Shown here: positions 1-64,000 of the stretch, piece after piece
Numbering within the stretch: the first letter of the stretch is position 1
Layout: each line of letters opens with the position of its first letter
From: Szabonella alba
GTDB taxonomy: Bacteria; Pseudomonadota; Alphaproteobacteria; Rhodobacterales; Rhodobacteraceae
NCBI RefSeq assembly: GCF_016765775.1
Contig: NZ_JAESVN010000002.1
Location: 372,001-436,000 of the forward strand
DNA: 64,000 nucleotides
Direction: 5' to 3'
Position numbers and translations under genes: made by a program
The notes under the pieces: generated by a model
Seen by the model: only the letters and a program-made list of their open reading frames with translations
Told to the model about the DNA's origin: nothing
Database searches by the model: none

Positions 1-284
1 GAGTCTTTTTTGCACAGCGATTAATCACAAGCCCAAATCTTGCGCTCTTTTGCGGCATTCCCTGGCGTTTCGGAAGATTGCCATGACAGCCGCCTTGCTG
101 CGATGCGGCACAACGCGTCTTCTGACATGGCAACGGGTGGGAGACCTGTTGAGGAATAGGTGTGCGGTGGCGGCCGACCTGGAAAACCCGCCCCCACCGC
201 ACGGGGTGCAACCAAGGGCTGCCTGCCTGATATAGCCGCTTTTCGTGGCCATGGAAGGACCGGCGCCCGATCAGAGGGCAACAG
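1..284. other. Upstream region of urtA, no gene recognised
   Basis: No convincing coding region was found; short frames on both strands lack ribosome sites and family resemblance. The stretch must hold the urtA promoter, or the leader of an operon starting left of the window. A search for a sigma-54 promoter (GG-N10-GC spacing) gave no match, so nitrogen control, which is common for urea importers, cannot be shown here. A GAGGG ribosome site at about 273-277 precedes the urtA start. Confidence 0.5.
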
Positions 285-1559
285 ATGAACCGGATCACGA
301 AATTCATTGCCGGGGCGGGGCTTGGCATCGCCATGGCCGGAACCGCCACCGCCGAGACGATCAAGGTGGGGGTTCTGCATTCGCTGTCGGGAACGATGGC
401 GATTTCGGAAACCACGCTGAAGGACACGATGGAAATGCTGATCGCCGAGCAGAACGCCGCCGGCGGTCTGCTGGGCCAGCAGCTTGAGGCGGTCGTGGTC
501 GATCCGGCCTCGGACTGGCCGATGTTCGCCGAAAAGGCGCGCGAATTGCTGACCGTGTCGAATGTCGATGTGATCTTCTGCTGCTGGACGAGCGTGAGCC
601 GCAAATCGGTTCTGCCGGTGGTCGAGGAACTGAACGGGCTGGTCTTCTACCCGGTGCAGTATGAGGGTGAGGAAAGCTCGAAAAACGTCTTTTATACCGG
701 CGCCGCGCCGAACCAGCAGGCGATCCCGGCGACGGATTATTTCCTTGAGGAACTGGGCGTCGAGAAGTTCGCGCTGCTGGGCACCGATTACGTCTATCCG
801 CGCACCACGAACAACATTCTGGAAAGCTATCTGAAATCGAAGGGCATCGCGGAAGGCGACATCTTCGTGAACTACACGCCCTTCGGTCATTCCGACTGGT
901 CCAAGATCGTCTCGGACGTCGTGGCGCTGGGCGCGGATGGCAAGAAGGTGGGCGTGATTTCCACCATCAACGGCGATGCCAATATCGGGTTCTACAAGGA
1001 ACTGGCGGCGGCGGGCATTTCCGCCGATGACATTCCGGTTGTCGCCTTTTCGGTCGGCGAGGAGGAGCTGTCCGGCCTCGACACATCGAACCTTGTCGGC
1101 CATCTGGCGGCGTGGAACTACTTCATGTCGGCCGATACCCCGGAAAACACCGAGTTCATCGCGAAATGGAAGGCTTTCGCCGGTGAAAACCGCGTGACCA
1201 ATGACCCGATGGAGGCCCATGTCATCGGCTTCAAGATGTGGGTGCAGGCGGTTGAAAAGGCAGGCTCGACCGATGTCGATGCGGTCCGTGCGGCCATGTA
1301 TGGGCTGGAAGTGCCGAACCTGACCGGCGGCACCGCGACCATGCTGCCGAACCACCACCTGACCAAACCCGTGCTGATCGGTGAGATCCGCGCCGATGGC
1401 CAGTTCGACATCATCAGCCAGACCGAGCCGGTCGCGGGCGATGCCTGGACCGATTTCCTGCCGGAATCGGCGGTGCTTGAGGCCGACTGGCCGGGTCTGG
1501 ACTGCGGGATGTACAACACCGAGACCAAGACCTGCGTGCAGATCAAGTCGAACTACTGA
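285..1559 (+). CDS. urtA: Urea ABC transporter, substrate-binding protein UrtA
   Basis: 424 residues. This is the periplasmic binding protein that delivers urea to the UrtBC permease. The N-terminus is a Sec signal peptide (basic MNRITK, then a hydrophobic stretch, with likely cleavage after TATA-E). The mature protein has the type I periplasmic fold of Leu/Ile/Val-family binders, and it keeps blocks typical of UrtA: HSLSGTMAISE, NVDVIFCCWTSVSRKSVLPVVE, LVFYPVQYEGEE and TDYVYPRTTN. The ATG at 285 follows a GAGGG site. It is first in a five-gene run in the same order as known urt operons. Alternative substrates such as short amides are possible, but the CCWTS and PVQYEG blocks favour urea. Confidence 0.95.
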   Translation: MNRITKFIAGAGLGIAMAGTATAETIKVGVLHSLSGTMAISETTLKDTMEMLIAEQNAAGGLLGQQLEAVVVDPASDWPMFAEKARELLTVSNVDVIFCCWTSVSRKSVLPVVEELNGLVFYPVQYEGEESSKNVFYTGAAPNQQAIPATDYFLEELGVEKFALLGTDYVYPRTTNNILESYLKSKGIAEGDIFVNYTPFGHSDWSKIVSDVVALGADGKKVGVISTINGDANIGFYKELAAAGISADDIPVVAFSVGEEELSGLDTSNLVGHLAAWNYFMSADTPENTEFIAKWKAFAGENRVTNDPMEAHVIGFKMWVQAVEKAGSTDVDAVRAAMYGLEVPNLTGGTATMLPNHHLTKPVLIGEIRADGQFDIISQTEPVAGDAWTDFLPESAVLEADWPGLDCGMYNTETKTCVQIKSNY

Positions 1560-1613
1560 CACTCTGGCCGGGCGGCGGACCATCCGCCGCCCCTCCTTGC
1601 ACCGGGGGCAGGA

Positions 1614-3554
1614 ATGCACAGGATTTTCGTTATCGTTCTGGCGGCCTGCCTGATGGTGCTGCCGGGTCTCGCGCGGGCCGATCTGGCGGCGGTGATCGCC
1701 GAAAATGCCGACAGTATCGCCAAACCCTCGCGCCAGACCATCGCGCCGGTGATCGCCGCACTGGCCGCAACCGAAGATCCCGGGATTGCAGGGTTTCTGG
1801 CCGCCTGGGCGGATCGCGGGCTGGGCCAGCGCAAGGCCGATGGCGCGATCTTCCGCATTGCCGATCAGGGAACGGATTACGCTTTGGCCAATCCGGTGGA
1901 TGGCAGCCCGGCAGGGACCGCGCCGAAATCCGATATTGCCGAGATCCGCCCCAATTCCGGTGTGCGTGGTCTGATCGCCTCGGCGCTGGTCGCCTTTCAA
2001 CTGGACGATCCCGACCCTGCACAGCGCGCGGCTGCACTGGGCGCCATCGCCCGGACCCCCGAGGCCGATCATCTGGCGCCCCTGCGCGCCGCCCTTGATG
2101 ACAGCGATCCGGCCCTTGCCGCGCAGAAATCCCGGCTGGAGCGTCTGTTGACGCTGCGCTTCGATCCCGACAGCGCCGCGCGTGTCGCGGCGATCGAAAG
2201 TTTCGGCACTGATCTGGGGCTGGATCTGCGCGGCGCGCTGAACCCGCTGGTCACCACGCGGCGCGTCGTCTCTGCTGCCCCGCCCGAAGGCGCCAATATC
2301 GCCCGGGAATTGCGGCTGAACCGCGAGATCGCGCCGGATGAGGCCTTTGCCCTGCTGGTTGCCGATGGCAAGGCGCCCGCCCCCCTGACCATCGCCGAAC
2401 AGCGCACGGCCCTGATTGACAATATCGCCAATGGCATGGTTGGCGGCATCCCGGTCCATCAGCTTGACACGCAGGCCGCCCGCGACCGCGCCTATACCGC
2501 GCTGGAACAGGCCGGGGCCGTCCCCGTCGCCGCCACCAGCGACGAGATCGCCGTGACCGTGGCCGGGTTCCGCTATTTCGACCTTTATGCCGAACCCGAT
2601 GCCGCCGTGACCGATGCTGCCGAGGCCGCATTGCAGGCCATCGCTGTGACGGTCGGGGCGATGACGGCCTTCGATCTGGGGCTGGATGCGCTGTCTCTGG
2701 CCTCGATCTTTTTTCTGGCGGCCATCGGGCTGGCGCTGACCTTCGGGGTGATGCGCGTCATCAATATGGCGCATGGCGAATTCATCATGATGGGCGCCTA
2801 TACCGGCTATTGCGTGCAGCTGCTGATCCCCGATTACACCATCTCGATCCTTGTCGCCCTGCCGCTGGCCTTTGCCGTGACCTTCGCTGCCGGGGTGGCG
2901 ATGGAACGGCTGGTGATCCGCCATCTTTACAAGCGCCCGCTGGAAACCCTGCTGGCAACCTTCGGCATCTCCATCGCGCTGCAGCAACTGGCCAAGAACA
3001 TCTTCGGCACGCAGGCCCGCCCCCTGACCGCGCCTGGCTGGCTGGACGGGGCATGGGCGCTGAATGACGTGGTCTCGATCAGTTATATCCGCATCGCGAT
3101 CTTCGTCATGGCGCTGGTGCTGCTGGCGGTGTTCCTGTTCATCATGAAGCGCACAAGGCTGGGGCTGGAGGTGCGGGCGGTGACGCAGAACCCGTCGATG
3201 GCCGCCTCGATGGGCATCAATCCCGACCGCATCAACATGATGACCTTCGGCCTTGGTTCCGGCATTGCCGGGCTGGCAGGCGTTGCCATCGGGCTGTTCG
3301 CCAAGGTCACTTCGGAACTGGGCAATGATTACATCGTGCAAAGCTTCATGACCGTGGTGGTCGGCGGTGTCGGTAATATCTGGGGTACGCTGGCCGGGGC
3401 CGCGCTGATCGGCGGGCTGCAAAAGGGCATCGAATGGCTGAACCCGGCCAATACGCTGGCCGCGCAGACATGGATGATCCTGTTCATCATCATCTTCATC
3501 CAGTTCCGCCCGCGGGGCATCATCGCCCTGAAGGGCCGCGCGGCAGGAGACTGA
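1614..3554 (+). CDS. urtB: Urea ABC transporter, permease UrtB
   Basis: 646 residues, longer than a plain LivH-type permease. The N-terminus is a signal peptide (MHRIFVIVLAACLMVLPGLARA), followed by about 330 residues of an alpha-rich, probably periplasmic domain with helical repeats. From about residue 345 comes the LivH-like membrane domain, with the conserved INMAHGEFIMMGAYTGY block and a C-terminal GLQKGIEWLNP segment. The large exported N-terminal extension is usual for alphaproteobacterial UrtB and is not seen in LivH. The start ATG at 1614 follows a GCAGGA site. It lies 54 nt after urtA and 1 nt before urtC, consistent with one transcript. Confidence 0.94.
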   Translation: MHRIFVIVLAACLMVLPGLARADLAAVIAENADSIAKPSRQTIAPVIAALAATEDPGIAGFLAAWADRGLGQRKADGAIFRIADQGTDYALANPVDGSPAGTAPKSDIAEIRPNSGVRGLIASALVAFQLDDPDPAQRAAALGAIARTPEADHLAPLRAALDDSDPALAAQKSRLERLLTLRFDPDSAARVAAIESFGTDLGLDLRGALNPLVTTRRVVSAAPPEGANIARELRLNREIAPDEAFALLVADGKAPAPLTIAEQRTALIDNIANGMVGGIPVHQLDTQAARDRAYTALEQAGAVPVAATSDEIAVTVAGFRYFDLYAEPDAAVTDAAEAALQAIAVTVGAMTAFDLGLDALSLASIFFLAAIGLALTFGVMRVINMAHGEFIMMGAYTGYCVQLLIPDYTISILVALPLAFAVTFAAGVAMERLVIRHLYKRPLETLLATFGISIALQQLAKNIFGTQARPLTAPGWLDGAWALNDVVSISYIRIAIFVMALVLLAVFLFIMKRTRLGLEVRAVTQNPSMAASMGINPDRINMMTFGLGSGIAGLAGVAIGLFAKVTSELGNDYIVQSFMTVVVGGVGNIWGTLAGAALIGGLQKGIEWLNPANTLAAQTWMILFIIIFIQFRPRGIIALKGRAAGD

Positions 3555-3555
3555 C

Positions 3556-4788
3556 ATGACCCGTTCATTCCTTGCGAAAAACCCGTCCGTGCTGGCCTTT
3601 CTGGCGATCCTTGCGCTGTTCACGCTGGTCGTGACCGTGCTGGCCGAGGGCTCGGGCAGCGGCGTCATCTCCACATCTTTCGTCAAGACGCTGGGCAAGA
3701 CGCTTTGCCTGTGCCTGATTGCCCTCGCGATGGATCTGGTCTGGGGCTATGCGGGGGTGCTGAGCCTTGGGCATTTCGCGTTTTTCGCGCTCGGCGGTTA
3801 CATGATCGGCATGTGGCTGATGTATGCCCGGACCGAAGACATCGTCATCCAGTCGCTGTCCGGTTCCGAACTGCCCCCCACGGCCGAAGAGATCGCGGCG
3901 GGCATCGGCAACCAGATCTTCGGCGTGGTCGGTGGGTCCGAGATCCCGGCGATCTGGCATTTCGCGGGCTCGCTTCCGGCGCAACTGGCGCTGGTCGTGC
4001 TGGTGCCGGGTCTGCTGGCGGCGCTGTTCGGCTGGCTGGCCTTCCGCAGCCGCGTCACCGGAGTTTACCTTTCGATCCTGACACAGGCGATGACGCTGGC
4101 CCTTGCCCTCTATCTTTTCCAGAATGACAGCGGGTTGCGCGGCAATAACGGGCTTTCGGGGTTGCAGAACATTCCCGGCCTCGGGCAGGTCTCGCAATCG
4201 GTTTTGTCGATCTGGTTCTTCTGGGCTTCGGCGGCGGCCCTTGGCATGGCCTATCTGCTGGCGGCATGGATCGTTTCGGGCAAGTTCGGATCGGCCCTGC
4301 GCGCGATCCGCGATGATGAGGCGCGGGTGCGTTTCCTTGGCTATTCGGTCGAAAGCTACAAGCTGTTCATCTTCACCCTGACGGCGGTGATCGCGGCCAT
4401 TGCGGGCGCGCTTTATTATCCGCAGGCGGGCATCATCAACCCAGCCGAACTGGCCCCCATCGCCTCGATCTATCTGGCGGTCTGGGTCGCCATCGGCGGG
4501 CGCGGACGGCTTTACGGCGCGGTGATCGGCGCGGCTTTCGTGTCGCTTCTGTCCTCATGGTTCACCGGCGGGCGCGCGCCCGACATTCCGCTGGGCTTTT
4601 ACACGATCAAATGGGTGGACTGGTGGTCCATCGCCCTGGGTCTGTCCTTCGTGCTGGTCACGCTGTTTGCGCCCAAGGGCATCGGCGGGCTGTTCGATCT
4701 GGTGCAGGGCCGCCTTGCGCCCGCCCGGGGCGGGGCGGATCTGGGGCCGGATGACGGTTCCCTTCAGGAACGGGAGGCGCTGAAATGA
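3556..4788 (+). CDS. urtC: Urea ABC transporter, permease UrtC
   Basis: 410 residues. Second (LivM-like) membrane subunit, pairing with UrtB. It is rich in hydrophobic spans and carries the GYAGVLSLGHFAFFALGGYMIGMW block and the FRSRVTGVYLSILTQAMTLAL block characteristic of UrtC/LivM. Residues about 80-120 form a hydrophilic insertion between spans, also typical of UrtC. Its ATG begins directly after the urtB stop and its stop overlaps the urtD start (ATGA), so translation is probably coupled. Confidence 0.95.
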   Translation: MTRSFLAKNPSVLAFLAILALFTLVVTVLAEGSGSGVISTSFVKTLGKTLCLCLIALAMDLVWGYAGVLSLGHFAFFALGGYMIGMWLMYARTEDIVIQSLSGSELPPTAEEIAAGIGNQIFGVVGGSEIPAIWHFAGSLPAQLALVVLVPGLLAALFGWLAFRSRVTGVYLSILTQAMTLALALYLFQNDSGLRGNNGLSGLQNIPGLGQVSQSVLSIWFFWASAAALGMAYLLAAWIVSGKFGSALRAIRDDEARVRFLGYSVESYKLFIFTLTAVIAAIAGALYYPQAGIINPAELAPIASIYLAVWVAIGGRGRLYGAVIGAAFVSLLSSWFTGGRAPDIPLGFYTIKWVDWWSIALGLSFVLVTLFAPKGIGGLFDLVQGRLAPARGGADLGPDDGSLQEREALK

Positions 4789-5525
4789 GCACATTGCTGG
4801 AAGTTTCGGGCATTTCCGTCACCTTTGACGGGTTCCGTGCGATCAATAACCTGTCCTTTCAGATCGGCCCGGCGGAACTGCGCGCCATCATCGGACCCAA
4901 CGGCGCGGGCAAGACGACCTTCATGGATATCGTCACCGGCAAGACCCGCCCCGATGAGGGCCGCGTGATCTGGGGTGAACGCTCCATCTCGCTGCTGAAA
5001 CTGTCCGAGGCGCAGATCGCCCGCGCCGGCATCGGGCGGAAATTCCAGCGCCCGACGGTGTTTGAGGATCAAAGCGTGACCGAAAACCTGCTGCTGGCAC
5101 TCAAGGCCAGCCGCAACCCGCTGGCCGCCTTGCTGTGGAAACCGAAAGCCGCCGATATGGACCGGGTTCAGGCGCTGGCAACGCAGGTCGGTCTGCTTGA
5201 TGCCCTGCCGCGCAAGGCCGGTGAACTGAGCCACGGACAAAAGCAATGGCTGGAAATCGGGATGTTGCTGGCGCAGGAGCCGCGCCTTCTGCTGGTCGAT
5301 GAACCCGCCGCCGGAATGACGCTGGCCGAACGCGAACAGACCACCGCGCTGCTGGTCGATCTGGCAAAAACCCGTGCGGTGGTCGTCGTCGAACATGACA
5401 TGGAGTTTGTGCGCCGCCTGAACTGCCGCGTCACGGTGCTGCATGAAGGCGCGGTTCTGGCCGAGGGCAGTCTGGACCATGTGACGAAAAATCAGGACGT
5501 CATCGACGTCTATCTGGGGCGCTGA
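4785..5525 (+). CDS. urtD: Urea ABC transporter, ATPase UrtD
   Basis: 246 residues. One of the two nucleotide-binding subunits (LivG-like). It has Walker A GPNGAGKTT, a degenerate signature ELSHGQKQWLEIG (SHGQ in place of SGGQ, the normal state in UrtD), Walker B LLLVDEP, and the switch histidine in VVVVEHDMEFV. It overlaps urtC by 4 nt. A 90-nt gap with a GC-rich repeat hairpin separates it from urtE, the only sizeable gap after urtB in this operon. Confidence 0.95.
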   Translation: MSTLLEVSGISVTFDGFRAINNLSFQIGPAELRAIIGPNGAGKTTFMDIVTGKTRPDEGRVIWGERSISLLKLSEAQIARAGIGRKFQRPTVFEDQSVTENLLLALKASRNPLAALLWKPKAADMDRVQALATQVGLLDALPRKAGELSHGQKQWLEIGMLLAQEPRLLLVDEPAAGMTLAEREQTTALLVDLAKTRAVVVVEHDMEFVRRLNCRVTVLHEGAVLAEGSLDHVTKNQDVIDVYLGR

Positions 5526-5540
5526 AGCCGTGTCTTACCC

Positions 5541-5590
5541 CTTTCATCCTGGCACAAATACCTCGGGGGTGCGGGGGCTGGCCCCCGCCC
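5541..5590 (+). repeat. Intergenic repeat, copy 1 (CAAATACCTCGGGGG core plus hairpin)
   Basis: Between urtD and urtE. It starts with a CTTTCATCC-like lead, then ACAAATACCTCGGGGG, then an almost perfect GC hairpin GCGGGGGC-TG-GCCCCCGC (5571-5588). The same architecture recurs at 9349-9404 and 27223-27297. Within the operon it could weaken read-through or set the UrtD:UrtE ratio. The family is assigned by eye. Confidence 0.6.
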
Positions 5591-5615
5591 TGTCCCGCAA
5601 CCCAAGGGCCGCAGC

Positions 5616-6311
5616 ATGATCCGCACCGAGAACCTGACCCTGCATTACGGCGGCGCGCAGATCCTGCATGGCATCACGATGGAGGCCCGCGCCGGTGAGG
5701 TGACCTGCATCATGGGCACCAATGGCGTCGGCAAGACCTCGCTTCTCAAGGCGCTGGCGGGCACGCATCCGCGGTCGGGCGGCGCGGTTGAGATGGGCGG
5801 TGAACGGTTGGGAAAACTGCCACCGCAGGCCATGGCGCGGCGGGGGCTGGCCAATGTGCCGCAGGGGCGGATGATCTTTCCCCTGCTGACGGTGACCGAG
5901 AATCTGGAAACCGGATTTGCGGTGCTGCCCCGCAAGGATCACCGCATTCCGGCGGAAATCTATGACCTGTTCCCGGTGCTCAAGGACATGGCGCATCGGC
6001 GCGGGGGCGATCTGTCGGGCGGGCAGCAACAGCAGCTTGCCATTGCCCGCGCCATGATCATGCGCCCCCGCGTTTTGTTGCTGGATGAACCGACTGAGGG
6101 GATTCAGCCCAATATCATCCAGCAGATCGGCCGGGTGATCGAACATCTGCGCAGCCGGGGTGATATGGCGATCATTCTGGTCGAGCAGTATTTCGAATTC
6201 GCCTATGGTCTGGGCGACCGGTTCTATGTGCTCAAACGCGGCACGGTCGCGATGGAGGGGACCAAGGCCGAACTGGGCTATGACACGCTGCGCGCCACGG
6301 TTTCGGTGTAG
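5616..6311 (+). CDS. urtE: Urea ABC transporter, ATPase UrtE
   Basis: 231 residues. Second nucleotide-binding subunit (LivF-like), energising urea uptake with UrtD. It has Walker A MGTNGVGKTS, signature DLSGGQQQQLAIAR, Walker B VLLLDEPTEGIQPNII and the H-loop-equivalent region in ILVEQYFEFAYGL. The GIQPNI block is typical of UrtE. It is the last gene of the importer. The next gene downstream is an ArsR regulator, not urease, so the urease genes must be left of the window or elsewhere. Confidence 0.95.
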   Translation: MIRTENLTLHYGGAQILHGITMEARAGEVTCIMGTNGVGKTSLLKALAGTHPRSGGAVEMGGERLGKLPPQAMARRGLANVPQGRMIFPLLTVTENLETGFAVLPRKDHRIPAEIYDLFPVLKDMAHRRGGDLSGGQQQQLAIARAMIMRPRVLLLDEPTEGIQPNIIQQIGRVIEHLRSRGDMAIILVEQYFEFAYGLGDRFYVLKRGTVAMEGTKAELGYDTLRATVSV

Positions 6312-6414
6312 CGGGCTGCTGATATCATCCTTGCGACCCTTGGTGACACAGGCAGAACAGGGGAACCTTCCCGGGTCTTTCCATGGCCGGGGCCATGCGG
6401 CACGGTTTCCTCTT

Positions 6415-6446
6415 GCCGTCCGGTGGCCCCATGGCCGCCGGACGGC
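6415..6446. terminator. Strong hairpin after urtE, possible terminator
   Basis: GCCGTCCGGTGGCC (6415-6428) pairs with GGCCGCCGGACGGC (6433-6446), with one G-T mismatch and a 4-base CCAT loop. There is no T tract after it, so it is at best a non-canonical terminator of the urt operon. It lies 103 nt past the urtE stop. Confidence 0.45.
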
Positions 6447-6600
6447 GCCCGGCGGCCCTCAAGGCTGGGCGCTTCGCCCCCGCCCGAAGCAATCGCAACC
6501 GCGGCGCAAAACGAAATGATTTCCCTCTCGTCGCGGCCTTTCGGTAAAACTTAGCCAATCAGCGAAGTTTTTTCTTGCGTGACTTCGGTCCGCGTGATTA

Positions 6601-6618
6601 CTTAGCCATATGGCTAAG
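6601..6618. promoter_or_regulatory. 18-bp palindrome over the arsR start codon, predicted autoregulatory operator
   Basis: CTTAGCCATATGGCTAAG is a perfect inverted repeat whose centre holds the ATG of the ArsR-family gene (start 6610). A matching half (TTAGCCA) lies upstream at 6551-6557. ArsR-family proteins bind such AT-centred dyads. Binding here would block the ribosome-binding and start region's transcription, giving tight autorepression of the three-gene run. The palindrome is seen directly; its role is inferred. Confidence 0.7.
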
Positions 6619-6957
6619 CATGATCCCGATCTGTCGCTTCTGTTCCACGCCCTGTCCGATCCGACACGGCGCGCGATCCTGACCCGTCTTGCAGGCGGGC
6701 CTGCGGCGGTGACGGATCTGGCCGCGCCGACCGGGCTGCGCCTGCCGACGGTGATGCGGCATCTTGCGGTGCTGGAGGAGGCCGGGCTGATCGCCAGTGC
6801 GAAAGAGGGGCGCGTGCGCTCCTGCGCCATTGTGCCCGAGGCGCTGGCCCCGGTGCATGGCTGGCTGGATGACCAGCGCGCGCTTTGGGAAGGCAGGTTG
6901 GACCGGCTGGATGACTATGTAATGCGATTGATGAAGGAAACCGGACATGATGACTGA
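6610..6957 (+). CDS. ArsR-family winged-helix transcriptional regulator
   Basis: 115 residues, the usual length. The N-terminal block LSLLFHALSDPTRRAILTRLA and the recognition helix region LRLPTVMRHLAVLEEAGLI are those of ArsR/SmtB winged-helix repressors. No paired-cysteine metal site of the ELCVC type is present; the only cysteine is in RSCAIVPEAL, so metal sensing is unlikely. It belongs to the subgroup that sits upstream of AHSA1/SRPBCC proteins, and its stop overlaps the next gene by 11 nt. Its start codon lies inside an 18-bp palindrome, pointing to autoregulation. The ligand is unknown. Confidence 0.88.
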   Translation: MAKHDPDLSLLFHALSDPTRRAILTRLAGGPAAVTDLAAPTGLRLPTVMRHLAVLEEAGLIASAKEGRVRSCAIVPEALAPVHGWLDDQRALWEGRLDRLDDYVMRLMKETGHDD

Positions 6958-7423
6958 TCTTGACCCGCAGACCGACCTGAGTTTCACCCGCGTTCTGGCC
7001 GCGCCCCGGGCGCTGATCTGGGACTGCTGGACCAACCCAAGGCATATCCCGCATTTCTTCATTCCCGCCCCCCATAAGGTGACGGCGGTGGAGATCGACC
7101 TGCGGGTGGGCGGACGCTTCAACACCGTTTTTGATGTCGATGGCAACGCGATGGACAACAAGGGCGTGTATCTTGAGGTCGTTCCGCAGGAGAAGCTCGT
7201 CTTCACCGATGCCTATACCGAAGGCTGGAAACCCGCGCCCGAACCCTTCATGACCGCGATCCTGCTGCTGGCCGATGCGCCGGGGGGCGGCACCTCCTAT
7301 ACCGCGATTGCCCGGCATCGCAGCCCGGAAACCCGAAAGGCGCATGAAGACATGGGCTTCTTCGATGGCTGGGGCATGGTTGCGACCCAGCTTGAGACCT
7401 ATGCGAAAGGTCTGGCGGGATGA
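6947..7423 (+). CDS. SRPBCC (AHSA1-like) domain protein
   Basis: 158 residues forming one START-like hydrophobic-cavity domain of the AHSA1/YndB group. Family features are the opening FTRVLAAPRALIWDCWTNPRHIPHFF, the VEIDLRVGGRFNTVFD strand pair and the C-terminal HEDMGFFDGWGMVATQLETYA helix. Members bind small hydrophobic ligands, and the actual ligand is not predictable. It overlaps both neighbours (11 nt and 4 nt), indicating coupled translation with the regulator and the second SRPBCC protein. A second in-frame ATG follows immediately at 6950. Confidence 0.85.
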   Translation: MMTDLDPQTDLSFTRVLAAPRALIWDCWTNPRHIPHFFIPAPHKVTAVEIDLRVGGRFNTVFDVDGNAMDNKGVYLEVVPQEKLVFTDAYTEGWKPAPEPFMTAILLLADAPGGGTSYTAIARHRSPETRKAHEDMGFFDGWGMVATQLETYAKGLAG

Positions 7424-8307
7424 CCGGACATTTCGCGACCCTGCAATTCGAACGGCAGATCTCCGCGCCGGTCGAAACCCTGTGGCAGGCCTGGACCGCG
7501 CCTGCCGCCCGCGCCGTCTGGGCCGCGCCCACGCCCGAGGTGACGGTTGATATCCTGAGTTCGGAAACCGGCCCGGGCGGGCGGGAAGTGTCGCTGTGCA
7601 GGGTGGCGGGACAGCCTGATTTCCGCTGTGAAACCGGCTGGATGGAATGGTTGCCGGGACGGCGCAGCGTCAATCATGAACTTGTGACCCGCGACGGACA
7701 GGCGCTGTCCTCGGCGCTGGTCACGGCGGATTTCGCCCCACAGGGCAGCGGCAGCCATCTGGCGGTGACGGTGCAGCTTTCGGCGGATGTCGCGGGTGAC
7801 GGCCCGGATATGGCGGCAGGCTATCGTCAGGGCTTTGCTGCCGGTCTGGACAATCTGGCGGGTGTGGCGGCGCGGACCATGGTGCTGCATCGCCGGATCA
7901 ACGCGCCGCGCGCGCTGGTCTGGGGGGCATGGACCAACCCCGAAACCCTGCCGCAATGGTGGGGGCCTGAGGGGTTTTCCTGCCGCACCGACCGCATTGA
8001 CCTGCGCACGGGTGGTGAATGGCTGTTCGATATGATCGGCCCGGATGGCACGGTCTTTCCGAACCATCACCGGTATCATGAGATCCGCGCCGAGGACCGC
8101 ATCCGCTATGGCCTGCTGGCGGGGGAGAATGGCCCGAAACATGCCGATGCCTGGGTCAGTTTCGACGAAGCCGGGGGCGGCACCGATGTGACCCTTGGCA
8201 TGGTCTTCACGACCGAGGCCGAATACCGGACCGCCAAGGGCTTCGGTGCCGAGGCGCTGGGGCTTCAGACTCTTGGCAAACTGGCGCGGTTCGTCGGCAA
8301 GGACTGA
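7420..8307 (+). CDS. Tandem two-domain SRPBCC (AHSA1-like) protein
   Basis: 295 residues, about twice the family length. Residues 1-140 form a divergent SRPBCC domain (LQFERQISAPVETLWQAWT). Residues about 150-295 form a second, more typical one (MVLHRRINAPRALVWGAWT, then QWWGPEGFSC and LRTGGEWLFDMIGPDG). The duplication within one chain, next to a single-domain paralogue, suggests gene duplication and fusion in this cassette. It starts with an ATGA overlap. Function unknown; ligand binding or sequestration is the family expectation. Confidence 0.82.
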   Translation: MTGHFATLQFERQISAPVETLWQAWTAPAARAVWAAPTPEVTVDILSSETGPGGREVSLCRVAGQPDFRCETGWMEWLPGRRSVNHELVTRDGQALSSALVTADFAPQGSGSHLAVTVQLSADVAGDGPDMAAGYRQGFAAGLDNLAGVAARTMVLHRRINAPRALVWGAWTNPETLPQWWGPEGFSCRTDRIDLRTGGEWLFDMIGPDGTVFPNHHRYHEIRAEDRIRYGLLAGENGPKHADAWVSFDEAGGGTDVTLGMVFTTEAEYRTAKGFGAEALGLQTLGKLARFVGKD

Positions 8308-8324
8308 AGCCCGCTGCGACAGGC

Positions 8325-8351
8325 CCCCGCCCGGGCAATTTGCGGGCGGGG
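8325..8351. terminator. Hairpin between convergent genes
   Basis: CCCCGCCCG (8325-8333) and CGGGCGGGG (8343-8351) form a perfect 9-bp stem with a 9-base loop, placed exactly between the convergent SRPBCC gene and nrdF. There is no T tract on either side, so efficiency is uncertain; it could serve both strands. Confidence 0.5.
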
Positions 8352-8361
8352 TCTGGCAGGA

Positions 8362-9404
<1,043 letters not shown>

Positions 9405-9410
9405 GCGCGG

Positions 9411-11564
9411 TTACAGCGTGCAGGACACGCAGCCCTGCACTTCGGTTCCCTCCAGCGCGGTCTGGCGCAGGCGGACGTAATAGATCGTCTTGATCCCTTT
9501 TTTCCAGGCCAGGATCTGCGCGCGGTTGATGTCGCGCGTCGTCGCCTCGGCCGGGAAGAACAGGGTCAGGCTCAGCCCCTGATCGACATGTTCGGTTGCC
9601 GCCGCATAGGTCTCGATCAGTGCCTCGGGCCCGATTTCATAGGCGTCGCGATAGTATTCGAGATTGTCATTGGTCATGAAGGGCGCGGGATAATAGACGC
9701 GGCCGATCTTGCCTTCCTTGCGGATCTCGACCTTTGAGACGATCGGATGGATCGAGGAGGTCGAGTTGTTGATATAGCTGATTGACCCCGTCGGCGGAAC
9801 GGCCTGAAGGTTGCGGTTGTAAAGCCCGTCCTTCATCACCGCATCCTTCAGCGCGGCCCAGTCCGCCCGGGTGGGCAATTCCACCCCGAAGCGCGCGAAC
9901 AGCGCCTGCACGGTGTCAGTCTCGGGCAGCCAGTCGCGGGCGGTGTATTTCTCAAAGAAGCTGCCATCGGCATATTTCGACCGCTCGAACCCGGCAAAGC
10001 TGCGCCCCGTCTCGCGCGCCAGTGCGTTGGAGGCGCGCAGCGCGTGATAGGCCACGGCGGCAAAATAGGCGCGGGTGAAATCCACGCCTTCCGCGCTGCC
10101 GTAATGGATGCGTTCGCGCGCCAGAAACCCGTGTAGGTTCATCTGACCCAGACCGACGGCATGGGCCTCATCATTGCCGCGCCGGATGGACGGAACAGAC
10201 TCGATGGACGACATTTCCGAAACGGCGGTCAGCGCCCGGATCGCCTGTTCCACGGTCGCGCCGAAATCCGGCCCGTCCATCGTGGCCGCGATATTCAGCG
10301 ACCCCAGATTGCAGGAAATATCCGTGCCCAGCCGGGCATAGCTCAGATCCTCGTTATATTCGCTGGCCTCATTGACCTGCAGGATTTCCGAACACAGGTT
10401 CGACATCGCGATGCGCCCGTCGATGGGGTTGGCGCGGTTCACCGTGTCCTCGAACATGATATAGGGATAGCCGGATTCGAACTGGATTTCGGCCAGCGTC
10501 TGGAAAAACTCCCGCGCGTTGATCTTCTTCTTGCGGATGCGCTTGTCGCCGACCATCTCGTCATATTTCTCGGAAACCGGAATCTCCGAGAAGGGAACGC
10601 CGTAGACCCGTTCCACATCATGCGGCGAAAACAGATACATATCCGCATTCCGCTTGGCCAGCTCAAAGGTCACATCGGGAATGACGACCCCGAGGCTCAG
10701 CGTCTTGATGCGGATCTTTTCATCGGCATTCTCGCGCTTGGTGTCCAGAAAGCGCAGGATGTCGGGGTGATGGGCGTTGAGGTAAACCGCCCCGGCCCCC
10801 TGCCGCGCGCCCAGCTGATTGGCATAGGAAAAGCTGTCTTCCAGCAGTTTCATCACCGGAATGACGCCCGAGGACTGGTTTTCAATGCCTTTGATCGGCG
10901 CGCCATGTTCGCGGATATTGGTCAGCATCAGTGCCACGCCACCGCCGCGCTTGGACAGTTGCAGCGAGGAATTGATCGCCCGGCCGATGGATTCCATATT
11001 GTCCTCGACCCGCAGCAGGAAGCAGGAAATCAGCTCTCCGCGCGACTGTTTCCCGGCGTTTAGGAAGGTCGGCGTCGCAGGCTGGAACCGGCCCGAAATG
11101 ATTTCCTCCATGAAGGCCATGGCCTGCGCCTGATCGCCGCGCGCCAGTGCCAGTGCCACCATCACGACGCGGTCCTCATAGCGTTCCAGATAGCGTTGCC
11201 CGTCGCGGGTTTTCAGCGTGTAGGAGGTGTAATACTTGAACGCACCAAGGAAGGTGGGGAAACGGAATTTCCGCGCATAGGCCGCATTCCAGATCCGGTG
11301 CAGGAAGTCGCGCGGATACTGATCCAGCACCGCCGCCTCGTAATAGCCTTCCTCGACCAGATAACCGAGTTTTTCATCAAGGCTGTGAAAGAACACGGTG
11401 TTCTGGTTCACATGGCTCAGGAAATACTGGCGCGCGGCCATGCGGTCGGCCTCGAACCGGATGCGCCCTTGATCGTCATAGAGGTTCAGCATCGCGTTCA
11501 GCGCATGGTGGTCCAGCGCGGGCGCGTCCTTGGTGCCCCTGTCCTTCAGGCCGTGGTCAAGCAT
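9411..11564 (-). CDS. nrdE: Class Ib ribonucleotide reductase, catalytic subunit NrdE
   Basis: 717 residues. It reduces ribonucleoside diphosphates to deoxy forms. There is no N-terminal ATP cone, as expected for class Ib. Landmarks are the cysteine in [14 protein letters not shown], the radical-site region [18 protein letters not shown], and the C-terminal redox pair in [10 protein letters not shown] that NrdH-type redoxins re-reduce. The ATG at 11564 overlaps the nrdI end by 19 nt. The match over the full length leaves little doubt; a class Ia NrdA would be longer and carry the cone. Confidence 0.96.
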
Positions 11565-11962
11565 TCCGTCCCCCAGAATTCATTCAGCCCGGAGCGGATC
11601 CGGGCAATATCGGTCTCACTGCCCGCCAGTTCAAAGCGGAAAAGCAGCGGAACAGTGCATTTACGGGCGATCACATCGCCCGCCATCGCGAAGGTCGCGC
11701 CGAAATTGCGGTTTCCCCCGGCAATCACACCGCGCAGCAGCGCGCGGCGGGCGGGGTCGTTCAGAAAGCGGATCACGGGTTTCGGGACCGCGCCGCGCCC
11801 CTCGCCATCGGCGAAAGTCGGGCAGATCAGCACATAGGGCTGGACGGGGCAGGGCATTTCCTCATCGGGACGGATCGGGATCCGCAGCGCTGGAACACCA
11901 AGCCGCGCAACCATGCGCGCGGTATTGCCCGAGGCCGATGAGAAATAGACCAGCCCGCCCAT
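11546..11962 (-). CDS. nrdI: Flavodoxin-like NrdI
   Basis: 138 residues. NrdI is the FMN protein that supplies the oxidant for assembling the Mn2-tyrosyl cofactor of NrdF. The phosphate-binding loop [13 protein letters not shown] and the loop [19 protein letters not shown] are family hallmarks. It sits between nrdH and nrdE as in classical nrdHIEF operons, 5 nt after the nrdH stop and overlapping nrdE. Confidence 0.93.
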
Positions 11963-11967
11963 TCCCG

Positions 11968-12189
11968 TCAGGCCAGACGGCCGATCATGTCAGGACGGAA
12001 ACCGGCCCAATGCGATTCACCCGCCACGACGACCGGCGCCTGACGATAGCCCAGCGAGGTGACCCGCTCCATCGCATCGGCATCTTCGGTCAGGTCGATG
12101 AGGCTGTAGACGATGCCCTTGGCATCCAGCGCGCGGGTGGTCGCGGTGCATTGAACGCAGGCGGGTTTGGAATAGACGGTGATGGTCAT
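11968..12189 (-). CDS. nrdH: NrdH-redoxin, glutaredoxin-like electron donor
   Basis: 73 residues from the ATG at 12189. The frame is open further upstream, but that part is GC-rich leader sequence without family similarity. The redox motif is C-V-Q-C in [17 protein letters not shown], followed by the conserved [10 protein letters not shown] and a C-terminal [10 protein letters not shown] segment. It reduces the NrdE C-terminal cysteines using thioredoxin reductase. First gene of nrdHIEF, about 110 nt downstream of a cobalamin riboswitch. Confidence 0.94.
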
Positions 12190-12298
12190 CGGCTCGGTCC
12201 CTCGGTTTATTGCGGGAACGGGTCCGGGTCCGGGCGAAGGCTGTTGCCCGGGACCCCGCCCCCATGCCCGCCGCATGGTTTCGGTCTTTCAGTGTCAG

Positions 12299-12475
12299 GG
12301 CCGGTCTCCTGGCTTGCGGGTCGATGCGCGACTGGCCTTCCCGGGCTTTCGCCCAGTGGTTTTCCAGCGTTGCTAACCGCCTACAGTTGCGGGGGCAGCT
12401 CCGGCATCGGATCAGGATCCGCACCGGATTCCCATTTCACCCCCGGGCTGCCCCGGAGGAACCATGACACCAGCA
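12299..12475 (-). promoter_or_regulatory. Cobalamin (B12) riboswitch controlling nrdHIEF
   Basis: Read on the minus strand, the segment shows the B12 riboswitch conserved blocks in order: GGTGTCATGGTTCC, GTGAAATGGGAATCCGGTG, the core GCTGCCCCCGCAACTGTAG, CCACTGGGCGAAAGCCCGG, GGGAAGGC, and the closing AAGCCAGGAGACCGGCC. It ends about 110 nt before nrdH. Such riboswitches normally switch genes off when adenosylcobalamin is plentiful. Control of a B12-independent reductase implies a B12-dependent class II enzyme (NrdJ) elsewhere in the genome. Confidence 0.95.
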
Positions 12476-12595
12476 TTGGTGGATTGTTGGCGGGGTATTG
12501 TCAATATGTGGTGGGCATAGATCGTCTCGAAACCGTGACCGCCTTGCACGGCGGTCACGGTCACAGGGCCGCGAAACGGTCGCCCGGGGGCTGCG

Positions 12596-13042
12596 TCATT
12601 TCAGGGTTTTCTCGAAATACACACGGTCAAACCCCGCCTCATGGCGGCGGTCCGTCTGCCGATATCCCAGCCGGGGATAGAGCAGCAGATTGCCGGTCAT
12701 CTTCGCATTGGTATAAAGCCGCACCGCGCAGAGGCCGGATTTCTGCGCGCGATCCTCGCAAAAGCGAATCAGCGCGCCGCCGATCCCGCGCCCCGCCGCC
12801 CGGGGCAGCACCGCGACGCTGTCCAGCAGCATTCCGTCCCCCTCGGGCCAAAAGAGGATGAAGCCGGTCAGATCGCCCGCCGCGTCCGTGGCGACATAGG
12901 CCTGACCGGCCGCGATGCGGGCGGTGAAATCCTCGGTCATCGGCGCGGGCGGCCGCCCGATCAGGGGAATATAGGGCGCGAATGCCGCCACCGCGCAGGC
13001 GCGGATCGCGGGTTCATCGCCTGCCACGGCCTGCCGGATCAT
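12596..13042 (-). CDS. GNAT-family N-acetyltransferase
   Basis: 148 residues from the ATG at 13042, which follows a GGGGGAAG site; an in-frame TTG at 13087 lacks one. The acetyl-CoA motif A is VAVLPRAAGRGIGGALIRFC (R-x-x-G-x-G/A), and the C-terminal YPRLGYRQTDRRHEAGFDRVYFEKTL is typical of small-molecule GNATs. Substrate unknown. It lies 59 nt after gbcB on the same strand, so it may share the B12-controlled transcript. Confidence 0.85.
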   Translation of the reverse strand: MIRQAVAGDEPAIRACAVAAFAPYIPLIGRPPAPMTEDFTARIAAGQAYVATDAAGDLTGFILFWPEGDGMLLDSVAVLPRAAGRGIGGALIRFCEDRAQKSGLCAVRLYTNAKMTGNLLLYPRLGYRQTDRRHEAGFDRVYFEKTLK

Positions 13043-13101
13043 CCGCTTCCCCCGTTCCAGTTCCGCCCGTCGCCGCAGCGCGTGCAACCGGCTGCGCGCC
13101 C

Positions 13102-14193
13102 TCAGACCTCGACCGCGACCTTGCCCAAGGGCTGCGAACAGCAGGCAAGGATATAGCCCTCGGCCACGTCCTCATCCGAGATGCCGCCATTATGGACCAT
13201 ATGCACCTCGCCCCCGGTCTTGCGGATCTTGCAGGTGCCGCACAGCCCGAAGGTGCAGCCCGAGGGGATATTCAGCCCCGAGCGTCGCGCGACGGCAAGG
13301 ATCGTTTCGGTTTCCATACAGGCGGTGGTAACGCCCGAGGCGCTGAAGGTGACCGAGGCGGCGGCTTCGGCATCGGGCGCGATATCGTCGATCACCGGGG
13401 CCTCGGCCTCGGTCCGCACCGGCGCGCCGAAGCTTTCCTGATGGTAATGCTCCATGTCATAGCCCAGCGAGACCAGCATCTCGCGTACCGCCTGCATGAA
13501 GGGTTCCGGACCGCAGCAGAACACCTCGCGTTCCAGATAGTCGGGGGCCATCAGCCCCAGCATGATCTGGCTCAGCCGGCCCTGATAGCCGTGCCATGAC
13601 TGAAAGGGGTCGGGCTCTTCGACCGTGAAGCGCAGTTTCAGCCCCGGAACCCGGTCGGCGAACTGCTCGATCCGTTTCTTCAGGATGATCTCGGAGGGGC
13701 GCCGCGCGGCATGGATGAAGGTGATGTCGGGCATGGTGCCCGAATCCCAGGCCCAGGTCGTCATCGACATCATCGGCGTGATGCCCGACCCGGCCGAGAT
13801 GAACAGGTATTTCGCCGAAGGATGCCGGTGCGAACTGAAGATCCCCGAAGGGCCGAAGGCCCGGATCCGCATACCCGGTTTCAGATGATCCAGCATCCAG
13901 CGTGTGCCGATACTGTCGGCCTGCGCCTTGACCGTGACTGAAATCGACAGGGGGCGAGAGGGGCTGGACGAAATCGTATAGGTGCGCTGCACATTGCCCG
14001 TCGCGCCGCGATGCGGTGCAACGGGCAGGTCCAGCGTCACGAATTGCCCCGGCTGATAGTCGAACCACGCGCCCGAGGGCGCGCGGAAGGTGAAGGTCGC
14101 GCAATCGGCAGTTTCCGGCACGACCATGGCGCATTCCAGGTCTTCACTGTCCTGCCAGGGTTGCGCCGACCAGTTGTTCATGCGGGCGGTCAT
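13102..14193 (-). CDS. gbcB: Flavin/ferredoxin reductase component of glycine-betaine-type oxygenase
   Basis: About 363 residues. It passes electrons from NAD(P)H through FAD and a 2Fe-2S centre to the Rieske oxygenase. The N-terminal part is a ferredoxin-reductase FAD domain (GQFVTLDLP, RTYTISSSPS). The middle is the nucleotide domain (FISAGSGITPMMSM). The C-terminus is a plant-type ferredoxin with PSGCTFGLCGTC and a later ACCSQP cysteine. The ATG at 14193 is 4 nt after the gbcA stop; another ATG lies at 14181. The pairing with a GbcA-like oxygenase is the main reason for the name. Confidence 0.85.
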   Translation of the reverse strand: MTARMNNWSAQPWQDSEDLECAMVVPETADCATFTFRAPSGAWFDYQPGQFVTLDLPVAPHRGATGNVQRTYTISSSPSRPLSISVTVKAQADSIGTRWMLDHLKPGMRIRAFGPSGIFSSHRHPSAKYLFISAGSGITPMMSMTTWAWDSGTMPDITFIHAARRPSEIILKKRIEQFADRVPGLKLRFTVEEPDPFQSWHGYQGRLSQIMLGLMAPDYLEREVFCCGPEPFMQAVREMLVSLGYDMEHYHQESFGAPVRTEAEAPVIDDIAPDAEAAASVTFSASGVTTACMETETILAVARRSGLNIPSGCTFGLCGTCKIRKTGGEVHMVHNGGISDEDVAEGYILACCSQPLGKVAVEV

Positions 14194-14197
14194 CGCG

Positions 14198-15436
14198 CTA
14201 TTCCGCTGCCAGCGCGGGTTGCGGCGCAAGGCGGCGCTGCATCGTGTCGCAATACCAGTCGATGAACTGGATCACGCCCTCTTCCTGCAGCGGCGAGTAG
14301 GGGCCGGGTTCATAGGCCGGGGACCGGATGCCGATCTGGTTTTCCTCGACCACCTGACGATCTTCGTCATTGGTGGTCAGCCAGACCTCGGTCAGGCGGT
14401 TCAGGTCGTAATCCACCCCCTCGACCGCGTCCTTGTGAACCAGCCATGTCGTGCGCACCTCGGTTTCCGTCGCGCTGATCGGCAGGATGCGGAAGGTGAT
14501 CGCGTGATCAGCCAGAAAATGGTTCCAGGTGTTGGGATAGTGATACATCAACAGGCTGCCCGCATCGTCAAAGGGCATCTTACCCATGCGGCGGGCCACG
14601 GCGGCGCGGCTGTCCATCGTGTAGCTTTCGGCATTGTTCAGCAGCGGGATCCGCGCCAGCCGCCACTGGAAATCCGGCGCATTGACGAAACGCGAGGGCA
14701 GGCCTGCCGCCTCACAGCGCTGCCAATGGGCAAGGATCTCGGGGCTGGCGGAATCGGGGCCATCCATCGCGGCGAATTTCGGATTGTCCGAGAAGGTCCG
14801 GCACAGCGAGGGGTGCGCGCCGCCGCAGTGATAGCATTCGCGGTTGTTCTCCATCACCAGTTTCCAGTTGCCCTTCTCGATGATGGTCGAGGTGAAGGCC
14901 ACTTTCGCCTCGGCCAGTTCCGAAGGTGCAAGGAAGGGTGCGGCGGTGCGGGCCAGATCGGCAATCGGGGGCGGCACATCGGCAAGGCAGATATAGACTA
15001 GCCCGCCCAGATCGACGCAATGCACCTTTTTCAGCCCATGCGCCGAGGCGTCGAAATCGGGGCCCATGTCACGCGCCCAGACCAGTTTTCCGTCAAGATC
15101 ATAGGTCCATTGGTGATAGGGGCAGACCAGTTTCGGCGCCGATCCGGTCGCCTTGGCGCACAGCCGCTGGCCGCGATGGCGGCAGACATTGTGAAAGGCG
15201 CGGATCCGCCCGTCACTGCCGCGCACCACGATCACCGGATAATCCCCGATCTGCAGCGTGGCAAAGGCGCCCTGTTTCGGCAATTCGCAGGCGGGCACGG
15301 CAAACAGCCATTCCTTCAGCCAGATCGCATCAAGATCAGCCTGAAGTGTGGCGTGATCGCAGTAAAGGTCCCGGGTCAGCGCATGGCCCGGCCTGCGGTT
15401 CTGGAACTGGTCGCGGATTTCGTTCTGGCTCAGCAT
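14198..15436 (-). CDS. gbcA: Rieske oxygenase, glycine betaine demethylase type
   Basis: 412 residues from the ATG at 15436, preceded by a GAGG site; the longer open frame runs through the leader. The Rieske centre is CRHRGQRLC...CPYH (C-x-H-x17-C-x2-H) at about residues 80-105. The mononuclear iron region is ENNRECYHCGGAHPSL, matching the N-x-x-E-x-Y-H-C-x4-H form of GbcA and stachydrine demethylases. Predicted reaction: oxidative N-demethylation of glycine betaine to dimethylglycine with formaldehyde release. A related quaternary amine such as proline betaine or carnitine is possible. It has a B12 riboswitch upstream, which is unexpected for this family. Confidence 0.85.
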   Translation of the reverse strand: MLSQNEIRDQFQNRRPGHALTRDLYCDHATLQADLDAIWLKEWLFAVPACELPKQGAFATLQIGDYPVIVVRGSDGRIRAFHNVCRHRGQRLCAKATGSAPKLVCPYHQWTYDLDGKLVWARDMGPDFDASAHGLKKVHCVDLGGLVYICLADVPPPIADLARTAAPFLAPSELAEAKVAFTSTIIEKGNWKLVMENNRECYHCGGAHPSLCRTFSDNPKFAAMDGPDSASPEILAHWQRCEAAGLPSRFVNAPDFQWRLARIPLLNNAESYTMDSRAAVARRMGKMPFDDAGSLLMYHYPNTWNHFLADHAITFRILPISATETEVRTTWLVHKDAVEGVDYDLNRLTEVWLTTNDEDRQVVEENQIGIRSPAYEPGPYSPLQEEGVIQFIDWYCDTMQRRLAPQPALAAE

Positions 15437-15450
15437 TCTGACCTCGCTTT

Positions 15451-15472
15451 GCCCATGCCTCCCCGCATGGGC
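15451..15472 (-). promoter_or_regulatory. Hairpin just upstream of gbcA, candidate riboswitch expression platform
   Basis: GCCCATGC and GCATGGGC form an 8-bp perfect stem with a 6-base loop that, on the minus strand, reads GGGGAG. It ends 15 nt before the gbcA ATG and abuts its GAGG ribosome site. It lacks a T tract, so translational rather than terminator-type control is the more likely role. Inference from position only. Confidence 0.4.
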
Positions 15473-15562
15473 GACTGGTGGGGTGCGGTGGTCGGGGGGC
15501 CCTGCGCAACCGGGGATGGCCCCAACCCGCAAGACCGCCCGCCTGCCGCGGTTCGGCTCGTC

Positions 15563-15735
15563 CTGCAGGGCTGGTTTCCGGGCTCAGGGGCGGGCCATTG
15601 CGGCCCCGGTCCGACACCTTCCCGGGGGCGGACCCCCAGTGGTTCCTGTCGGGCCGCAATCCCTTTACCGTTGCGGGGGCAGCGCCGGTCTTGCACCGGC
15701 TTCCCAATTCTCCGCTGTCACCAGCGGCACCTTGC
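15563..15735 (-). promoter_or_regulatory. Cobalamin (B12) riboswitch upstream of gbcAB
   Basis: On the minus strand the blocks run GGTGCCGCTGGTGAC, TTGGGAAGCCGGTGC, the core GCGCTGCCCCCGCAACGG, AACCACTGGGGG, CCCGGGAAGGTG, and the closing GAGCCCGGAAACCAGCC. Order and spacing match the cobalamin riboswitch, with AAACCAG in place of GAGACC in the last block, a common variant. About 127 nt separate it from the gbcA start. No B12 gene is nearby, so the controlled operon is the oxygenase pair (and perhaps the acetyltransferase). Confidence 0.92.
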
Positions 15736-15858
15736 AGGGGCAAGCTATGCCAAGGCTCTCGCGCATCGCGCGAGAATGCCGACCTGACAGGATTGATTTG
15801 CGACCTGCCCGATAATGGCCGGGACGGGTTGCCCGGCCCGGGGCCAGTCAGGTTCTGG

Positions 15859-17124
15859 TCAGGTTCCGGTCCGGGCCTTGGGCGGCGTCGCGCGGGCCTT
15901 TTCCGCCGCTGCCGCCGCCTTGGCCTGCGCGGCGGTTTCCTGTGCTTCGCGGTCCTCGTCGAATTCCGGCAATCCGTCGCGCGAAATCAGGATCGCGACC
16001 GGCCTTGCGGCGGGGATATGGGTGCAGACGATCATCGTGGCCACAAGGACCGGCACCGCCAGAAAGGCACCGGGCACGCCCCAGACCAGGCTCCAGAATG
16101 CCAGCGAGATGATGATCCCGAAGGCCGAGATGCGCAGCGTCCGGCCCATCAGCATCGGGTCGATCACCGATCCCAGCAGGAATTGGGTGGAGGAGACCAG
16201 CACCAGCAGCAGCAGCGCAAAACCGGGTTCGGGCACCTGTAGATAGCCGACCAGCACCACGATCAGCGTCGCGATGATCGACCCGATTGAGGGGATATAG
16301 TTCAGAACAAAGGTCAGGATCGCCATGGAGACTGCGAATTCCAGCCCGAAACCCATCATGATCGCATAGACCGCCAGCCCGGTCACCGTGCTGACACCGG
16401 TCTTCACCACCAGATAGCGGTTCACCCGGCGGATGATCGAATTGATGATCAGCCGCACCCGCTGCGCGCTGACCGGGTCGCCCATCAGCTTTTCCAGCTT
16501 GGTGTTGAACCACAGCCGTTCGCCGAACAGGAAGCCCACGAACAGGATCACCAGTGTCGTGGCCGACAGCAGGTTGCCCGCCTGCCCGGCAGCGGCGCGC
16601 AGATAGCCCGACAGATCGACCGACCGGATCGAGGCCGCGACCGCCGCCTCGGTATCCGGGCCCATATAGGCGAACAGCCCGGCAATGGCCGAGATTGCCT
16701 GATCGGTAAAGGCAACGGCGTTGGTGACGACGGTATTGACCTGCGACAGGATGAACCCCGCCAGCGTCAGCAGGAAAGCCGCGATCAGCGCGAAGGCCAC
16801 AAGCGAGGCCAGCCAGTTGGTGATCCGCCATGACCCGATCCGCAGGCGGGAGATCGAGCCGATCACATCGGTGGTCAGCGAGAACAGCATGATCGCGAAA
16901 ATCAGCGAGGTCAGGATGAAGCGGGCCTGTACCAGAACGACCAGAATCACGCCAAAGGCGATGATCCCCAGAAACCATGTCTGCAGGCTGTAGCGGCCTC
17001 GGGCCAGCGGACGCAGTGGCGTCGGACCTGAAATCACCGGACGGCCCGACGCGGCAGGCTGGACGGCAGCGCCCGCGGGGCGGCCTCCGGGCAGGGTCTC
17101 TGACGTTTCAGTATCCAAGCGCAT
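15859..17124 (-). CDS. AI-2E family transporter (PerM/TqsA-like membrane protein)
   Basis: 421 residues from the ATG at 17124 (an ATG at 17139 is the alternative). The N-terminal 45 residues are polar and Pro/Ala-rich. Then come about eight membrane spans in the family pattern: two spans, a long soluble loop (SQVNTVVTNAVAFTDQ...), then VKTGVSTVTGLAVYAIMMGFGLEFA and FVLNYIPSIGSIIATL, which is the family signature. The C-terminus is a charged Ala/Lys tail. Members export diverse small molecules or ions; substrate unknown. It lies downstream of secDF on the same strand after a 194-nt gap. Confidence 0.9.
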   Translation of the reverse strand: MRLDTETSETLPGGRPAGAAVQPAASGRPVISGPTPLRPLARGRYSLQTWFLGIIAFGVILVVLVQARFILTSLIFAIMLFSLTTDVIGSISRLRIGSWRITNWLASLVAFALIAAFLLTLAGFILSQVNTVVTNAVAFTDQAISAIAGLFAYMGPDTEAAVAASIRSVDLSGYLRAAAGQAGNLLSATTLVILFVGFLFGERLWFNTKLEKLMGDPVSAQRVRLIINSIIRRVNRYLVVKTGVSTVTGLAVYAIMMGFGLEFAVSMAILTFVLNYIPSIGSIIATLIVVLVGYLQVPEPGFALLLLVLVSSTQFLLGSVIDPMLMGRTLRISAFGIIISLAFWSLVWGVPGAFLAVPVLVATMIVCTHIPAARPVAILISRDGLPEFDEDREAQETAAQAKAAAAAEKARATPPKARTGT

Positions 17125-17318
17125 CACTCCGGCCAGCATAATCGGTCTACATACAATTGGCCACCTGACGGGCAGGCGCAACTGGTCTGAACGGTCTTGC
17201 CACCGACAATCGGGCAAAGACCGGCGGGCAAGGCGGATCAGAGGACATCGGAAGGGCTCCTTGCCAGAGGGGGAAGGGCCGCCGCGACCCGGCAGGGCCG
17301 CAGCGGCGTGCGTCGCGT

Positions 17319-19766
17319 TCAGGCGGCGGGCATCGCGACCGGGCGGTGATGCGCGGCCATCCAGACCAGCAGCGGCCCGGCCACGAACAGCGATGAGGCC
17401 GTGGCGATCACCACGCCCGCGATCATCGGCCATGCAAAGCCAGCAACCGCCGGCCCGCCCCAGAGTGCCATCGGGATCAGCGCGGCAAGGGTCGTGCCCG
17501 AGGTGAAGATGCAGCGTGCCAGAACCTGATTGAGACTGCGATCGACCACGGCGGCAAAACCCGCCTTCTGCACCCGCATCAGGTTTTCGCGCACCCGGTC
17601 GAAGACCACGACCTTGTCATTGACCGAATAGCCGATCAGCGTCAGCAGCGCGACAATGGTGGTCAGGTTCACCTCCCATCCTACCAGCGCGATGACGCCC
17701 AGCGTCTTGGTCACGTCCAGTGCCAGCACAAGGATCGCGGAAACCGCGAAATGCCATTCGAATCGCAGCCAGATATAGACCAGCATCGCCAGCACCGCCG
17801 CCGACAGGGCCAGCGCCCCGGTCCAGGCCAGTTCACCGCTGATCGTGGGGCCGACCAGTTCTATCTGGTCAAAGCTGACATCGGGAACCACGCTGCGGAT
17901 CGTGGTTTCCAGGGCCGCCACCGTGGCCTGTGTCGCATCCCCCTGCAGCCGCAGCAGCACCTCGGTCGGCGCGCCGAAGGTCTGCAGGGCGGCATCACCG
18001 AAGCCCGCAACAGCCGCGCGCAATCCGGCCAGCGGTATCGGGTCTGCGGATCCCAGCACCATCTGCACGCCACCGGTGAAGTCGATCCCCCAATGCGGAC
18101 CGGGCCAGACAAGCGCCGCAAGCGCCAGTGTCGACAGGATCGCAGACCCCGCCAGCGCCAGCGCGCCATGGCGCAGGAAGGACAGGTTGCCCGGTTCCGG
18201 CACCCGCCCGATCAGCGGCGGCAGGGCCAGCACCTTCATGCGGCGGTGCCGCGCCCAGCCCTCCATCACGATCCGCATCAGGGTGATCGCCGTGAACATC
18301 GAGATCAGGATGCCCAGTGTCATCGTCACCGCAAAACCCCGGATTGCGCCTGCGCCCAGCATGAACAGCAGGCCCATGGCCAGCAGCGTGGTGACATTGG
18401 CATCCAGAATCGTGCCCCAGGCGCGGTCATAGCCAAGCGCCAGCGCCTTCATCGCGCCCGCACCTCTGGCGGTTTCCTCTCGGATGCGGCTGAAGATCAG
18501 CACATTCGCATCCACCGCGATTCCCAGACACAGGATGATCCCGGCAATGCCCGGCAGGGTCAGCGTCGCGCCGATCATCCCCAGTGCCGCCAGTGTCAGG
18601 GCCACGTTCAGCCCCAGAATGGCTGAGGCGATGAGACCCCACATGCCGTAAAGCCCGACCATGATCACCACGACCAGCCCCAGCCCGGCGAGACCTGCAA
18701 CCAGCCCCGCCCGGATCGAATCGGCCCCCAGCGAGGCGCCGACCGTGCGTTCCTCGATCACCTCCAGTGAGGCGGGAAGCGACCCGGAATTCAGAAGGAC
18801 GGCCAGCGTGCCGGTTTCCTCGGCCGTGAAGCGGCCGGTGATCTGACCTGTTCCGCCCTGAATCGGCTGCTGGATCACCGGCGCGGTCAGCACCTGATCG
18901 TCCAGCACGATCGCGAACTGACGCCCGACATTGTCGGTGGTGATCCGCCCGAACTCCATCGCCCCCGCCGCATCGAAGCGGAAGGACACGACCGGTTGCC
19001 CGGTCTGCGGATCAAAGGCCGCCGAGGCCGAAACCAGATGCGTGCCCGACAGCACCTCTCGTTCCGTCACCGCAATCTGGCCGCCATCGCGGGCGGGCAG
19101 CATCCGGTAACCGGGGCGGGCGGTTGCGGCCCCCTCATCAACCATGTGGAAATTCATCTGGGCGGTAGAGCCCAGCAAGTCGCGCAACCGGCCCGGATCC
19201 TCGACCCCGGGAAGCTGCACAAGGATCCGGTCGCCGCCGACGCGGCTGATCTGTGGCTCGGCGACGCCGACCTGATCAATGCGGTGGCGGATCACCTCAA
19301 GGCTGCGGGCGGCGGCATCGGTTGCGCGGCTGTCCAGCGCGGTGGCGCTGACCTCCAGCCGGATCCGGCCCGCCTCTGTTGCGACGGTGAAACGGGGCGG
19401 GTCGGTCGGGGCCAGCCCCTCGGTCGCATACGCCCGCAGGGCGGCGCTGACCGCATCGGTGGCGGGCAGGGTGACCGCAGCTTCGCTGATGCGGACCTGA
19501 CGCGGATCGCCGCCCGCCTCCTCCAGCACAAGGCGGGCGGTATCAGCAGCCTCGCGCAGCGCATGGTCGGCCAGCGCCGCGCGGTCCACCGCCAGCAGCA
19601 GATGCGCGCCGCCCTGCAGGTCAAGCCCTAGTGAGACGGTGTTGGAGGACAGGAAAGCGGGCAGGTGCGCCCGCTGGGATTCGGACAGGAAGTTCGGGAT
19701 CGCAAGGGCGATTCCGGCGATCAGAAGCAGGGCATAGGTCGCAAGGACCCAGAAAGGTCTGCGCAT
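17319..19766 (-). CDS. secDF: Fused protein translocase subunit SecDF
   Basis: About 815 residues. SecD and SecF are joined in one chain. The SecD half runs to about residue 510: the first span, then GLDLQGGAHLLLAV, a P1 domain with VIRHRIDQVGVAEPQI and ILVQLPGVEDP, then spans with GIAGIILCLGIAVDANVLIFSRIREE. The SecF half has HWGIDFTGGVQMVL, IGYSVNDKVVVFDRVREN and spans to the end. SecDF uses the proton gradient to pull exported proteins through SecYEG. Two ATGs (19772, 19766) are possible. A 112-residue exported protein precedes it by 38 nt. Whether it is the only SecDF or a paralogue of separate secD/secF cannot be told here. Confidence 0.93.
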   Translation of the reverse strand: MRRPFWVLATYALLLIAGIALAIPNFLSESQRAHLPAFLSSNTVSLGLDLQGGAHLLLAVDRAALADHALREAADTARLVLEEAGGDPRQVRISEAAVTLPATDAVSAALRAYATEGLAPTDPPRFTVATEAGRIRLEVSATALDSRATDAAARSLEVIRHRIDQVGVAEPQISRVGGDRILVQLPGVEDPGRLRDLLGSTAQMNFHMVDEGAATARPGYRMLPARDGGQIAVTEREVLSGTHLVSASAAFDPQTGQPVVSFRFDAAGAMEFGRITTDNVGRQFAIVLDDQVLTAPVIQQPIQGGTGQITGRFTAEETGTLAVLLNSGSLPASLEVIEERTVGASLGADSIRAGLVAGLAGLGLVVVIMVGLYGMWGLIASAILGLNVALTLAALGMIGATLTLPGIAGIILCLGIAVDANVLIFSRIREETARGAGAMKALALGYDRAWGTILDANVTTLLAMGLLFMLGAGAIRGFAVTMTLGILISMFTAITLMRIVMEGWARHRRMKVLALPPLIGRVPEPGNLSFLRHGALALAGSAILSTLALAALVWPGPHWGIDFTGGVQMVLGSADPIPLAGLRAAVAGFGDAALQTFGAPTEVLLRLQGDATQATVAALETTIRSVVPDVSFDQIELVGPTISGELAWTGALALSAAVLAMLVYIWLRFEWHFAVSAILVLALDVTKTLGVIALVGWEVNLTTIVALLTLIGYSVNDKVVVFDRVRENLMRVQKAGFAAVVDRSLNQVLARCIFTSGTTLAALIPMALWGGPAVAGFAWPMIAGVVIATASSLFVAGPLLVWMAAHHRPVAMPAA

Positions 19767-19804
19767 GGGCATATCCTTGGTATCGGTGTCGGTTCAGGGC
19801 TGCG

Positions 19805-20143
19805 TCAGGACGCAACCACCGGAGGACCCCGTGCCGAAGGACGGCCCCGTCCGGGCAGGGCTGCCGGAACGGATTGGATGAAGGGAAGAAACAGACCCGC
19901 GCCCGGCTGGGAAGGCAGAACGGCCCTGCGCGCGGGCAGGGCGTCGTCACTTTGATCGGGCAGGGCGGCTGCGATCAGCCGATGGGCGACTGGCGCAAGC
20001 GCCGCCGTCTGCAGTCTTGCATCGCTGGCCGACTGACCGGCCGGGCCGGAAAAGGCATCCGCCGACGGCGTTGCACCGGACAGCGCCAGAACCAGTGTCA
20101 GGAACAGCGTTGCAAACAGCGACTGGAGCGGGCGGGTCGTCAT
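19805..20143 (-). CDS. Small exported protein of unknown function upstream of secDF
   Basis: 112 residues from the ATG at 20143, which follows an AGGA site. The N-terminus is a clear Sec signal (TTRPLQ, then a hydrophobic FATLFLTLVLALSGA, cleavage near ADA-F). The mature part is about 80 residues, rich in Ala, Pro, Arg and Gln, without cysteine, and ends in a Pro/Arg-rich PSARGPPVVAS. I do not recognise a family. The 38-nt gap to secDF suggests the same transcript. Confidence 0.55.
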   Translation of the reverse strand: MTTRPLQSLFATLFLTLVLALSGATPSADAFSGPAGQSASDARLQTAALAPVAHRLIAAALPDQSDDALPARRAVLPSQPGAGLFLPFIQSVPAALPGRGRPSARGPPVVAS

Positions 20144-20285
20144 GGGGCAAATCCTGACCGGAAGATCCCCGCAGCCGGACACCGGACGCCCCTGTCAGGG
20201 GTGCCTGTCATATCTGGCCCTTGCGGGCAGGGGGAACTGTCAGAACGCACCGCTGGCCTGTCGCAAAGGGTTGCAGAAAACCGCG

Positions 20286-20309
20286 TGGACCGGGGCAGCA
20301 CCCGGTCCA
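20286..20309 (-). terminator. Hairpin after the antiporter gene
   Basis: TGGACCGGG and CCCGGTCCA form a perfect 9-bp stem with a 6-base loop, about 60 nt after the antiporter stop. On the minus strand a TTTT follows some 8 bases beyond the stem. Plausible terminator separating the antiporter from the secDF transcript; the rest of 20144-20370 should hold the promoter for the small exported protein and secDF. Confidence 0.5.
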
Positions 20310-20370
20310 TGGTCAGATATAAGGCGCGGCCCGTGCCGATACAACGCGGATTGCCGGGCCGTGCGGCGGC

Positions 20371-21300
20371 CTAGCCCTGCGCCGACCAGACATAGGCGGC
20401 ATAGGCCAGCATGAGCCCGACCCCCGCCACACGCCCGATCACCGGGCGCAGCAGCAAAAGCGCCGTCAGCAGCGCCGAGGCCGCGATCATCACCGGCAGG
20501 TCGAAGCTGGCGAAACGCGGGGCCACGGGGATCGGCGCAATCACGGCGGTCACGCCCAGAATGCCCAGCACGTTGAAGATGTTCGAGCCGACGATATTGC
20601 CGATGGCAATCTCGGATTGCCGCCGGATCGCCGCGATCAGTGACGTTGCCAGTTCCGGCAAGGAGGTGCCGATCGCCACGATGGTCAGGCCGATGAACGC
20701 CTCGGAAATGCCATAGCCGCGCGCGACATTGACCGCGCCATCAACCAGAAACCGCGCGCCCAGCATCAACGCAGCCAGCCCGACCGCTACCCAGAGGGCG
20801 GCCTGCCAGAGCGGCAGCATGGGGCTTGTATCCACCTCTCCCGTATCGGGGCCGGGCTGCATGTAGGCCCAGACCAGATAGCCGATCAGCCCGGCGATCA
20901 GCGCCGCCCCGGGCAGCGTGCCGACCTGTCCCATCCAGAACAGCGGCAGCAGTGCAAGGGCTGCCGCCATCATGACGGCAGTATCGCGGCGCAGCGTGCC
21001 GCCCATCACCCGGATCGGCCAGACCAGCGCCGAAAGCCCGACGATTAGCAGGATATTCCCGATATTCGAGCCGATGATATTGCCGATGGCAATATCGGGC
21101 ACCCCGCGCAGCGCCGCATCGACCGAGACCAGCAGTTCCGGCGTCGAGGTGCCGAAGCCCACAACGGTCAGGCCGATCAGGAGCGGCGGGATTGCCAGTC
21201 TGCGGGCGATGCCGACCGCGCCGCGCACCAGCGCCTCGCCACCGAGGAACAGGCCGATCAGCCCGCCGAGAATGAAAATCCAGTCCAAGATCGTCTCCAT
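20371..21300 (-). CDS. Calcium/sodium antiporter family protein (YrbG-like, CaCA superfamily)
   Basis: 309 residues from the ATG at 21300; the upstream open part is leader. About ten membrane spans arranged as two inverted halves, each with an alpha-repeat: GLTVVGFGTSTPELLVSV in the first half and GLTIVAIGTSLPELATSL in the second. These carry the acidic residues that bind Ca2+ or Na+. Each half also has an IGNI(I/V)GSNI block. Function: ion exchange across the inner membrane. The specific ion is not provable from sequence. Confidence 0.92.
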   Translation of the reverse strand: METILDWIFILGGLIGLFLGGEALVRGAVGIARRLAIPPLLIGLTVVGFGTSTPELLVSVDAALRGVPDIAIGNIIGSNIGNILLIVGLSALVWPIRVMGGTLRRDTAVMMAAALALLPLFWMGQVGTLPGAALIAGLIGYLVWAYMQPGPDTGEVDTSPMLPLWQAALWVAVGLAALMLGARFLVDGAVNVARGYGISEAFIGLTIVAIGTSLPELATSLIAAIRRQSEIAIGNIVGSNIFNVLGILGVTAVIAPIPVAPRFASFDLPVMIAASALLTALLLLRPVIGRVAGVGLMLAYAAYVWSAQG

Positions 21301-21347
21301 GGTCAAAGGTTCAGAAAGGGGGGAGAAAGGTTCAGGGTGGGTCGGGT

Positions 21348-21761
21348 TCAGGGGCCGGTCCTGCGCCGCCAAAGCGTCCAGCGACGGCGCAGCCGGATGA
21401 TCGCAGCCGAGACAGGGGGCCGCAACGGGGCAAGATCGACTGACAAAAGTAGCAGCCCCGCCGGGATCATCCAGAGGCCAAAGACCGGCAGGATGGCCAG
21501 CAGGCCGCCTGCGACAAGGGCCAGCCCCAGCGGCAGGCGGAAGATCGCGGCGGACCTGCCGCGCAGAAAGCCGAAAACCCCGCGCAGCCAGGGCATGCGG
21601 CTGGAAAACAGCGCAAACTGCCGCTCCATCCGCCGCAGATAGCGCTCCCGCGCCGCGCTTGCGGCCTGTCGCCGAAGATCAGAATGCGAAGCCGCTGCCG
21701 GCTCCGAAGTGGACCGGGCAAAGCGGGGCAGCAGGCGCGAAATCAGGGATGCCAGCGGCAT
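21348..21761 (-). CDS. Small membrane protein, PGPGW-like, unknown function
   Basis: 137 residues. The N-terminal 70 residues are basic and probably cytoplasmic (SDLRRQAASAARERYLRRMERQ). Then come two closely spaced hydrophobic segments, LPLGLALVAGGLLAILPVFGLW and IPAGLLLLSVDL, and an Arg-rich tail (RLRRRWTLWRRRTG). The double hairpin of short spans with Gly/Pro turns resembles PGPGW-type transmembrane proteins. It lies 47 nt before the antiporter on the same strand. Confidence 0.65.
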   Translation of the reverse strand: MPLASLISRLLPRFARSTSEPAAASHSDLRRQAASAARERYLRRMERQFALFSSRMPWLRGVFGFLRGRSAAIFRLPLGLALVAGGLLAILPVFGLWMIPAGLLLLSVDLAPLRPPVSAAIIRLRRRWTLWRRRTGP

Positions 21762-22075
21762 TGTGACAGGTCCGGACAGGTCGGGCCGCCCCCGTCATCG
21801 CCCTGTGCGGCGGTCAGGGGGAAACCCGATGCGGTCCGACATCACAACACCATGTTGCCAGAGGGGCCCGGCCCGCAGGTGAAAGGTGGCGATGCGCCTG
21901 CAGGGATCAAGCCGGACCGGATGAATTATTTTTGCCGCCTTCCCCGCGCGGCCATCCTTGCCGGACAAGGCCCCCGCATCGCCCGCAACCCGGGCCCGGT
22001 TTGCCCGACTGCGCGCCGCAGCACATGGCATGCGGGCGACATCCGGGCAAATCATCGACCTCCTCGCGGAATTTC
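21762..22075. other. Divergent intergenic region, no gene seen
   Basis: Lies between the small membrane protein (minus) and the iron-binding protein (plus). Short frames here have no ribosome site or family resemblance. It contains an AT-rich patch at about 21921-21931 that is unusual for the neighbourhood and could be part of the minus-strand promoter. Confidence 0.45.
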
Positions 22076-22104
22076 TTGACACAAAACTGTCACAATCGTT
22101 TGAT
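22076..22104 (+). promoter_or_regulatory. Predicted sigma-70 promoter of the ferric-iron importer
   Basis: TTGACA at 22076-22081 is a perfect -35 box. A 17-base spacer leads to TTTGAT at 22099-22104 (4 of 6 to TATAAT). The binding-protein gene starts 33 nt later. The direct evidence is the -35 match and spacing. No Fur, RirA or Irr box was recognised with confidence. Confidence 0.55.
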
Positions 22105-22136
22105 CGGACCAATAGACCAGACCCGGGGGAGTGGGC

Positions 22137-23162
22137 ATGTTCGGATTTTCACGCAAGGCGACCGTTCTGGCAGGGGCGATGGTGCTGGGGCTCGCGGCCC
22201 CGGTTTCCGCGCAGGACAAGGGGCAGGTCAATGTGGTCTGCGTTCTGGCGGAATGGTGCGACGCGATGCGCGCGCCCTTCGAGGCGGCGACCGGCTATCG
22301 CATGGAGTTTCTGAACCTGCGGTCCAATGAGGCGCTGGTGCGAATCCGCGCGGAAAGCTCCAACCCCACCTTCGACGCCTATTTCGCGGGCACGGGCGAT
22401 CCGCATTTCGTCGCGGCGCGCGAAGGGTTGACCGAGTATCACGATTCGCCGCTGAAATCCGAACTGCTGCCTGACCTCGTATCGGCGGTCGACGGGGCCT
22501 ATCTGCCGATCTACGCCAATCCCATCGCCTTCGCGGTCAATCCACAGGTTCTGGAACAGGCGGGCGCGCCGATGCCGGCCTCGTGGCGCGATCTGGCCAA
22601 TCCGGCCTACAAGGGGTTGATGGGCATGGCCGACCCGAATTCCTCGGGCACGGCCTATGTGGTGATCGCGACGCTGGTGCAGTTGTTCGGCGAGGAGGAG
22701 GCTTTCGACCTTCTGGCCGCGATGCATCAGAACATGGCCAGCTATACCCGGTCGGGTTCGGGGGCGCTGGGGCCGGTCGGTCAGGGAGAACTGGGGATCG
22801 GCGTGATCTTCATGTCCTCGATCGTGCGCGAGATCCAGAACGGCTTTCCCATCGAGATCGTGCTGCCCGAGGAGGGCACGGGATATGAGATCAGCGGCGT
22901 CAGTCTGGTCAAGAACGGCCCCAATCCCGAAGGGGGCCGGGCCTTCATCGACTATGTGCTGAGCAAGGAAGCCCAGGATCTGGGAGAGCCGACCGGCAAC
23001 CCCCAGCCCAAGGCGAATATGAACGCCACCCTGCCCGAAGGCGCGCCGGAAATGTCGAAGGTCAATATCATCGACTATGATTTCGTGACCTATGGCGACC
23101 CGGATCTTCAGTCGCGGCTGATCGGCCGCTGGACCAGCGAAATCTTCCCGGTGCCGCGCTGA
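22137..23162 (+). CDS. Ferric iron ABC transporter, substrate-binding protein (AfuA/FbpA-like)
   Basis: 341 residues from the ATG at 22137, five bases after a GGGGGAG site; an in-frame GTG at 22131 lies within the site itself. Signal peptide: FSRKATVLAGAMVLGLAAPVSA-Q. The mature part has family 1 binding-protein features (VNVVCVLAEWCDAM, YLPIYANPIAFAVNP, MADPNSSGTAYVVIATLVQ, GVSLVKNGPNP, NPQPKAN). Predicted substrate is free or loosely chelated Fe3+; thiamine or phosphonate relatives cannot be fully excluded. First of a three-gene importer. Confidence 0.85.
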   Translation: MFGFSRKATVLAGAMVLGLAAPVSAQDKGQVNVVCVLAEWCDAMRAPFEAATGYRMEFLNLRSNEALVRIRAESSNPTFDAYFAGTGDPHFVAAREGLTEYHDSPLKSELLPDLVSAVDGAYLPIYANPIAFAVNPQVLEQAGAPMPASWRDLANPAYKGLMGMADPNSSGTAYVVIATLVQLFGEEEAFDLLAAMHQNMASYTRSGSGALGPVGQGELGIGVIFMSSIVREIQNGFPIEIVLPEEGTGYEISGVSLVKNGPNPEGGRAFIDYVLSKEAQDLGEPTGNPQPKANMNATLPEGAPEMSKVNIIDYDFVTYGDPDLQSRLIGRWTSEIFPVPR

Positions 23163-23205
23163 TCCTCGTGCAGAAACGGTGCATGTGCAGAAAACCGAAG
23201 CCGTG

Positions 23206-25461
23206 ATGGCCGAAGCGCGGATCACCGCCTCGCCATGGTCGCGCCTGACGGCGGCCCCGGCCTGGGCCGGTCTGTCGCTGCTGGTCTGGGCCGTCCTGCC
23301 CTATACGCGGGAAGGGCGGCGCTTTCTGCCGCTGGATTACGCCTATCACGCCGTTGCCATGGGGCCGGGCGCGCATTGGCTGCTGGCGGTCGCGGCGCTG
23401 GCGGTCCTGCTGCTTTACCTTGCAGGCCCCGCCCTTGGTCTGGCGCCCCGGCGGCGCGGCGATCTGGCCTTTGTGACGGCGGGACTTGGGGCGCTGATCC
23501 CGGCGGCGGGGCTTCTTTACGCGGGCGTGCCCTTCGGCTGGGGGGCGATGCTGGGCATCCTTGGCATGGTCGTCGCGGCGGGGGCGGCGCTGTCGGATGG
23601 CGGGCGGGTGCGGGGCGATGCTTTCGTGGGGGCCAGCATCCTGCTGATGCTTCTGTTCGTGACGCTGTTCATCACCGTGCCGCTGGTCATGGTGATGCGC
23701 TCGGCGGTCTGGATCGACGGCACGTTCACGCTGGTGCAATTCGCCCGCACCTTTGCAAGTCCGCTTTTCCTGTTTGTCGACAACCCCTATACCGAGGTCG
23801 CCGAAGGGGCCCGGGTCGGGATGCTGGGCGGCATCGGCGCGGTTCTGGGGCTGGCCTCAGGCGTTCGCGTCTCGCGCCGCAGGACCGGGTTGCGCCGGGC
23901 GGGTGCGGTGCTGCTCTGGCTTCTGGGCGGGGCGATTGCGGGCTGGGCGCTGGGGATCATGATCTGGGGGCGCGGCGCGCTGCCCTCGACATTGCTGGTC
24001 GCGCTGATCGTGGCGCCCTCGGCGACGATGCTGGGCTTCGTGCTGGCGCTGCTGGGTCAGCGCACGCAAAGCCGTGCGGTGCGGGGTGTGCTGGGTGTGG
24101 CCTCGGTCCTGCCTTTCATCACCCCGCCTTTCGTCATCGGTTTCTCGATGATCTTCCTGTTCGGACGCCGGGGGCTTGTCACCTTCGACATTCTGGGCAT
24201 TCCGCCCGCGATGAACCCGATTTACGGCATCGTCGGCGTGTCCTTCGCGCAGATCCTCGGGCTGGCGCCGGTGGCCTATCTCATCATCCGCGGCTCGCTC
24301 AACTCGCTCAACCCCGCGCTGGAAGAGGCGGCGACCACGCTGGGGTCAAGCCGCTGGCGGGTGTTCAGGGATATCACATGGCCCTTGGTGCGCCCCGGTA
24401 TCGCGGCCTCACTGCTGCTGGCCTCGATCGAATCGATCTCGGATTTCGGCACGCCGCTGGTTCTGGGCGGGGACCGGAATTTCCTTGCGACCGAGGTGTT
24501 TCTGGCGCTGACAGGGCGCTATTCGCAGCCCGAGGCGGCGGTTTACGGCGTGGTGCTGCTGTCGCTGGTCGGGCTGATCTTCATCGGCAGCCGGATCATG
24601 CTGGGGGTCAAGGGCTTCACCACCGTCACGGGCAAGCCCGCCTCGGGTGCCTTCCTGCGTCTGCCCAAGGGGCTTGAGGCCGGGCTGACGGCGCTGGCGC
24701 TGGTCTGGTTCGGGCTGATCGCGGCCCTTTACCTTGCCATCTTCTACGGCTCCTTCGTGCGGATCTGGGGCATCAACAACACGCTGACCGTCCAGCATTA
24801 CATCGACTTCTGGCAACAGGGCTGGCCGACGGTCTGGACCACGGTGAAACTGTCCTTCTACAGCGCGGTTCCGGCCATGATGATCGGCGGGCTGATCGCC
24901 TATCTGGTAACGCGGCACCGGTTCTACGGGCGCGGGTATCTGGAATTCGGATCGCTGCTGTCCTTCGCGACGCCCGGCACGGTGATGGGTCTGGCCTATA
25001 TCCTGGCCTTCAACGATGGCGCGCTCCTGATGACCGGCACATCGGCGATCATCGTGCTGGCGCTGGTCTTTCGCAACATGCCGGTGGCGATCCGGGCCTC
25101 GATCTCGGGCCTGTCGCAGATCGACCGCAGTCTTGAGGAGGCTTCGGCCACGCTGAAGGCCGGGTCCGGGATCACCATGGTCAAGGTGCTGGCGCCGCTC
25201 TTGATTTATCCGCTGCTGGCGGGGCTGATCTTTGCCTTCGTCTCGGCGATGACAGCGGTCAGTCAGGTGATCTTCCTTGTCGGCGCGGGCAACAACCTTG
25301 CAACTGTCCTGCTGCTCAGCTGGGTCGAACAGGGCAGGCTGGGCCGCGCGGCGGCCATGGCAAGCGTGCTGATCCTCGGGCTGCTGGCGCTGATCCTGCT
25401 GTTGCTGGTGGTCTCGCGCCGGGTCGATGCCCGCAACCGCAAGAAAGGAAAACCCGCATGA
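23206..25461 (+). CDS. Ferric iron ABC transporter, double-module permease
   Basis: 751 residues from the ATG at 23206; an in-frame GTG lies at 23179. Two binding-protein-dependent permease modules are fused, each with the EAA loop: ALEEAATTLGSSRWRVF...ITWPLVRPG in the first and SLEEASATLKAGSGITMVKVLAPLLIYPL in the second. Additional N-terminal spans make it longer than the usual FbpB of about 500-560 residues. It forms the whole membrane channel for the importer and overlaps the ATPase gene by 4 nt (ATGA). Confidence 0.88.
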   Translation: MAEARITASPWSRLTAAPAWAGLSLLVWAVLPYTREGRRFLPLDYAYHAVAMGPGAHWLLAVAALAVLLLYLAGPALGLAPRRRGDLAFVTAGLGALIPAAGLLYAGVPFGWGAMLGILGMVVAAGAALSDGGRVRGDAFVGASILLMLLFVTLFITVPLVMVMRSAVWIDGTFTLVQFARTFASPLFLFVDNPYTEVAEGARVGMLGGIGAVLGLASGVRVSRRRTGLRRAGAVLLWLLGGAIAGWALGIMIWGRGALPSTLLVALIVAPSATMLGFVLALLGQRTQSRAVRGVLGVASVLPFITPPFVIGFSMIFLFGRRGLVTFDILGIPPAMNPIYGIVGVSFAQILGLAPVAYLIIRGSLNSLNPALEEAATTLGSSRWRVFRDITWPLVRPGIAASLLLASIESISDFGTPLVLGGDRNFLATEVFLALTGRYSQPEAAVYGVVLLSLVGLIFIGSRIMLGVKGFTTVTGKPASGAFLRLPKGLEAGLTALALVWFGLIAALYLAIFYGSFVRIWGINNTLTVQHYIDFWQQGWPTVWTTVKLSFYSAVPAMMIGGLIAYLVTRHRFYGRGYLEFGSLLSFATPGTVMGLAYILAFNDGALLMTGTSAIIVLALVFRNMPVAIRASISGLSQIDRSLEEASATLKAGSGITMVKVLAPLLIYPLLAGLIFAFVSAMTAVSQVIFLVGAGNNLATVLLLSWVEQGRLGRAAAMASVLILGLLALILLLLVVSRRVDARNRKKGKPA

Positions 25462-26540
25462 GAATGGGCGAGGGAAATGCGCCTGCGGCCGTGGTCCTGC
25501 GGCGCGTGCTGAAAAGCTTCGGCACCGGGGCGCCCGCCGTCGACACGATCAACCTTGATATCGCGCCGGGGGAACTGGTCACGCTGCTGGGCCCGTCGGG
25601 TTGTGGCAAGACGACGACGCTGCGGATGATCGCCGGGCTGGAGGAGCCGACCGCAGGCAGCATCACCATCGGGGATGAGGATGTGACCCATCTTCCGGCG
25701 GAAAAGCGCGATGTGACGATGGTGTTCCAGTCCTATGCGCTGTTTCCGCATATGAATGTGTTCGAGAATGTCGCCTATGGGCTGAAGGTCGCCCGCCGCC
25801 CCCGCCCGGAAATCGCGGCCCGTGTGGCCGAGGCGCTGGATCTGGTCGGGTTGGGGGCCTATGCTGACCGGTCGGTGGATGCGCTGTCGGGCGGCCAGCA
25901 ACAGCGCGTGGCCCTTGCCCGCGCGCTGGTGATGAAGCCGCGCGTGATCCTGTTCGATGAACCGCTGTCCAATCTTGATGCCAAGCTGCGCTTGCGGGTG
26001 CGGGCGGAAATCCGGGCATTGCAGCGCAGGCTTGGGCTGACGGCGGTCTATGTGACCCATGATCAGGAAGAGGCGCTGGCCATATCGGACCGGGTGGTGG
26101 TTATGAAATCGGGCCGGATCGAACAGATCGGCACCCCACGCGACCTTTACACCCGTCCCGCGACGCGGTTTGTCGCGGATTTCATCGGGTCGGCCAATAT
26201 CCTGCCCGGAACCTGGGACGGGGCGCAGGTGTTTCTGGACGGTATCGGCTTTGCCCATGCGCAGGAGGACCTTGCGCCGGGGCCTGTTTCGGTCGTGCTG
26301 CGCCCTGAAAGCCTGCGGCCCGGGCCCAGCGGTCTGCCCGCGACGGTTGCGGCGATTTCCTTCCTCGGGGCCTCGACGCAGGTCGATCTGGAAACGGCGG
26401 CAGGGCCTGTTACGGCGCTGTTGCCCGATGCCGCCGCTGCAGGGCTAGAGACGGGGCAGCAGACGCGTCTCGATATCGCGGGCGGCGGGATGCATCTTCT
26501 GGCGGGGGGCGAGGATGCGCCGCAGGCTGCGCCGACCTGA
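25458..26540 (+). CDS. Ferric iron ABC transporter, ATPase (FbpC/AfuC-like)
   Basis: 360 residues. Walker A LLGPSGCGKTTTLRMIAGLE, Q-loop MVFQSYALFPHMNVFENVAYGL, signature ALSGGQQQRVALARAL, Walker B VILFDEPLSNLDAKLR and switch histidine YVTHDQEEAL. Residues about 240-350 are a TOBE-type regulatory domain, as in importers of iron, sugars or polyamines. Iron is inferred from the cognate binding protein. An alternative ATG lies two codons on. Confidence 0.88.
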   Translation: MRMGEGNAPAAVVLRRVLKSFGTGAPAVDTINLDIAPGELVTLLGPSGCGKTTTLRMIAGLEEPTAGSITIGDEDVTHLPAEKRDVTMVFQSYALFPHMNVFENVAYGLKVARRPRPEIAARVAEALDLVGLGAYADRSVDALSGGQQQRVALARALVMKPRVILFDEPLSNLDAKLRLRVRAEIRALQRRLGLTAVYVTHDQEEALAISDRVVVMKSGRIEQIGTPRDLYTRPATRFVADFIGSANILPGTWDGAQVFLDGIGFAHAQEDLAPGPVSVVLRPESLRPGPSGLPATVAAISFLGASTQVDLETAAGPVTALLPDAAAAGLETGQQTRLDIAGGGMHLLAGGEDAPQAAPT

Positions 26541-26560
26541 AAGGGTTTTCCCGCAACCCC

Positions 26561-27112
26561 CTAAAGACCTGCGATCAGGCGTTCGGCATTGGCAAAGCGA
26601 TGCCCCGTCAGATGCCACAGGAAGGTGCCATGGCTGACAACCGCGATGGTCTGTTCCGGTCGCGCCTTCAGCCATGCCGCAAAGGCCCCGACCCGCTCGG
26701 CCAGCATTTCGGGCGGTTCCTTGGCATAGGGCGCGTCCGAGGCGGGATCGACATACCACCACGGGTTTCTCAACTGGCTGAAATCCAGATCGGGAAAGCT
26801 CTGCGCCAGTGCCGCCGGGTCGCTGCCGACATCGCAATAGCTGTCAAGATGTTCGCGATGCAGGTCAAGGATCACCCTCGGCGCCTTCGATCCGGTAAAG
26901 GCGTGCAATCCGGTCTGGATCGTGCGGGTGAAGGGCGAAATGACGACAAGCTCGATCCCCTCGGCATCGCCGATTTCCGCGCCAAGCGCCTGCGCCTGCC
27001 GGTGCCCCAGATCGGTCAGCGCAGCATCGCGCACCATCGGATCGGGTTCGCCGGGCCGGGCAAGGGCGTTGTGATGGGATTGCGCATGGCGGATGAAATG
27101 GAATTTCTGCAT
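26561..27112 (-). CDS. Histidine phosphatase superfamily protein
   Basis: 183 residues. The phosphohistidine motif is FIRHAQSHHNAL near the N-terminus, the second catalytic His is in AVVSHGTFLWHL near the C-terminus, and SPFTRTIQTG supplies the arginine. The domain resembles phosphoglycerate-mutase-like small phosphatases; the substrate is unknown. It is convergent with the iron ATPase gene (20 nt apart), so it is not part of that operon. Confidence 0.87.
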   Translation of the reverse strand: MQKFHFIRHAQSHHNALARPGEPDPMVRDAALTDLGHRQAQALGAEIGDAEGIELVVISPFTRTIQTGLHAFTGSKAPRVILDLHREHLDSYCDVGSDPAALAQSFPDLDFSQLRNPWWYVDPASDAPYAKEPPEMLAERVGAFAAWLKARPEQTIAVVSHGTFLWHLTGHRFANAERLIAGL

Positions 27113-27222
27113 CGGTTCTCGGCCCCCTCTGATCTGCGCTTGATTCTAGCCCCGGGGGCAGGGTCTTTCCAGCCCGGGCGGACCGTAAAACGCGCAGGGC
27201 GCCCACCCGCGATCCGCCCTGT

Positions 27223-27297
27223 TCCTTTTTCTGTCCGCAAGTATCCCGGGGGGTGAATTTGGCGCAGCCAAAGAGGGGCCAGCGCCCCCTCCCGGTC
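27223..27297 (+). repeat. Intergenic repeat, copy 3, with two hairpins
   Basis: Lead TTTTTCTGTCCG, core CAAGTATCCCGGGGGG, then two hairpins: TTTGGC-GCA-GCCAAA (27258-27272) and GAGGGGC...GCCCCCTC (27273-27291). It stops just before the TonB receptor stop codon at 27300. It is the longest of the three copies and keeps the lead and core best. Confidence 0.65.
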
Positions 27298-27299
27298 CG

Positions 27300-29297
27300 T
27301 CAGAACTTCATCGACGCGACCAGCGACACCGTGCGGCCCGGTTCAAAGAAGGGCGTGATGCTGGTGAAATCGCTCCCATAGGTTGCGCGGTCGGCATAGG
27401 TCTTGTCAAAGATGTTGTTGACCTCGGCCCGGATCACCAGCCCCGCGATCGAGGGGGAGGCATATTCGGCGAAAAGGTTCAGCACGGCATAGCCGGGAAG
27501 CTCCCGTTCCGCGTCCCCCTCGACATCGCTGTAGCGGGTCGCCGCGTCGATGCTGCCGCCGAAGGTGAAATCGCTGCCTGCAGGATTGTGCTGCAACTCG
27601 ACCGAGAAGACACCGCCCAGAGGCGCACCCAGATCAAGCGCTGCATAGCTGTCGGCGCCCGCGCCGTTCACCTTGACCTTGCTGTGCGAATAGCTGGCCC
27701 GAAGATAGCCCTGATCCCAGCCGTAGCCCAGCCCCAGATTGAAGCCCCGGCTTTCCGCATCGCCATTGGCATTGGCGCGGAAGCTGCTGATCCGCGCATT
27801 GTCGATCCGGGTCAGGAAGACCTCGCCGCCCAGATCGAGATTGCCCGCGCGGTAATCGAAGCCCAGCGTGTAATTCGTGGCCCGCGCCGGTTTCAGGCTG
27901 CTGTAATCCCAGGCCGGGTTGAAGATGAAATTGTCCTCGATGCTCAGCCCGCCAAAGACCGAGGACAGGCCGCCGCGCAGCGTCAGGTTGTCATTCACCG
28001 CATACGAGACCGAGGCATTGCCGCTGAGCCCCGAGAAATCGTCGCTCCAGCCGCTGATCCCGGTGAAATCCTGCCGGTCCCACCGCAGGCCGAAGGACAG
28101 CGACAGCGCATCGGTCGGGTCCAGACGGGCCTGTGCATAAAGGCCGGTATTGAGGGCGGATTCGGTCAGCCCCGGTTCGGTATCGTCGCTATAGGTGCTG
28201 TTGCGGTCGTAAGCGTCGATCCCTGCCGTGACCGTGCCCATTCCCAAATGGAAACGGTTCTCGAATTTGCCCGACAGGGTTTCATTGTCACCCCGGCTGA
28301 CGCCAAGGGCGGGGGTGGTCGGCTGATCGACGCCCAGCCGGACGCGCGACTTGCCGATCACGATTTTCGGATCCCACATCCCGCTGGCATTCACGTTCTC
28401 ATAGCTGAAGGCCAGCGTATCGCGGCGCGTGTCATAGCGGCGCAAGGGGAAGGGCCGCCCGTCCGAGATGAAATTCGCGCGGAAGGGGCGCAGGGCGTCA
28501 TCCTTCATCCGCTGGCCCGACAGTTCGAACCGGTGGCCCTCGGGGCTTTGATAGGCGAATTTCAGCAGTGTCGTCGTCAGATCGGCCGCACTCCCCTCAA
28601 CCACCGTGCCCGCGCCGGTTTCATAGTCGCGACCGGTGGCGCGTTTCCCATAGGCCAGCCATTCGAAGCCTTCATGCATCCCGGCCAGCGTGGCCGAGCG
28701 CCCGAAGGTGCGGCCATTGTCACCGTAAGACAGCCGCACATTGCCGCCGACCATCTGGTCCGGGTCCAGAATGTCGCCCGGATCAACGGTTTCCATTACA
28801 ACGGCACCCGCCATTGCATGGGGGCCGGCATCGGCAGGCGCGGCACCCGCATCGACCCGGACGGATTTCATCAGTCCCGGATCGAAGGCATTGGCCGAGA
28901 CATGGTGGAACAGCCGGTTGTTCTGGCCGATCCCGTCCACGCTGACGGCGAGGTTCAGCATGTCGACGCCGTTGACGAAGATCTTCTGCGCGACCGGAAT
29001 CGCCCCCCCGACCGAGACCGAGGCGATGCCCGCGAAAAGATCCTTCAGATCGCCCATGCGGGCGCGGTCCAGCTCTGCCTCGGCGACATACTGGCTGTTG
29101 GCGCGGTCAGCGGCATTGCCGTCCGGATCTTCGGCGCGCATCAGCGCGGGGTTCAGCAGAATCGTGCCCAGAAGGGTCGATTCGTCGAAGTCCTGAGCCA
29201 GTGCCGCAGGGGGTGCGGCCAGCGCAAGGGCGGCTCCGGTGGCGATGGTGGAACATGCAAGACAGGCGCGGATGCGCCGCGGAAGGGGCCGGGCCAT
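27300..29297 (-). CDS. TonB-dependent outer-membrane receptor, siderophore or haem type
   Basis: 665 residues from the ATG at 29297. A signal peptide ends near PPAALA-QD, with a possible TonB box in the following STLLGTILLNP. The plug domain covers about residues 50-190, with VNGVDMLNLAVSVDGIGQNNRLFHH and DAGAAPADAGPHAMAGAVVMETVDPGD. The rest is the beta-barrel, ending in the usual terminal Phe (VASMKF). It imports an iron complex using TonB energy. The nearby periplasmic ABC system of FatB/ViuP type suggests a siderophore, perhaps a catecholate, but haem cannot be excluded. Confidence 0.9.
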   Translation of the reverse strand: MARPLPRRIRACLACSTIATGAALALAAPPAALAQDFDESTLLGTILLNPALMRAEDPDGNAADRANSQYVAEAELDRARMGDLKDLFAGIASVSVGGAIPVAQKIFVNGVDMLNLAVSVDGIGQNNRLFHHVSANAFDPGLMKSVRVDAGAAPADAGPHAMAGAVVMETVDPGDILDPDQMVGGNVRLSYGDNGRTFGRSATLAGMHEGFEWLAYGKRATGRDYETGAGTVVEGSAADLTTTLLKFAYQSPEGHRFELSGQRMKDDALRPFRANFISDGRPFPLRRYDTRRDTLAFSYENVNASGMWDPKIVIGKSRVRLGVDQPTTPALGVSRGDNETLSGKFENRFHLGMGTVTAGIDAYDRNSTYSDDTEPGLTESALNTGLYAQARLDPTDALSLSFGLRWDRQDFTGISGWSDDFSGLSGNASVSYAVNDNLTLRGGLSSVFGGLSIEDNFIFNPAWDYSSLKPARATNYTLGFDYRAGNLDLGGEVFLTRIDNARISSFRANANGDAESRGFNLGLGYGWDQGYLRASYSHSKVKVNGAGADSYAALDLGAPLGGVFSVELQHNPAGSDFTFGGSIDAATRYSDVEGDAERELPGYAVLNLFAEYASPSIAGLVIRAEVNNIFDKTYADRATYGSDFTSITPFFEPGRTVSLVASMKF

Positions 29298-29543
29298 GAA
29301 AACCTCTGGATTGATGGGGTTTCTGGCTGGGCTATGCCTTGCTGGGGCTGCGTTAGCACCGCAGCACCGGTCGCGCAACCGGTAGGCCCGTGCCTGCGGC
29401 CTGTCTGGCAAGGCCGTGCGGCAAGGCTGCAACAGCGCCGGGAAGGATGCGGATTCAGGGGGGCTTGCCAATAGGCGACAAAAACAATAAGAAATTTCCG
29501 ATCAAGCCTTCCGCCAGATCGCCCCATGCGGAAAGGAGTGACC
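29298..29543. other. Divergent intergenic region between receptor and leader ORF
   Basis: 246 nt that should hold the minus-strand promoter of the receptor and the plus-strand promoter of the small ORF and its partner. The stretch at about 29473-29503 is AT-rich (CAAAAACAATAAGAAATTT). No iron-regulator box could be assigned by eye. Confidence 0.45.
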
Positions 29544-29627
29544 ATGAACCCGGAAATTCCTTGTGCCACGGCGGCCTTGCGCGTGACACGACCTGCCATC
29601 CGCGCGATGCGGAGGGCTGCGACATGA
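29544..29627 (+). CDS. 27-residue leader-type small ORF
   Basis: Short ORF with an ideal ribosome site (AAAGGAG, 5-6 bases before the ATG). Its stop overlaps the next gene's start (ATGA at 29624-29627). The peptide begins MNPEIPCATAALRV and is Arg/Ala-rich after that; I know no family. The strong site and the overlap argue that it is translated and couples translation to the next gene, perhaps as a leader. Confidence 0.6.
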   Translation: MNPEIPCATAALRVTRPAIRAMRRAAT

Positions 29628-30151
29628 CCCATGATCAAGCCCCCACGGCCGATGCGGTTCCGGTTGCAAGCCTTGGCCTTGATGAGTTCGAAACCGGATT
29701 GCTGGCTGTGCTGAGGCATTTCCTGACGGCCTTTTCCCGCCCGGAATCGCAGGCTTGGCAATCGGCCTTCCGTGTGGCGACCGAACGCTGGGACCTTGCG
29801 GGCGGACCGCAGATCGCCATGGGCCTATTGCCGGTGTTGCAGGCCCTGCGCGGCGCGCGGCGGCAGGATTTCATCTTCACCGATCCCTTGTGTATCCAGT
29901 GCCGGATGCAGGCTACCGGATGTGAAGCGGCCTTCATGCGGATGGTTCAGGCCATGCGGCGCGACCGCACCGATATTGCGCGCGGCGCGGTGCTGGAACT
30001 GACCGGGGGGCGGATGGAGGCGGGGCTTGTTCAGGCCGGGCTCGCCTTTGCCGCGCGCTGGCCCGCGACGCGCGGCAATGAGGCCAACCAGCCTGATCTG
30101 CGCCAGACCCATTTCGCCCCGGCCCACCGGCATCTGCGCATCGTGCATTAA
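29624..30151 (+). CDS. Unknown soluble protein in the iron-uptake cluster
   Basis: 175 residues. No signal peptide and no membrane span. It is mostly helical by composition, with a cysteine cluster C-x2-C-x6-C (CIQCRMQATGC) at about residues 89-99 that could bind a metal or iron-sulphur centre. The C-terminus is His-rich (HFAPAHRHLRIVH). It is translationally coupled to the leader ORF and divergent from the TonB receptor, so a role in iron or haem handling is an inference. I do not recognise the family. Confidence 0.72.
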   Translation: MTHDQAPTADAVPVASLGLDEFETGLLAVLRHFLTAFSRPESQAWQSAFRVATERWDLAGGPQIAMGLLPVLQALRGARRQDFIFTDPLCIQCRMQATGCEAAFMRMVQAMRRDRTDIARGAVLELTGGRMEAGLVQAGLAFAARWPATRGNEANQPDLRQTHFAPAHRHLRIVH

Positions 30152-30208
30152 GGCCCGCCGCGCCGCAGGGGGCAGGGCAGGGACTGCTGCCCCGTTCCGG
30201 CCCGCCGG

Positions 30209-30964
30209 TCACAGATGATGCAGCACCATCGGGCGGCCCTCGAACTGGGCGATCCGCAGCGGCATGTCGTAAAGCGGTTCCAGCACTCCGGGCGTGAACA
30301 CCTCGGCGGGGGTGCCTTCGGCATGGATGCGCCCGCCTTTCATTGCCAGCACATGATCGGCCCAGGCGGCGGCATGGTTGATCTCATGCAGCACCATGAC
30401 CACGCTGCGCCCGGCATCGCGCAAGGCTGCAAGTTCGGCCATCAGGGCGCGGGCATGGGCCATGTCCAGCGCCGCCAGCGGTTCATCCAGCAACAGCCAG
30501 TCGGTATCCTGTGCAAGCGTCATGGCCAGATGCGCCCGCTGGCGCTGCCCGCCTGACAACTGGTCCAGAAAGCGGTCGGCCAGATCGGTCAGGGCCAGCC
30601 GGGCCATCGCCTCATCGACCTTGCGGCGGTCGGCGGGACCGGGGCGGCCCTGATGATGCGGCCAGCGCCCGAAACCCACCAGCTCGCGGACGCGCAGGCG
30701 GCTCATCACGCCCGCGTTCTGCGGCAGGATCGCCAGCCGACGTGCCAGTTCGCGGCTGTCGGACTGCCCGATATCCAGCCCCTCGACGCGGATCTGGCCT
30801 TGCTGAACCGGTTCAAGCCGCGCGATCAGCGACAGAAGCGTGGACTTGCCCGCCCCGTTCGGCCCGATCAGCGCGGTGATCCTGCCGCGTGGCAGCGTCG
30901 CGGTGATGTCCTGCAGGATCGCCGCCCGGCCGATGCTGTGGTTAACCCCGTTCATCTCGATCAT
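30209..30964 (-). CDS. Iron-siderophore ABC transporter, ATPase (FecE/ViuC-like)
   Basis: 251 residues. Walker A IGPNGAGKSTLL, Q-loop ILPQNAGVMSRLRVRELVGFGRWPHHQGR, signature QLSGGQRQRAHLAMTL, Walker B WLLLDEPLAALDMAHA and switch His MVLHEINHAA. The GFGRWPHxQGR block is typical of ATPases for catecholate or petrobactin-like siderophores. Its start overlaps the upstream permease stop by 4 nt. Last gene of the minus-strand importer. Confidence 0.9.
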   Translation of the reverse strand: MIEMNGVNHSIGRAAILQDITATLPRGRITALIGPNGAGKSTLLSLIARLEPVQQGQIRVEGLDIGQSDSRELARRLAILPQNAGVMSRLRVRELVGFGRWPHHQGRPGPADRRKVDEAMARLALTDLADRFLDQLSGGQRQRAHLAMTLAQDTDWLLLDEPLAALDMAHARALMAELAALRDAGRSVVMVLHEINHAAAWADHVLAMKGGRIHAEGTPAEVFTPGVLEPLYDMPLRIAQFEGRPMVLHHL

Positions 30965-31902
30965 CGGATGCGTCCTTTCAGCAGCAGGCCCAGAAAGACC
31001 AGCCCGCCCAGAAACTCGACCACCGCGGGCAGGGTGGATTGCTGGCCAAGTGCGCGTTCGAACACTGTCTGCCCCGCGACCAGAACCAGCGCGCCCAGCA
31101 GCATTGCCGTCACCAAGAGCGGCAGATGCCGGTCGCTTCCCGCCAGCGGACGGGCCAGCGCCACGACGATCAGCCCCAGAAAGGCCAGCGGCCCGACCAG
31201 CGCCGTTGCCACCGCGACCAGCACGGCGACCAGCGCCAGAACCGCCAGCACCATCTCGTCATGGCGCAGGCCCAGCGACACCGCCGCCACCCGCCCCAAT
31301 GCCAGCACATCCAGACGCGGCGCAAGCCACAGCGCGGCCACGACCACCGCCAGCGTCACCGCCGCCGCGACCGGCAGCAGCGCAGGTTCGATCCGCCCGA
31401 AACTGGCCGCCGATTCCGCCTGCACCACCGCAAAGGCATTCGGGTCCATCACCCGGGCCAGAAACCCCGAAAGCGCACGGAACAGCACGCCCAGAATGAT
31501 ACCCGTCAGAATCATGCGGGGAATGTCGCTTGCCCCCCGCCCCAGCAGCGTGCCGAACAGCAAAAGCGCCGCCAGCACCAGCGCCGATGTCTCAAGCGTG
31601 AAACGGGCGGGACCGGACAGAAGGGCAAAGCCCACCGGCCCCAGCCCTGCGACCAGCGCCGTTTGCAGCAGCACGAACAGCGCATCAAGCCCCATGATCT
31701 GCGGGGTCAGGATGCGGTTGCGGGCCACGGTCTGAAACAGCACTGTCGCCACTGCGACCGCCACACCCACCAGCACCAGCCCCGCAAGCCGTGTGGCCCG
31801 CAATGTCAGCACGAACTGCCAGCGTGGCCCCAGCCCGGCCAGCAGGTAAAGCCCCGAGGCCAGCAGCAGCGCAAGCGTCAGAAGGACCAGCGGTCTAGCC
31901 AT
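30961..31902 (-). CDS. Iron-siderophore ABC transporter, permease 2 (FatC/ViuG-like)
   Basis: 313 residues with nine to ten predicted membrane spans of the FecCD/BtuC type. Landmarks are RILTPQIMGLDALFVLLQT near the N-terminus, and ALVGPLAFLGLIVVALARPLAGSDRHLPLL, the coupling-helix and substrate-path region. It overlaps the neighbouring permease gene by 8 nt and the ATPase gene by 4 nt. It forms the inner-membrane channel with permease 1. Confidence 0.9.
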   Translation of the reverse strand: MARPLVLLTLALLLASGLYLLAGLGPRWQFVLTLRATRLAGLVLVGVAVAVATVLFQTVARNRILTPQIMGLDALFVLLQTALVAGLGPVGFALLSGPARFTLETSALVLAALLLFGTLLGRGASDIPRMILTGIILGVLFRALSGFLARVMDPNAFAVVQAESAASFGRIEPALLPVAAAVTLAVVVAALWLAPRLDVLALGRVAAVSLGLRHDEMVLAVLALVAVLVAVATALVGPLAFLGLIVVALARPLAGSDRHLPLLVTAMLLGALVLVAGQTVFERALGQQSTLPAVVEFLGGLVFLGLLLKGRIR

Positions 31903-32824
31903 GGGCAGGCGCCCGCCACAACAGCCACAGGAACAGCACTGCCCCGACCACCCCCAGCACCGCCCCGACCGGGATTTCGTAAGGGTGGATCAGCAGCCGC
32001 CCGATGATGTCACAGGCCAGCAGCAGCGCCGCCCCGCCAAGTGCCGTGACCGGCAGGCTGGCGCGCAGGTTGTCGCCCATCACGCGGCTGACGATGTTGG
32101 GCACCACCAGCCCCAGAAAGGGCACCATCCCGACCGTCGCCATGACCAGCGCCGTGACCAGCGCCACGATCACCAGACCCAGCCGCATGACCGCCGCAGG
32201 GTTCAGCCCCAGTCCGCGCGCCACCCCGTCGCCCAGCCCCAGAATGGCCAGCCGGTCCGCCGCCAGCAGCGCCAGCCCCGCCGCCAGCCCCGCCAGCCAC
32301 AGCAATTCATAGCGCCCGGCGATGATGCCCGAAAACTCGCCCGTCATCATCCAGATCGAGACATATTGCAGAAGGTCGGTCTGCCAGCCGATATGCAGTA
32401 CCATCGCGCCCAGAACGCCCGACCAGACCAGCCCGGCCAGCGGCACCAGCAGCATCTCTTGCGGGGGCAGGCGGCGGATCATCGCCAGAAACAGCGCCGT
32501 TCCGGCCAGCCCCGCCAGTGTCGCAACCCCCATCCGCAGCCAAAGCGCCGCGCCGGGGGCCAGCAGCGTCACCGCCAGAAGGCCAAGCGCCGCCGCCTCA
32601 CCCGTGCCGGTGGTTCCCGGCTCGACAAAGCGGTTGCGCACCAGTTGCTGCATCACCACCCCTGCCACGGCCAGTGCGGCCCCGGTCAGCATCACCGCCG
32701 CGGTGCGCGGCAGGCGCGACACGGTCAGCACCAGGAAGTCGCCATCGGCAACGCTGGCCACCCCGGTCAGCACACTGACCCCGGCCAGCGGCACCAGCAG
32801 CAAAAGGATCAGGACCGGGCGCAA
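31895..32824 (-). CDS. Iron-siderophore ABC transporter, permease 1 (FatD/ViuD-like)
   Basis: 309 residues, FecCD type, with SRLPRTAAVMLTGAALAVAGVVMQQLVRNRFVEPGTTGTGEAAALG near the N-terminus and VGMVPFLGLVVPNIVSRVMGDNLR towards the end. No ATG is available near the start; the frame begins with TTG at 32824, only 6 nt after the stop of the binding-protein gene, so initiation is probably coupled to it. This TTG start is the one doubtful boundary. Confidence 0.88.
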   Translation of the reverse strand: MRPVLILLLLVPLAGVSVLTGVASVADGDFLVLTVSRLPRTAAVMLTGAALAVAGVVMQQLVRNRFVEPGTTGTGEAAALGLLAVTLLAPGAALWLRMGVATLAGLAGTALFLAMIRRLPPQEMLLVPLAGLVWSGVLGAMVLHIGWQTDLLQYVSIWMMTGEFSGIIAGRYELLWLAGLAAGLALLAADRLAILGLGDGVARGLGLNPAAVMRLGLVIVALVTALVMATVGMVPFLGLVVPNIVSRVMGDNLRASLPVTALGGAALLLACDIIGRLLIHPYEIPVGAVLGVVGAVLFLWLLWRAPAHG

Positions 32825-32830
32825 CGGACC

Positions 32831-33730
32831 CTACCGGGAAAAGGCGGTCAGCAATTCCCCCAGCGTCGTCATCATCGAGGTGAAGCCGCCCCCCGCGATA
32901 TAGGCCGGGGTGGAGGACAGATAGATGATCTGACCACGCTCTGCCGCCACCGTGCGCGCGACCAGCGGATTGTCCAGCACATCCGAGGCCATGCTGTCCT
33001 CACCGATCGCGGCGGACCGGTCGATGACGAAAATCCAGTCGGGGTTTGTCTCGGCGATGAATTCGAAGGACACCGCATCGCCATGCACCGCCGCATCAAG
33101 ATTTTCCCGCGCCTCGGGCAGGCCAAGTGCGTCATGGATCCAGCCAAAGCGCGATCCCCGGCCATAGGCCGAGATCTTGGGGCCGTTGACCGACAGGATC
33201 AGGCCGCGCCCCTTGCCTTGCGCGGCGGCGGCGGTCGCGGCCAGTTTCGCATCCAGTTCCGCGATCATCGCGGCGGCGCGGTCCTCGCGCCCGAACAGCA
33301 GCCCATAGGCCGCGATCCGGTCCCGCCCCTCGGCCATCACATCCTTCCAGATCGTCATGTCGATGGTTGGCGCCAGCGCCGTCAGCATCTCGATCCGTGT
33401 CGAGGACCGCCCGCCCGCGATCACCAGTTCGGGGTCAAGTGCTGCCAGCGCCTCAAGATCCGGTTCGAACAGCGTTCCGACCGGTCGTGCCTGTGCCGCG
33501 ACCGGGTCGAGATAATCGACGTAAAGCCTGTCCGGCACCCCCTGCACCGTGACGCCAAGGGCTGTCAGCGTATCCAGTGCCGCGATGTCCAGGACGGCAA
33601 TGCGCTCCGGCCCGGCCATCAGCGTGACATCGCCCCTTGCGGTGCGGATCGTCACCTCATCGGCGACAGCGGACAGGGGAAAAAGCGCAAGGCAGGCCAG
33701 AAGGGCCGCAGGGCGGGCAAAGTGCAGCAT
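32831..33730 (-). CDS. Iron-siderophore ABC transporter, substrate-binding protein (FatB/ViuP-like)
   Basis: 299 residues from the ATG at 33730; the frame stays open to 34369 but that part overlaps the divergent DUF2218 gene. Signal peptide LHFARPAALLACLALFPLSAVA-DE. The fold is a class III periplasmic binder: AVLDIAALDTLTALGV, then DPELVIAGGRSS, then GPKISAYGRGSRFGWIHDALG and NPDWIFVIDRSAAIGE. These blocks match the FatB/VctP/ViuP group for catecholate or mixed siderophores. It heads the binding protein-permease-permease-ATPase operon. Confidence 0.9.
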   Translation of the reverse strand: MLHFARPAALLACLALFPLSAVADEVTIRTARGDVTLMAGPERIAVLDIAALDTLTALGVTVQGVPDRLYVDYLDPVAAQARPVGTLFEPDLEALAALDPELVIAGGRSSTRIEMLTALAPTIDMTIWKDVMAEGRDRIAAYGLLFGREDRAAAMIAELDAKLAATAAAAQGKGRGLILSVNGPKISAYGRGSRFGWIHDALGLPEARENLDAAVHGDAVSFEFIAETNPDWIFVIDRSAAIGEDSMASDVLDNPLVARTVAAERGQIIYLSSTPAYIAGGGFTSMMTTLGELLTAFSR

Positions 33731-33804
33731 GGGGCCTCGGATCGGTTCGGGCGTGTGGCTGACAGTCTGGCTGCACGCGGACGCAACCGGACTAACCGCT
33801 TGTG

Positions 33805-33823
33805 ATCCGCTGGTCCAGCGGAT
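33805..33823. promoter_or_regulatory. Perfect 19-bp palindrome between divergent iron-uptake genes
   Basis: ATCCGCTGGTCCAGCGGAT has two perfect 9-base arms around one central base. It lies in the 123-nt gap between the binding-protein gene (minus) and the DUF2218 gene (plus), 31 bases before the latter's start. Placement suits a single repressor controlling both directions. It does not match a Fur or RirA box that I know. Confidence 0.65.
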
Positions 33824-33853
33824 ACGCCATGTAAAACTGTCAGGAAATTGCCG

Positions 33854-34174
33854 ATGCTTGTTTCGACCGCCCGTTATCCGACCGTCCATGCCTCGAAATA
33901 CCTTCAGCAACTTTGCAAGCATTTCGCCCATAAGGCCGAGGTGAGCCATGACGACACCACCGGCCGCGCGGCGCTTGAACCCGGTCTGGTGGAGCTTGCC
34001 GCCGAGGCTGGGGCCTTGACGGTGCGGGCCAGCGCCGCCGATGCAAAGGGGCTGATCCAGACGCGTTTCGTGGTCGATGTCCATCTGGTGACCTTCGCCC
34101 ATCGAGAGGCTTTCACCGGTCTGGACTGGCAGGCGCCCGTCAATGGCCCGACGGGCGAAAGCCCTGCCGCCTGA
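33854..34174 (+). CDS. DUF2218 domain protein
   Basis: 106 residues from the ATG at 33854, after an AGGA site. The DUF2218 pattern is clear: STARYPTVHASKYLQQLCKHFAHK at the start, then LTVRASAADAKGLIQTRFVVDVHLVTFAHREAFTGLDW. Such proteins are small, soluble, and often found beside siderophore uptake genes. A cytoplasmic role in handling the imported iron complex is a reasonable guess, not proven. Confidence 0.88.
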   Translation: MLVSTARYPTVHASKYLQQLCKHFAHKAEVSHDDTTGRAALEPGLVELAAEAGALTVRASAADAKGLIQTRFVVDVHLVTFAHREAFTGLDWQAPVNGPTGESPAA

Positions 34175-34266
34175 CAGTTGCGGCTGACAGTGCCGCGCGT
34201 TTTCGTTAAGGATCATCCGTCTTTCCATGGCGGGGTATTCTTGTGGCTGACGGGTCCGGCAATCGC

Positions 34267-35937
34267 ATGAAGAGGGGGCTGCCCGTGCCGCAGGCCATGG
34301 GGGCAGTGATGTTCGGCCGGCTGCGGGCGGGCGGGCTGGTGCTGGCCGCGATCTTCTTCTGTTTCGCACTGACGCCTTCGATGGTTCCGCGCGGCCCGGT
34401 CCTGCAGGGGGTGCTGGGCGGTGCCGTCGCGGCGCTGGGCTATGTCATCTGGTTCCTGCTTGGCCTCTTGGGCGCATGGTTGGAACTGCGCCCGCTTCCC
34501 GCGCGCCCCGCCCGCATCGCCGCGCGCCTGTCGCTGGCGGCAGCGCTGGCCGCGACGGGCATCTGCCTTTGGCTCAGCGTGGACTGGCAGAACTCCATCC
34601 GCCGCGCCTGGGACCTGCCGCCGGGTGACGATTCCGCCCCGGTCACGGTGCTGGCGATGGCGGCGCTGGTCTTTGCGCTGCTGTTGCTGCTGGGCCGGAC
34701 CTTCCGGCTGATCGTTCTGCGGCTCAGCCGCCGCAGCCGTGCCTTTCTGACGCCGAAACTGGCCAATCTGCTGGGGCTGCTGGTCGCGCTTGCGATCTTC
34801 GGGCTGCTGGTAAACGGCGTGCTGCTGCGGGCCTCGCTGCGTCTGATCGACAGCGCGTCGCGGGCCGCCGATGCGATGATCCCGCCCGAGATGGCCCCGC
34901 CCGGTGATGACCGGAAATCCGGCAGCGCCGCCTCGCTTGTCGCATGGGAAGACCTGGGCCGCTGGGGGCGCAACTATGTTGCCTCGGGACCTGACGGGGC
35001 GACGATCGGCGCCCATTGGGGCCAGCCTGCGCCGGACCCGATCCGCGTTTATGTCGGGCTGAATGCCGCCGACACGCCGCAGGAGCGGGCCGAACTTGCC
35101 TTTGCGGAACTGCAGCGCAGCGGCGGTTTCGCGCGCGACAAGCTGGTGATCGCGATACCGACCGGGTCGGGCTGGCTTGACCCCGGGGCGATGGACAGTC
35201 TGGAATACATCGCGCGCGGCAATGTCGCCACAGTGGCTGTGCAATACAGCTATCTTGCCAGCATGGTGTCGGTCGTGGTCGATCCGACGCATGGGCTGGC
35301 CGAGGCGCAGGCGATCTTTGATCTGGTCTATGGTCACTGGACGCAACTGCCCCGCGACGACCGGCCGAAACTTTATCTGCATGGCCTGTCGCTGGGGGCC
35401 TTCCTGTCGCAGGAAACCGTGCCGATCCTTGATGTGCTGGGCGACCCCTTCACCGGGGCGATGTGGGCGGGTTCACCCTTTCTGAGCGATTTCTGGAACA
35501 TGGTCGTGGCGCGGCGCGAGGCGGGCAGCCCGGCCTGGAGGCCGGTTTTCGGCAACGGGTCGCTGATCCGCACCGGAAACCAGCAATCCGGCTTTGACGA
35601 GTTCCGCACCGACTGGGGCGCGATGCGGCTGGTCATGCTGAACTATGGCAGCGATCCCATCGTGTTTTTCGACTGGTCACTGGGCTGGCGCCGCCCCGAC
35701 TGGCTGACTGGGCGGCGCGCACCTGATCTGTCCCCGCGCATGCGCTGGGTGCCGCTGGTGACCATGCTGCAGGTCGGGGTGGATATGGCGGTGGCGCTTG
35801 GCGTGCCGGGCCATGGCCATGACTATGTCGCCCGTCATTACATTCCGGCCTGGGCTGCAGCCCTTGCACCCGAAGGCTGGAACAGGGAGGAGGAGGCAAG
35901 ACTTATCGAGCATCTGGCCGATCTGCGCGCGCGCTGA
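34267..35937 (+). CDS. Membrane-anchored alpha/beta-hydrolase (Abhydrolase_9 type)
   Basis: About 556 residues from the ATG at 34267; no start has a strong ribosome site (GTG at 34243 and ATG at 34309 are also possible). The N-terminal 220 residues contain about five membrane spans (starting GGLVLAAIFFCFALTPSMVPRG). The C-terminal half is an alpha/beta hydrolase with VYVGLNAADTPQERAELAFAE, IPTGSGWLDPGAMDSLEYI and the nucleophile elbow HGLSLGAFLSQ. The His is probably in GVPGHGHDY. Substrate unknown; a lipid or cell-envelope ester is plausible. The catalytic domain's orientation to the membrane is not determined. Confidence 0.82.
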   Translation: MKRGLPVPQAMGAVMFGRLRAGGLVLAAIFFCFALTPSMVPRGPVLQGVLGGAVAALGYVIWFLLGLLGAWLELRPLPARPARIAARLSLAAALAATGICLWLSVDWQNSIRRAWDLPPGDDSAPVTVLAMAALVFALLLLLGRTFRLIVLRLSRRSRAFLTPKLANLLGLLVALAIFGLLVNGVLLRASLRLIDSASRAADAMIPPEMAPPGDDRKSGSAASLVAWEDLGRWGRNYVASGPDGATIGAHWGQPAPDPIRVYVGLNAADTPQERAELAFAELQRSGGFARDKLVIAIPTGSGWLDPGAMDSLEYIARGNVATVAVQYSYLASMVSVVVDPTHGLAEAQAIFDLVYGHWTQLPRDDRPKLYLHGLSLGAFLSQETVPILDVLGDPFTGAMWAGSPFLSDFWNMVVARREAGSPAWRPVFGNGSLIRTGNQQSGFDEFRTDWGAMRLVMLNYGSDPIVFFDWSLGWRRPDWLTGRRAPDLSPRMRWVPLVTMLQVGVDMAVALGVPGHGHDYVARHYIPAWAAALAPEGWNREEEARLIEHLADLRAR

Positions 35938-35982
35938 GGTCGGCCCCAGAACCGCCGCCCTTTCCCGCTTTCCGGTCGTGCA

Positions 35983-36735
35983 TCAGGTTCCCGGGCCGAT
36001 CCCGGCCCCGCGTCCACGCAGGCCCAGCCGCTGTTGCGACAGCGCCTCGGACAGGATGTCACGCAGGCCGCGCCCATGGGCGACCAGCGCCGCTGCGGCC
36101 TCATCCGCGCGGCCTTCGGCCACCAGTCGCAGGATCTGGCTGTGTTCGGCATAGGCCTCGGACCGGGCCGAGGGCAGCGAGCACATGATCCAGCGCGCGC
36201 GCTCGATCCGGGTCAGGATATCGGTCATCGCCCGGACCAGAAATCCGTTGCCCGACAGGCCCGCCAGCATGACATGGAAATCGGTGCCGATGGCGAACCA
36301 GCTTGCCGTGTCGTCGCGGGTGCGGCTTTGGTCCAGCACGGCCTGAATGCGCGCGATCCCCTCGGGGGTGGCGCGCTGGCTGGCCAGTTGCGCCACGGCG
36401 GCCTCGATGAATTCGCGATATTCGAAGGCTTCCAGCACGGCCGACAGTTCCAGCGCAGTGACGCGCAGGCTGCGCCCTGACCGGGTCACCAGCCCCTCGA
36501 CCTCAAGCCGCAACAGCGCCTCGCGGATCGGGGTGCGGGACGATCCCAGCAGTCCCTCCAGCGCGCGTTCCGACAGCGCCTCACCCGGCATCAGATCCAT
36601 CACAAGGATCGCCTGCCGCAGACTTGCATAGACATCCTCGGCCCGGTCTGCCGGGCGGTCGGGCCTTGTCCTGCCGGAATGTGTTGCGGCATCCGCTGCC
36701 TGCGGACTGCGCCGGTTCTGGTCATCGGTTGGCAC
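35983..36735 (-). CDS. GntR-family (FCD-type) transcriptional regulator
   Basis: 250 residues from the GTG at 36735, which follows AAAGGG. An ATG at 36831 is in frame but would translate across the predicted operator and overlap the divergent gene, so I prefer the GTG. The N-terminal winged helix (DVYASLRQAILVMDLMPGEALSERALEGLLGSSRTPIREALLRLEVEGLV) is GntR. The C-terminal all-helical FCD domain carries metal/effector residues around FAIGTDFHVML and EAYAEHSQIL. FCD regulators bind organic acids or their CoA esters. It is divergent from the lyase/CoA-transferase/TRAP run and is its likely repressor. Confidence 0.88.
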   Translation of the reverse strand: MPTDDQNRRSPQAADAATHSGRTRPDRPADRAEDVYASLRQAILVMDLMPGEALSERALEGLLGSSRTPIREALLRLEVEGLVTRSGRSLRVTALELSAVLEAFEYREFIEAAVAQLASQRATPEGIARIQAVLDQSRTRDDTASWFAIGTDFHVMLAGLSGNGFLVRAMTDILTRIERARWIMCSLPSARSEAYAEHSQILRLVAEGRADEAAAALVAHGRGLRDILSEALSQQRLGLRGRGAGIGPGT

Positions 36736-36771
36736 GCTGGCGACCCTTTCGCGTTGACCGGTGTACCCGAT

Positions 36772-36781
36772 TGGTATACCA
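36772..36781. promoter_or_regulatory. TGGTATACCA palindrome, predicted GntR operator
   Basis: A perfect 10-bp dyad fitting the T-N-G-T-N(0-3)-A-C-N-A pattern of FCD-type GntR operators, placed between the regulator and the lyase operon. GGTGTACC, one mismatch from its core, lies 13 bases upstream (36760-36767). A possible -35 (TTGACC, 36754-36759) means the dyad would cover the -10 region of the lyase promoter. An inverted repeat CCCGACGG/CCGTCGGG (36782-36789, 36808-36815) follows in the leader. Confidence 0.65.
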
Positions 36782-36829
36782 CCCGACGGGTCATCCGTCA
36801 AAACCATCCGTCGGGGAGGCCGGACCCTC

Positions 36830-37795
36830 ATGATCTATCAATTCGGGCAAAACGGCGCGGCCTTTCCGCGGCGCGTCAGGGTGGTTGAGGTCGGCACCCG
36901 GGACGGGTTTCAGTCGCAGGCGGAATGGATTCCGACCGAGGCCAAGCTGGGTGTTCTGAAAGGGCTGATCGCAGCGGGCCTGCGGGAGTTTGAGGCAACG
37001 TCTTTCGTCTCCCCCCGCGCTGTTCCGCAACTGCGCGACGGGGCGGAATTGCTGGCAGCCCTCGGACATCCCCCCGGTGTGAAACTGACCGCGCTGGTGC
37101 CCAATGCCAAGGGAGCCGAGGCTGCAGCGGCGGCCGGGATCGGCGCGATGGTGGTCTTTGTCTCGGCATCGGAAAGCCATAACCTGAAGAACCTGAACCG
37201 GACCCGCGCGGCATCATTGGAAGGTCTGGCACAGGTGCGCGATATCGCGGATGCGGCGGGCATCCCGATGCAGGGCGCCATCGCCACCAGTTTCGGCTGC
37301 CCATTCGAGGGGGAGGTGCCGGTCGAAAGCGTCTTGATGGTGGCGCGGGCTTACCACGATCTGGGCATCCGCCATATCACGCTGGGCGACACGACCGGGG
37401 TTGCCACCCCGCCGCTGGTGGCCGAACGGGTGCGCAGCTTGCGCGCTGAACTGCCGGACCTGGAAATCGCGCTGCATTTCCACAACACGCGCGGTGTGGG
37501 GCTGGCCAATGTCATGGCGGGGCTCGCCGAGGGGATCGACATTTACGAATCCTCGGTCGCCGGGCTGGGGGGCTGCCCCTTCGTGCCGCGCGCGACCGGC
37601 AATATCAGCACCGAGGATCTGGTCTATCTGCTGCATGAATGCGGCATCGAGACGGGGATCGACCTTGACGCGCTGTGCGACGTGGCGCGTGCTGTGGAGG
37701 CGATCATCGGACATGAGCTGGCAGGGCAAGTGATGAAGGCCGGCCCCCGGCTGCAGACCGCCGCCATGGATGAGGTAAGGACAGCCTGCGGATGA
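36830..37795 (+). CDS. Hydroxymethylglutaryl-CoA lyase-like enzyme
   Basis: 321 residues. HMGL-like TIM-barrel. Expected reaction: cleavage of 3-hydroxy-3-methylglutaryl-CoA to acetyl-CoA and acetoacetate. Visible active-site blocks are VEVGTRDGFQSQ (Arg and Asp of the substrate site), the metal His pair in ALHFHNTRGVG, and the catalytic Cys in VAGLGGCPFVPRATGNISTEDLVYLL. The first block differs from the usual GPRDGLQNE, so another 3-hydroxy-acyl-CoA diacid is possible. It begins a run with a CoA-transferase and a TRAP transporter, overlapping the CoA-transferase start (ATGA). Confidence 0.9.
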   Translation: MIYQFGQNGAAFPRRVRVVEVGTRDGFQSQAEWIPTEAKLGVLKGLIAAGLREFEATSFVSPRAVPQLRDGAELLAALGHPPGVKLTALVPNAKGAEAAAAAGIGAMVVFVSASESHNLKNLNRTRAASLEGLAQVRDIADAAGIPMQGAIATSFGCPFEGEVPVESVLMVARAYHDLGIRHITLGDTTGVATPPLVAERVRSLRAELPDLEIALHFHNTRGVGLANVMAGLAEGIDIYESSVAGLGGCPFVPRATGNISTEDLVYLLHECGIETGIDLDALCDVARAVEAIIGHELAGQVMKAGPRLQTAAMDEVRTACG

Positions 37796-39012
37796 CGATT
37801 GCACAACAAGACAGCACGGAAACGCAGGGCACAGGACTGCAAAAGCCGCTTCAGGGTATCCGGGTTGTCGATCTGACAAGGGTTCTGTCGGGGCCGTTTT
37901 GTTCGATGCTGCTGGGCGATATGGGGGCCGAGGTCATCAAGATCGAACCCCCCGGGCAGGGGGATCCGGTGCGCGCTCAGGGCGGTATCAAGGATGGGCT
38001 GAGCTGGTATTTCGCCTCCTTCAACCGCAACAAGAAATCGGTGGAACTGGACCTGCGGGATGCGGGCGACAAGGCGCTGCTGGCCGAACTGATCCGGGGC
38101 GCGGATGTGCTGGTGGAAAATTTCCGCCCCGGCGTCATGGCGAAAATGGGCTTCGGGCCAAAGGTTCTGGCCGATCTGAACCCGCGCCTCGTCAGCGCCT
38201 CGGTCAATGGCTATGGCAGCACCGGCCCCTATATCGACCGCCCCGCCTTCGATTTCATCACGCAGGCGATGAGCGGATTCATGAGCGTGAACGGGCGCGC
38301 CGATCAGCCGCCCCTGCGCAGTGGCCAGCCGATTACCGATCTGGTGGCGGGTCTTTATACCGCCTTCGGCATCGTCAGCGCGCTGCGCGCCCGCGATCTG
38401 AACGGCCGGGGCCAGCATGTCGAATCCGCGATGCTGAACGGTATCCTGTCCTTCATGGCCTATCTGGCCTCGGAACATCTGATGACCGGGGCGCTGCCGG
38501 AACGCACCGGCAACGATCATCCGCTGGTCGCCCCTTACGGGCTGTTCCGTGCGTCAGATGGCGAGGTGGCTGTGGCACCTTCGAATGACATCATCCTGCG
38601 TCGGTTCCTGCGGGCGCTGGATCTGGAAATGCTGCTGGAGGATCCGCGTTTCGACACCAATCCGAAACGCTTTGCCCGGCGGGATGAGTTGAACGCGCTG
38701 ATCGACGCGCGCATGGCGACCGACAGTCAGGCAAGCTGGATCGACCGGCTGAACGCGGCGGGCGTGCCCTCGGGCAAGGTGCAGAACCTGCGTGAGGCGC
38801 TGGAGGATCCGCAGGTGCAGGCGCAGGAGATGGTGATTGACCTGCCCCATCCCGGCCACGGCACGGTGCGGATGCTGGGCTTTCCGGTCAAGCTGTCCGA
38901 AACCCCCTGCGAGGCGCGGCTGCCCGCGCCCCGGCTGGGCGAACATAATGACGAGATCCTGACGCCCCTGCGCGCGGCCCTGTCGGCCCGGGCCGGGGCA
39001 GGCAAGACATGA
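37792..39012 (+). CDS. Type III CoA-transferase (CaiB/BaiF family)
   Basis: 406 residues, usual family length. It moves CoA between carboxylic acids through a covalent aspartyl intermediate; the likely nucleophile is the Asp in SGQPITDLVAGLYTAFGI (about residue 183). Other family blocks are VVDLTRVLSGPFCSMLLGDMGAEVIKIE, VENFRPGVMAKMGFG and GRGQHVESAMLNGILSFM. With the lyase before it and the TRAP importer after it, it most likely activates the imported diacid. The CoA donor (succinyl-CoA or acetyl-CoA) is unknown. The human relative SUGCT accepts glutarate and 3-hydroxymethylglutarate, which supports the pathway. Confidence 0.88.
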   Translation: MTIAQQDSTETQGTGLQKPLQGIRVVDLTRVLSGPFCSMLLGDMGAEVIKIEPPGQGDPVRAQGGIKDGLSWYFASFNRNKKSVELDLRDAGDKALLAELIRGADVLVENFRPGVMAKMGFGPKVLADLNPRLVSASVNGYGSTGPYIDRPAFDFITQAMSGFMSVNGRADQPPLRSGQPITDLVAGLYTAFGIVSALRARDLNGRGQHVESAMLNGILSFMAYLASEHLMTGALPERTGNDHPLVAPYGLFRASDGEVAVAPSNDIILRRFLRALDLEMLLEDPRFDTNPKRFARRDELNALIDARMATDSQASWIDRLNAAGVPSGKVQNLREALEDPQVQAQEMVIDLPHPGHGTVRMLGFPVKLSETPCEARLPAPRLGEHNDEILTPLRAALSARAGAGKT

Positions 39013-39068
39013 CAGAACCGCAGTCCGGAGAGGAGCCGGGTACTGCACAACGGGAAGGAGGACCCCGA

Positions 39069-40070
39069 ATGACCAAGACCCTGAGGACCGCGATTGGCGG
39101 TATTCTGGCTTCGGCTGCGATCAGTTGCATGGCGGTGCTGCCGGCAACGGCCCAGACCACGATCGAGGTGCATAACACCATGAGCGCGGGCGGATCCGAA
39201 GATGCCGCCCTGCAGCGCTTTTCCGAGTTTCTTGAGGAACGCGCCCCGGGCCGTTTCGATATTGTCCCTTATCTGGGCGGGCAGTTGGGGTCCGAGGTGG
39301 ATGTTCTGGAACTGCTCAATCTGGGGCAGACCCAGATGTCGCTGACCGGCGGGCTGTTCATGAACCAATATGCCCCGGAACTGGACGCGGTTTCGGTGCC
39401 CTTCGTCTTTCCTGACTGGAATGCGGTTGAACATTTCATGATGAACACCGACTCGGGCAAGGCCATTCAGGCCAAGGCGCGCGAGCAGGGCAACATCGTC
39501 TATCTTGGTCCGCAGATGCGCGCCTTCCGGCACATGACCTCAAACCGGGAGATCAACACGCCCGAGGATCTGAAGGGCCTGACCATGCGTCTGCCGCAGA
39601 TCCCGATCTGGCTGGATGTCTGGGGCGAACTGGGTGTGCAGCCCGTGGTCATCCCCGCGCCCGATATCTATTTCGCGATGCGCACGGGTCAGGTCGAGGC
39701 GCATGAGAACAGCCTTGCCTCGCCCTATACCCGCCAGATGTGGGAGGTGCAGAAATACATCATCACCACCGCGCATCTGTCCTTCCCCTGGCATTGGGTG
39801 GCGTCCGCGCGCTGGTGGGACGGGCTGTCGGCTGAAGATCAGGCGCTGATCACCGAGGCGGTGGAAGCCGCGCGCAGCCATGGCTTCACCGTCGAGGCCG
39901 AGGCCGATGATTTCTACCGGGCCGAGCTTATCAAGAACGGCATGACCTTCATCGACGTCGATCAGGCCCCCTTCCGTGAGACGGCCCGCCCGGCGGTGGA
40001 CCGCATCCTGTCGGAAATGGCCGATGGTGTGACGACCGATATCGAGGCTGCCATCGCCGCCACGCGCTGA
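39069..40070 (+). CDS. TRAP transporter, solute-binding protein (DctP-type)
   Basis: 333 residues from the ATG at 39069, which follows a strong AAGGAGG; the frame is open to 39009. Signal peptide ends near LPATA-QT. TRAP P-subunit blocks: VHNTMSAGGSEDAALQRFSEFLEERAPGRFDI, then GLTMRLPQIPIWLDVWGELGVQPVVIPAPDIYFAMRTGQVEAHEN with the arginine that binds the substrate carboxylate. Expected ligand is an organic acid; the neighbouring enzymes suggest a branched C5-C6 diacid. Confidence 0.92.
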   Translation: MTKTLRTAIGGILASAAISCMAVLPATAQTTIEVHNTMSAGGSEDAALQRFSEFLEERAPGRFDIVPYLGGQLGSEVDVLELLNLGQTQMSLTGGLFMNQYAPELDAVSVPFVFPDWNAVEHFMMNTDSGKAIQAKAREQGNIVYLGPQMRAFRHMTSNREINTPEDLKGLTMRLPQIPIWLDVWGELGVQPVVIPAPDIYFAMRTGQVEAHENSLASPYTRQMWEVQKYIITTAHLSFPWHWVASARWWDGLSAEDQALITEAVEAARSHGFTVEAEADDFYRAELIKNGMTFIDVDQAPFRETARPAVDRILSEMADGVTTDIEAAIAATR

Positions 40071-40135
40071 CGGCATATGCCCGGCCCGCCGCGTGCCTTG
40101 TGCGCGGCGGGCCCCTTTCAGGATGGAGCGCGCCG

Positions 40136-40648
40136 ATGCTGACCAGAATCGAATCCGGCTGGGCCCGGATTCTGGAACTTTCCGCCATGGCGATGATGAT
40201 GGGCATGGTCGGTGTGATCGCCTGGTCGGTGATCGGGCGGCAGGTGTTCCGCCTGCCTGTCGCATGGTCCGAAGAGGTCGGCGCAGGGCTGATGGCCTGG
40301 ATGGTGCTGACCGGATCGGCCGCCGCCTGGCACCAGCGCCGCCATCTGATGATCGACCTTGTCTTGCGGCGGCTGAATCGCCGCTGGCTGGCCGTGTTCT
40401 GCGCGGTGATCGAGGCGCTTTCGGTCCTGCTGTTTGCCGTCGCCTTCTGGGGCGCGCTGTCCATGATGGAGGTCAGCGCCAACAATTCGACCACGGCGCT
40501 GGGGATCAGCTTTCGCTGGCTTTATCTGGCGCTGGTCGTGGGTCTGGGCTCGATGATCGCGTTCAGCCTGATCTTCCTGTTCCGACTGTTCACCGGTGAC
40601 CGCTCCGTGCTGCCGGATTACGCCACGGAGGCCGAATGGAATACCTGA
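40136..40648 (+). CDS. TRAP transporter, small membrane subunit (DctQ-type)
   Basis: 170 residues with four membrane spans. Family blocks: VIGRQVFRLPVAWSEEVGAGLMAWMVLTGSAAAWHQRRHLMIDLVLRRL, with the conserved W-S-E-E. The ATG at 40136 follows a GGAG site. It overlaps dctM by 13 nt, consistent with coupled synthesis of the two membrane subunits. Confidence 0.9.
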   Translation: MLTRIESGWARILELSAMAMMMGMVGVIAWSVIGRQVFRLPVAWSEEVGAGLMAWMVLTGSAAAWHQRRHLMIDLVLRRLNRRWLAVFCAVIEALSVLLFAVAFWGALSMMEVSANNSTTALGISFRWLYLALVVGLGSMIAFSLIFLFRLFTGDRSVLPDYATEAEWNT

Positions 40649-41925
40649 TCATCTTCTTTGGGCTGATGGTGTTTCTGTTTGCCATCGGTGTGCCGATTGC
40701 CGTGGGCATCGGGCTGACCTGTCTTGCGGTTCTGGTGATCCGCGACGGGATCACCGCGATCCCCGCGGAACTGTTCGCGATCCAGATGCTGCGCGGGCTG
40801 AACAATTTCCCGATCCTTGCAATCCCTTTCTTCATCTTTGCCGCCGCCCTGATGAATGTCGGCACGGTGGCCGGGCGGATCTTCAATTTCGCCAATGGCC
40901 TTGTCGGGTCGATCCGGGGCGGGCTGGGCCATGTCAATGTGCTGGCCTCGATGATGTTTTCCGGCATGTCCTCGACCGCTGTTGCCGATGTGGCGGGGCT
41001 GGGGCAGCTTGAACTCAAGGCGATGAAGGAACGCGGCTATCCGGGGGCGTTTTCGGTGGGAATCACCGGGGCCTCGTCGATCATATCGCCGATGATCCCG
41101 CCCTCAATTGCGCTGGTGGTCTATGGCTGGCAGTCCAACACTTCGATTGCAAAGATGTTCATTGCGGGGCTTTTGCCGGGTGTCATGATCGGGCTGGCCT
41201 TCATGGTCATGTGTTTCGCGCTGTCCTACCGCTATGACATGCCCACCACCCCGCGCCCGAAACTGCCTGAACTGGTGCAGCTTTTCGGGCGGGCGCTGCC
41301 GCCGCTGCTGACGCCGCTGATCATCGTCGGCGGCATCTGGAGCGGGATCTTCACCCCGACCGAGGCCGGGGCGATTGCCTGTCTTTACGCGCTGTTTCTG
41401 GGCGCAGTGGTTTACCGCGAACTGACATGGGCAGGACTGATGGACGTGCTGGCCAGCACCGTGCGGTTCTCTGCGATCATCCTCTTTATCATCGGCATCG
41501 CCACCTTCTATGGCTGGCTGCTGGTGCGGCTGCGCCTGCCGCAGGAACTGGCCATGCTGATGACGGGGCTGGATCTGAACCCGACGATGCTGATGCTGGC
41601 CATGGTGGTGTTCTTCCTGCTGGTCGGCTGTTTCATGAGCGTGGTCGAGGCGATCCTGATCTTCACCCCGATCTTCATGCTGACGATCCAGTCCCTGGGC
41701 ATCGACCCGGTCTATTTCGGTGTCATCATGGTGCTGACCCTGTCCTGCGGGGTCATCACGCCGCCCTTCGGCAATGTGCTGTTCGTGCTGGTCGAAATTA
41801 CCGGAATGCCCTTTGAACGGGTGGCGATGGCGGTGCTGCCCTTCCTGATCCCGGTCCTGGTGGTGGTCCTGCTGCTGGTTTTCTTTCCCGGTCTGGTGAC
41901 CTTCCTGCCTGAACGGTTCGGCTGA
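40636..41925 (+). CDS. TRAP transporter, large membrane subunit (DctM-type)
   Basis: 429 residues, about twelve spans; the Na+-driven carrier itself. Family blocks: LNNFPILAIPFFIFAAALMNVG, MFSGMSSTAVADVAGLGQLELKAMKERGYPGAFSVGITGASSIISPMIPPSIALVVYG, and IFTPTEAGAIACLYALFLG. The end of the gene is followed after 30 nt by a strong terminator, closing the five-gene run that starts at 36830. Confidence 0.94.
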   Translation: MEYLIIFFGLMVFLFAIGVPIAVGIGLTCLAVLVIRDGITAIPAELFAIQMLRGLNNFPILAIPFFIFAAALMNVGTVAGRIFNFANGLVGSIRGGLGHVNVLASMMFSGMSSTAVADVAGLGQLELKAMKERGYPGAFSVGITGASSIISPMIPPSIALVVYGWQSNTSIAKMFIAGLLPGVMIGLAFMVMCFALSYRYDMPTTPRPKLPELVQLFGRALPPLLTPLIIVGGIWSGIFTPTEAGAIACLYALFLGAVVYRELTWAGLMDVLASTVRFSAIILFIIGIATFYGWLLVRLRLPQELAMLMTGLDLNPTMLMLAMVVFFLLVGCFMSVVEAILIFTPIFMLTIQSLGIDPVYFGVIMVLTLSCGVITPPFGNVLFVLVEITGMPFERVAMAVLPFLIPVLVVVLLLVFFPGLVTFLPERFG

Positions 41926-41955
41926 CCGGGCGGCTGACGGCAAAGTGCGACTGAA

Positions 41956-41985
41956 AAAGGCCCTGCCCGACCCGGCAGGGCCTTT
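41956..41985 (+). terminator. Rho-independent terminator after the TRAP operon
   Basis: AAAGGCCCTGCC and GGCAGGGCCTTT form a perfect 12-bp stem with a 6-base loop, followed by GTGGTTTT. It sits 30 nt past the dctM stop and is the clearest terminator on the plus strand between 36830 and 44551. Confidence 0.85.
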
Positions 41986-41989
41986 GTGG

Positions 41990-42379
41990 TTTTGATCCGG
42001 CCCTGCGCAGGAGGCGAGCCTTGCCCTCGGGTTGTCCTGAAGCAGCCGGGCAGGGCCCGCTTGGGCGGAAATCGGAACATGATCGAAAAGCGATGCTACC
42101 GATCCCACCCAATGCCCGGTCATCACCCTTCTGCAATTGTGCGGAGGGCCGGAAATGCCCTTGCGTCAATTGCACAAAATCATGTGTCACAAATCCAGAC
42201 GACAACCTGAACGTGATTTTCGCCCCCATAAGTGGGCCGGAGCAGACGACAGGACGGCGTTTCAAGGAGGAGAAACCGACACAATCTGCCCTGCAAGATA
42301 GGTCACGAAAGGCCGGGCAGCGCGCATTCGCCGCCATCCATGCGGGTGGGGCATCTATCGAGTTTTGGAGGAGACAGAC
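41990..42379 (+). other. Long leader region of the autotransporter gene
   Basis: 390 nt without a convincing gene. It holds related AT-rich motifs TGCAATTGTGC (42132-42142) and CAATTGCACAA (42167-42177), which read as an inverted pair about 25 bases apart and may be a regulator site. AAGGAGGAG at about 42262 has no start codon at the right distance. The true ribosome site GGAGGAG is at 42367-42373. Confidence 0.45.
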
Positions 42380-44551
42380 ATGATCCGTATATCCGCAGCC
42401 GTTCTGGCAGGGCTGGCGCCGCTGTCACTGGCCGCCGAACCCGTCAACATGCTGTTCATCGGCAACAGCTACACTTTCGGGCGCACCGACCCGGCGATGA
42501 GTTACAATTCCGGCAATGTGACCGACCTGACCTCACCCGAGCGGGGGGGCACATTCACCGACCTGACTGGCAGCCACGCCTTTGAACCGCATCCATGGGG
42601 CGGCGTGCCGGGCATCTTCAAGCAACTGACCGATCAGGCGGGGCTGGACTACAATGTTTATCTCTCCACCCGCAACGCGGCCTCGCTGCGCGGGCATCTG
42701 CTGAACAGCAATCCGGCCAACTGGGACCTGCGCGGCAATATGGAACTGATGACCTGGGACAAGGTGGTGCTTCAGGAACAAAGCGCCAATCCGCTGGTGC
42801 GCAAGGTCAATGAACACGGGCATGATCTGGGATCCGATCCCGAGGGCTTCCGCTATTATGCCGATGCGATCAAGAACCTTGTGAAATCGCCCGAAGGCAC
42901 CGGCGAATTGCGCGACCGCGATTCCTTTGACGGGGATACCATCGACGAACGTCAGGCCGCCTGTGAGGCGGCAGGATCATCGCGCGTGACCTGCAGCCGC
43001 AGCCGGGGCGAATATGTGAACCCCAATGCCAGCAGCGACACGCAGGTGTATCTTTATCAGACATGGGCGCGACCCAATCTGATCCATGGCGCCTTTGACA
43101 CGGTCCGCGACGACAGCGACGGTTCGGTGTCATGGCTGGATACCCAATCGACCGAAACCCATTACGACACGCTGGAGGAAATCACCGCCGAACTGGTCGC
43201 GGGCTATCAGGACGCCTTCGATTACGCGCTGCAACAGGGTTCGACCAGCTATGAGGGGATCGCTCCGGTTGGTCAGGCCTTTCTGTCCGCCGTGCAGTCG
43301 GGCGTGGCTGCACGGGATTTCTGGGCCAATGAGGCCGAGGCGACAGGCAGCGTTGACCTGTGGTTCGAGGATGGCACCCATGCCAGCAAATACGGCTCCT
43401 ATCTCAGCGCGCTGACGCTGTTCGGGGAAACGACAGGGCTTGATCCGCTGCTGTTTGCCGAAGGAGAGATTGCCGCACAAGATATGGGCATTTCTGCCGA
43501 AGATGCCTTTGCCCTGCAACGGGTGGCCAGTTTCCTGCTGAACCTGATCGCCGCCGAATCCAGCGGCGATGACCTCTTGGCCTCGGCGCAAAGTGCGGGC
43601 GGGATCGTGGCGCAGATGGCCGATATCGTCATCGCGCAGCAGGACACCCTGAACGCCCATCGGTTGCGCGCAGCACGGGGGCGTCTTGCCGCACCGGCGG
43701 AAACCGGGCGCTTTACCCCGACCGTGACGGTGCAGGGGGCCGCGCGGGCCGAGGGCGGTTCGGCCCATGGCGCGGGCGATGTCGCGTCATTGACCGCGCA
43801 TGTCGGGGGCGTCTGGCAGCACAGTGCCGATCTCAGCTTCGGGGGCACGATCAGCCTGCAGCGCAGCAACAGTGACCTGCGGCATGGCGGCGACATCTCC
43901 GCCGAGACGGTTTCGGCCGGGCTGGATGCCGCATGGCAGCGCGGTGGCACGTGGGTCGTGGCCGGGGTCGGTTTCTCGAAATCGCGCCTGTCGGGGGTGC
44001 GGAACTTCGCGATGGTCTCAGGTCTGGGATATGAATTCCTGCAGGAATCCTTCGATGTCGATACCCATGCCTATACGCTGAATGCCAGCCTGCAGGGCGG
44101 CCATGTCTTCCGCCCCAACTCCGATTTCAGCTATGGCCCGGTCTTCGGGATCGACTACAGCCGGACGCGCATTGGCGGTCACAGTGAGGGCACCGCCCGC
44201 CGGGCGGTCAGCTATGGCAAGCTGGATTTCGAAAGCATCGAACTGCAACTGGGCGGACAGATGACCCGCAAGGTCACGCTTGCGGGCAGGCCGGTCACGT
44301 TGTCTGCGGATCTGCGCTATGTGCGCGAACTGGCCGAGGGGCGCCCGTCTATGGCGATGATCGTCGACAGCGCAGGCACGACGCGCGCGGTGGCCGGGGC
44401 GGATTTCGACAAATCCTTTGGCCGGATCGGCCTTTCGGCACAGATGCAGCTTTCCCCGCAGGCGGTCAGCTGGCTGTCGCTGGATGGCCGGATCGGGCAT
44501 CGGGGCGGCGCGCAGGCGCGGCTTGGCGCGGGGATCAGCGTCCGGTTCTGA
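42380..44551 (+). CDS. Autotransporter with SGNH-hydrolase-like passenger
   Basis: 723 residues. A short signal peptide (IRISAAVLAGLAPLSLAA-EP) precedes the passenger. Block I of the SGNH fold is NMLFIGNSYTFG (Ser nucleophile in GNS), and the catalytic Asp/His pair is in WFEDGTHASKYGSYLSALTLFG, about residues 325-345. Between them lies DKVVLQEQSANPL. A linker follows, and from about residue 450 the chain is an autotransporter beta-domain of roughly 270 residues, ending in Phe (SVRF). Predicted: an esterase or deacetylase displayed on the outer membrane. It differs from Pseudomonas EstA in the passenger type. It follows an independent leader and is monocistronic. Confidence 0.85.
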   Translation: MIRISAAVLAGLAPLSLAAEPVNMLFIGNSYTFGRTDPAMSYNSGNVTDLTSPERGGTFTDLTGSHAFEPHPWGGVPGIFKQLTDQAGLDYNVYLSTRNAASLRGHLLNSNPANWDLRGNMELMTWDKVVLQEQSANPLVRKVNEHGHDLGSDPEGFRYYADAIKNLVKSPEGTGELRDRDSFDGDTIDERQAACEAAGSSRVTCSRSRGEYVNPNASSDTQVYLYQTWARPNLIHGAFDTVRDDSDGSVSWLDTQSTETHYDTLEEITAELVAGYQDAFDYALQQGSTSYEGIAPVGQAFLSAVQSGVAARDFWANEAEATGSVDLWFEDGTHASKYGSYLSALTLFGETTGLDPLLFAEGEIAAQDMGISAEDAFALQRVASFLLNLIAAESSGDDLLASAQSAGGIVAQMADIVIAQQDTLNAHRLRAARGRLAAPAETGRFTPTVTVQGAARAEGGSAHGAGDVASLTAHVGGVWQHSADLSFGGTISLQRSNSDLRHGGDISAETVSAGLDAAWQRGGTWVVAGVGFSKSRLSGVRNFAMVSGLGYEFLQESFDVDTHAYTLNASLQGGHVFRPNSDFSYGPVFGIDYSRTRIGGHSEGTARRAVSYGKLDFESIELQLGGQMTRKVTLAGRPVTLSADLRYVRELAEGRPSMAMIVDSAGTTRAVAGADFDKSFGRIGLSAQMQLSPQAVSWLSLDGRIGHRGGAQARLGAGISVRF

Positions 44552-44561
44552 CCCTGTCCTG

Positions 44562-44590
44562 CCCTCCGGCCCCTGATCGGGGCCGGAGGG
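44562..44590 (+). terminator. Terminator after the autotransporter gene
   Basis: CCCTCCGGCCCC and GGGGCCGGAGGG form a 12-bp perfect stem with a 5-base loop, followed by TTCTTTC. It sits 10 nt past the stop and may also serve the convergent tctA gene, which ends at 44613. Confidence 0.8.
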
Positions 44591-44612
44591 TTCTTTCAGG
44601 CCGCATTCGGGG

Positions 44613-46121
44613 TCATTCTGCGGATGCCGCCCTGCGCCGCCGCCATTGCCGCAGCGCCATGCGCAGCAGCGGCACCGTCCAGACGATGATCGTGACAACC
44701 CCCAGCACCGCCGAGATCGGGCGCGAGAAGAAAGCCAGCAGATTGCCCTGCGAACTGATCAGCGCCATGATCATGTTCTGCTCGACAATCGCCCCCAGCA
44801 CGATGCCCAGCACCGCCGGGGCCAGCGGCAGACCGGCCGATTCCATGCCATAGGCCATGATCCCCAGCGCCAGCATGACAAGGATACCGCTGGCCGAATT
44901 GTCGATCGAATAGGCCCCGGTCACCGCCAGCAGCAGCAGCGCGGGCATCAGCAGCTGGCGCGGAACCCGCAGGATCCAGCGCGCGACCTTCATCGACAGG
45001 ATGCCGAAGGGCAGCAGCAGCAGATTGGCGATCAGAAACACGATGAAAACCGCATAGATCAGGTCGGGATTGTTGATGAACACGGTCGGCCCGGGGTTCA
45101 TCCCTTTCAGATACAGCACTCCGACCGCGATGGCGGTGATCGTGTCGCCGGGAATGGCAAAGACCATCGCCGGGATCCATGCGGCGGCCAGGGCCGCGTT
45201 ATTGGCCGAATTTCCGGCAATCACCCCTTCGATATGGCCTTTGCCCCATTTTTCAGGCTCGCGCGAAAACCGCTTGGCCACAGCAAAGGAAATCCATGAC
45301 GCAATATCGGCCCCGGCCCCCGGCAGGGCACCCAGAACCGTGCCAATGCCGCTGCCGCGCAGGGCGACGTGCCAGTATTGGCGCGCGGCGGCAAAGACCT
45401 TGGTCCATGCCTCGCGCATGCTGGCCTGCGCGACCCGATGCGTTTCTCCGGGGGCCACCAGCGATCGCAGGATCTCGGGCAGGGCGAACATGCCGATCAG
45501 CGCGGGAATGAAGGACACCCCGTCCATCAGAACATAGGTGCCGAAGGTAAAACGCGGATAGCCGGTGCCGTAATCCATGCCAACCGTGGAAATCAGCAGA
45601 CCGATCATCAAGGAGGCCATGCCTTTCAACACATCCTCGGAGGCGACGAAAACCGCGCAACTGAGACCCAGGCAGCCCAGCCAGAAGAATTCGAACGCGC
45701 TGAAATTCAGCGCGAACCGCGCCAGCACCGGTGAGGCAAGGATCAGCACCAGCGTGCCGATAATGCCGCCTGTCATGGAAAAAAAGGCACTGCTGCCCAG
45801 CACGAAACCGGCATCGCCCCGGTTGCTCAGCGCATGGGCATCATCGACATAGGCGGCCGAGGCAGGCGTGCCCGGCATCCGCAGCAGCGCGCCGGGAATA
45901 TCGCCCGCCGCGATGCACATCGCCGCCGCCGAAACGATGGAGGCGATGGCCGCGATCGGGCTGAGAAGAAAGGTGATCGGCACCAGCAGCGCCACCGCCA
46001 TGGTCGCCGTCAGCCCCGGCAGCGCACCCACCACGAAACCGAACAGCGAGGCCACGAAAATCGTCAGCAGGGTCGTCGGATCCGCGACCAGCCAGAAGGC
46101 GGCACCAAGATTTTCCCACAC
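44613..46121 (-). CDS. tctA: Tripartite tricarboxylate transporter, large membrane subunit TctA
   Basis: 502 residues from the GTG at 46121, 2 nt after the tctB stop (TGA-CC-GTG) and preceded by AAGGGG; the frame continues upstream inside tctB without family similarity. About twelve spans. Family blocks: FGFVVGALPGLTATMAVALLVPITF, IPGALLRMPGTPASAA, GSGIGTVLGALPGAGADIASWISFAVAKRFS and IPAMVFAIPGDTITAIAVGVL. It moves citrate-like or other carboxylates with the binding protein TctC. Confidence 0.93.
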   Translation of the reverse strand: MWENLGAAFWLVADPTTLLTIFVASLFGFVVGALPGLTATMAVALLVPITFLLSPIAAIASIVSAAAMCIAAGDIPGALLRMPGTPASAAYVDDAHALSNRGDAGFVLGSSAFFSMTGGIIGTLVLILASPVLARFALNFSAFEFFWLGCLGLSCAVFVASEDVLKGMASLMIGLLISTVGMDYGTGYPRFTFGTYVLMDGVSFIPALIGMFALPEILRSLVAPGETHRVAQASMREAWTKVFAAARQYWHVALRGSGIGTVLGALPGAGADIASWISFAVAKRFSREPEKWGKGHIEGVIAGNSANNAALAAAWIPAMVFAIPGDTITAIAVGVLYLKGMNPGPTVFINNPDLIYAVFIVFLIANLLLLPFGILSMKVARWILRVPRQLLMPALLLLAVTGAYSIDNSASGILVMLALGIMAYGMESAGLPLAPAVLGIVLGAIVEQNMIMALISSQGNLLAFFSRPISAVLGVVTIIVWTVPLLRMALRQWRRRRAASAE

Positions 46122-46123
46122 GG

Positions 46124-46588
46124 TCAGAACACCCCTTCCAGCAATCCCGGCGGCAGCGGCACGCGCAGCGCTTGCCGGAACAGAAGATCCAGCAGCAGCG
46201 TCACGATCAGCGCCATGCCAAGGGAAAACAGCAGGCTCCGGCGTAACCAGAGCGCAAGGATCAGCAAGGTTGCAAAGCTGAGCGGGGCAAAGCCCACCCA
46301 TTCCATCAGCAGCGCGAAGGACAGAACGGCGGCCAGCAGCAGCCTGGTCGCCTGCAGCAGTTTGCCCGGTTCAAACCGGGGATCGACGGCGATCCGCCAT
46401 CCCGCGCCCGCGCGCAGGCCACGCAGCAACAGCAGGCTGCCGCACAGGACCAGCCCTGCGGCAATCAGACCCGGAAACAGGCCGGGTCCGAAGAACCCGG
46501 CCTGCGTGGGAAAAGTGGTGATGAAAGCGGCGACCAGCAGGCCAAGCAAGGCCAGAAACAGGCCGGTCACCGCATCTCCGATCTGCAT
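46124..46588 (-). CDS. tctB: Tripartite tricarboxylate transporter, small membrane subunit TctB
   Basis: 154 residues with four hydrophobic spans: LFLALLGLLVAAFITTF, GPGLFPGLIAAGLVLCGSLLLL, LLLAAVLSFALLMEWVGFAPLSFATLLILALWL and GMALIVTLLLDLLF. The GFFGPGLFPGLI turn is usual for TctB. It lies between tctC (10-nt gap) and tctA. Sequence conservation in this family is low, so the call rests mostly on position and topology. Confidence 0.85.
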   Translation of the reverse strand: MQIGDAVTGLFLALLGLLVAAFITTFPTQAGFFGPGLFPGLIAAGLVLCGSLLLLRGLRAGAGWRIAVDPRFEPGKLLQATRLLLAAVLSFALLMEWVGFAPLSFATLLILALWLRRSLLFSLGMALIVTLLLDLLFRQALRVPLPPGLLEGVF

Positions 46589-46598
46589 GCCCGACCCG

Positions 46599-47564
46599 TT
46601 ACTGTCCGAGTTGCTCGAAAATTTCGGTCATGGCGGCCATGTCCGAAATCATGAAGTCGCGGAAATCGTCGCCACCGCGCCACAGATGGGTAAAGCCGCG
46701 TTCAATCAGCGTGTTGCGGAAATTGTCGCTGTTGGCGGCATTCTCGACCGCCTCCAGCAGCCGCGCCTGCACATCCTCGGGCAGGTCCTGCGGGCCGACA
46801 ACGCCGTGCCACAGGCCATAGGACCAGTCGATGCCAAGTTCCTTCATCGTCGGAACATCGGGGAAGGCTGCCGAACGATCATCCGCCGACAGGGCCAGCG
46901 GACGCAGTTCCCCGCTTTCGATCAGGGCGCGCGCCTCGACCAGCGACGCGGTCGAGAAGGTCGAGTTTCCGGCCGCGACATCCAGATGCCCGGCGGTGCC
47001 GCCCTGCGTGGGCACCCAGTTCACGCCGCCCGGATCGGCCCCGGCAGCCAGCATGAAGCCGACATAACCCACATGCCAGTTGGCATTGGGCGGCGCGCCG
47101 GTTGCGCTCAGCTGTCCCGGGCTGGCCTCGATTGCCGCCAGCAATTCGGCCAGATCGGCATAGGGCGCGTCGGTCTTGACCGTGACACCGCCCGGCAATT
47201 CGTTGGTCTGGCCGATGGGCGTCAGGTTTTCATAGCTCAGATCCGCAAGATCCTGCGGCTTGTAAAGGCTGATATCGCTGGCGATGACCCCCAGCGTATA
47301 GCCATCGGGCCGGGCCTGCGCGATGGCGGTCGTGCCAACGATGCCACCGCCGCCCGCGCGGTTCACGACATTGATCGACACACCCAGTTCCCGCTCCAGT
47401 TCCGCGCCAAGCGTGCGCGCGACAATATCGGTGCCGCCGCCTGCGGGATAGGGCACGATCAGGGTGATCGGCCGGTCGGGAAACTCCGCCATCGCCGCCC
47501 CGGCGCTGGCAAGGGCCAACCCGGCGGCAAGGCCCATAGCCTTGATCATGGTTCCGTTGGTCAT
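46599..47564 (-). CDS. tctC: Tripartite tricarboxylate transporter, substrate-binding protein TctC/Bug-type
   Basis: 321 residues from the ATG at 47564 with GGAGGAG 7 bases upstream. Signal peptide MIKAMGLAAGLALASAGAAMA-EF. Bug-family blocks: FPDRPITLIVPYPAGGGTDIVARTLGAELE, NRAGGGGIVGTTAIAQARPDGYTLGV, PTMKELGIDW and LWHGVVGPQDLPEDVQ. Bug proteins bind diverse carboxylates or amides; the ligand is not deducible here. Confidence 0.92.
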   Translation of the reverse strand: MTNGTMIKAMGLAAGLALASAGAAMAEFPDRPITLIVPYPAGGGTDIVARTLGAELERELGVSINVVNRAGGGGIVGTTAIAQARPDGYTLGVIASDISLYKPQDLADLSYENLTPIGQTNELPGGVTVKTDAPYADLAELLAAIEASPGQLSATGAPPNANWHVGYVGFMLAAGADPGGVNWVPTQGGTAGHLDVAAGNSTFSTASLVEARALIESGELRPLALSADDRSAAFPDVPTMKELGIDWSYGLWHGVVGPQDLPEDVQARLLEAVENAANSDNFRNTLIERGFTHLWRGGDDFRDFMISDMAAMTEIFEQLGQ

Positions 47565-47982
47565 TCTGGTCTCCTCCTCCGATGTGATGCGGCGCGGGCG
47601 GGTCTGTGCCGCCCTTTGACCGCCTTGCAATGGGTCCGGCACTGCGGATCGCGGGCCGGGGGTCGTGGAAAGACAGGGGCAAGAGCGGCGGCAGGCGCAG
47701 CCCGGTCGCGTCTCAATCCTGCTTGGAAAGACATCTTCTCCGGTCCTCCCCATCCCCAAGACCGACACGGGCAAGATTGCCCAATCTCGATAAAGTATAC
47801 AATATTTAATATCGAATTCTACCCACCTCGGCGCCGGACCGGGCGTGTGCGCCCGGTCCGGACCGAAGCAAGGCGGCGTCCCGCGATGGTTCAGCGGGGC
47901 AGCACAGAAAGAATGGCGAACAGGTGCCGCAGGTCGGTCAAGGGGGCGGGACCGGCAAGGGGCGCATCGGGGCGGAAGGACC
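47565..47982 (-). promoter_or_regulatory. Promoter region of tctCBA, with GTATAC dyad and hairpin
   Basis: 418 nt without a gene, between the molybdenum oxidoreductase operon and tctC, both on the minus strand. An AT-rich island at about 47791-47820 contains GTATAC (47796-47801), read on the minus strand as TTGTATACTT, overlapping a good -10 (TATACT). This resembles the GntR operator at 36772. A perfect 10-bp hairpin GGACCGGGCG/CGCCCGGTCC (47836-47859) lies about 120 nt past the oxidoreductase stop and could end that transcript, though it lacks a T tract. Confidence 0.5.
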
Positions 47983-50310
47983 TCAGGCCCCTTCCGCCCC
48001 GATCAGGCGGTCCAGTGTCAGGGGCAGATCGCGCAGGCGCTTGCCGGTGGCGTTGAACACCGCATTGGCAATGGCGGCGGCAACTCCGGTAATGCCGATT
48101 TCGCCGATGCCACGCGCCCCCAGCGGTGACCGCGGATCGGGAATGCCGGTCCATGTCACGTCAATTTCGGGCACGTCCAGATGCGCGGGGATGTGGTAGT
48201 CGGCAAGGCCCGGATTCATGATCCGCCCGCTGCGCTCATCGAACAGCACTTCCTCGCTCAGCGCCATGCCCAATCCCATGATCATGCCACCGCGCAGCTG
48301 GCTGACCGCCATGCGCGGGTTCAGGATCGTGCCGACATCGAACACCCCCAGCAGCCGCGTGACGCGGAGTTCGCCGGTGACATCGCTGACCCTCACCTCG
48401 CAGAAATTGGCCGAATGGCTGAGCATGGCATATTTGAAGATCTCAAGCGGCGGCGCGCCGGTTTCGGTCACGCTGATCTCATCCCGTCCGGCCCGGGTCA
48501 GGATATCCCCATAGGTTTCGCGGCGCGTCGGGTCCTCGATGCAGACCAGACCGCCCTCGGCCAGCCGCACCTCACCGGCGCGCAGGCCTGCCAGCGGGCT
48601 GGCATTGCCCGCAAGGCGCAGCAGCTCCACGGTCAGCTTGCTGGCCGCCGCCGCGATTGCCGCTGCAATCGAAACGGTCTGTGACGAGCCGCCGGCGACC
48701 GGCGCGGCGGGCAGGTCGGAATCGCCCATCTCGAAGGTGATCGCGTCGAGGGGAAGGCCCAGCCGGTCGGCGGCATGCTGGGTCTGCACGGTGGCGGTGC
48801 CCATGCCCATATCCTGCGCCGAGGTGGACAGGGTGGCCTGTCCGTCGCGCGTCAGCCGGATGCGCAGCGCGCCGGATGGCATCCGCACATAGGGGAAATT
48901 GCCCGCCGCACAGCCCATGCCCAGCAGCCATTCCCCGTCACGCCGCGCACGCGGCATCGTACTGCGCGCGTCCCAGCCAAAGCGGTCGGCACCCTGCCGC
49001 CAGGCCGTCGCCAATGCGCGTTGTGAAAAGGGGGTGCCGGTCAGCGGATGCGTTTCGGGTTCATTGCGCAGCCGCAATTCGACCGGGTCGATGTCCATCG
49101 CATGGGCCAGTTCATCTACCGCGCTTTCAACGGCGAAACTGCCCACCGATTCCCCCGGTGCACGCATGAAGGTGTTGGGCACGATATCAAGATCGAGATG
49201 TTTCTGCCCGAAGCGATAGCTTTGCGCGCGATACAGCGAGCGGGTGCCCAATGTGTATTGTTCGGGGCTGGCCGAATAGGGCGGCATCACCGAATATCCG
49301 GTATGGATCAGCGCGGTAAACCGCCCTTCGGCATCGGCCCCGATGGCGACGCGCTGTTCGGTCGGGCTGCGCCCGCCGACCATTCGGAAAACCGCCTCAC
49401 GGCTCAGCATCAGGCGCACGGGGCGGTCCACCATCCGCGCGGCGGCAACGGCCAGAACCTGATGGTCCCAGAACCCCTTGGCCCCGAAGCCCCCGCCAAC
49501 GAAGGGGGACAGGACGCGAACATCCTCACGCCGCAGACCGAAAAGTTTGGCCAGTGCGGCGGCGGTCGGGGCGACGGCCTGTGTCGCATCATGCAGGACC
49601 AGCCGGTTGCCGGTCCAATGCGCGGTCACGCCATGCAGTTCGATGGCGGCATGGTTATGGCCGGGCGTGGTATAGGTGGCATCGGTGCTGAAGGCGGCCT
49701 GCCGCAGGGCAGCCTCGGCATCGCCTGCGGATTGTTCGTTGCGTTCCACAAGGATTGACGCAGGCGTGCGGGCCTCGGGCTTGGCGGCCTGAAAGTCGCT
49801 GAGGGCCGGGGCCGTATCGACGCTGAGGTCGATAAGGCGGGCGGCATGATCGGCCTGCTGCTGGGTTTCGGCCAGCACCAGCGCCATCACCTGCCCGTTA
49901 TAGCGGATCTGGTCATCCTGAAGGATCGGCAGCGCGCTATTGCCGACCGCGCCCAGATTGGTGACCCCCATCAGTGGTACAAGGCCAAGCCGGGGCATGT
50001 TGCGATAGGTCAGCACCAGCAGCACACCGGGCGCGGCCTCGGCCGCTGCCGTGTCCAGCCGGGTGATACGACCGCGCGTGACCGGGCTGTTGACCAGCGC
50101 GGCATAGCACAGCCCCTCCAGCGGCACCTCGGCGGCGAAGCGGGCAGCACCCCGCACCTTTTGCGGGCCGTCTAGTTGCGCAAGCTGTGTTCCCACCGCG
50201 CCGTGCCGCCCGATCAGCGGGTCCGGCGTGCCCCCCGGCAGCCAGCGTTCGGGCACCCAGCCGACAACCTTGCGGACGGATTCGATCAGCGTGTTCTGGA
50301 CCCGGCTCAT
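47983..50310 (-). CDS. Molybdenum aldehyde oxidoreductase, molybdopterin subunit (PaoC-like)
   Basis: 775 residues from the ATG at 50310. Large subunit of the xanthine dehydrogenase family; binds the molybdenum cofactor and oxidises an aldehyde or aromatic/heterocyclic aldehyde. Blocks: QKVRGAARFAAEVPLEGLCYAALV, the cofactor loop FVGGGFGAKGFWDHQVLAVAAARM, FMRAPGESVGSFAVESAVDELA, and the catalytic base Glu in LGARGIGEIGITGVAAAIANAV near the end. The R-A-P-G-E and GIGE blocks match PaoC rather than XdhB. It overlaps the FAD subunit gene by 4 nt. Confidence 0.88.
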   Translation of the reverse strand: MSRVQNTLIESVRKVVGWVPERWLPGGTPDPLIGRHGAVGTQLAQLDGPQKVRGAARFAAEVPLEGLCYAALVNSPVTRGRITRLDTAAAEAAPGVLLVLTYRNMPRLGLVPLMGVTNLGAVGNSALPILQDDQIRYNGQVMALVLAETQQQADHAARLIDLSVDTAPALSDFQAAKPEARTPASILVERNEQSAGDAEAALRQAAFSTDATYTTPGHNHAAIELHGVTAHWTGNRLVLHDATQAVAPTAAALAKLFGLRREDVRVLSPFVGGGFGAKGFWDHQVLAVAAARMVDRPVRLMLSREAVFRMVGGRSPTEQRVAIGADAEGRFTALIHTGYSVMPPYSASPEQYTLGTRSLYRAQSYRFGQKHLDLDIVPNTFMRAPGESVGSFAVESAVDELAHAMDIDPVELRLRNEPETHPLTGTPFSQRALATAWRQGADRFGWDARSTMPRARRDGEWLLGMGCAAGNFPYVRMPSGALRIRLTRDGQATLSTSAQDMGMGTATVQTQHAADRLGLPLDAITFEMGDSDLPAAPVAGGSSQTVSIAAAIAAAASKLTVELLRLAGNASPLAGLRAGEVRLAEGGLVCIEDPTRRETYGDILTRAGRDEISVTETGAPPLEIFKYAMLSHSANFCEVRVSDVTGELRVTRLLGVFDVGTILNPRMAVSQLRGGMIMGLGMALSEEVLFDERSGRIMNPGLADYHIPAHLDVPEIDVTWTGIPDPRSPLGARGIGEIGITGVAAAIANAVFNATGKRLRDLPLTLDRLIGAEGA

Positions 50311-51293
50311 GCGGTTTCTCCGATCAGTTGGGCCAGCAGGGCGGCGGCGCTGCGTCTGGCAAGCGGCAGTTTGAAGGCGTTGCCGTCCAGCGGTCTGGCT
50401 TCGGCGAATTCCAGCTTCAGCGCGGCTTCGACCGCTTCGGGTGTGGCGGGACCACTGCGCAATGCCGCCTCGGCCCGTGTGGCACGCCATGGCCGGTGCG
50501 CGATGCCGCCAAAGGCCAGCCGGATTTCGGCGAAATGGCCGTTTTCCACCGTGATACAGGCCCCGACCGAGACCAGCGCGAAGGCATAGCTGGCCCGGTC
50601 GCGCACCTTGCGATAGGCGGATCGCATGGCGGGCAGGGGCGGCGGAAGTTCCACGCCTGTGATAATTTCACCAGGCCGCAATTCGGTTTCCAGATGCGGC
50701 GTGTCGCCGGGCAGGCGGTGAAATTCCGACAGCGGCAACGCGCGCGGCCCGTCAGGGCCCAGCAGATGCAGCGTCGCGTCCAGCGCCGCCAGCGCCACGC
50801 ACATATCCGACGGATGCGTTGCGATACAGGCGGATGAGCCGCCCAGAATGGCGTGATAGCGGGTAAAACCGCCCTGCGCGTCACAGCCCGAACCGGGCAC
50901 GCGCTTGTTGCAGCGGCTGGCGGCGGGATCGGCGAAATAGGTGCAGCGCGTGCGCTGCATCACATTGCCTGCCACCGTCGCCATATTGCGGATCTGGGCC
51001 GAGGCCCCGGTCAGAACGGCCCGCGACAGCAGCGGATAGTCCCGCCGCACCTGCGGATGCGCGGCCAGCGCGCTGTTGCGCACCGCGCCGCCGATCAGCA
51101 GCCCGCCGCCGGGTGTCAGCTCGATCTGTTGCGAAAACCCGGTCACATCAATCAGCGTTTCGGGATGTTCGACCCCTTTGCGCATCAGATCGACCAGATT
51201 GGTGCCGCCGCCCAGCAGGCGATGCCCGGGCAAGGCTGCGGCAGCGGCGGCCTCGGGCGCGGTGGTGGCGCGGCGATAGGTGAAGGGGTTCAT
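50307..51293 (-). CDS. Molybdenum aldehyde oxidoreductase, FAD subunit (PaoB-like)
   Basis: 328 residues. FAD-binding loops LLGGGTNLVDLMRKGVEHPETLIDV and NMATVAGNVMQRTRC. An insertion with cysteines at RTRCTYFADPAASRCNKRVPGSGCDA matches the extra 4Fe-4S cluster site of PaoB, absent from ordinary XDH FAD subunits. The C-terminal CO-dehydrogenase flavoprotein domain is complete. It transfers electrons from the 2Fe-2S subunit to an acceptor. It sits between the other two subunit genes with 4-nt overlaps. Confidence 0.88.
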   Translation of the reverse strand: MNPFTYRRATTAPEAAAAAALPGHRLLGGGTNLVDLMRKGVEHPETLIDVTGFSQQIELTPGGGLLIGGAVRNSALAAHPQVRRDYPLLSRAVLTGASAQIRNMATVAGNVMQRTRCTYFADPAASRCNKRVPGSGCDAQGGFTRYHAILGGSSACIATHPSDMCVALAALDATLHLLGPDGPRALPLSEFHRLPGDTPHLETELRPGEIITGVELPPPLPAMRSAYRKVRDRASYAFALVSVGACITVENGHFAEIRLAFGGIAHRPWRATRAEAALRSGPATPEAVEAALKLEFAEARPLDGNAFKLPLARRSAAALLAQLIGETA

Positions 51294-51793
51294 GCCGCCC
51301 CCTCCTGCGCGACCTGTAGGATTGCGGCGATGATGCCGTTATGCGCGCCGCAGCGGCAGAGATTGCCACTCATCCTTTCGCGGATCTCCTCGGCGGTCAG
51401 GGGGGCGGGGCGGGAAAGGTCGCCGGTGACAGAACTGGGCATGCCCTCGGCCAGTTCGCGCAGCATCGCCGTGGCGGCGCAGATCTGGCCGGGGGTGCAA
51501 TAGCCGCATTGAAACCCGTCATGCGCAATGAAGGCTTCCTGCAGCGGATGCAGATCATCCCCCGATGACAGCCCCTCGATCGTGGTCACCTCGCGCCCTT
51601 CGGCCTGCACGGCCAGCGTCAGGCAGGACAGCACCCGCTGCCCGTCGATCAGCACCGTGCAGGCGCCGCAGCCGCCCTGATTGCAGCCGATCTTGGTGCC
51701 GGTCAGATGCAGCCCGTCGCGCAGAAACTCGGCCAGAGACATGCGCGGATCCTCCGGAAGCGGGACTTCCGTGCCGTTGATTGTAATGGCCAT
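51290..51793 (-). CDS. Molybdenum aldehyde oxidoreductase, 2Fe-2S subunit (PaoA-like)
   Basis: 167 residues from the ATG at 51793. The plant-type centre is GCNQGGCGACTVLIDGQRVLSC, and the second is CGYCTPGQI with CRCGAHNGI. E. coli PaoA carries a Tat signal; here the ATG is followed at once by the ferredoxin domain (AITINGTEV), and the longer open frame (14 more residues) has no twin arginines. The complex is therefore predicted to be cytoplasmic unless it is carried by a partner. Confidence 0.88.
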   Translation of the reverse strand: MAITINGTEVPLPEDPRMSLAEFLRDGLHLTGTKIGCNQGGCGACTVLIDGQRVLSCLTLAVQAEGREVTTIEGLSSGDDLHPLQEAFIAHDGFQCGYCTPGQICAATAMLRELAEGMPSSVTGDLSRPAPLTAEEIRERMSGNLCRCGAHNGIIAAILQVAQEGAA

Positions 51794-51840
51794 GCCTTCA
51801 TCCCTTGCGGTTGCTGGGGTTGCGATTGGCATCAATATAC

Positions 51841-51853
51841 TACGAGGTTCGTA
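51841..51853. promoter_or_regulatory. TACGA-GGT-TCGTA dyad, predicted MarR operator
   Basis: A palindrome with 5-base perfect arms and a 3-base centre, flanked by AT-rich sequence (ATAC before, TTAT after), in the 76-nt gap between the MarR gene and the oxidoreductase operon. MarR proteins bind dyads of this size; control of the operon, and perhaps partial read-through from marR, is inferred. Confidence 0.6.
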
Positions 51854-51869
51854 TTATTCAATCTTCGTT

Positions 51870-52289
51870 TTATGCAATCTTGCTGACCATCTCAATGAAG
51901 ACCGCGCGTTCTGCGGGGGTCAGCCTGCGCAGCATGTCGCGGAACATGGACTGATACATGTCCTGCAGGGCGCGGGCATGGGTTTTTCCCGCCTCGGTCA
52001 GGTCCAGTGCCACCGCGCGGCGGTCTTCCGAGGGGCGGAGACGTTCCAGCAGACCGCGTTTCGCAAGCCGGTCCGTCGCGGATGAAATCGTCGTCAGCGC
52101 GACGCCGAATGTCCGCGCGACATCGGACGGACCACAGCCGGGATGCGCCGCGACATGCTGCAGGATCAGCTTGTCGATCTCTGCCAGCGGGCGGCCGCCC
52201 TGCGCCGTATCCGACAGCTTGAAGCGCCGCCCCAGCCGGTCCAGCGCGCCTGCAAGGTCTGCAACCTGTTCATCTGTCGGTTCACTCAT
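51870..52289 (-). CDS. MarR-family transcriptional regulator
   Basis: 139 residues. Winged helix with LILQHVAAHPGCGPSDVARTFGVALTTISSATDRLAKRGLLERLRPSEDRRAVALDLTEAG, the standard MarR wing (RPSEDRR) and the following dimer helices. It sits directly upstream of, and in the same direction as, the aldehyde oxidoreductase genes and is probably their repressor, responding to an aromatic or aldehyde ligand. Confidence 0.88.
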   Translation of the reverse strand: MSEPTDEQVADLAGALDRLGRRFKLSDTAQGGRPLAEIDKLILQHVAAHPGCGPSDVARTFGVALTTISSATDRLAKRGLLERLRPSEDRRAVALDLTEAGKTHARALQDMYQSMFRDMLRRLTPAERAVFIEMVSKIA

Positions 52290-52598
52290 CCCGTCAGTCT
52301 AGTGCCAGCCGCCCGGCGGTGCCAGAGCCCTTTGCTGGGCGTCCGGCCTGGGGATTGCCGTCCCGCAAGGGTGATTCTACATCCGATCGCTGCGGTGCTC
52401 GGGGCAGCATCCACAGAAGGCCGGGTTTGCGGGCGGGGCACGGCTGCGGCAGAACGACCGTCATTCCGGCAGCCCCGTGCCGCAGGATCCGCGCCGCTGG
52501 GCAGATTCCCGCCTGTTTTTTTGCTACAACCGGAAGATGTTTGCGCGATTGGGGCAAGAGTGATCGGCTTTTCCGCGATAACTCGAAAGGAGGGATCA
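52290..52598. other. Intergenic region before a small unknown gene
   Basis: 309 nt, divergent between marR (minus) and the small gene (plus). Frames on both strands lack ribosome sites. No repeat, terminator or recognisable promoter could be assigned with confidence. A T-rich stretch CCTGTTTTTTTGC lies at about 52512-52524. The only clear signal is AAAGGAGGG at the right end (52586-52594), the ribosome site of the next gene. Confidence 0.45.
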
Positions 52599-52910
52599 AT
52601 GAACGGTTGGAAAACCACGGATGTCATTCCTTGCGTCGGTTCTAATGGCGAGAAGGTGACGATCATTGCGCAGATCCGCGACGCGCAGAACCGGCAGGCA
52701 CAGCGCAACGCGCAAAGGGTGGGCCGGGCGGCAGGGACCGTGACAGAAAACGCGCCCCGGCCTGCGGCAGCCCCGGTGAAGAATCCTGAAACCGGATCCC
52801 ATGCCGGACCCGACCTGCGCTATGTTCTGGGCAACGGCCTGCCCGTCGCGCCGCTGGATACCGAGCGGTTCCTGCTGCCGAAGACCAAGGAAATCGTGAT
52901 CCGCCGGTAG
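52599..52910 (+). CDS. Small unknown protein
   Basis: 103 residues with a strong ribosome site (AAAGGAGGG) 4 bases before the ATG. No signal peptide, no membrane span, one cysteine (DVIPCVG). The N-terminal VIPCVGSNGEKVTIIAQIRD and C-terminal RFLLPKTKEIVIRR look like beta-strands flanking a disordered, Ala/Arg/Pro-rich middle. I do not recognise a family. Confidence 0.7.
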   Translation: MNGWKTTDVIPCVGSNGEKVTIIAQIRDAQNRQAQRNAQRVGRAAGTVTENAPRPAAAPVKNPETGSHAGPDLRYVLGNGLPVAPLDTERFLLPKTKEIVIRR

Positions 52911-53088
52911 GCGTCGACGGGCGGTCGTCCTCCCATCAGCGCCCCGGCCAAGCGGGGGGCGCAAGGGGACATCTTGAACCCCGCAAGCGAACCCCCCGAA
53001 CCCCGGCCGTGGCCTGAAAGGCCCGGCCATTCCCTTACCACCCATTCACGCTGGCCACGGACACGCGCAGGTCCCGCCGCCAGTCCCC

Positions 53089-55482
53089 TCAGCCGATGGC
53101 AGGCCCGTCGGTCAGGCGGCTGACCGACTGGGCAAGTGCGTGCCGGTCCAGTCCGAAATGGCGATAAAGATCGCCGATGGTTCCGGTCTGGCCGAAATGT
53201 TCCACCCCATGCGGTATCGTGCGGTGGCCGTGAACCGCGCCCAGCCATGACAGGGTTGCCGGATGGCCGTCGATCACGGTCACCAAGGCGCAATGGCGGG
53301 GCAGCGCGGCCAGCAGGTGTTCTACATGGCTTGTCGCCTGCGGATTGCCGCGCGCGCGTTCGCGCTGTGCCGCCGTCCATCCGGCGTTCAGCCGGTCAGC
53401 CGAAGTCACGGCCAGCACCGCCACATCGCGGCGATGTTCGGCCACGATACCCGCCGCCGCAATCGCCTCATCCGCCACGGCGCCCTGATAGGCGATCACC
53501 ACCGCGCAGTTCGGCCCCGGCGGGCGCAGCCAATAGGCCCCGTCGATCGCGCCCTGCCGAAAGCCATCATCGGCCCGGCGGCCCGGCTGTTCCAGCGGTT
53601 TGGTGGTCAGCCGCAGATAGACCGAACCGCCGGTTTCATCGCGCAGCCATGTGCGTTCGTCCGGGTCCGCCCCGCCCTCGCGCTGCATATAGTCAAAGGC
53701 CCATGCCATGATGACCGCCAGTTCATCGGCAAAGGCGGGTTCAAAGGCCGCAAGCCCGTCCTGCGCCATGCCGGTCAGCGGTGTGCCGATGGATTGATGC
53801 GCCCCACCCTCGGGGGCCAGCGTGATGCCTGACGGCGTGCCCACGATCATGAAGCGCGCATCCTGATAGCAGGCATAGTTCAGCGCATCGAGGCCGCGAT
53901 GCACAAACGGATCATAGACCGTGCCGATGGGAATGATCCGTCGCCCCCAAAGATCATGCGCCAGCCCTGCCGCCCCCAGCAGCAGAAACAGGTTCATCTC
54001 GGCGATGCCCAGTTCCAGATGCTGGCCCTCGGGCGCGAAGTTCCATTTCGCGGTTGACGGGATACGGTGTTCGATAAAGGCATCGGGCAACGCGTCCCGG
54101 GCAAAGAGCTTGCGGCGGTTCACAAAGGCCCCAAGTCCCGTCGTGCCCGTCACATCCGGTGAGGTGGTCATGATCCGCGCGGCAAGATCGCTGTCGCCCC
54201 TTGCCAGATCATCCATGATCTTGCCAAAGGCCGCCTGCGTGGAAATCTCGCGCGCGGCCCCGGCTTGTCCCGCTTCAGGCCCGATCTGCGGCACGGGCAG
54301 GCGGGCATCGCCATGTCGGCCTGTGCGATTCTTGAAAAACGGCACCTGCGACAGGAAATCGCGCAGCGCCTGCGCATCCTCGACGCCGGCAAAAGTGTCC
54401 CATTCCTGCCCTTCGGGCACGCCCATATGGGCCTGCCATTCGGCCATCTGGGCCTTGGTCATCAGCCCGCCGTGATTGTCCTTGTGCCCGGCAATCGGGG
54501 TGCCCCAGCCCTTGATCGTATAGGCCAGAAAACAGGTGGGACGGTCATGATCGACCGAGGCAAAACTTTGCGCCATCGTTTCCACGCAGTTGCCGCCCAG
54601 ATTTTCCATCAGCGCCGCAAGTTCGGCATCGCTGCGCCGGTCGATCAGCGCCGTAACCGCACCCTGATCGCCCAGATCCTCCATCAGCCGCGCGCGCCAG
54701 ACCGCGCCGCCCTGATAGGTCAGGGCCGCGTATTCGGCATTGGGGCAGGCGTCGATCCAGTCGCGCAGCCGCGCGCCGCCCGGTTCCTCGAACGCCGCGC
54801 GTTGCAGGGCGCCGTATTTGATGCGCAGCACCTCCCATCCGAAGGTGCCGAAGATCTTTTCGATCCGCTCGAACAGCCCTTCGCGCACGATCCCGTCCAG
54901 CGACTGGCGGTTATAGTCGATGATCCACCATGTGTTGCGCAGGTTGTTCTTCCAGCCTTCCTGCAGCACCTCATAGACATTGCCCTCATCCATCTCGGCA
55001 TCGCCGACCAGCGCCACCATGCGGCCCGTCGCGATATCCTTGCCCCAGTCCTTGGCAGTGATGAAATCCTGTACCATCGAGGCCAGCGCCGTGATCCCGA
55101 CGCCCAGCCCGACCGAGCCCGTCGAGAAATCCACATCGCCCGCATCCTTGGTGCGGCTGGGATAGCTTTGCACCCCGCCGAAGCCGCGGAAATTTTCCAT
55201 CCTCTCCCGCGTCTGGTTGCCCATCAGATATTGCATCGCATGAAAGACCGGTGAGGCATGCGGCTTGACCGCCACCCGGTCGGCCGGGCGCAGCGCCGAA
55301 AAGTAAAGCGCCGTCATGATCGAGACCATCGAGGCGGAAGACGCCTGATGCCCGCCGATCTTGATTGCATCCACCTTGGGGCGGATGTGGTTGGCATTGT
55401 GGATCATCCAATGCGACAGCCAGAGCAGGCGCTGTTCGATGAGGCGAAGCTGTTTTGCGGTTTCGGTCGCTGTGTCGGTCAT
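53089..55482 (-). CDS. MdeB-like 2-oxoacid dehydrogenase E1 (transketolase-type TPP enzyme)
   Basis: 797 residues from the ATG at 55482; the longer open frame crosses the divergent Lrp gene. A homodimeric E1 of AceE type. The TPP-binding motif starts GDAEMDEGNVYEVLQEGWKNN and ends with IIDYNRQSLDG. The second transketolase-like domain has LELGIAEMNLFLLLGAAGL and the C-terminal domain follows. It is shorter than AceE (about 886). In Pseudomonas putida the relative MdeB is linked to methionine gamma-lyase and oxidises 2-oxobutanoate. Here the divergent Lrp regulator resembles MdeR in placement, but no MdeA is present. Confidence 0.85.
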   Translation of the reverse strand: MTDTATETAKQLRLIEQRLLWLSHWMIHNANHIRPKVDAIKIGGHQASSASMVSIMTALYFSALRPADRVAVKPHASPVFHAMQYLMGNQTRERMENFRGFGGVQSYPSRTKDAGDVDFSTGSVGLGVGITALASMVQDFITAKDWGKDIATGRMVALVGDAEMDEGNVYEVLQEGWKNNLRNTWWIIDYNRQSLDGIVREGLFERIEKIFGTFGWEVLRIKYGALQRAAFEEPGGARLRDWIDACPNAEYAALTYQGGAVWRARLMEDLGDQGAVTALIDRRSDAELAALMENLGGNCVETMAQSFASVDHDRPTCFLAYTIKGWGTPIAGHKDNHGGLMTKAQMAEWQAHMGVPEGQEWDTFAGVEDAQALRDFLSQVPFFKNRTGRHGDARLPVPQIGPEAGQAGAAREISTQAAFGKIMDDLARGDSDLAARIMTTSPDVTGTTGLGAFVNRRKLFARDALPDAFIEHRIPSTAKWNFAPEGQHLELGIAEMNLFLLLGAAGLAHDLWGRRIIPIGTVYDPFVHRGLDALNYACYQDARFMIVGTPSGITLAPEGGAHQSIGTPLTGMAQDGLAAFEPAFADELAVIMAWAFDYMQREGGADPDERTWLRDETGGSVYLRLTTKPLEQPGRRADDGFRQGAIDGAYWLRPPGPNCAVVIAYQGAVADEAIAAAGIVAEHRRDVAVLAVTSADRLNAGWTAAQRERARGNPQATSHVEHLLAALPRHCALVTVIDGHPATLSWLGAVHGHRTIPHGVEHFGQTGTIGDLYRHFGLDRHALAQSVSRLTDGPAIG

Positions 55483-55610
55483 GGGTCTCCCTCTCGCGCG
55501 GAAGTCTACAACCGCAGCCCGGGCGGATTTCGTCAATTTGCTTGCGCATTCCGGTAAACTGCGCTGGAATCCGGCGTAGAGTTGTAAAAGACAGACGAAA
55601 GCAGCCATGA

Positions 55611-56075
55611 ATGACAGAAACACTGGATGAAATCGACCGCCGCATCCTGCGCGAATTGCAGCAGGAGGCGCGCCTGACCCATCAGGAACTGAGCGACCGC
55701 GTCGGCCTGTCCCCGTCACCCTGTGCGCGGCGCATCCGCAGGCTGGAATCCGAGGGATATATCACCGGCTATTCGGCGCGGATCGACGAGGCCAAGCTGG
55801 GATTCGGCTTCAACGTCTTCATCTCGGTGCGGCTGGACCGGCAGATCGACGACCGGCTGGTGGCCTTTGAACGCGAGATCCGCCGCTTTCCCGAGATTGT
55901 CGATTGCTGGCTGATGACCGGCAGTTTCGATTATCTGCTGCGCGTCGCGGTCAGCGATCTGCATGAATTCGAACGCTTCCTGACCGGGCGGCTGACGAAA
56001 CTGCCGGGGGTGGCGTCGCTGGAATCGTCAATCCCGATCCGGCGGGTCAAGTTTATTCCGGCGCGGCTGGACTGA
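55611..56075 (+). CDS. Lrp/AsnC-family transcriptional regulator
   Basis: 154 residues. The N-terminal helix-turn-helix is LDEIDRRILRELQQEARLTHQELSDRVGLSPSPCARRIRRLESEGYI. The C-terminal RAM domain, with VDCWLMTGSFDYLLRVAVSDLHEFERFL, binds amino acids. It is divergent from the MdeB-like gene with 128 nt between starts, so it probably controls it in response to an amino acid such as methionine. Confidence 0.92.
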   Translation: MTETLDEIDRRILRELQQEARLTHQELSDRVGLSPSPCARRIRRLESEGYITGYSARIDEAKLGFGFNVFISVRLDRQIDDRLVAFEREIRRFPEIVDCWLMTGSFDYLLRVAVSDLHEFERFLTGRLTKLPGVASLESSIPIRRVKFIPARLD

Positions 56076-56086
56076 CCGGCGCGGTC

Positions 56087-56740
56087 TCAGCCCCTGCGCG
56101 GGGTGTCCGGCGCGTCCCGCAGGTCGGGATCGTCATAGCGCGCGACATAAGAGTCAATCAGCCGGTCCACCGCCTCCCGCGAGACGCGGTTGTAATCCTC
56201 CGAAAAGCCCAGTGTCGCCACCATTTTCCAATGGCCATACATCAGCGCGACAAACAGATAGCCGATCTCGCGGCAGGCCGATTGTGGCAGGGTGGGATGG
56301 CTGATCTGCACCTCATGCGCGATGGTGTGATGCAGCAGGTTATACTGGTCGAACAGATTTTTGCGCAGCTTGTCCGACCCTGCCGCCAGCGCGAACATCG
56401 CGTCATAGACGGCATCATCGGCGGGCTTGGCCAGCCCCTCACCGGCAAGGAAATTGAAATAGAAATCCAGAAACATCGGCAGTCGCCGGGCGGTATTGGC
56501 CTTCAGGATGCCCTGCATCAGACATTCGCGATAGGACGCGGCCAGCGCATCGCAGACCGCGACCATCAGCACCTCGGAATCGGGAAAGTAATGCCGGATC
56601 AACTGCCGCGACATATCGGTTTCGCGCGCGATCTGATCGTATGAGGCCATCGGCAGACCCAGCCGTCCGATCGTGCGGATCGCGGCCTGCACAATCTCAG
56701 GCCGTCTGATTTCCGAGATCGGTTTCACTATCTGCCGCAT
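56087..56740 (-). CDS. TetR-family transcriptional regulator
   Basis: 217 residues from the ATG at 56740 (another at 56749). The N-terminal domain EIRRPEIVQAAIRTIGRLGLPMASYDQIARETDMSRQLIRHYFPDSEVLM is a TetR helix-turn-helix; the opening resembles BetI. The C-terminal ligand domain is unassigned. Convergent with the Lrp gene. No obvious target gene is adjacent, although the choline/betaine theme of BetI relatives recalls gbcAB 41 kb away. Confidence 0.85.
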   Translation of the reverse strand: MRQIVKPISEIRRPEIVQAAIRTIGRLGLPMASYDQIARETDMSRQLIRHYFPDSEVLMVAVCDALAASYRECLMQGILKANTARRLPMFLDFYFNFLAGEGLAKPADDAVYDAMFALAAGSDKLRKNLFDQYNLLHHTIAHEVQISHPTLPQSACREIGYLFVALMYGHWKMVATLGFSEDYNRVSREAVDRLIDSYVARYDDPDLRDAPDTPRRG

Positions 56741-56887
56741 CCTTGCCATCGCGGCCCCGTCCGGGGACTGCCGGATACAAGATTAGACAATATGCCGATG
56801 GGGTTACAAGCGGTGTGGGTCGGGAAGGGCGGGCGCCCGCCCGCCTGACAGGGGATCCCCTGCAACGGCGGAGGGTATCACCCCTGC

Positions 56888-57511
56888 CTAACGGCCCAGA
56901 CCGCGACGGATCATCACCCCTGCCCCGGTCTGCCAGATCAGCGCCAGATCAAGACAGACCGAGCGGTTCTTCTGATAGATCAGGTCCAGCCGCGCCTTTC
57001 GCGGGATGCAGCGGCGGGTGTAGACGGCATCGGTTTCTTCGGCCGTGCGGCAGGCGGCAAGCAGGCGTTCCTCATGGCCGTGGATATGCAGGCTGGCCAG
57101 ACCGGTGATGCCGGGGCGGCTTTGCAGCACCTGCGCGTAAAGGGTGGGAAAACGCTCGACATACTCGCGCAAGGGCGGGCGAGGCCCGACAAAACTCATA
57201 TCCCCGCGAAGGACATTCCACAGTTGCGGGATCTCATCCAGCCGCGCGCGGCGCAGGAAACGGCCCATCGGCGTGATCCGCGCCGTCTTGTCGCCGCCAG
57301 ACACGCCGCTGCGCCCGGTCGCAACCGGCATCGTGCGCAGTTTCCACAGGCCGAAGGGCTGACCGGGGGCCTTCATCCGTTCCGCGACATAGAAAAGCGG
57401 CCGCCCCTCGACCAGCAGCAGCACCAGCAGCAGCACCGCGAACGGCAGCGCCAGCAGCAGTGCCAGCATCAGCGCCAGCACCAGATCAAGCGCGCGTTTG
57501 CCGGGGGTCAT
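56888..57511 (-). CDS. Initiating sugar-phosphate transferase (PglC/WbaP-like, bacterial sugar transferase)
   Basis: 207 residues from the ATG at 57511, whose ATGA overlaps the previous stop. A long N-terminal hydrophobic segment (ALDLVLALMLALLLALPFAVLLLVLLL) anchors it in the membrane. The catalytic core has LWKLRTMP, RRARLDEIPQLWNVLRGDMSFVGPRPPLREYVE and TGLASLHIHG. It transfers a sugar-1-phosphate to a polyprenyl phosphate to begin an exopolysaccharide or glycan. No other glycosyltransferase or Wzx/Wzy gene lies in the window. Confidence 0.9.
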   Translation of the reverse strand: MTPGKRALDLVLALMLALLLALPFAVLLLVLLLVEGRPLFYVAERMKAPGQPFGLWKLRTMPVATGRSGVSGGDKTARITPMGRFLRRARLDEIPQLWNVLRGDMSFVGPRPPLREYVERFPTLYAQVLQSRPGITGLASLHIHGHEERLLAACRTAEETDAVYTRRCIPRKARLDLIYQKNRSVCLDLALIWQTGAGVMIRRGLGR

Positions 57512-58353
57512 GCGGGCAGATCCTTCCATTCGGCGACCATCGCGGCGGCACTGGCGGCGGGCAGCGGCAGCAGGGTGGCAAGCCTTGTGCAGTCCAGCAC
57601 GACCTGCGGCAGCACGGCGGGGTTTTCGGGGCTATGGCGCCAGTCGATCCCGGCGGCATCCAGCAGTGCGGCCATGCGCAGCGGCGGGGTGGCAGCGATG
57701 TTCAGAATATCGGGCAACGCGGCACCTTCGGCGGCCAGTTGCGCCAGACCCGCCAGCACCCGCCCAAGGCTGACAGGCCCGATATAGGACCGCAGCGGCC
57801 CGCCCGCCGCCCCCGGCACGGGGTCCAGCGTGACCGGAACGCCCGGACGCGCGCCCCCCAGCAGCGCATCAAACCCCGCGACATTGCCCAGCCGCAGCAG
57901 GGTCAGGCGCATCCCTTCGGTCATCGCAAAATCCTGCGCCGCCGCCTCCATCGCGTATTTCTGTTCGCCATAGGCAGATGGTGGGGCAGGGGTCGCATCC
58001 TCGGTCAACGGGGCATCCGAGGCGCCGTAAACCGCCGCCGAGGACATCAGGAACACATGCCGCGCGCCCTGATCGCGGGCAGCGCGCAGCGTGGCCAGCG
58101 CAAGTGCCGTCTCATCGTTACCGGAGTCTGTCCCTGCCCGTCGACCGCCCGCAAGCCCCAGAACCACGCCCGAGGCCAGCCCGGCAGGGCAGGGGTCCAA
58201 CGCGATATCCCAGGTGGAAAACCCGGGCCGGGATGTGCGCGCCTGCCAATGGGGTTGCAAACTCGTGGCGGCGGCTGTTTCCGGCCAGACCGCACGAAGC
58301 GCCCCGCCGATCCGCCCCGTGGACCCGGTCACCAGAAACGGCAGGACGATCAT
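57508..58353 (-). CDS. NAD-dependent epimerase/dehydratase-type SDR
   Basis: 281 residues. The N-terminal nucleotide loop is LVTGSTGRIGGALRAV (G-x-x-G-x-x-G), the conserved HVFLMSSAAVYGAS follows, and catalytic Tyr/Lys are in SAYGEQKYAME (Y-x3-K). It is of the UDP-sugar epimerase class and is probably involved in nucleotide-sugar supply for the adjacent sugar transferase. It is coupled to it by ATGA. Confidence 0.85.
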   Translation of the reverse strand: MIVLPFLVTGSTGRIGGALRAVWPETAAATSLQPHWQARTSRPGFSTWDIALDPCPAGLASGVVLGLAGGRRAGTDSGNDETALALATLRAARDQGARHVFLMSSAAVYGASDAPLTEDATPAPPSAYGEQKYAMEAAAQDFAMTEGMRLTLLRLGNVAGFDALLGGARPGVPVTLDPVPGAAGGPLRSYIGPVSLGRVLAGLAQLAAEGAALPDILNIAATPPLRMAALLDAAGIDWRHSPENPAVLPQVVLDCTRLATLLPLPAASAAAMVAEWKDLPA

Positions 58354-58797
58354 CTATTCGTTGCCTTCCAGTCGCGTGCGCAATTCCCGCAGCACCGGCA
58401 GCACGGCGCGCACCCGGTCCGCCCCCAGATCGGCGACAAATTCGGAAATCAGCGGCGCGATGGAGTGCACGGCGGCATCCCGCGCGGCCCGGCCCGAAGG
58501 GCTGATCGAGACAAACTTGCGCCGCGCATCGTCCCAGTCGGGGCGGATATGGACATGCCCGGCCCATTCCAGCTTGGCCAGTGTGTTGGTCATCGCACCG
58601 CGCGTGACATGAAAGGCCCGGGCAAGCTGGGCGGGGGATTTTTCCTCATTCCCGCGGGCCAGATGGTTCAGCACGCCGAAATGCGACAGTTCCATCCCGC
58701 GCGGCAGCGCCTTGGACACGCGGTTGCGCGCCAGTTGATCGGCCATGAACAGCTCCCCGAACAGGGCAACGGCGATATCCTCATGCGATTCGGCCAT
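58354..58797 (-). CDS. MarR-family transcriptional regulator
   Basis: 147 residues from the ATG at 58797 (a GTG one codon upstream is also possible). Winged helix LSHFGVLNHLARGNEEKSPAQLARAFHVTRGAMTNTLAKLEWAGHVHIRPDWDDARRKFVSISPSGRAA. The wing is D-W-D-D-A-R-R, not the usual D-x-R-D. It lies inside a run of unrelated enzymes with overlapping starts, directly after the nitrilase gene (1-nt overlap). Target unknown. Confidence 0.85.
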   Translation of the reverse strand: MAESHEDIAVALFGELFMADQLARNRVSKALPRGMELSHFGVLNHLARGNEEKSPAQLARAFHVTRGAMTNTLAKLEWAGHVHIRPDWDDARRKFVSISPSGRAARDAAVHSIAPLISEFVADLGADRVRAVLPVLRELRTRLEGNE

Positions 58798-59630
58798 CAC
58801 CCCGCCCCGAACGGACGGTCATGGGTCAGGGACGGAATGCGGGCGCGCGCCCGGTCGACTTCGGCAAGGTCGATCTCGGCGAAGGTCAGGCCGGGTTCGG
58901 TTCCGGCATCGGCCAGAACCTCCCCCCAGGGGGCGATGACAAGGCTGTGGCCATAGGTGTGCCGCCCCTTGCCGCCCGAGGTTTCGGGGTGAAACCCGGT
59001 CTGGGCCGGGGCCAGCACGAAACAACCCGTTTCAATCGCACGGGCACGCAGCAGGATATGCCAATGCGCCGCCCCGGTGATGTGGTTGAAGGCGGCCGGA
59101 ACCGTCAGGATCTGCGCCCCCGCCTGCGCCAGATGCCGGTGCAGCGCGGGAAAGCGCAGATCATAGCAGACGGTCATGCCGATCCGGCCCAGCGGCGTGT
59201 CGGCGACCACGGCCCGGTCACCGGGCCGGTAGCCTGCGGATTCGCGATACACCTCGGTTTCCGAGACATTCACATCGAACATGTGGATCTTGTCATAGCG
59301 CGCGGCGATGCCGCCATCGGGCCCGATCAGGAAGCTGCGATTGGCGAATCGGCCATCGGCATCGCGGGTCAGCAGCCCCAGCGATCCGATCAGCAGCCAG
59401 ATCCCGGCCCTCGCGGCCTCCTCCTGCAGGGCGGCAAGGGTGGGATCATCCTCTTCATGGTGTAAATGCGCGCGCTGAAAGGCCCGGTCCGAGGACAGCG
59501 CATTGCTGCATTCCGGGGTCAGCACGAAATCCGCACCACCCGCCACCGCCTGCCGCACAAGCGCCAGCGTTCCGGGCAGGTTCAGCGTTGGGTCATCGGT
59601 GACATTCAGTTGCGCAAGGGCTGCACGCAT
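58797..59630 (-). CDS. Carbon-nitrogen hydrolase, Nit1/Nit2-like (nitrilase superfamily)
   Basis: 277 residues. The catalytic triad is visible: Glu in VLTPECSNAL, Lys in YDKIHMFDV and Cys in MTVCYDLRFPALHR. The fold matches Nit1/Nit2 omega-amidases, which hydrolyse deaminated glutathione or 2-oxoglutaramate. This fits its position 5 nt after grxC, which points to glutathione-related repair. Confidence 0.9.
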   Translation of the reverse strand: MRAALAQLNVTDDPTLNLPGTLALVRQAVAGGADFVLTPECSNALSSDRAFQRAHLHHEEDDPTLAALQEEAARAGIWLLIGSLGLLTRDADGRFANRSFLIGPDGGIAARYDKIHMFDVNVSETEVYRESAGYRPGDRAVVADTPLGRIGMTVCYDLRFPALHRHLAQAGAQILTVPAAFNHITGAAHWHILLRARAIETGCFVLAPAQTGFHPETSGGKGRHTYGHSLVIAPWGEVLADAGTEPGLTFAEIDLAEVDRARARIPSLTHDRPFGAG

Positions 59631-59635
59631 TGCGT

Positions 59636-59893
59636 CTAATCCTTCAGCAGCGCGTCAAGCCGGCCGGCCCGGTCCAGCGCATGCAGATCATCGGAACCGC
59701 CAATCGGCTGCCCGTCGATGAAGATCTGCGGCACGGTGCGCCCGCCATTGGATCGGCGCGTCATTTCCGCGCGCTGCGCGGGATCGGCCATGACGTCGAT
59801 CTCGGTAAAGGCCACGCTTTTGCTGGTCAGCAACCGCTTGGCGGCATGGCAATAGCCACAGAAGGGGGAAGTGTAGATTTCAACGGTTTTCAT
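59636..59893 (-). CDS. grxC: Glutaredoxin 3
   Basis: 85 residues, the usual size. Redox motif FCGYC in IYTSPFCGYCHAAKRLL, then RTVPQIFIDGQ with the cis-proline and GGSDDLHAL for glutathione binding. Glutathione-dependent thiol oxidoreductase. Confidence 0.95.
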   Translation of the reverse strand: MKTVEIYTSPFCGYCHAAKRLLTSKSVAFTEIDVMADPAQRAEMTRRSNGGRTVPQIFIDGQPIGGSDDLHALDRAGRLDALLKD

Positions 59894-59930
59894 GATGCCT
59901 GTCCCCGGGGGTTTTGCCGACTATAGGGAT

Positions 59931-60653
59931 TTAGGTGTCCTTCGCAACGCGCGCCAGCACCACCACGGCAACATCACTGGCCCCGGCATCAAGGCAGGCC
60001 TGCGCCGAGGCGGTCAGCGTGGCGCCCGAGGTCATCACATCATCGACCAGCAGCACCGGCCGCCCCTGCATCCGGGCCGCACGGCGGGGATGGGCGCGGA
60101 TCGCGCCGGACAGATTGGCGAAACGGGCATCGCGGTCGCGCCCGTCCTGTGATCCGGTCCGCTGGATCCGCTGCAACAGATCGGGGCAATGCCCGATCCC
60201 CGCCAGACGCGCCAGTGCGGCCGACAACAGCGCAGACTGGTTGAACCGCCGCCGCAACAGCCGCGTCCAGTGCAGCGGCACCGGGGCTGCGATCATTCCG
60301 GGTTTCAGCAGGGGCCGGGCCGCGCGATGCATCCAGTCCGCCGCCGGTCGGACGATATCCTGCCGGTCGCCATGTTTCAGCCGCAGCACCAGCGCACGCC
60401 CCATACCGCGGTAGGCCAGCGCCGCCCGCCCCTGCGACCATGGCCGCGCAATGGCAAGGCAATCGTCGCAATGCACCGCATGGCCCGGATCCTGCCCCGG
60501 CAGGGCCGTGCCGCAGGTGTCGCAGACCAGACCGGACAGGAAATGCACCTGCCGCCAGCAAGCACCACAAAGGCCGAAATCGGATGTCACCATCTCGCCG
60601 CAGCCAATGCATTGCGGCGGGTAGATCATCCGCAACACGGCTTGCAATCCCAT
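59931..60653 (-). CDS. comF: ComF family protein (phosphoribosyltransferase-like)
   Basis: 240 residues. Two C-x2-C pairs near the N-terminus (CIGCGEMV with LCGACW; CDTCG with CDDC) form the double zinc finger. The C-terminal part is a phosphoribosyltransferase-type fold with the P-loop RPVLLVDDVMTSGATLTASAQACL. It is needed for DNA uptake in competent bacteria; in alphaproteobacteria its exact role is less clear. First gene of the minus-strand run down to the sugar transferase, divergent from the methyltransferase gene by only 23 nt. Confidence 0.9.
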   Translation of the reverse strand: MGLQAVLRMIYPPQCIGCGEMVTSDFGLCGACWRQVHFLSGLVCDTCGTALPGQDPGHAVHCDDCLAIARPWSQGRAALAYRGMGRALVLRLKHGDRQDIVRPAADWMHRAARPLLKPGMIAAPVPLHWTRLLRRRFNQSALLSAALARLAGIGHCPDLLQRIQRTGSQDGRDRDARFANLSGAIRAHPRRAARMQGRPVLLVDDVMTSGATLTASAQACLDAGASDVAVVVLARVAKDT

Positions 60654-60676
60654 GCATCCCTCCTATGGTCCGCGCC

Positions 60677-61576
60677 ATGACCGACGCGCGCAATTCCGAT
60701 CCCGGTGCCCCCACCGGCCCCCGCCTGACCGACCGCAAGGCGCTGGCGCATCACCGCCGCCGCGCCATGACCCTGCCCGACCCGGCGCTGTTCCTGCAGG
60801 AGGCGGTGGCCGACGAGATTCAGGAAAGACTGGGCGAGGTTAACAGAACCTTTACAGATATCGCCGTGGTGACGGGTTTTCCCGATCTCTGGCGCGCGCG
60901 TCTGCCCGGGGCGCGGATCCTGTCCGACAGCGATCCGCTTGACCTGACCGAGGGCAGTCAGGATCTGGTGATCCACGCCCTGTGTCTGCATTGGGCGGAT
61001 GATCCTGTGGGACAGCTTATTCAGTGCCGCCGCGCGTTGCGCGCCGACGGGTTGTTGCTGGCGGCGCTGTTCGGGGGCGGAACGCTGGCCGAGTTGCGCG
61101 CCGTGCTGGCCGAGGCCGAGATTGCGGTGACGGGTGGGCTGTCGCCGCGCGTGCTGCCCATGGCCGAAATCCGTGATCTGGGCGCGTTGCTGCAACGGGC
61201 GGGGCTGGCCCTGCCGGTGGCCGACAGCGACCAGCGTGAGGTGCATTACCGCGATATCCTGCATCTGATGCAGGATCTGCGCGCCATGGGCGAAGGCAAC
61301 GCGCTGGCCGCCCGTGCCCGCCGCCCGCTGACCCGGGCGCTGCTGGCCGATGCCCAGGACCGCTATGCCCGCGCCTTTCCCGCGCCGGGGGGCCGGTTGC
61401 GCGCCGCGTTCGAGATGATCTTTCTGACGGGCTGGGCGCCGCATCCCGACCAGCCACAGCCCTTGCGCCCCGGATCGGCGATGCGCAGCCTGACCGAGGT
61501 TCTGCGCCCCGCCGACCCCACAGGTACGGGCGCGGCAGACCCGCCGCCCGGTGATGCGACAACGCGCCAAGGTTGA
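60677..61576 (+). CDS. SAM-dependent methyltransferase-fold protein (NDUFAF5/BioC-like)
   Basis: 299 residues from the ATG at 60677. The glycine-rich motif is weak (VVTGFPDLWRARLPGARI), while the second motif (LVIHALCLHWADDPVGQLIQCRRALRADGLLLAALFGGGTL) is typical of the type 11 methyltransferase group related to NDUFAF5 and BioC. The human relative NDUFAF5 hydroxylates an arginine of complex I, so hydroxylation rather than methylation is possible. It is conserved next to comF in several alphaproteobacteria to my knowledge. Confidence 0.8.
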   Translation: MTDARNSDPGAPTGPRLTDRKALAHHRRRAMTLPDPALFLQEAVADEIQERLGEVNRTFTDIAVVTGFPDLWRARLPGARILSDSDPLDLTEGSQDLVIHALCLHWADDPVGQLIQCRRALRADGLLLAALFGGGTLAELRAVLAEAEIAVTGGLSPRVLPMAEIRDLGALLQRAGLALPVADSDQREVHYRDILHLMQDLRAMGEGNALAARARRPLTRALLADAQDRYARAFPAPGGRLRAAFEMIFLTGWAPHPDQPQPLRPGSAMRSLTEVLRPADPTGTGAADPPPGDATTRQG

Positions 61577-61635
61577 CCCCGCGCCGCTTGCCGTTATGTC
61601 AGCCGGTGTCAGGCCATATCAAAAGGACCCAGCAG

Positions 61636-62742
61636 ATGCCGGAAAGCGATTCGCAGCACAAGGGCCGGGACGGTTCGGTTTCTGCCGGTGACAATCCCGG
61701 GCAGGGGCGGCTGGCCCATGCCCCCGCCGACCATCCGCCGGTCCGGCGGGCAAAGATCGGTGTGCTGCTGGCCAATCTGGGCACGCCCGACAATTACGAT
61801 TACTGGTCGATGCGGCGCTATCTGAACGAATTCCTGTCCGACCGCCGGGTGATCGACTATCCGGCGTGGAAGTGGCAGCCCTTGCTGCAACTGGTGATCC
61901 TGACCAAACGCCCCTTCACCTCGGGCGCGAATTACAAGCTGATCTGGAATCACGACAAGGGCGAAAGCCCGCTGATGACGATCACAAAGGACCAGACCGC
62001 GCGCATTGCCGAACGCATGGCGGCACAGCATGGCGACCGGGTGATGGTCGATTTCTGCATGCGCTACGGCAATCCGTCCACCGCGTCCAAGGTGCGCGCG
62101 ATGGTTGCGGCGGGATGTGAGAAGATCCTGTTCTTTCCGCTTTACCCGCATTACGCGGGTGCAACCTCGGCCACGGCCAATGATGCCTTCTTCCGCGCGC
62201 TGGGTGCGGAAAAGCGCCAGCCTGCCGTGCGCACCGTACCGGAATATTTCGATCATCCGCTTTATATCGACGCATTGGCGCAATCGGTCGAACGCGCCTA
62301 TGCGGGGCTGGATCGGCGGCCCGATGTGCTGGTCGCGTCCTATCACGGGATGCCGAAACGCTATCTGATGGAGGGGGACCCTTATCATTGCCAATGCGCC
62401 AAGACCTCGCGTCTGTTGCGCGAAAGGCTGGGCTGGGCGGCGGGCAGTATCGACACGACGTTTCAGTCGGTCTTTGGCCGCGAGGAATGGCTGCGCCCCT
62501 ATACCGTGCAGCATGTGGCCGAACTGGCCCGTCAGGGCCGCAAGCATATTGCCGTAATGGCGCCGGCCTTTTCAGCCGATTGCATCGAGACGCTGGAAGA
62601 GATCAACGGTGAGATCCGCGAGGCATTCGAACATGCGGGCGGGGAAAGTTTCACCTATATTCCCTGCCTCAATGATGACGAGGCCCATATCACCGCATTG
62701 ACGGCGGTGATCGGTGAAAATCTGGCGGGTTGGCTGGGCTGA
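61636..62742 (+). CDS. hemH: Ferrochelatase
   Basis: 368 residues from the ATG at 61636 (AAAAGGA upstream). Inserts Fe2+ into protoporphyrin IX, the last step of haem synthesis. Landmarks: VLLANLGTPDNYDYWSMRRYLNEFLSDRRVI, and the active-site VASYHGMPKRYLMEGDPYHCQCAKTSRLL. The N-terminal 45 residues are low-complexity (Gly/Pro/His). A bidirectional terminator follows at 62833. Confidence 0.95.
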   Translation: MPESDSQHKGRDGSVSAGDNPGQGRLAHAPADHPPVRRAKIGVLLANLGTPDNYDYWSMRRYLNEFLSDRRVIDYPAWKWQPLLQLVILTKRPFTSGANYKLIWNHDKGESPLMTITKDQTARIAERMAAQHGDRVMVDFCMRYGNPSTASKVRAMVAAGCEKILFFPLYPHYAGATSATANDAFFRALGAEKRQPAVRTVPEYFDHPLYIDALAQSVERAYAGLDRRPDVLVASYHGMPKRYLMEGDPYHCQCAKTSRLLRERLGWAAGSIDTTFQSVFGREEWLRPYTVQHVAELARQGRKHIAVMAPAFSADCIETLEEINGEIREAFEHAGGESFTYIPCLNDDEAHITALTAVIGENLAGWLG

Positions 62743-62832
62743 TCCGGCGCTGATCCGGGAAGGGATCCATCGGCGCGGGCCACGACAGGTGGCCCCTGTC
62801 AGGCCCCGTCAGGTATACAGTTGCCCTAAAGA

Positions 62833-62864
62833 AAAAGGACGGCAGGTTGCCCTGCCGTCCTTTT
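62833..62864. terminator. Bidirectional rho-independent terminator
   Basis: AAAAGGACGGCAGG and CCTGCCGTCCTTTT form a 14-bp perfect stem with a TTGC loop. A-rich and T-rich flanks make it work for hemH (plus) and for the small membrane peptide gene (minus), which ends at 62885. Confidence 0.92.
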
Positions 62865-62884
62865 GTTTTTCCGGAACCGGAAAA

Positions 62885-63064
62885 TCAGCTCGAAGCGGCA
62901 GCCGCGATGACCAGCAGCAGCAGCAGCGGGACGACAATGCCACCAGCCGAGGACGAAGTCGAAGCTTCGACGACAGCGGGTTCCATGATCGGTTCGACCA
63001 TGCCACCAGCAAAGGCAGCGGAAGCGGCAACCGTCAGAGCGGCAGCGAGCGCAAGTTTCTTCAT
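62885..63064 (-). CDS. Small exported/membrane peptide next to hemH
   Basis: 59 residues from the ATG at 63064, with GGAGG 5 bases upstream. N-terminal signal (KKLALAAALTVAASAAFAG), then GGMVEPIMEPAVVEA, a short Ser-rich stretch, and a C-terminal hydrophobic segment IVVPLLLLLVIAAAA. Homologues in Rhodobacteraceae are often mislabelled as ferrochelatase because of their position; there is no similarity to HemH. Function unknown; the conserved GGM..P.MEP motif suggests a real role. Confidence 0.8.
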   Translation of the reverse strand: MKKLALAAALTVAASAAFAGGMVEPIMEPAVVEASTSSSAGGIVVPLLLLLVIAAAASS

Positions 63065-63281
63065 AGTAACCTCCAGTTATCGCGCGGGGCCGAATTTTTC
63101 AGAGGACGACGCCGCGCACCCAAGACTATACCTCGTGATTTTTTCTAACCAGCTTGCGGTGAAGATTGCAATCGGGCTTGTGCATGGCCCATCCAGCGAT
63201 GGGCTGTGTCGTCAATTTGGCAACACTTCCGACGCGATAGCCCGCTTCAAGGCCCTGAACAGACGATCCGGCACATACAAA

Positions 63282-63299
63282 GGGGCGCCATTGGCGCCC
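63282..63299 (-). terminator. Terminator of the L,D-transpeptidase gene
   Basis: GGGGCGCC and GGCGCCCC form an 8-bp stem with a 3-base loop, 32 nt past the transpeptidase stop. On the minus strand it is followed by TTTGT, so it is a weak intrinsic terminator. The rest of the 63065-63330 gap carries the promoter of the small peptide gene. Confidence 0.6.
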
Positions 63300-63330
63300 C
63301 GTGCCGGAATCACCCAGGGTGCTGTCTGTG

Positions 63331-63924
63331 TCAGATCAGCAGAACCTGTGTCCCGACCTTCGACAGTTCGAAAAGCTGTGAGATATGTTCATTGTAAAGG
63401 CCGATGCAGCCATTGGACGACCGCCGCCCGATCTTGCGCGTGTCATGTGTGCCGTGGATGCGGTAATAGGTCCAGGACAGGTGCATCGCATGGGTGCCCA
63501 GCGGATTGTCGGGGCCGGGGCCAACGAAATCGGGCCATTCGGGATTGCGTTCCTTCATCGCCGGGGTCGGGCGCCATGAGGGGCCGACCACCTTGTTCGT
63601 GATCGTTGTGCGTCCCCGGCGGGTCAGATCCTCGGTCAGTGGCACCGAGGTCGGGTAAAGCCGGTAAGTGCGTTGATCCTCGGACCAGAAATGCAGCGCG
63701 CGGGATGTCAGATCGACCAGAATCGCCCCATTGCGCGTGTCGCTGAAATAGGGGCGCCAGTCCAGCATCCGGAAGCTGGAAATGTTGTTGCGCACCGGCG
63801 CGCGGCTTTCAAACTCGGTCGAGTTGTCCAGCGCAAGGGCCGGAAGGGCCGAGGCCCCCAGCCCGGCAGCGGCGGTTGCAAGAAGGGCGCGGCGGTTCAG
63901 AAAGCTGGTGCGATGGTCGGACAT
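63331..63924 (-). CDS. Exported L,D-transpeptidase (YkuD domain)
   Basis: 197 residues from the ATG at 63924; upstream open sequence lacks a ribosome site. The N-terminus is a Tat-type signal (SFLNRRALLATAAAGLGASALPALA). The YkuD domain has ILVDLTSRALHFWS at its start and the catalytic HGTHDTRKIGRRSSNGCIGL (His and the S-x-G-C motif). It forms 3-3 peptidoglycan cross-links or attaches proteins to the wall in the periplasm. Confidence 0.92.
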   Translation of the reverse strand: MSDHRTSFLNRRALLATAAAGLGASALPALALDNSTEFESRAPVRNNISSFRMLDWRPYFSDTRNGAILVDLTSRALHFWSEDQRTYRLYPTSVPLTEDLTRRGRTTITNKVVGPSWRPTPAMKERNPEWPDFVGPGPDNPLGTHAMHLSWTYYRIHGTHDTRKIGRRSSNGCIGLYNEHISQLFELSKVGTQVLLI

Positions 63925-64000
63925 GACGGGGAATCCCAAGTTTCTCACGCAAGCTTTACCGCTTTTGCCCCCCGGTTTCAATTCACGGACCTGTCACACT

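Follow-up and report, generated by a model that had tools for sequence, protein, structure and literature searches.

Two cobalamin riboswitches precede nrdHIEF and a betaine-demethylase-like Rieske operon in a likely B12-sparing locus of Szabonella alba

Introduction

The closest described precedents for the locus analysed here are B12-independent isozymes, in which an RF00174-type aptamer precedes an enzyme standing in for a B12-dependent counterpart. The nrd genes are under B12 riboswitch control in other bacteria. Among the methionine synthases, the metE/metH riboswitch logic has been tested (PMC9600662), and MesD/MesX is a B12-independent, O2-dependent replacement (PMC7857596).

In Ruegeria pomeroyi, of the same bacterial order as S. 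alba, a 2025 study reports from mutants that growth on or other use of glycine betaine requires MtgC and MtgD, and that its demethylation requires MtgBCD, taken to be cobalamin-dependent (PMC12478193). This MtgBCD(E) system, a glycine betaine demethylase and split methionine synthase, belongs to the same reaction class as the enzymes described below, the removal of a methyl group from a betaine, but works through a corrinoid protein, from which the methyl goes to folate or homocysteine. The same paper sets gbcAB aside as being of limited occurrence in marine bacteria, and in its main text the word 'riboswitch' appears once, within a reference on a glycine riboswitch. Our literature search found no report of cobalamin riboswitch control of a betaine-demethylase Rieske pair of the present kind.

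Here we examine a stretch of 64,000 nucleotides from S. alba (the window; contig NZ_JAESVN010000002.1, positions 372,001 to 436,000), which an earlier note, made from the sequence alone, had suggested to carry a locus for replacing B12-dependent reactions.

Results

A cmscan of the whole window with RF00174 (gathering score 31.5 bits) returned two full-model matches and no others (Table 1). They span 3,468 bases on the same strand, in keeping with the earlier note, which had placed two complete cobalamin riboswitches within 3.5 kb on one strand, each ahead of an operon with no B12 synthesis or transport gene; the genes concerned matched no such family. Behind the first lies, as the note had said, a class Ib ribonucleotide reductase operon, in which NrdH, NrdI, NrdE and NrdF all exceed their curated cut-offs. 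The second precedes a Rieske non-haem iron oxygenase and its reductase partner, and by their family matches the enzymes of both operons look B12-independent, again as had been claimed. A GNAT acetyltransferase ORF that the earlier note did not mention lies between the two operons and is possibly co-transcribed with the Rieske operon.

Table 1 Features of the riboswitched locus (window positions)
Feature	Position	Strand	Evidence
nrdF, class Ib reductase small subunit	8362-9336	(-)	TIGR04171 473.1 vs cut-off 355
nrdE, class Ib reductase large subunit	9411-11564	(-)	TIGR04170 1210.1 vs cut-off 750
nrdI, flavodoxin	11546-11962	(-)	TIGR00333 138.8 vs cut-off 74.65
nrdH, glutaredoxin-like	11968-12189	(-)	TIGR02194 100.1 vs cut-off 85.75
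Cobalamin riboswitch aptamer, nrd element, 5' of nrdHIEF	12282-12481	(-)	RF00174 126.7 bits, E 1.8e-31, model positions 1-189
GNAT acetyltransferase ORF, between reductase and nrd riboswitch	12596-13087, ATG at 13042	(-)	Pfam Acetyltransf_7/1
Reductase partner, FAD, NAD and 2Fe-2S domains	13102-14193	(-)	Pfam
Rieske non-haem iron oxygenase, betaine-demethylase kind (GbcA/Stc2-like), 412 aa	14198-15436	(-)	Pfam Rieske and Ring_hydroxyl_A
5' leader, aptamer to start codon, presumed expression platform	15437-15551	(-)	Sequence, fold, terminator scan; function inferred
Cobalamin riboswitch aptamer, Rieske element, 5' of Rieske oxygenase operon	15552-15749	(-)	RF00174 109.8 bits, E 1.3e-26, model positions 1-189

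The best NCBIfam models for the oxygenase and the reductase are those of GbcA and GbcB, covered at near full length, yet both proteins score under the equivalog cut-offs (498.6 bits against 670 on NF058607; 372.9 against 500 on NF058606). The name gbcAB used in the earlier note is thus supported as to the betaine-demethylase kind but not as to the particular enzyme. Stc2 is about as close to the GbcA model: the Sinorhizobium oxygenase adjoining stc4 and stc3, which we name Stc2 by that position, scores 494.6 bits. Our oxygenase is 59.5% identical to this enzyme over its full length and likewise has a reductase gene next door; unlike our locus, the S. meliloti Stc2 locus examined has no riboswitch. 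The nearest PDB chains are 3n0q, 3vca and 4qup, and the latter two (581 bits) are presumably Stc2 chains. Residues C85, H87, C105, H108, H203 and H208 are conserved in all 88 aligned Rieske rows, with Pfam scores above the cut-offs; we take the first four to be the CxH...CxxH ligands of the Rieske cluster and the last two to be the catalytic histidines. A 144-residue truncated protein (L090) was left out of this alignment and retained in the tree described below. By sequence, then, the pair belongs with the betaine demethylases, and its oxygenase probably removes methyl groups from some betaine-type nutrient, the candidates being glycine betaine, proline betaine and other betaines.

The B12-dependent counterparts that the earlier note had proposed looking for turned up when NrdJ, MttB and MtgC were searched for genome-wide, in S. 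alba alone. NrdJ is found twice, above the cut-offs (592.8 against 399.95 on TIGR02504; 2210.9 against 1737 on NF005736), and four proteins of the MttB methyltransferase family exceed the Pfam cut-off. Compared with PDB chains, three of these match 4yyc best, an entry named 'putative trimethylamine methyltransferase', and 9yce, a glycine betaine methyltransferase, is among the chains that follow; the fourth matches 9yce first. A corrinoid protein is 81% identical to a Roseibium protein whose gene sits in a cluster matching the description in PMC12478193; because it falls below the curated cut-offs (192.9 against 370 on NF047996; 168 against 310 on NF047995), we call it MtgC-like rather than MtgC. 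MetF was considered as a member of the Roseibium mtgC-mtgD cluster and rejected, the candidate being a 299-aa ORF with no Pfam match.

In a narrower version of B12 sparing, whose odds overlap with those of the broader one, the pair would be a proline betaine (stachydrine) demethylase and would stand in for a corrinoid methyltransferase acting on proline betaine. The identity to Stc2, the scores against 3vca and 4qup and the near-equal scores on the GbcA model all agree with it, as does the position of the Stc2 row within the larger tree group, which includes riboswitched roseobacter enzymes. The mtgC-mtgD and mtgE-metH neighbours seen in relatives point instead to a glycine betaine/methionine system, the MttB proteins do not decide between the two, and we consider this narrower version possible but somewhat doubtful.

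Neither CobN (PF02514) nor the MetH activation domain (PF02965) was matched in the S. alba genome; CobN is what was searched among the B12 synthesis genes, and B12 auxotrophy is only likely. QueH is a B12-free enzyme and QueG its B12-dependent counterpart. In S. alba a riboswitch is followed, at a distance of 451 nt and in the same orientation, by queH, with QueG encoded elsewhere. We rejected this as a third clean pair, a DctM C-terminal remnant intervening between riboswitch and gene, and the QueH marker had no hits behind 106 riboswitches of 29 relatives in stretches of up to 3.6 kb, so that riboswitch control of QueH is suggestive only.

Riboswitches recur ahead of this oxygenase gene in many relatives, which extends the pairing first pointed out in the earlier note. 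Among 80 Rieske loci of named genomes, at least 29 have an RF00174 match over the gathering score directly upstream on the same strand (10 from one genome set, at least 17 from a second, and L089 and L093 from locus-level scans); 27 of them score at least 80 bits and two are marginal, at 31.8 and 32.0 bits. Genome coordinates were assigned to loci by arithmetic and checked by marker hits (10), locus-level scans (11) and alignment (27). Two of eight plasmid loci also carry the riboswitch, in a sample of nine records opened among the 40 listed, themselves the best 40 of 937 matching. A search of the genus returned the S. alba genome alone. Ruegeria sp. TM1040 has a 109.7-bit riboswitch before its Rieske gene, and the encoded protein is identical letter for letter, over 408 residues, to PDB 3n0q, a solved structure whose entry goes no further than the name putative aromatic-ring hydroxylating dioxygenase; 3n0q therefore appears to be a riboswitched Rieske demethylase of this kind.

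The remaining 51 of the 80 loci have no riboswitch over threshold among the matches listed. For the 31 such loci of the second set, L072, L073, L077 and L090 were scanned singly, and the basis for the other 27 is the matches listed together with a motif scan, which for L051 reached just 363 bases upstream. Searches up to E 5 found no riboswitch, not even a degenerate one, at the nearest relative (L034, 80% identity), nor a degenerate one at five Paracoccus loci with divergent nrdHIEF. A Paracoccus group of the tree lacks the riboswitch in all 15 rows (12 of the 80 loci and three plasmid loci), and nrdHIEF is next door in five of them. Since so many loci, L034 and this whole group included, lack it, the enzyme does not depend on riboswitch control. 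On a maximum-likelihood tree of 89 Rieske proteins, 9 changes account for the riboswitch label, carried by 32 rows, where shuffled labels take 26.6; the labelled rows fall into two main groups of 13 and 18 plus one lone row.

Support also comes from the RNA itself. In an alignment of 31 aptamers, 22 of the 43 predicted pairs of the Rieske aptamer show a double-sided compensatory change in at least one case. Judged by these changes and by a place kept in relatives at about 60 to 78% protein identity, the riboswitch before the Rieske gene is more than a chance occurrence. A perfect 8-bp hairpin (15451-15472) stands directly ahead of a GAGG ribosome-binding-like sequence in the Rieske leader; a terminator scan found no intrinsic terminator on the coding strand between 12100 and 16000, and the leader probably does not act through one. 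An L5/L13 kissing-loop test was applied to 32 leaders, 30 from relatives and the two of S. alba, with the marginal aptamers of L041 and L093 excluded here and from the aptamer-locus alignment. L5 was properly excised in only 12; in the other 20 the excised stretch crossed neighbouring helices instead. Among the 12 informative leaders, that of L039 alone beat all 200 shuffles, and for the rest, none of which stood out, the lowest share of equally good shuffles was 0.09, in three leaders; a kissing-loop partner thus gained no general support.

The genes around the Rieske loci of relatives include B12-using and B12-replacing enzymes alike: of 88 loci, nine have parts of nrdHIEF next to them, arranged on the same strand, divergently or convergently, while four adjoin mtgE with metH, four MttB, and two mtgC with mtgD. 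Such neighbours also occur at loci without a riboswitch; the riboswitched loci account for four of the nine nrd, two of the four mtgE-metH, both mtgC-mtgD and one of the four MttB cases. One contig lines up three riboswitches, the first followed by a BtuF-like match some 1.2 kb away, the second before Rieske-reductase-mtgE-metH, and the third before nrdH-nrdI-metE-like-nrdE-nrdF. A riboswitched nrdHIEF was found behind four of the 106 riboswitches in the 29 relatives (downstream regions of up to 3.6 kb, a few shortened by contig ends, with genes classified in part), behind three of 20 examined in four other genomes (out of at least 24 non-Rieske riboswitches counted there), and at L099. The nrd operon beside L039 has no riboswitch of its own. 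The genome of L039 has MesX-MesD behind a riboswitch, unlike S. alba, whose MesD/MesX pair has none nearby.

This company of nrdHIEF, mtgE, metH and a metE-like gene would also suit a role in one-carbon supply, whereby methyl-folate is trapped when B12 is short and oxidative demethylation provides formaldehyde, and from it folate units, together with glycine for nucleotides and methionine; formaldehyde is stated to be the GbcAB product in PMC12478193. Sequence cannot tell such a role from plain sparing, and besides mtgD and metH no folate gene recurred among the markers tested, so we rate it unlikely. Riboswitches of the 29 relatives often precede genes for B12 or cobalt (btuB-like genes behind 13 of the 106, with CbtA and CobB/CobQ-like examples), L041 has four riboswitches around its Rieske gene, and at L064, L071 and L107 transport genes for B12 or cobalt seem to lie nearby, as judged by eye from ORF starts. 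One might accordingly look for the Rieske pair in corrinoid metabolism itself, acting on the corrin ring, the lower ligand or in salvage. Its family is that of betaine demethylases, however; S. alba retains the pair with no CobN match, many relatives have the enzyme without a riboswitch, and B12-using and B12-replacing enzymes recur as its neighbours, all of which makes such a function highly improbable.

Discussion

We consider it likely that the locus is a B12-sparing module that switches the cell to the B12-free nrdHIEF and Rieske routes when cobalamin is short. The sparing idea is well supported by sequence, and the replacement theme of the earlier note survives in the riboswitches, the B12-independent operons and the B12-dependent counterparts observed in the same genome, though not in the gbcAB identity.

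The following mechanism is proposed, with the direction of control taken to be repression. When cobalamin is plentiful it would bind both leader RNAs and turn off nrdHIEF and the Rieske/reductase operon, leaving deoxyribonucleotide synthesis to NrdJ and betaine demethylation to MttB/MtgB-type methyltransferases with the MtgC-like protein. When cobalamin is short, the unbound leaders would allow both operons to be made; NrdHIEF would then supply deoxyribonucleotides, and the Rieske oxygenase would use O2 and NAD(P)H to take a methyl group off the betaine, which would be set free as formaldehyde and not transferred to a corrinoid protein. Glycine betaine demethylation in Ruegeria pomeroyi is reported to run through MtgBCD, taken to be B12-dependent (PMC12478193), so a B12-free bypass of that route by the Rieske pair is plausible.

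The Rieske pair differs from metE/metH and nrd in being no isozyme: it would bypass the B12-dependent route of osmolyte catabolism by a different chemistry that depends on O2. If the proposal is true, it would represent an undescribed class of cobalamin riboswitch target, in which an unrelated catabolic bypass takes the place of an isozyme. Whether B12 supply sets the route of betaine breakdown by riboswitch in much of Rhodobacterales, with corrinoid transfer to folate and methionine in its presence and Rieske demethylation to formaldehyde in its absence, seems to us an evenly balanced question. Were many of these bacteria to carry a Rieske demethylase that is on only without B12, B12-replete experiments would miss it. 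Among marine osmolytes glycine betaine is abundant, and B12 limitation, by altering the demethylation route and its one-carbon product, would then bear on what becomes of glycine betaine carbon and nitrogen in the ocean.

Two cobalamin riboswitches precede nrdHIEF and a Rieske oxygenase pair

The earlier note had read two complete cobalamin riboswitches from the sequence, one ahead of the class Ib reductase operon nrdHIEF and one ahead of a gene pair it called gbcAB, and both are confirmed by full-length matches to the Rfam model RF00174, with no further match in the whole 64-kb window. The first element lies 92 nt from nrdH in a complete nrdHIEF operon, and the second lies 115 nt from a Rieske oxygenase gene that is accompanied by a reductase gene; an ORF for a GNAT acetyltransferase stands between the reductase gene and the nrd riboswitch. 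Elsewhere in the window, a terC RNA motif (RF03067, 21827-21879 (-), 58.4 bits with a cut-off of 39.9) is followed downstream on the same strand by a small ORF and then by a gene that, by eye, resembles a sodium/calcium exchanger.

Cobalamin riboswitches and Rieske pair in the window
Feature	Position	Strand	Evidence
Cobalamin riboswitch before nrdHIEF	12282-12481	-	RF00174, 126.7 bits, full-length (gathering score 31.5)
Reductase gene of the Rieske pair	13102-14193	-	
Rieske oxygenase gene	14198-15436	-	
Cobalamin riboswitch before the Rieske pair	15552-15749	-	RF00174, 109.8 bits, full-length (gathering score 31.5)

Identity of the Rieske pair

Pfam assigns Rieske and ring-hydroxylating catalytic domains to the oxygenase and FAD, NAD and 2Fe-2S domains to the reductase, and the metal ligands are kept in all 88 aligned Rieske rows (the truncated row L090 having been dropped). 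While the B12-sparing theme of the earlier reading stands, the name gbcAB proved too specific: the oxygenase reaches 498.6 bits on the NCBI GbcA model (cut-off 670) and the reductase 372.9 bits on the GbcB model (cut-off 500). The closest PDB chains to the oxygenase are 3n0q, which we take to be a protein from Ruegeria sp. TM1040, followed by 3vca and 4qup, presumably both Stc2, a stachydrine demethylase. Over 408 residues the Rieske protein of Ruegeria sp. TM1040, a marine laboratory strain, has the same sequence as the crystallised 3n0q, and its gene has a riboswitch of 109.7 bits upstream. A Sinorhizobium enzyme adjoining stc4 and stc3, 59.5% identical to the oxygenase, scores 494.6 bits on the GbcA model. 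The pair is thus of the betaine-demethylase kind, with a substrate that sequence cannot name. The one GbcA-model match in the genome is the Rieske gene of the window.

Riboswitches recur before the Rieske genes of relatives

Among 80 related Rieske loci from named genomes, at least 29 carry a riboswitch above the gathering score, upstream and on the same strand. These comprise 10 of the first 30 loci (29 genomes scanned, with L060 scanned as a single locus that has no riboswitch upstream of its Rieske gene), at least 17 from genome scans of the other 50, and two more from single-locus scans, with 82.3 bits at L089 and a partial match of 32.0 bits at L093; the match at L041, also among the 29, is likewise marginal at 31.8 bits. 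The assignment of riboswitches to loci used coordinate arithmetic, with marker matches, locus scans and aptamer alignment as checks. No riboswitch was found in the remaining loci by genome scans (in part among the matches listed), single-locus scans and a motif scan. The plasmid loci opened first have one in two of eight cases, Gemmobacter fulvus and Cereibacter azotoformans.

Mapped on a maximum-likelihood tree of 89 proteins, the riboswitch label (32 rows, two of them marginal) requires 9 changes, compared with 26.6 for shuffled labels. One group of 13 rows holds our protein and its Gemmobacter, Cypionkella and Rhodobacter relatives, a second of 18 includes Ruegeria, Phaeobacter, Sulfitobacter, Shimia and Roseibium, and the remaining row, from Mesorhizobium, sits on a long branch; 15 Paracoccus rows form one group, all without a riboswitch. 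The aptamers themselves (the Rieske element of the window and 30 others, L041 and L093 being left out) keep long invariant core blocks. At least one double-sided change is seen in 22 of the 43 pairs predicted by RNAalifold, which is a count of pairs and not of events because related sequences share such changes.

Other elements were seen at these loci. Around the Rieske gene of Rhodobacter sp. TJ_12, four cobalamin riboswitches, one marginal, share a strand over about 8.3 kb (L041 790-9121). In Pseudogemmobacter hezensis a TPP riboswitch (72 bits, L039 4402-4508 (-)) is oriented away from the riboswitched Rieske operon, and the Rieske locus of Paracoccus sp. MKU1 has a SECIS_3 selenocysteine element nearby (80.4 bits, L050 8062-8120 (+)).

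Neighbours of the Rieske genes

Across 88 loci with flanks of up to about 6 kb, parts of nrdHIEF occur near the Rieske gene in nine (four of them riboswitched Rieske loci), with same-strand, divergent and convergent arrangements all represented. The pair mtgE and metH occurs in four loci (two riboswitched), mtgC together with mtgD in two (both riboswitched) and an MttB gene in four (one riboswitched). By our own arithmetic, chance would place a given operon less than 5 kb from a given gene in about 0.25% of genomes of 4 Mb, so that nrdHIEF at 9/88 loci is far above chance, although one layout is common to five Paracoccus loci. In these five (L046, L047, L052, L053 and L055) nrdHIEF is divergent from the Rieske operon, and even a lax threshold revealed no riboswitch there.

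The two operons are also divergent in Marivivens niveibacter, with their riboswitches back to back. On one 17-kb contig of the MAG UBA996, three riboswitches share a strand: a BtuF-like match follows the first after about 1.2 kb, the second precedes Rieske-reductase-mtgE-metH, and the third precedes nrdH-nrdI-metE-like-nrdE-nrdF. A riboswitched nrd operon at L227 has, between nrdI and nrdE, a gene for a protein with a MetE-like catalytic domain (3205-4449 (-); PF01717, 57.4 bits against a cut-off of 21). In two genomes of Roseibium, a cluster encoding a B12-binding protein, a pterin-binding protein and DUF1638 lies divergently to the riboswitched Rieske operon, and its gene content fits what PMC12478193 describes for the mtgC/mtgD parts.

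Other riboswitch targets and B12-related genes

Downstream DNA of all 106 RF00174 matches in the 29 genomes was compared with marker proteins. Ten riboswitches precede the Rieske pair, four nrdHIEF (G001, G003, G017 and G024), 13 a btuB-like gene and one MesX-MesD; the rest, not all individually classified, precede different genes, of which several serve B12 or cobalt transport or synthesis. MesX-MesD, a B12-independent methionine synthase system, stands directly behind a 141.3-bit riboswitch in Pseudogemmobacter hezensis (L143 378-2414 (+)). A further 20 riboswitches, from four additional genomes whose Rieske gene is riboswitched, include three that precede nrdHIEF. Both operons are riboswitched in at least our genome and G003, G037, G040, G057 and G064; Shimia marina, a marine laboratory strain, is an example with both. 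In the UBA996 genome, a cobalamin riboswitch is directly followed by a BLUF photoreceptor-domain gene (73.5 bits, L130 2456-3592 (-)).

Our genome, GCF_016765775.1, has six RF00174 matches, including the two in the window. One precedes a btuB-like receptor gene (293 bits, cut-off 600) followed by ABC transporter genes, and another a gene in which periplasmic-binding and FecCD parts were recognised. Two lie in tandem on contig C50: that of 103.6 bits precedes a 194-aa ORF (L015 6972-7556 (-)) with no Pfam or NCBIfam match, and the other comes after this ORF and is followed by a DctM remnant and, 451 nt from the riboswitch, by queH; QueG is also encoded in the genome.

The B12-dependent counterparts sought on the sparing idea were found on both sides. 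Two NrdJ are encoded, and of the three reductase genes found only nrdE codes for a class I large subunit; on the methyl-transfer side there are four MttB-family proteins, an MtgC-like corrinoid protein (below the NCBI MtgC cut-offs) and a betaine-homocysteine-methyltransferase-type protein (609.8 bits, cut-off 338) that resembles MtgE. The MtgC-like gene, the mtgE/BHMT-like gene and one class II nrdJ share a stretch of about 7 kb (L225 11629-18877). MesD/MesX is present without a riboswitch, and searches of the genome gave no match for CobN or for the MetH activation domain.

Discussion

No report of a cobalamin riboswitch before Rieske or betaine demethylase genes was found in the accessible portions of the open-licence literature, including PMC12478193, PMC4465626, PMC5317091, PMC5668215 and PMC8123684. 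The principle of a B12-sparing riboswitch is known; the Rieske pair as its target is, as far as could be seen, new.

Cobalamin riboswitches usually repress when the ligand is bound. According to PMC9600662, in the metE/metH case the riboswitch shuts off the B12-free enzyme once usable corrinoid is present. No intrinsic terminator was found on the coding strand between 12100 and 16000. In a kissing-loop test, L5 was properly delimited in 12 of 32 leaders, and of these L039 alone stood out against shuffled sequences. The Rieske leader has a hairpin directly before a ribosome-binding-like sequence, with a loop, GGGGAG, that recurs at L026 and L027; this arrangement would fit control of translation.

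In betaine demethylation, the B12-dependent partner of the Rieske pair would be the MtgBCD system, which PMC12478193 reports, on the evidence of Ruegeria pomeroyi mutants, to be necessary for glycine betaine use, and whose cobalamin need its authors inferred from homology and proteomics. We suggest that the metE/metH logic applies here to two reactions at once, with both leaders shutting off B12-free enzymes.
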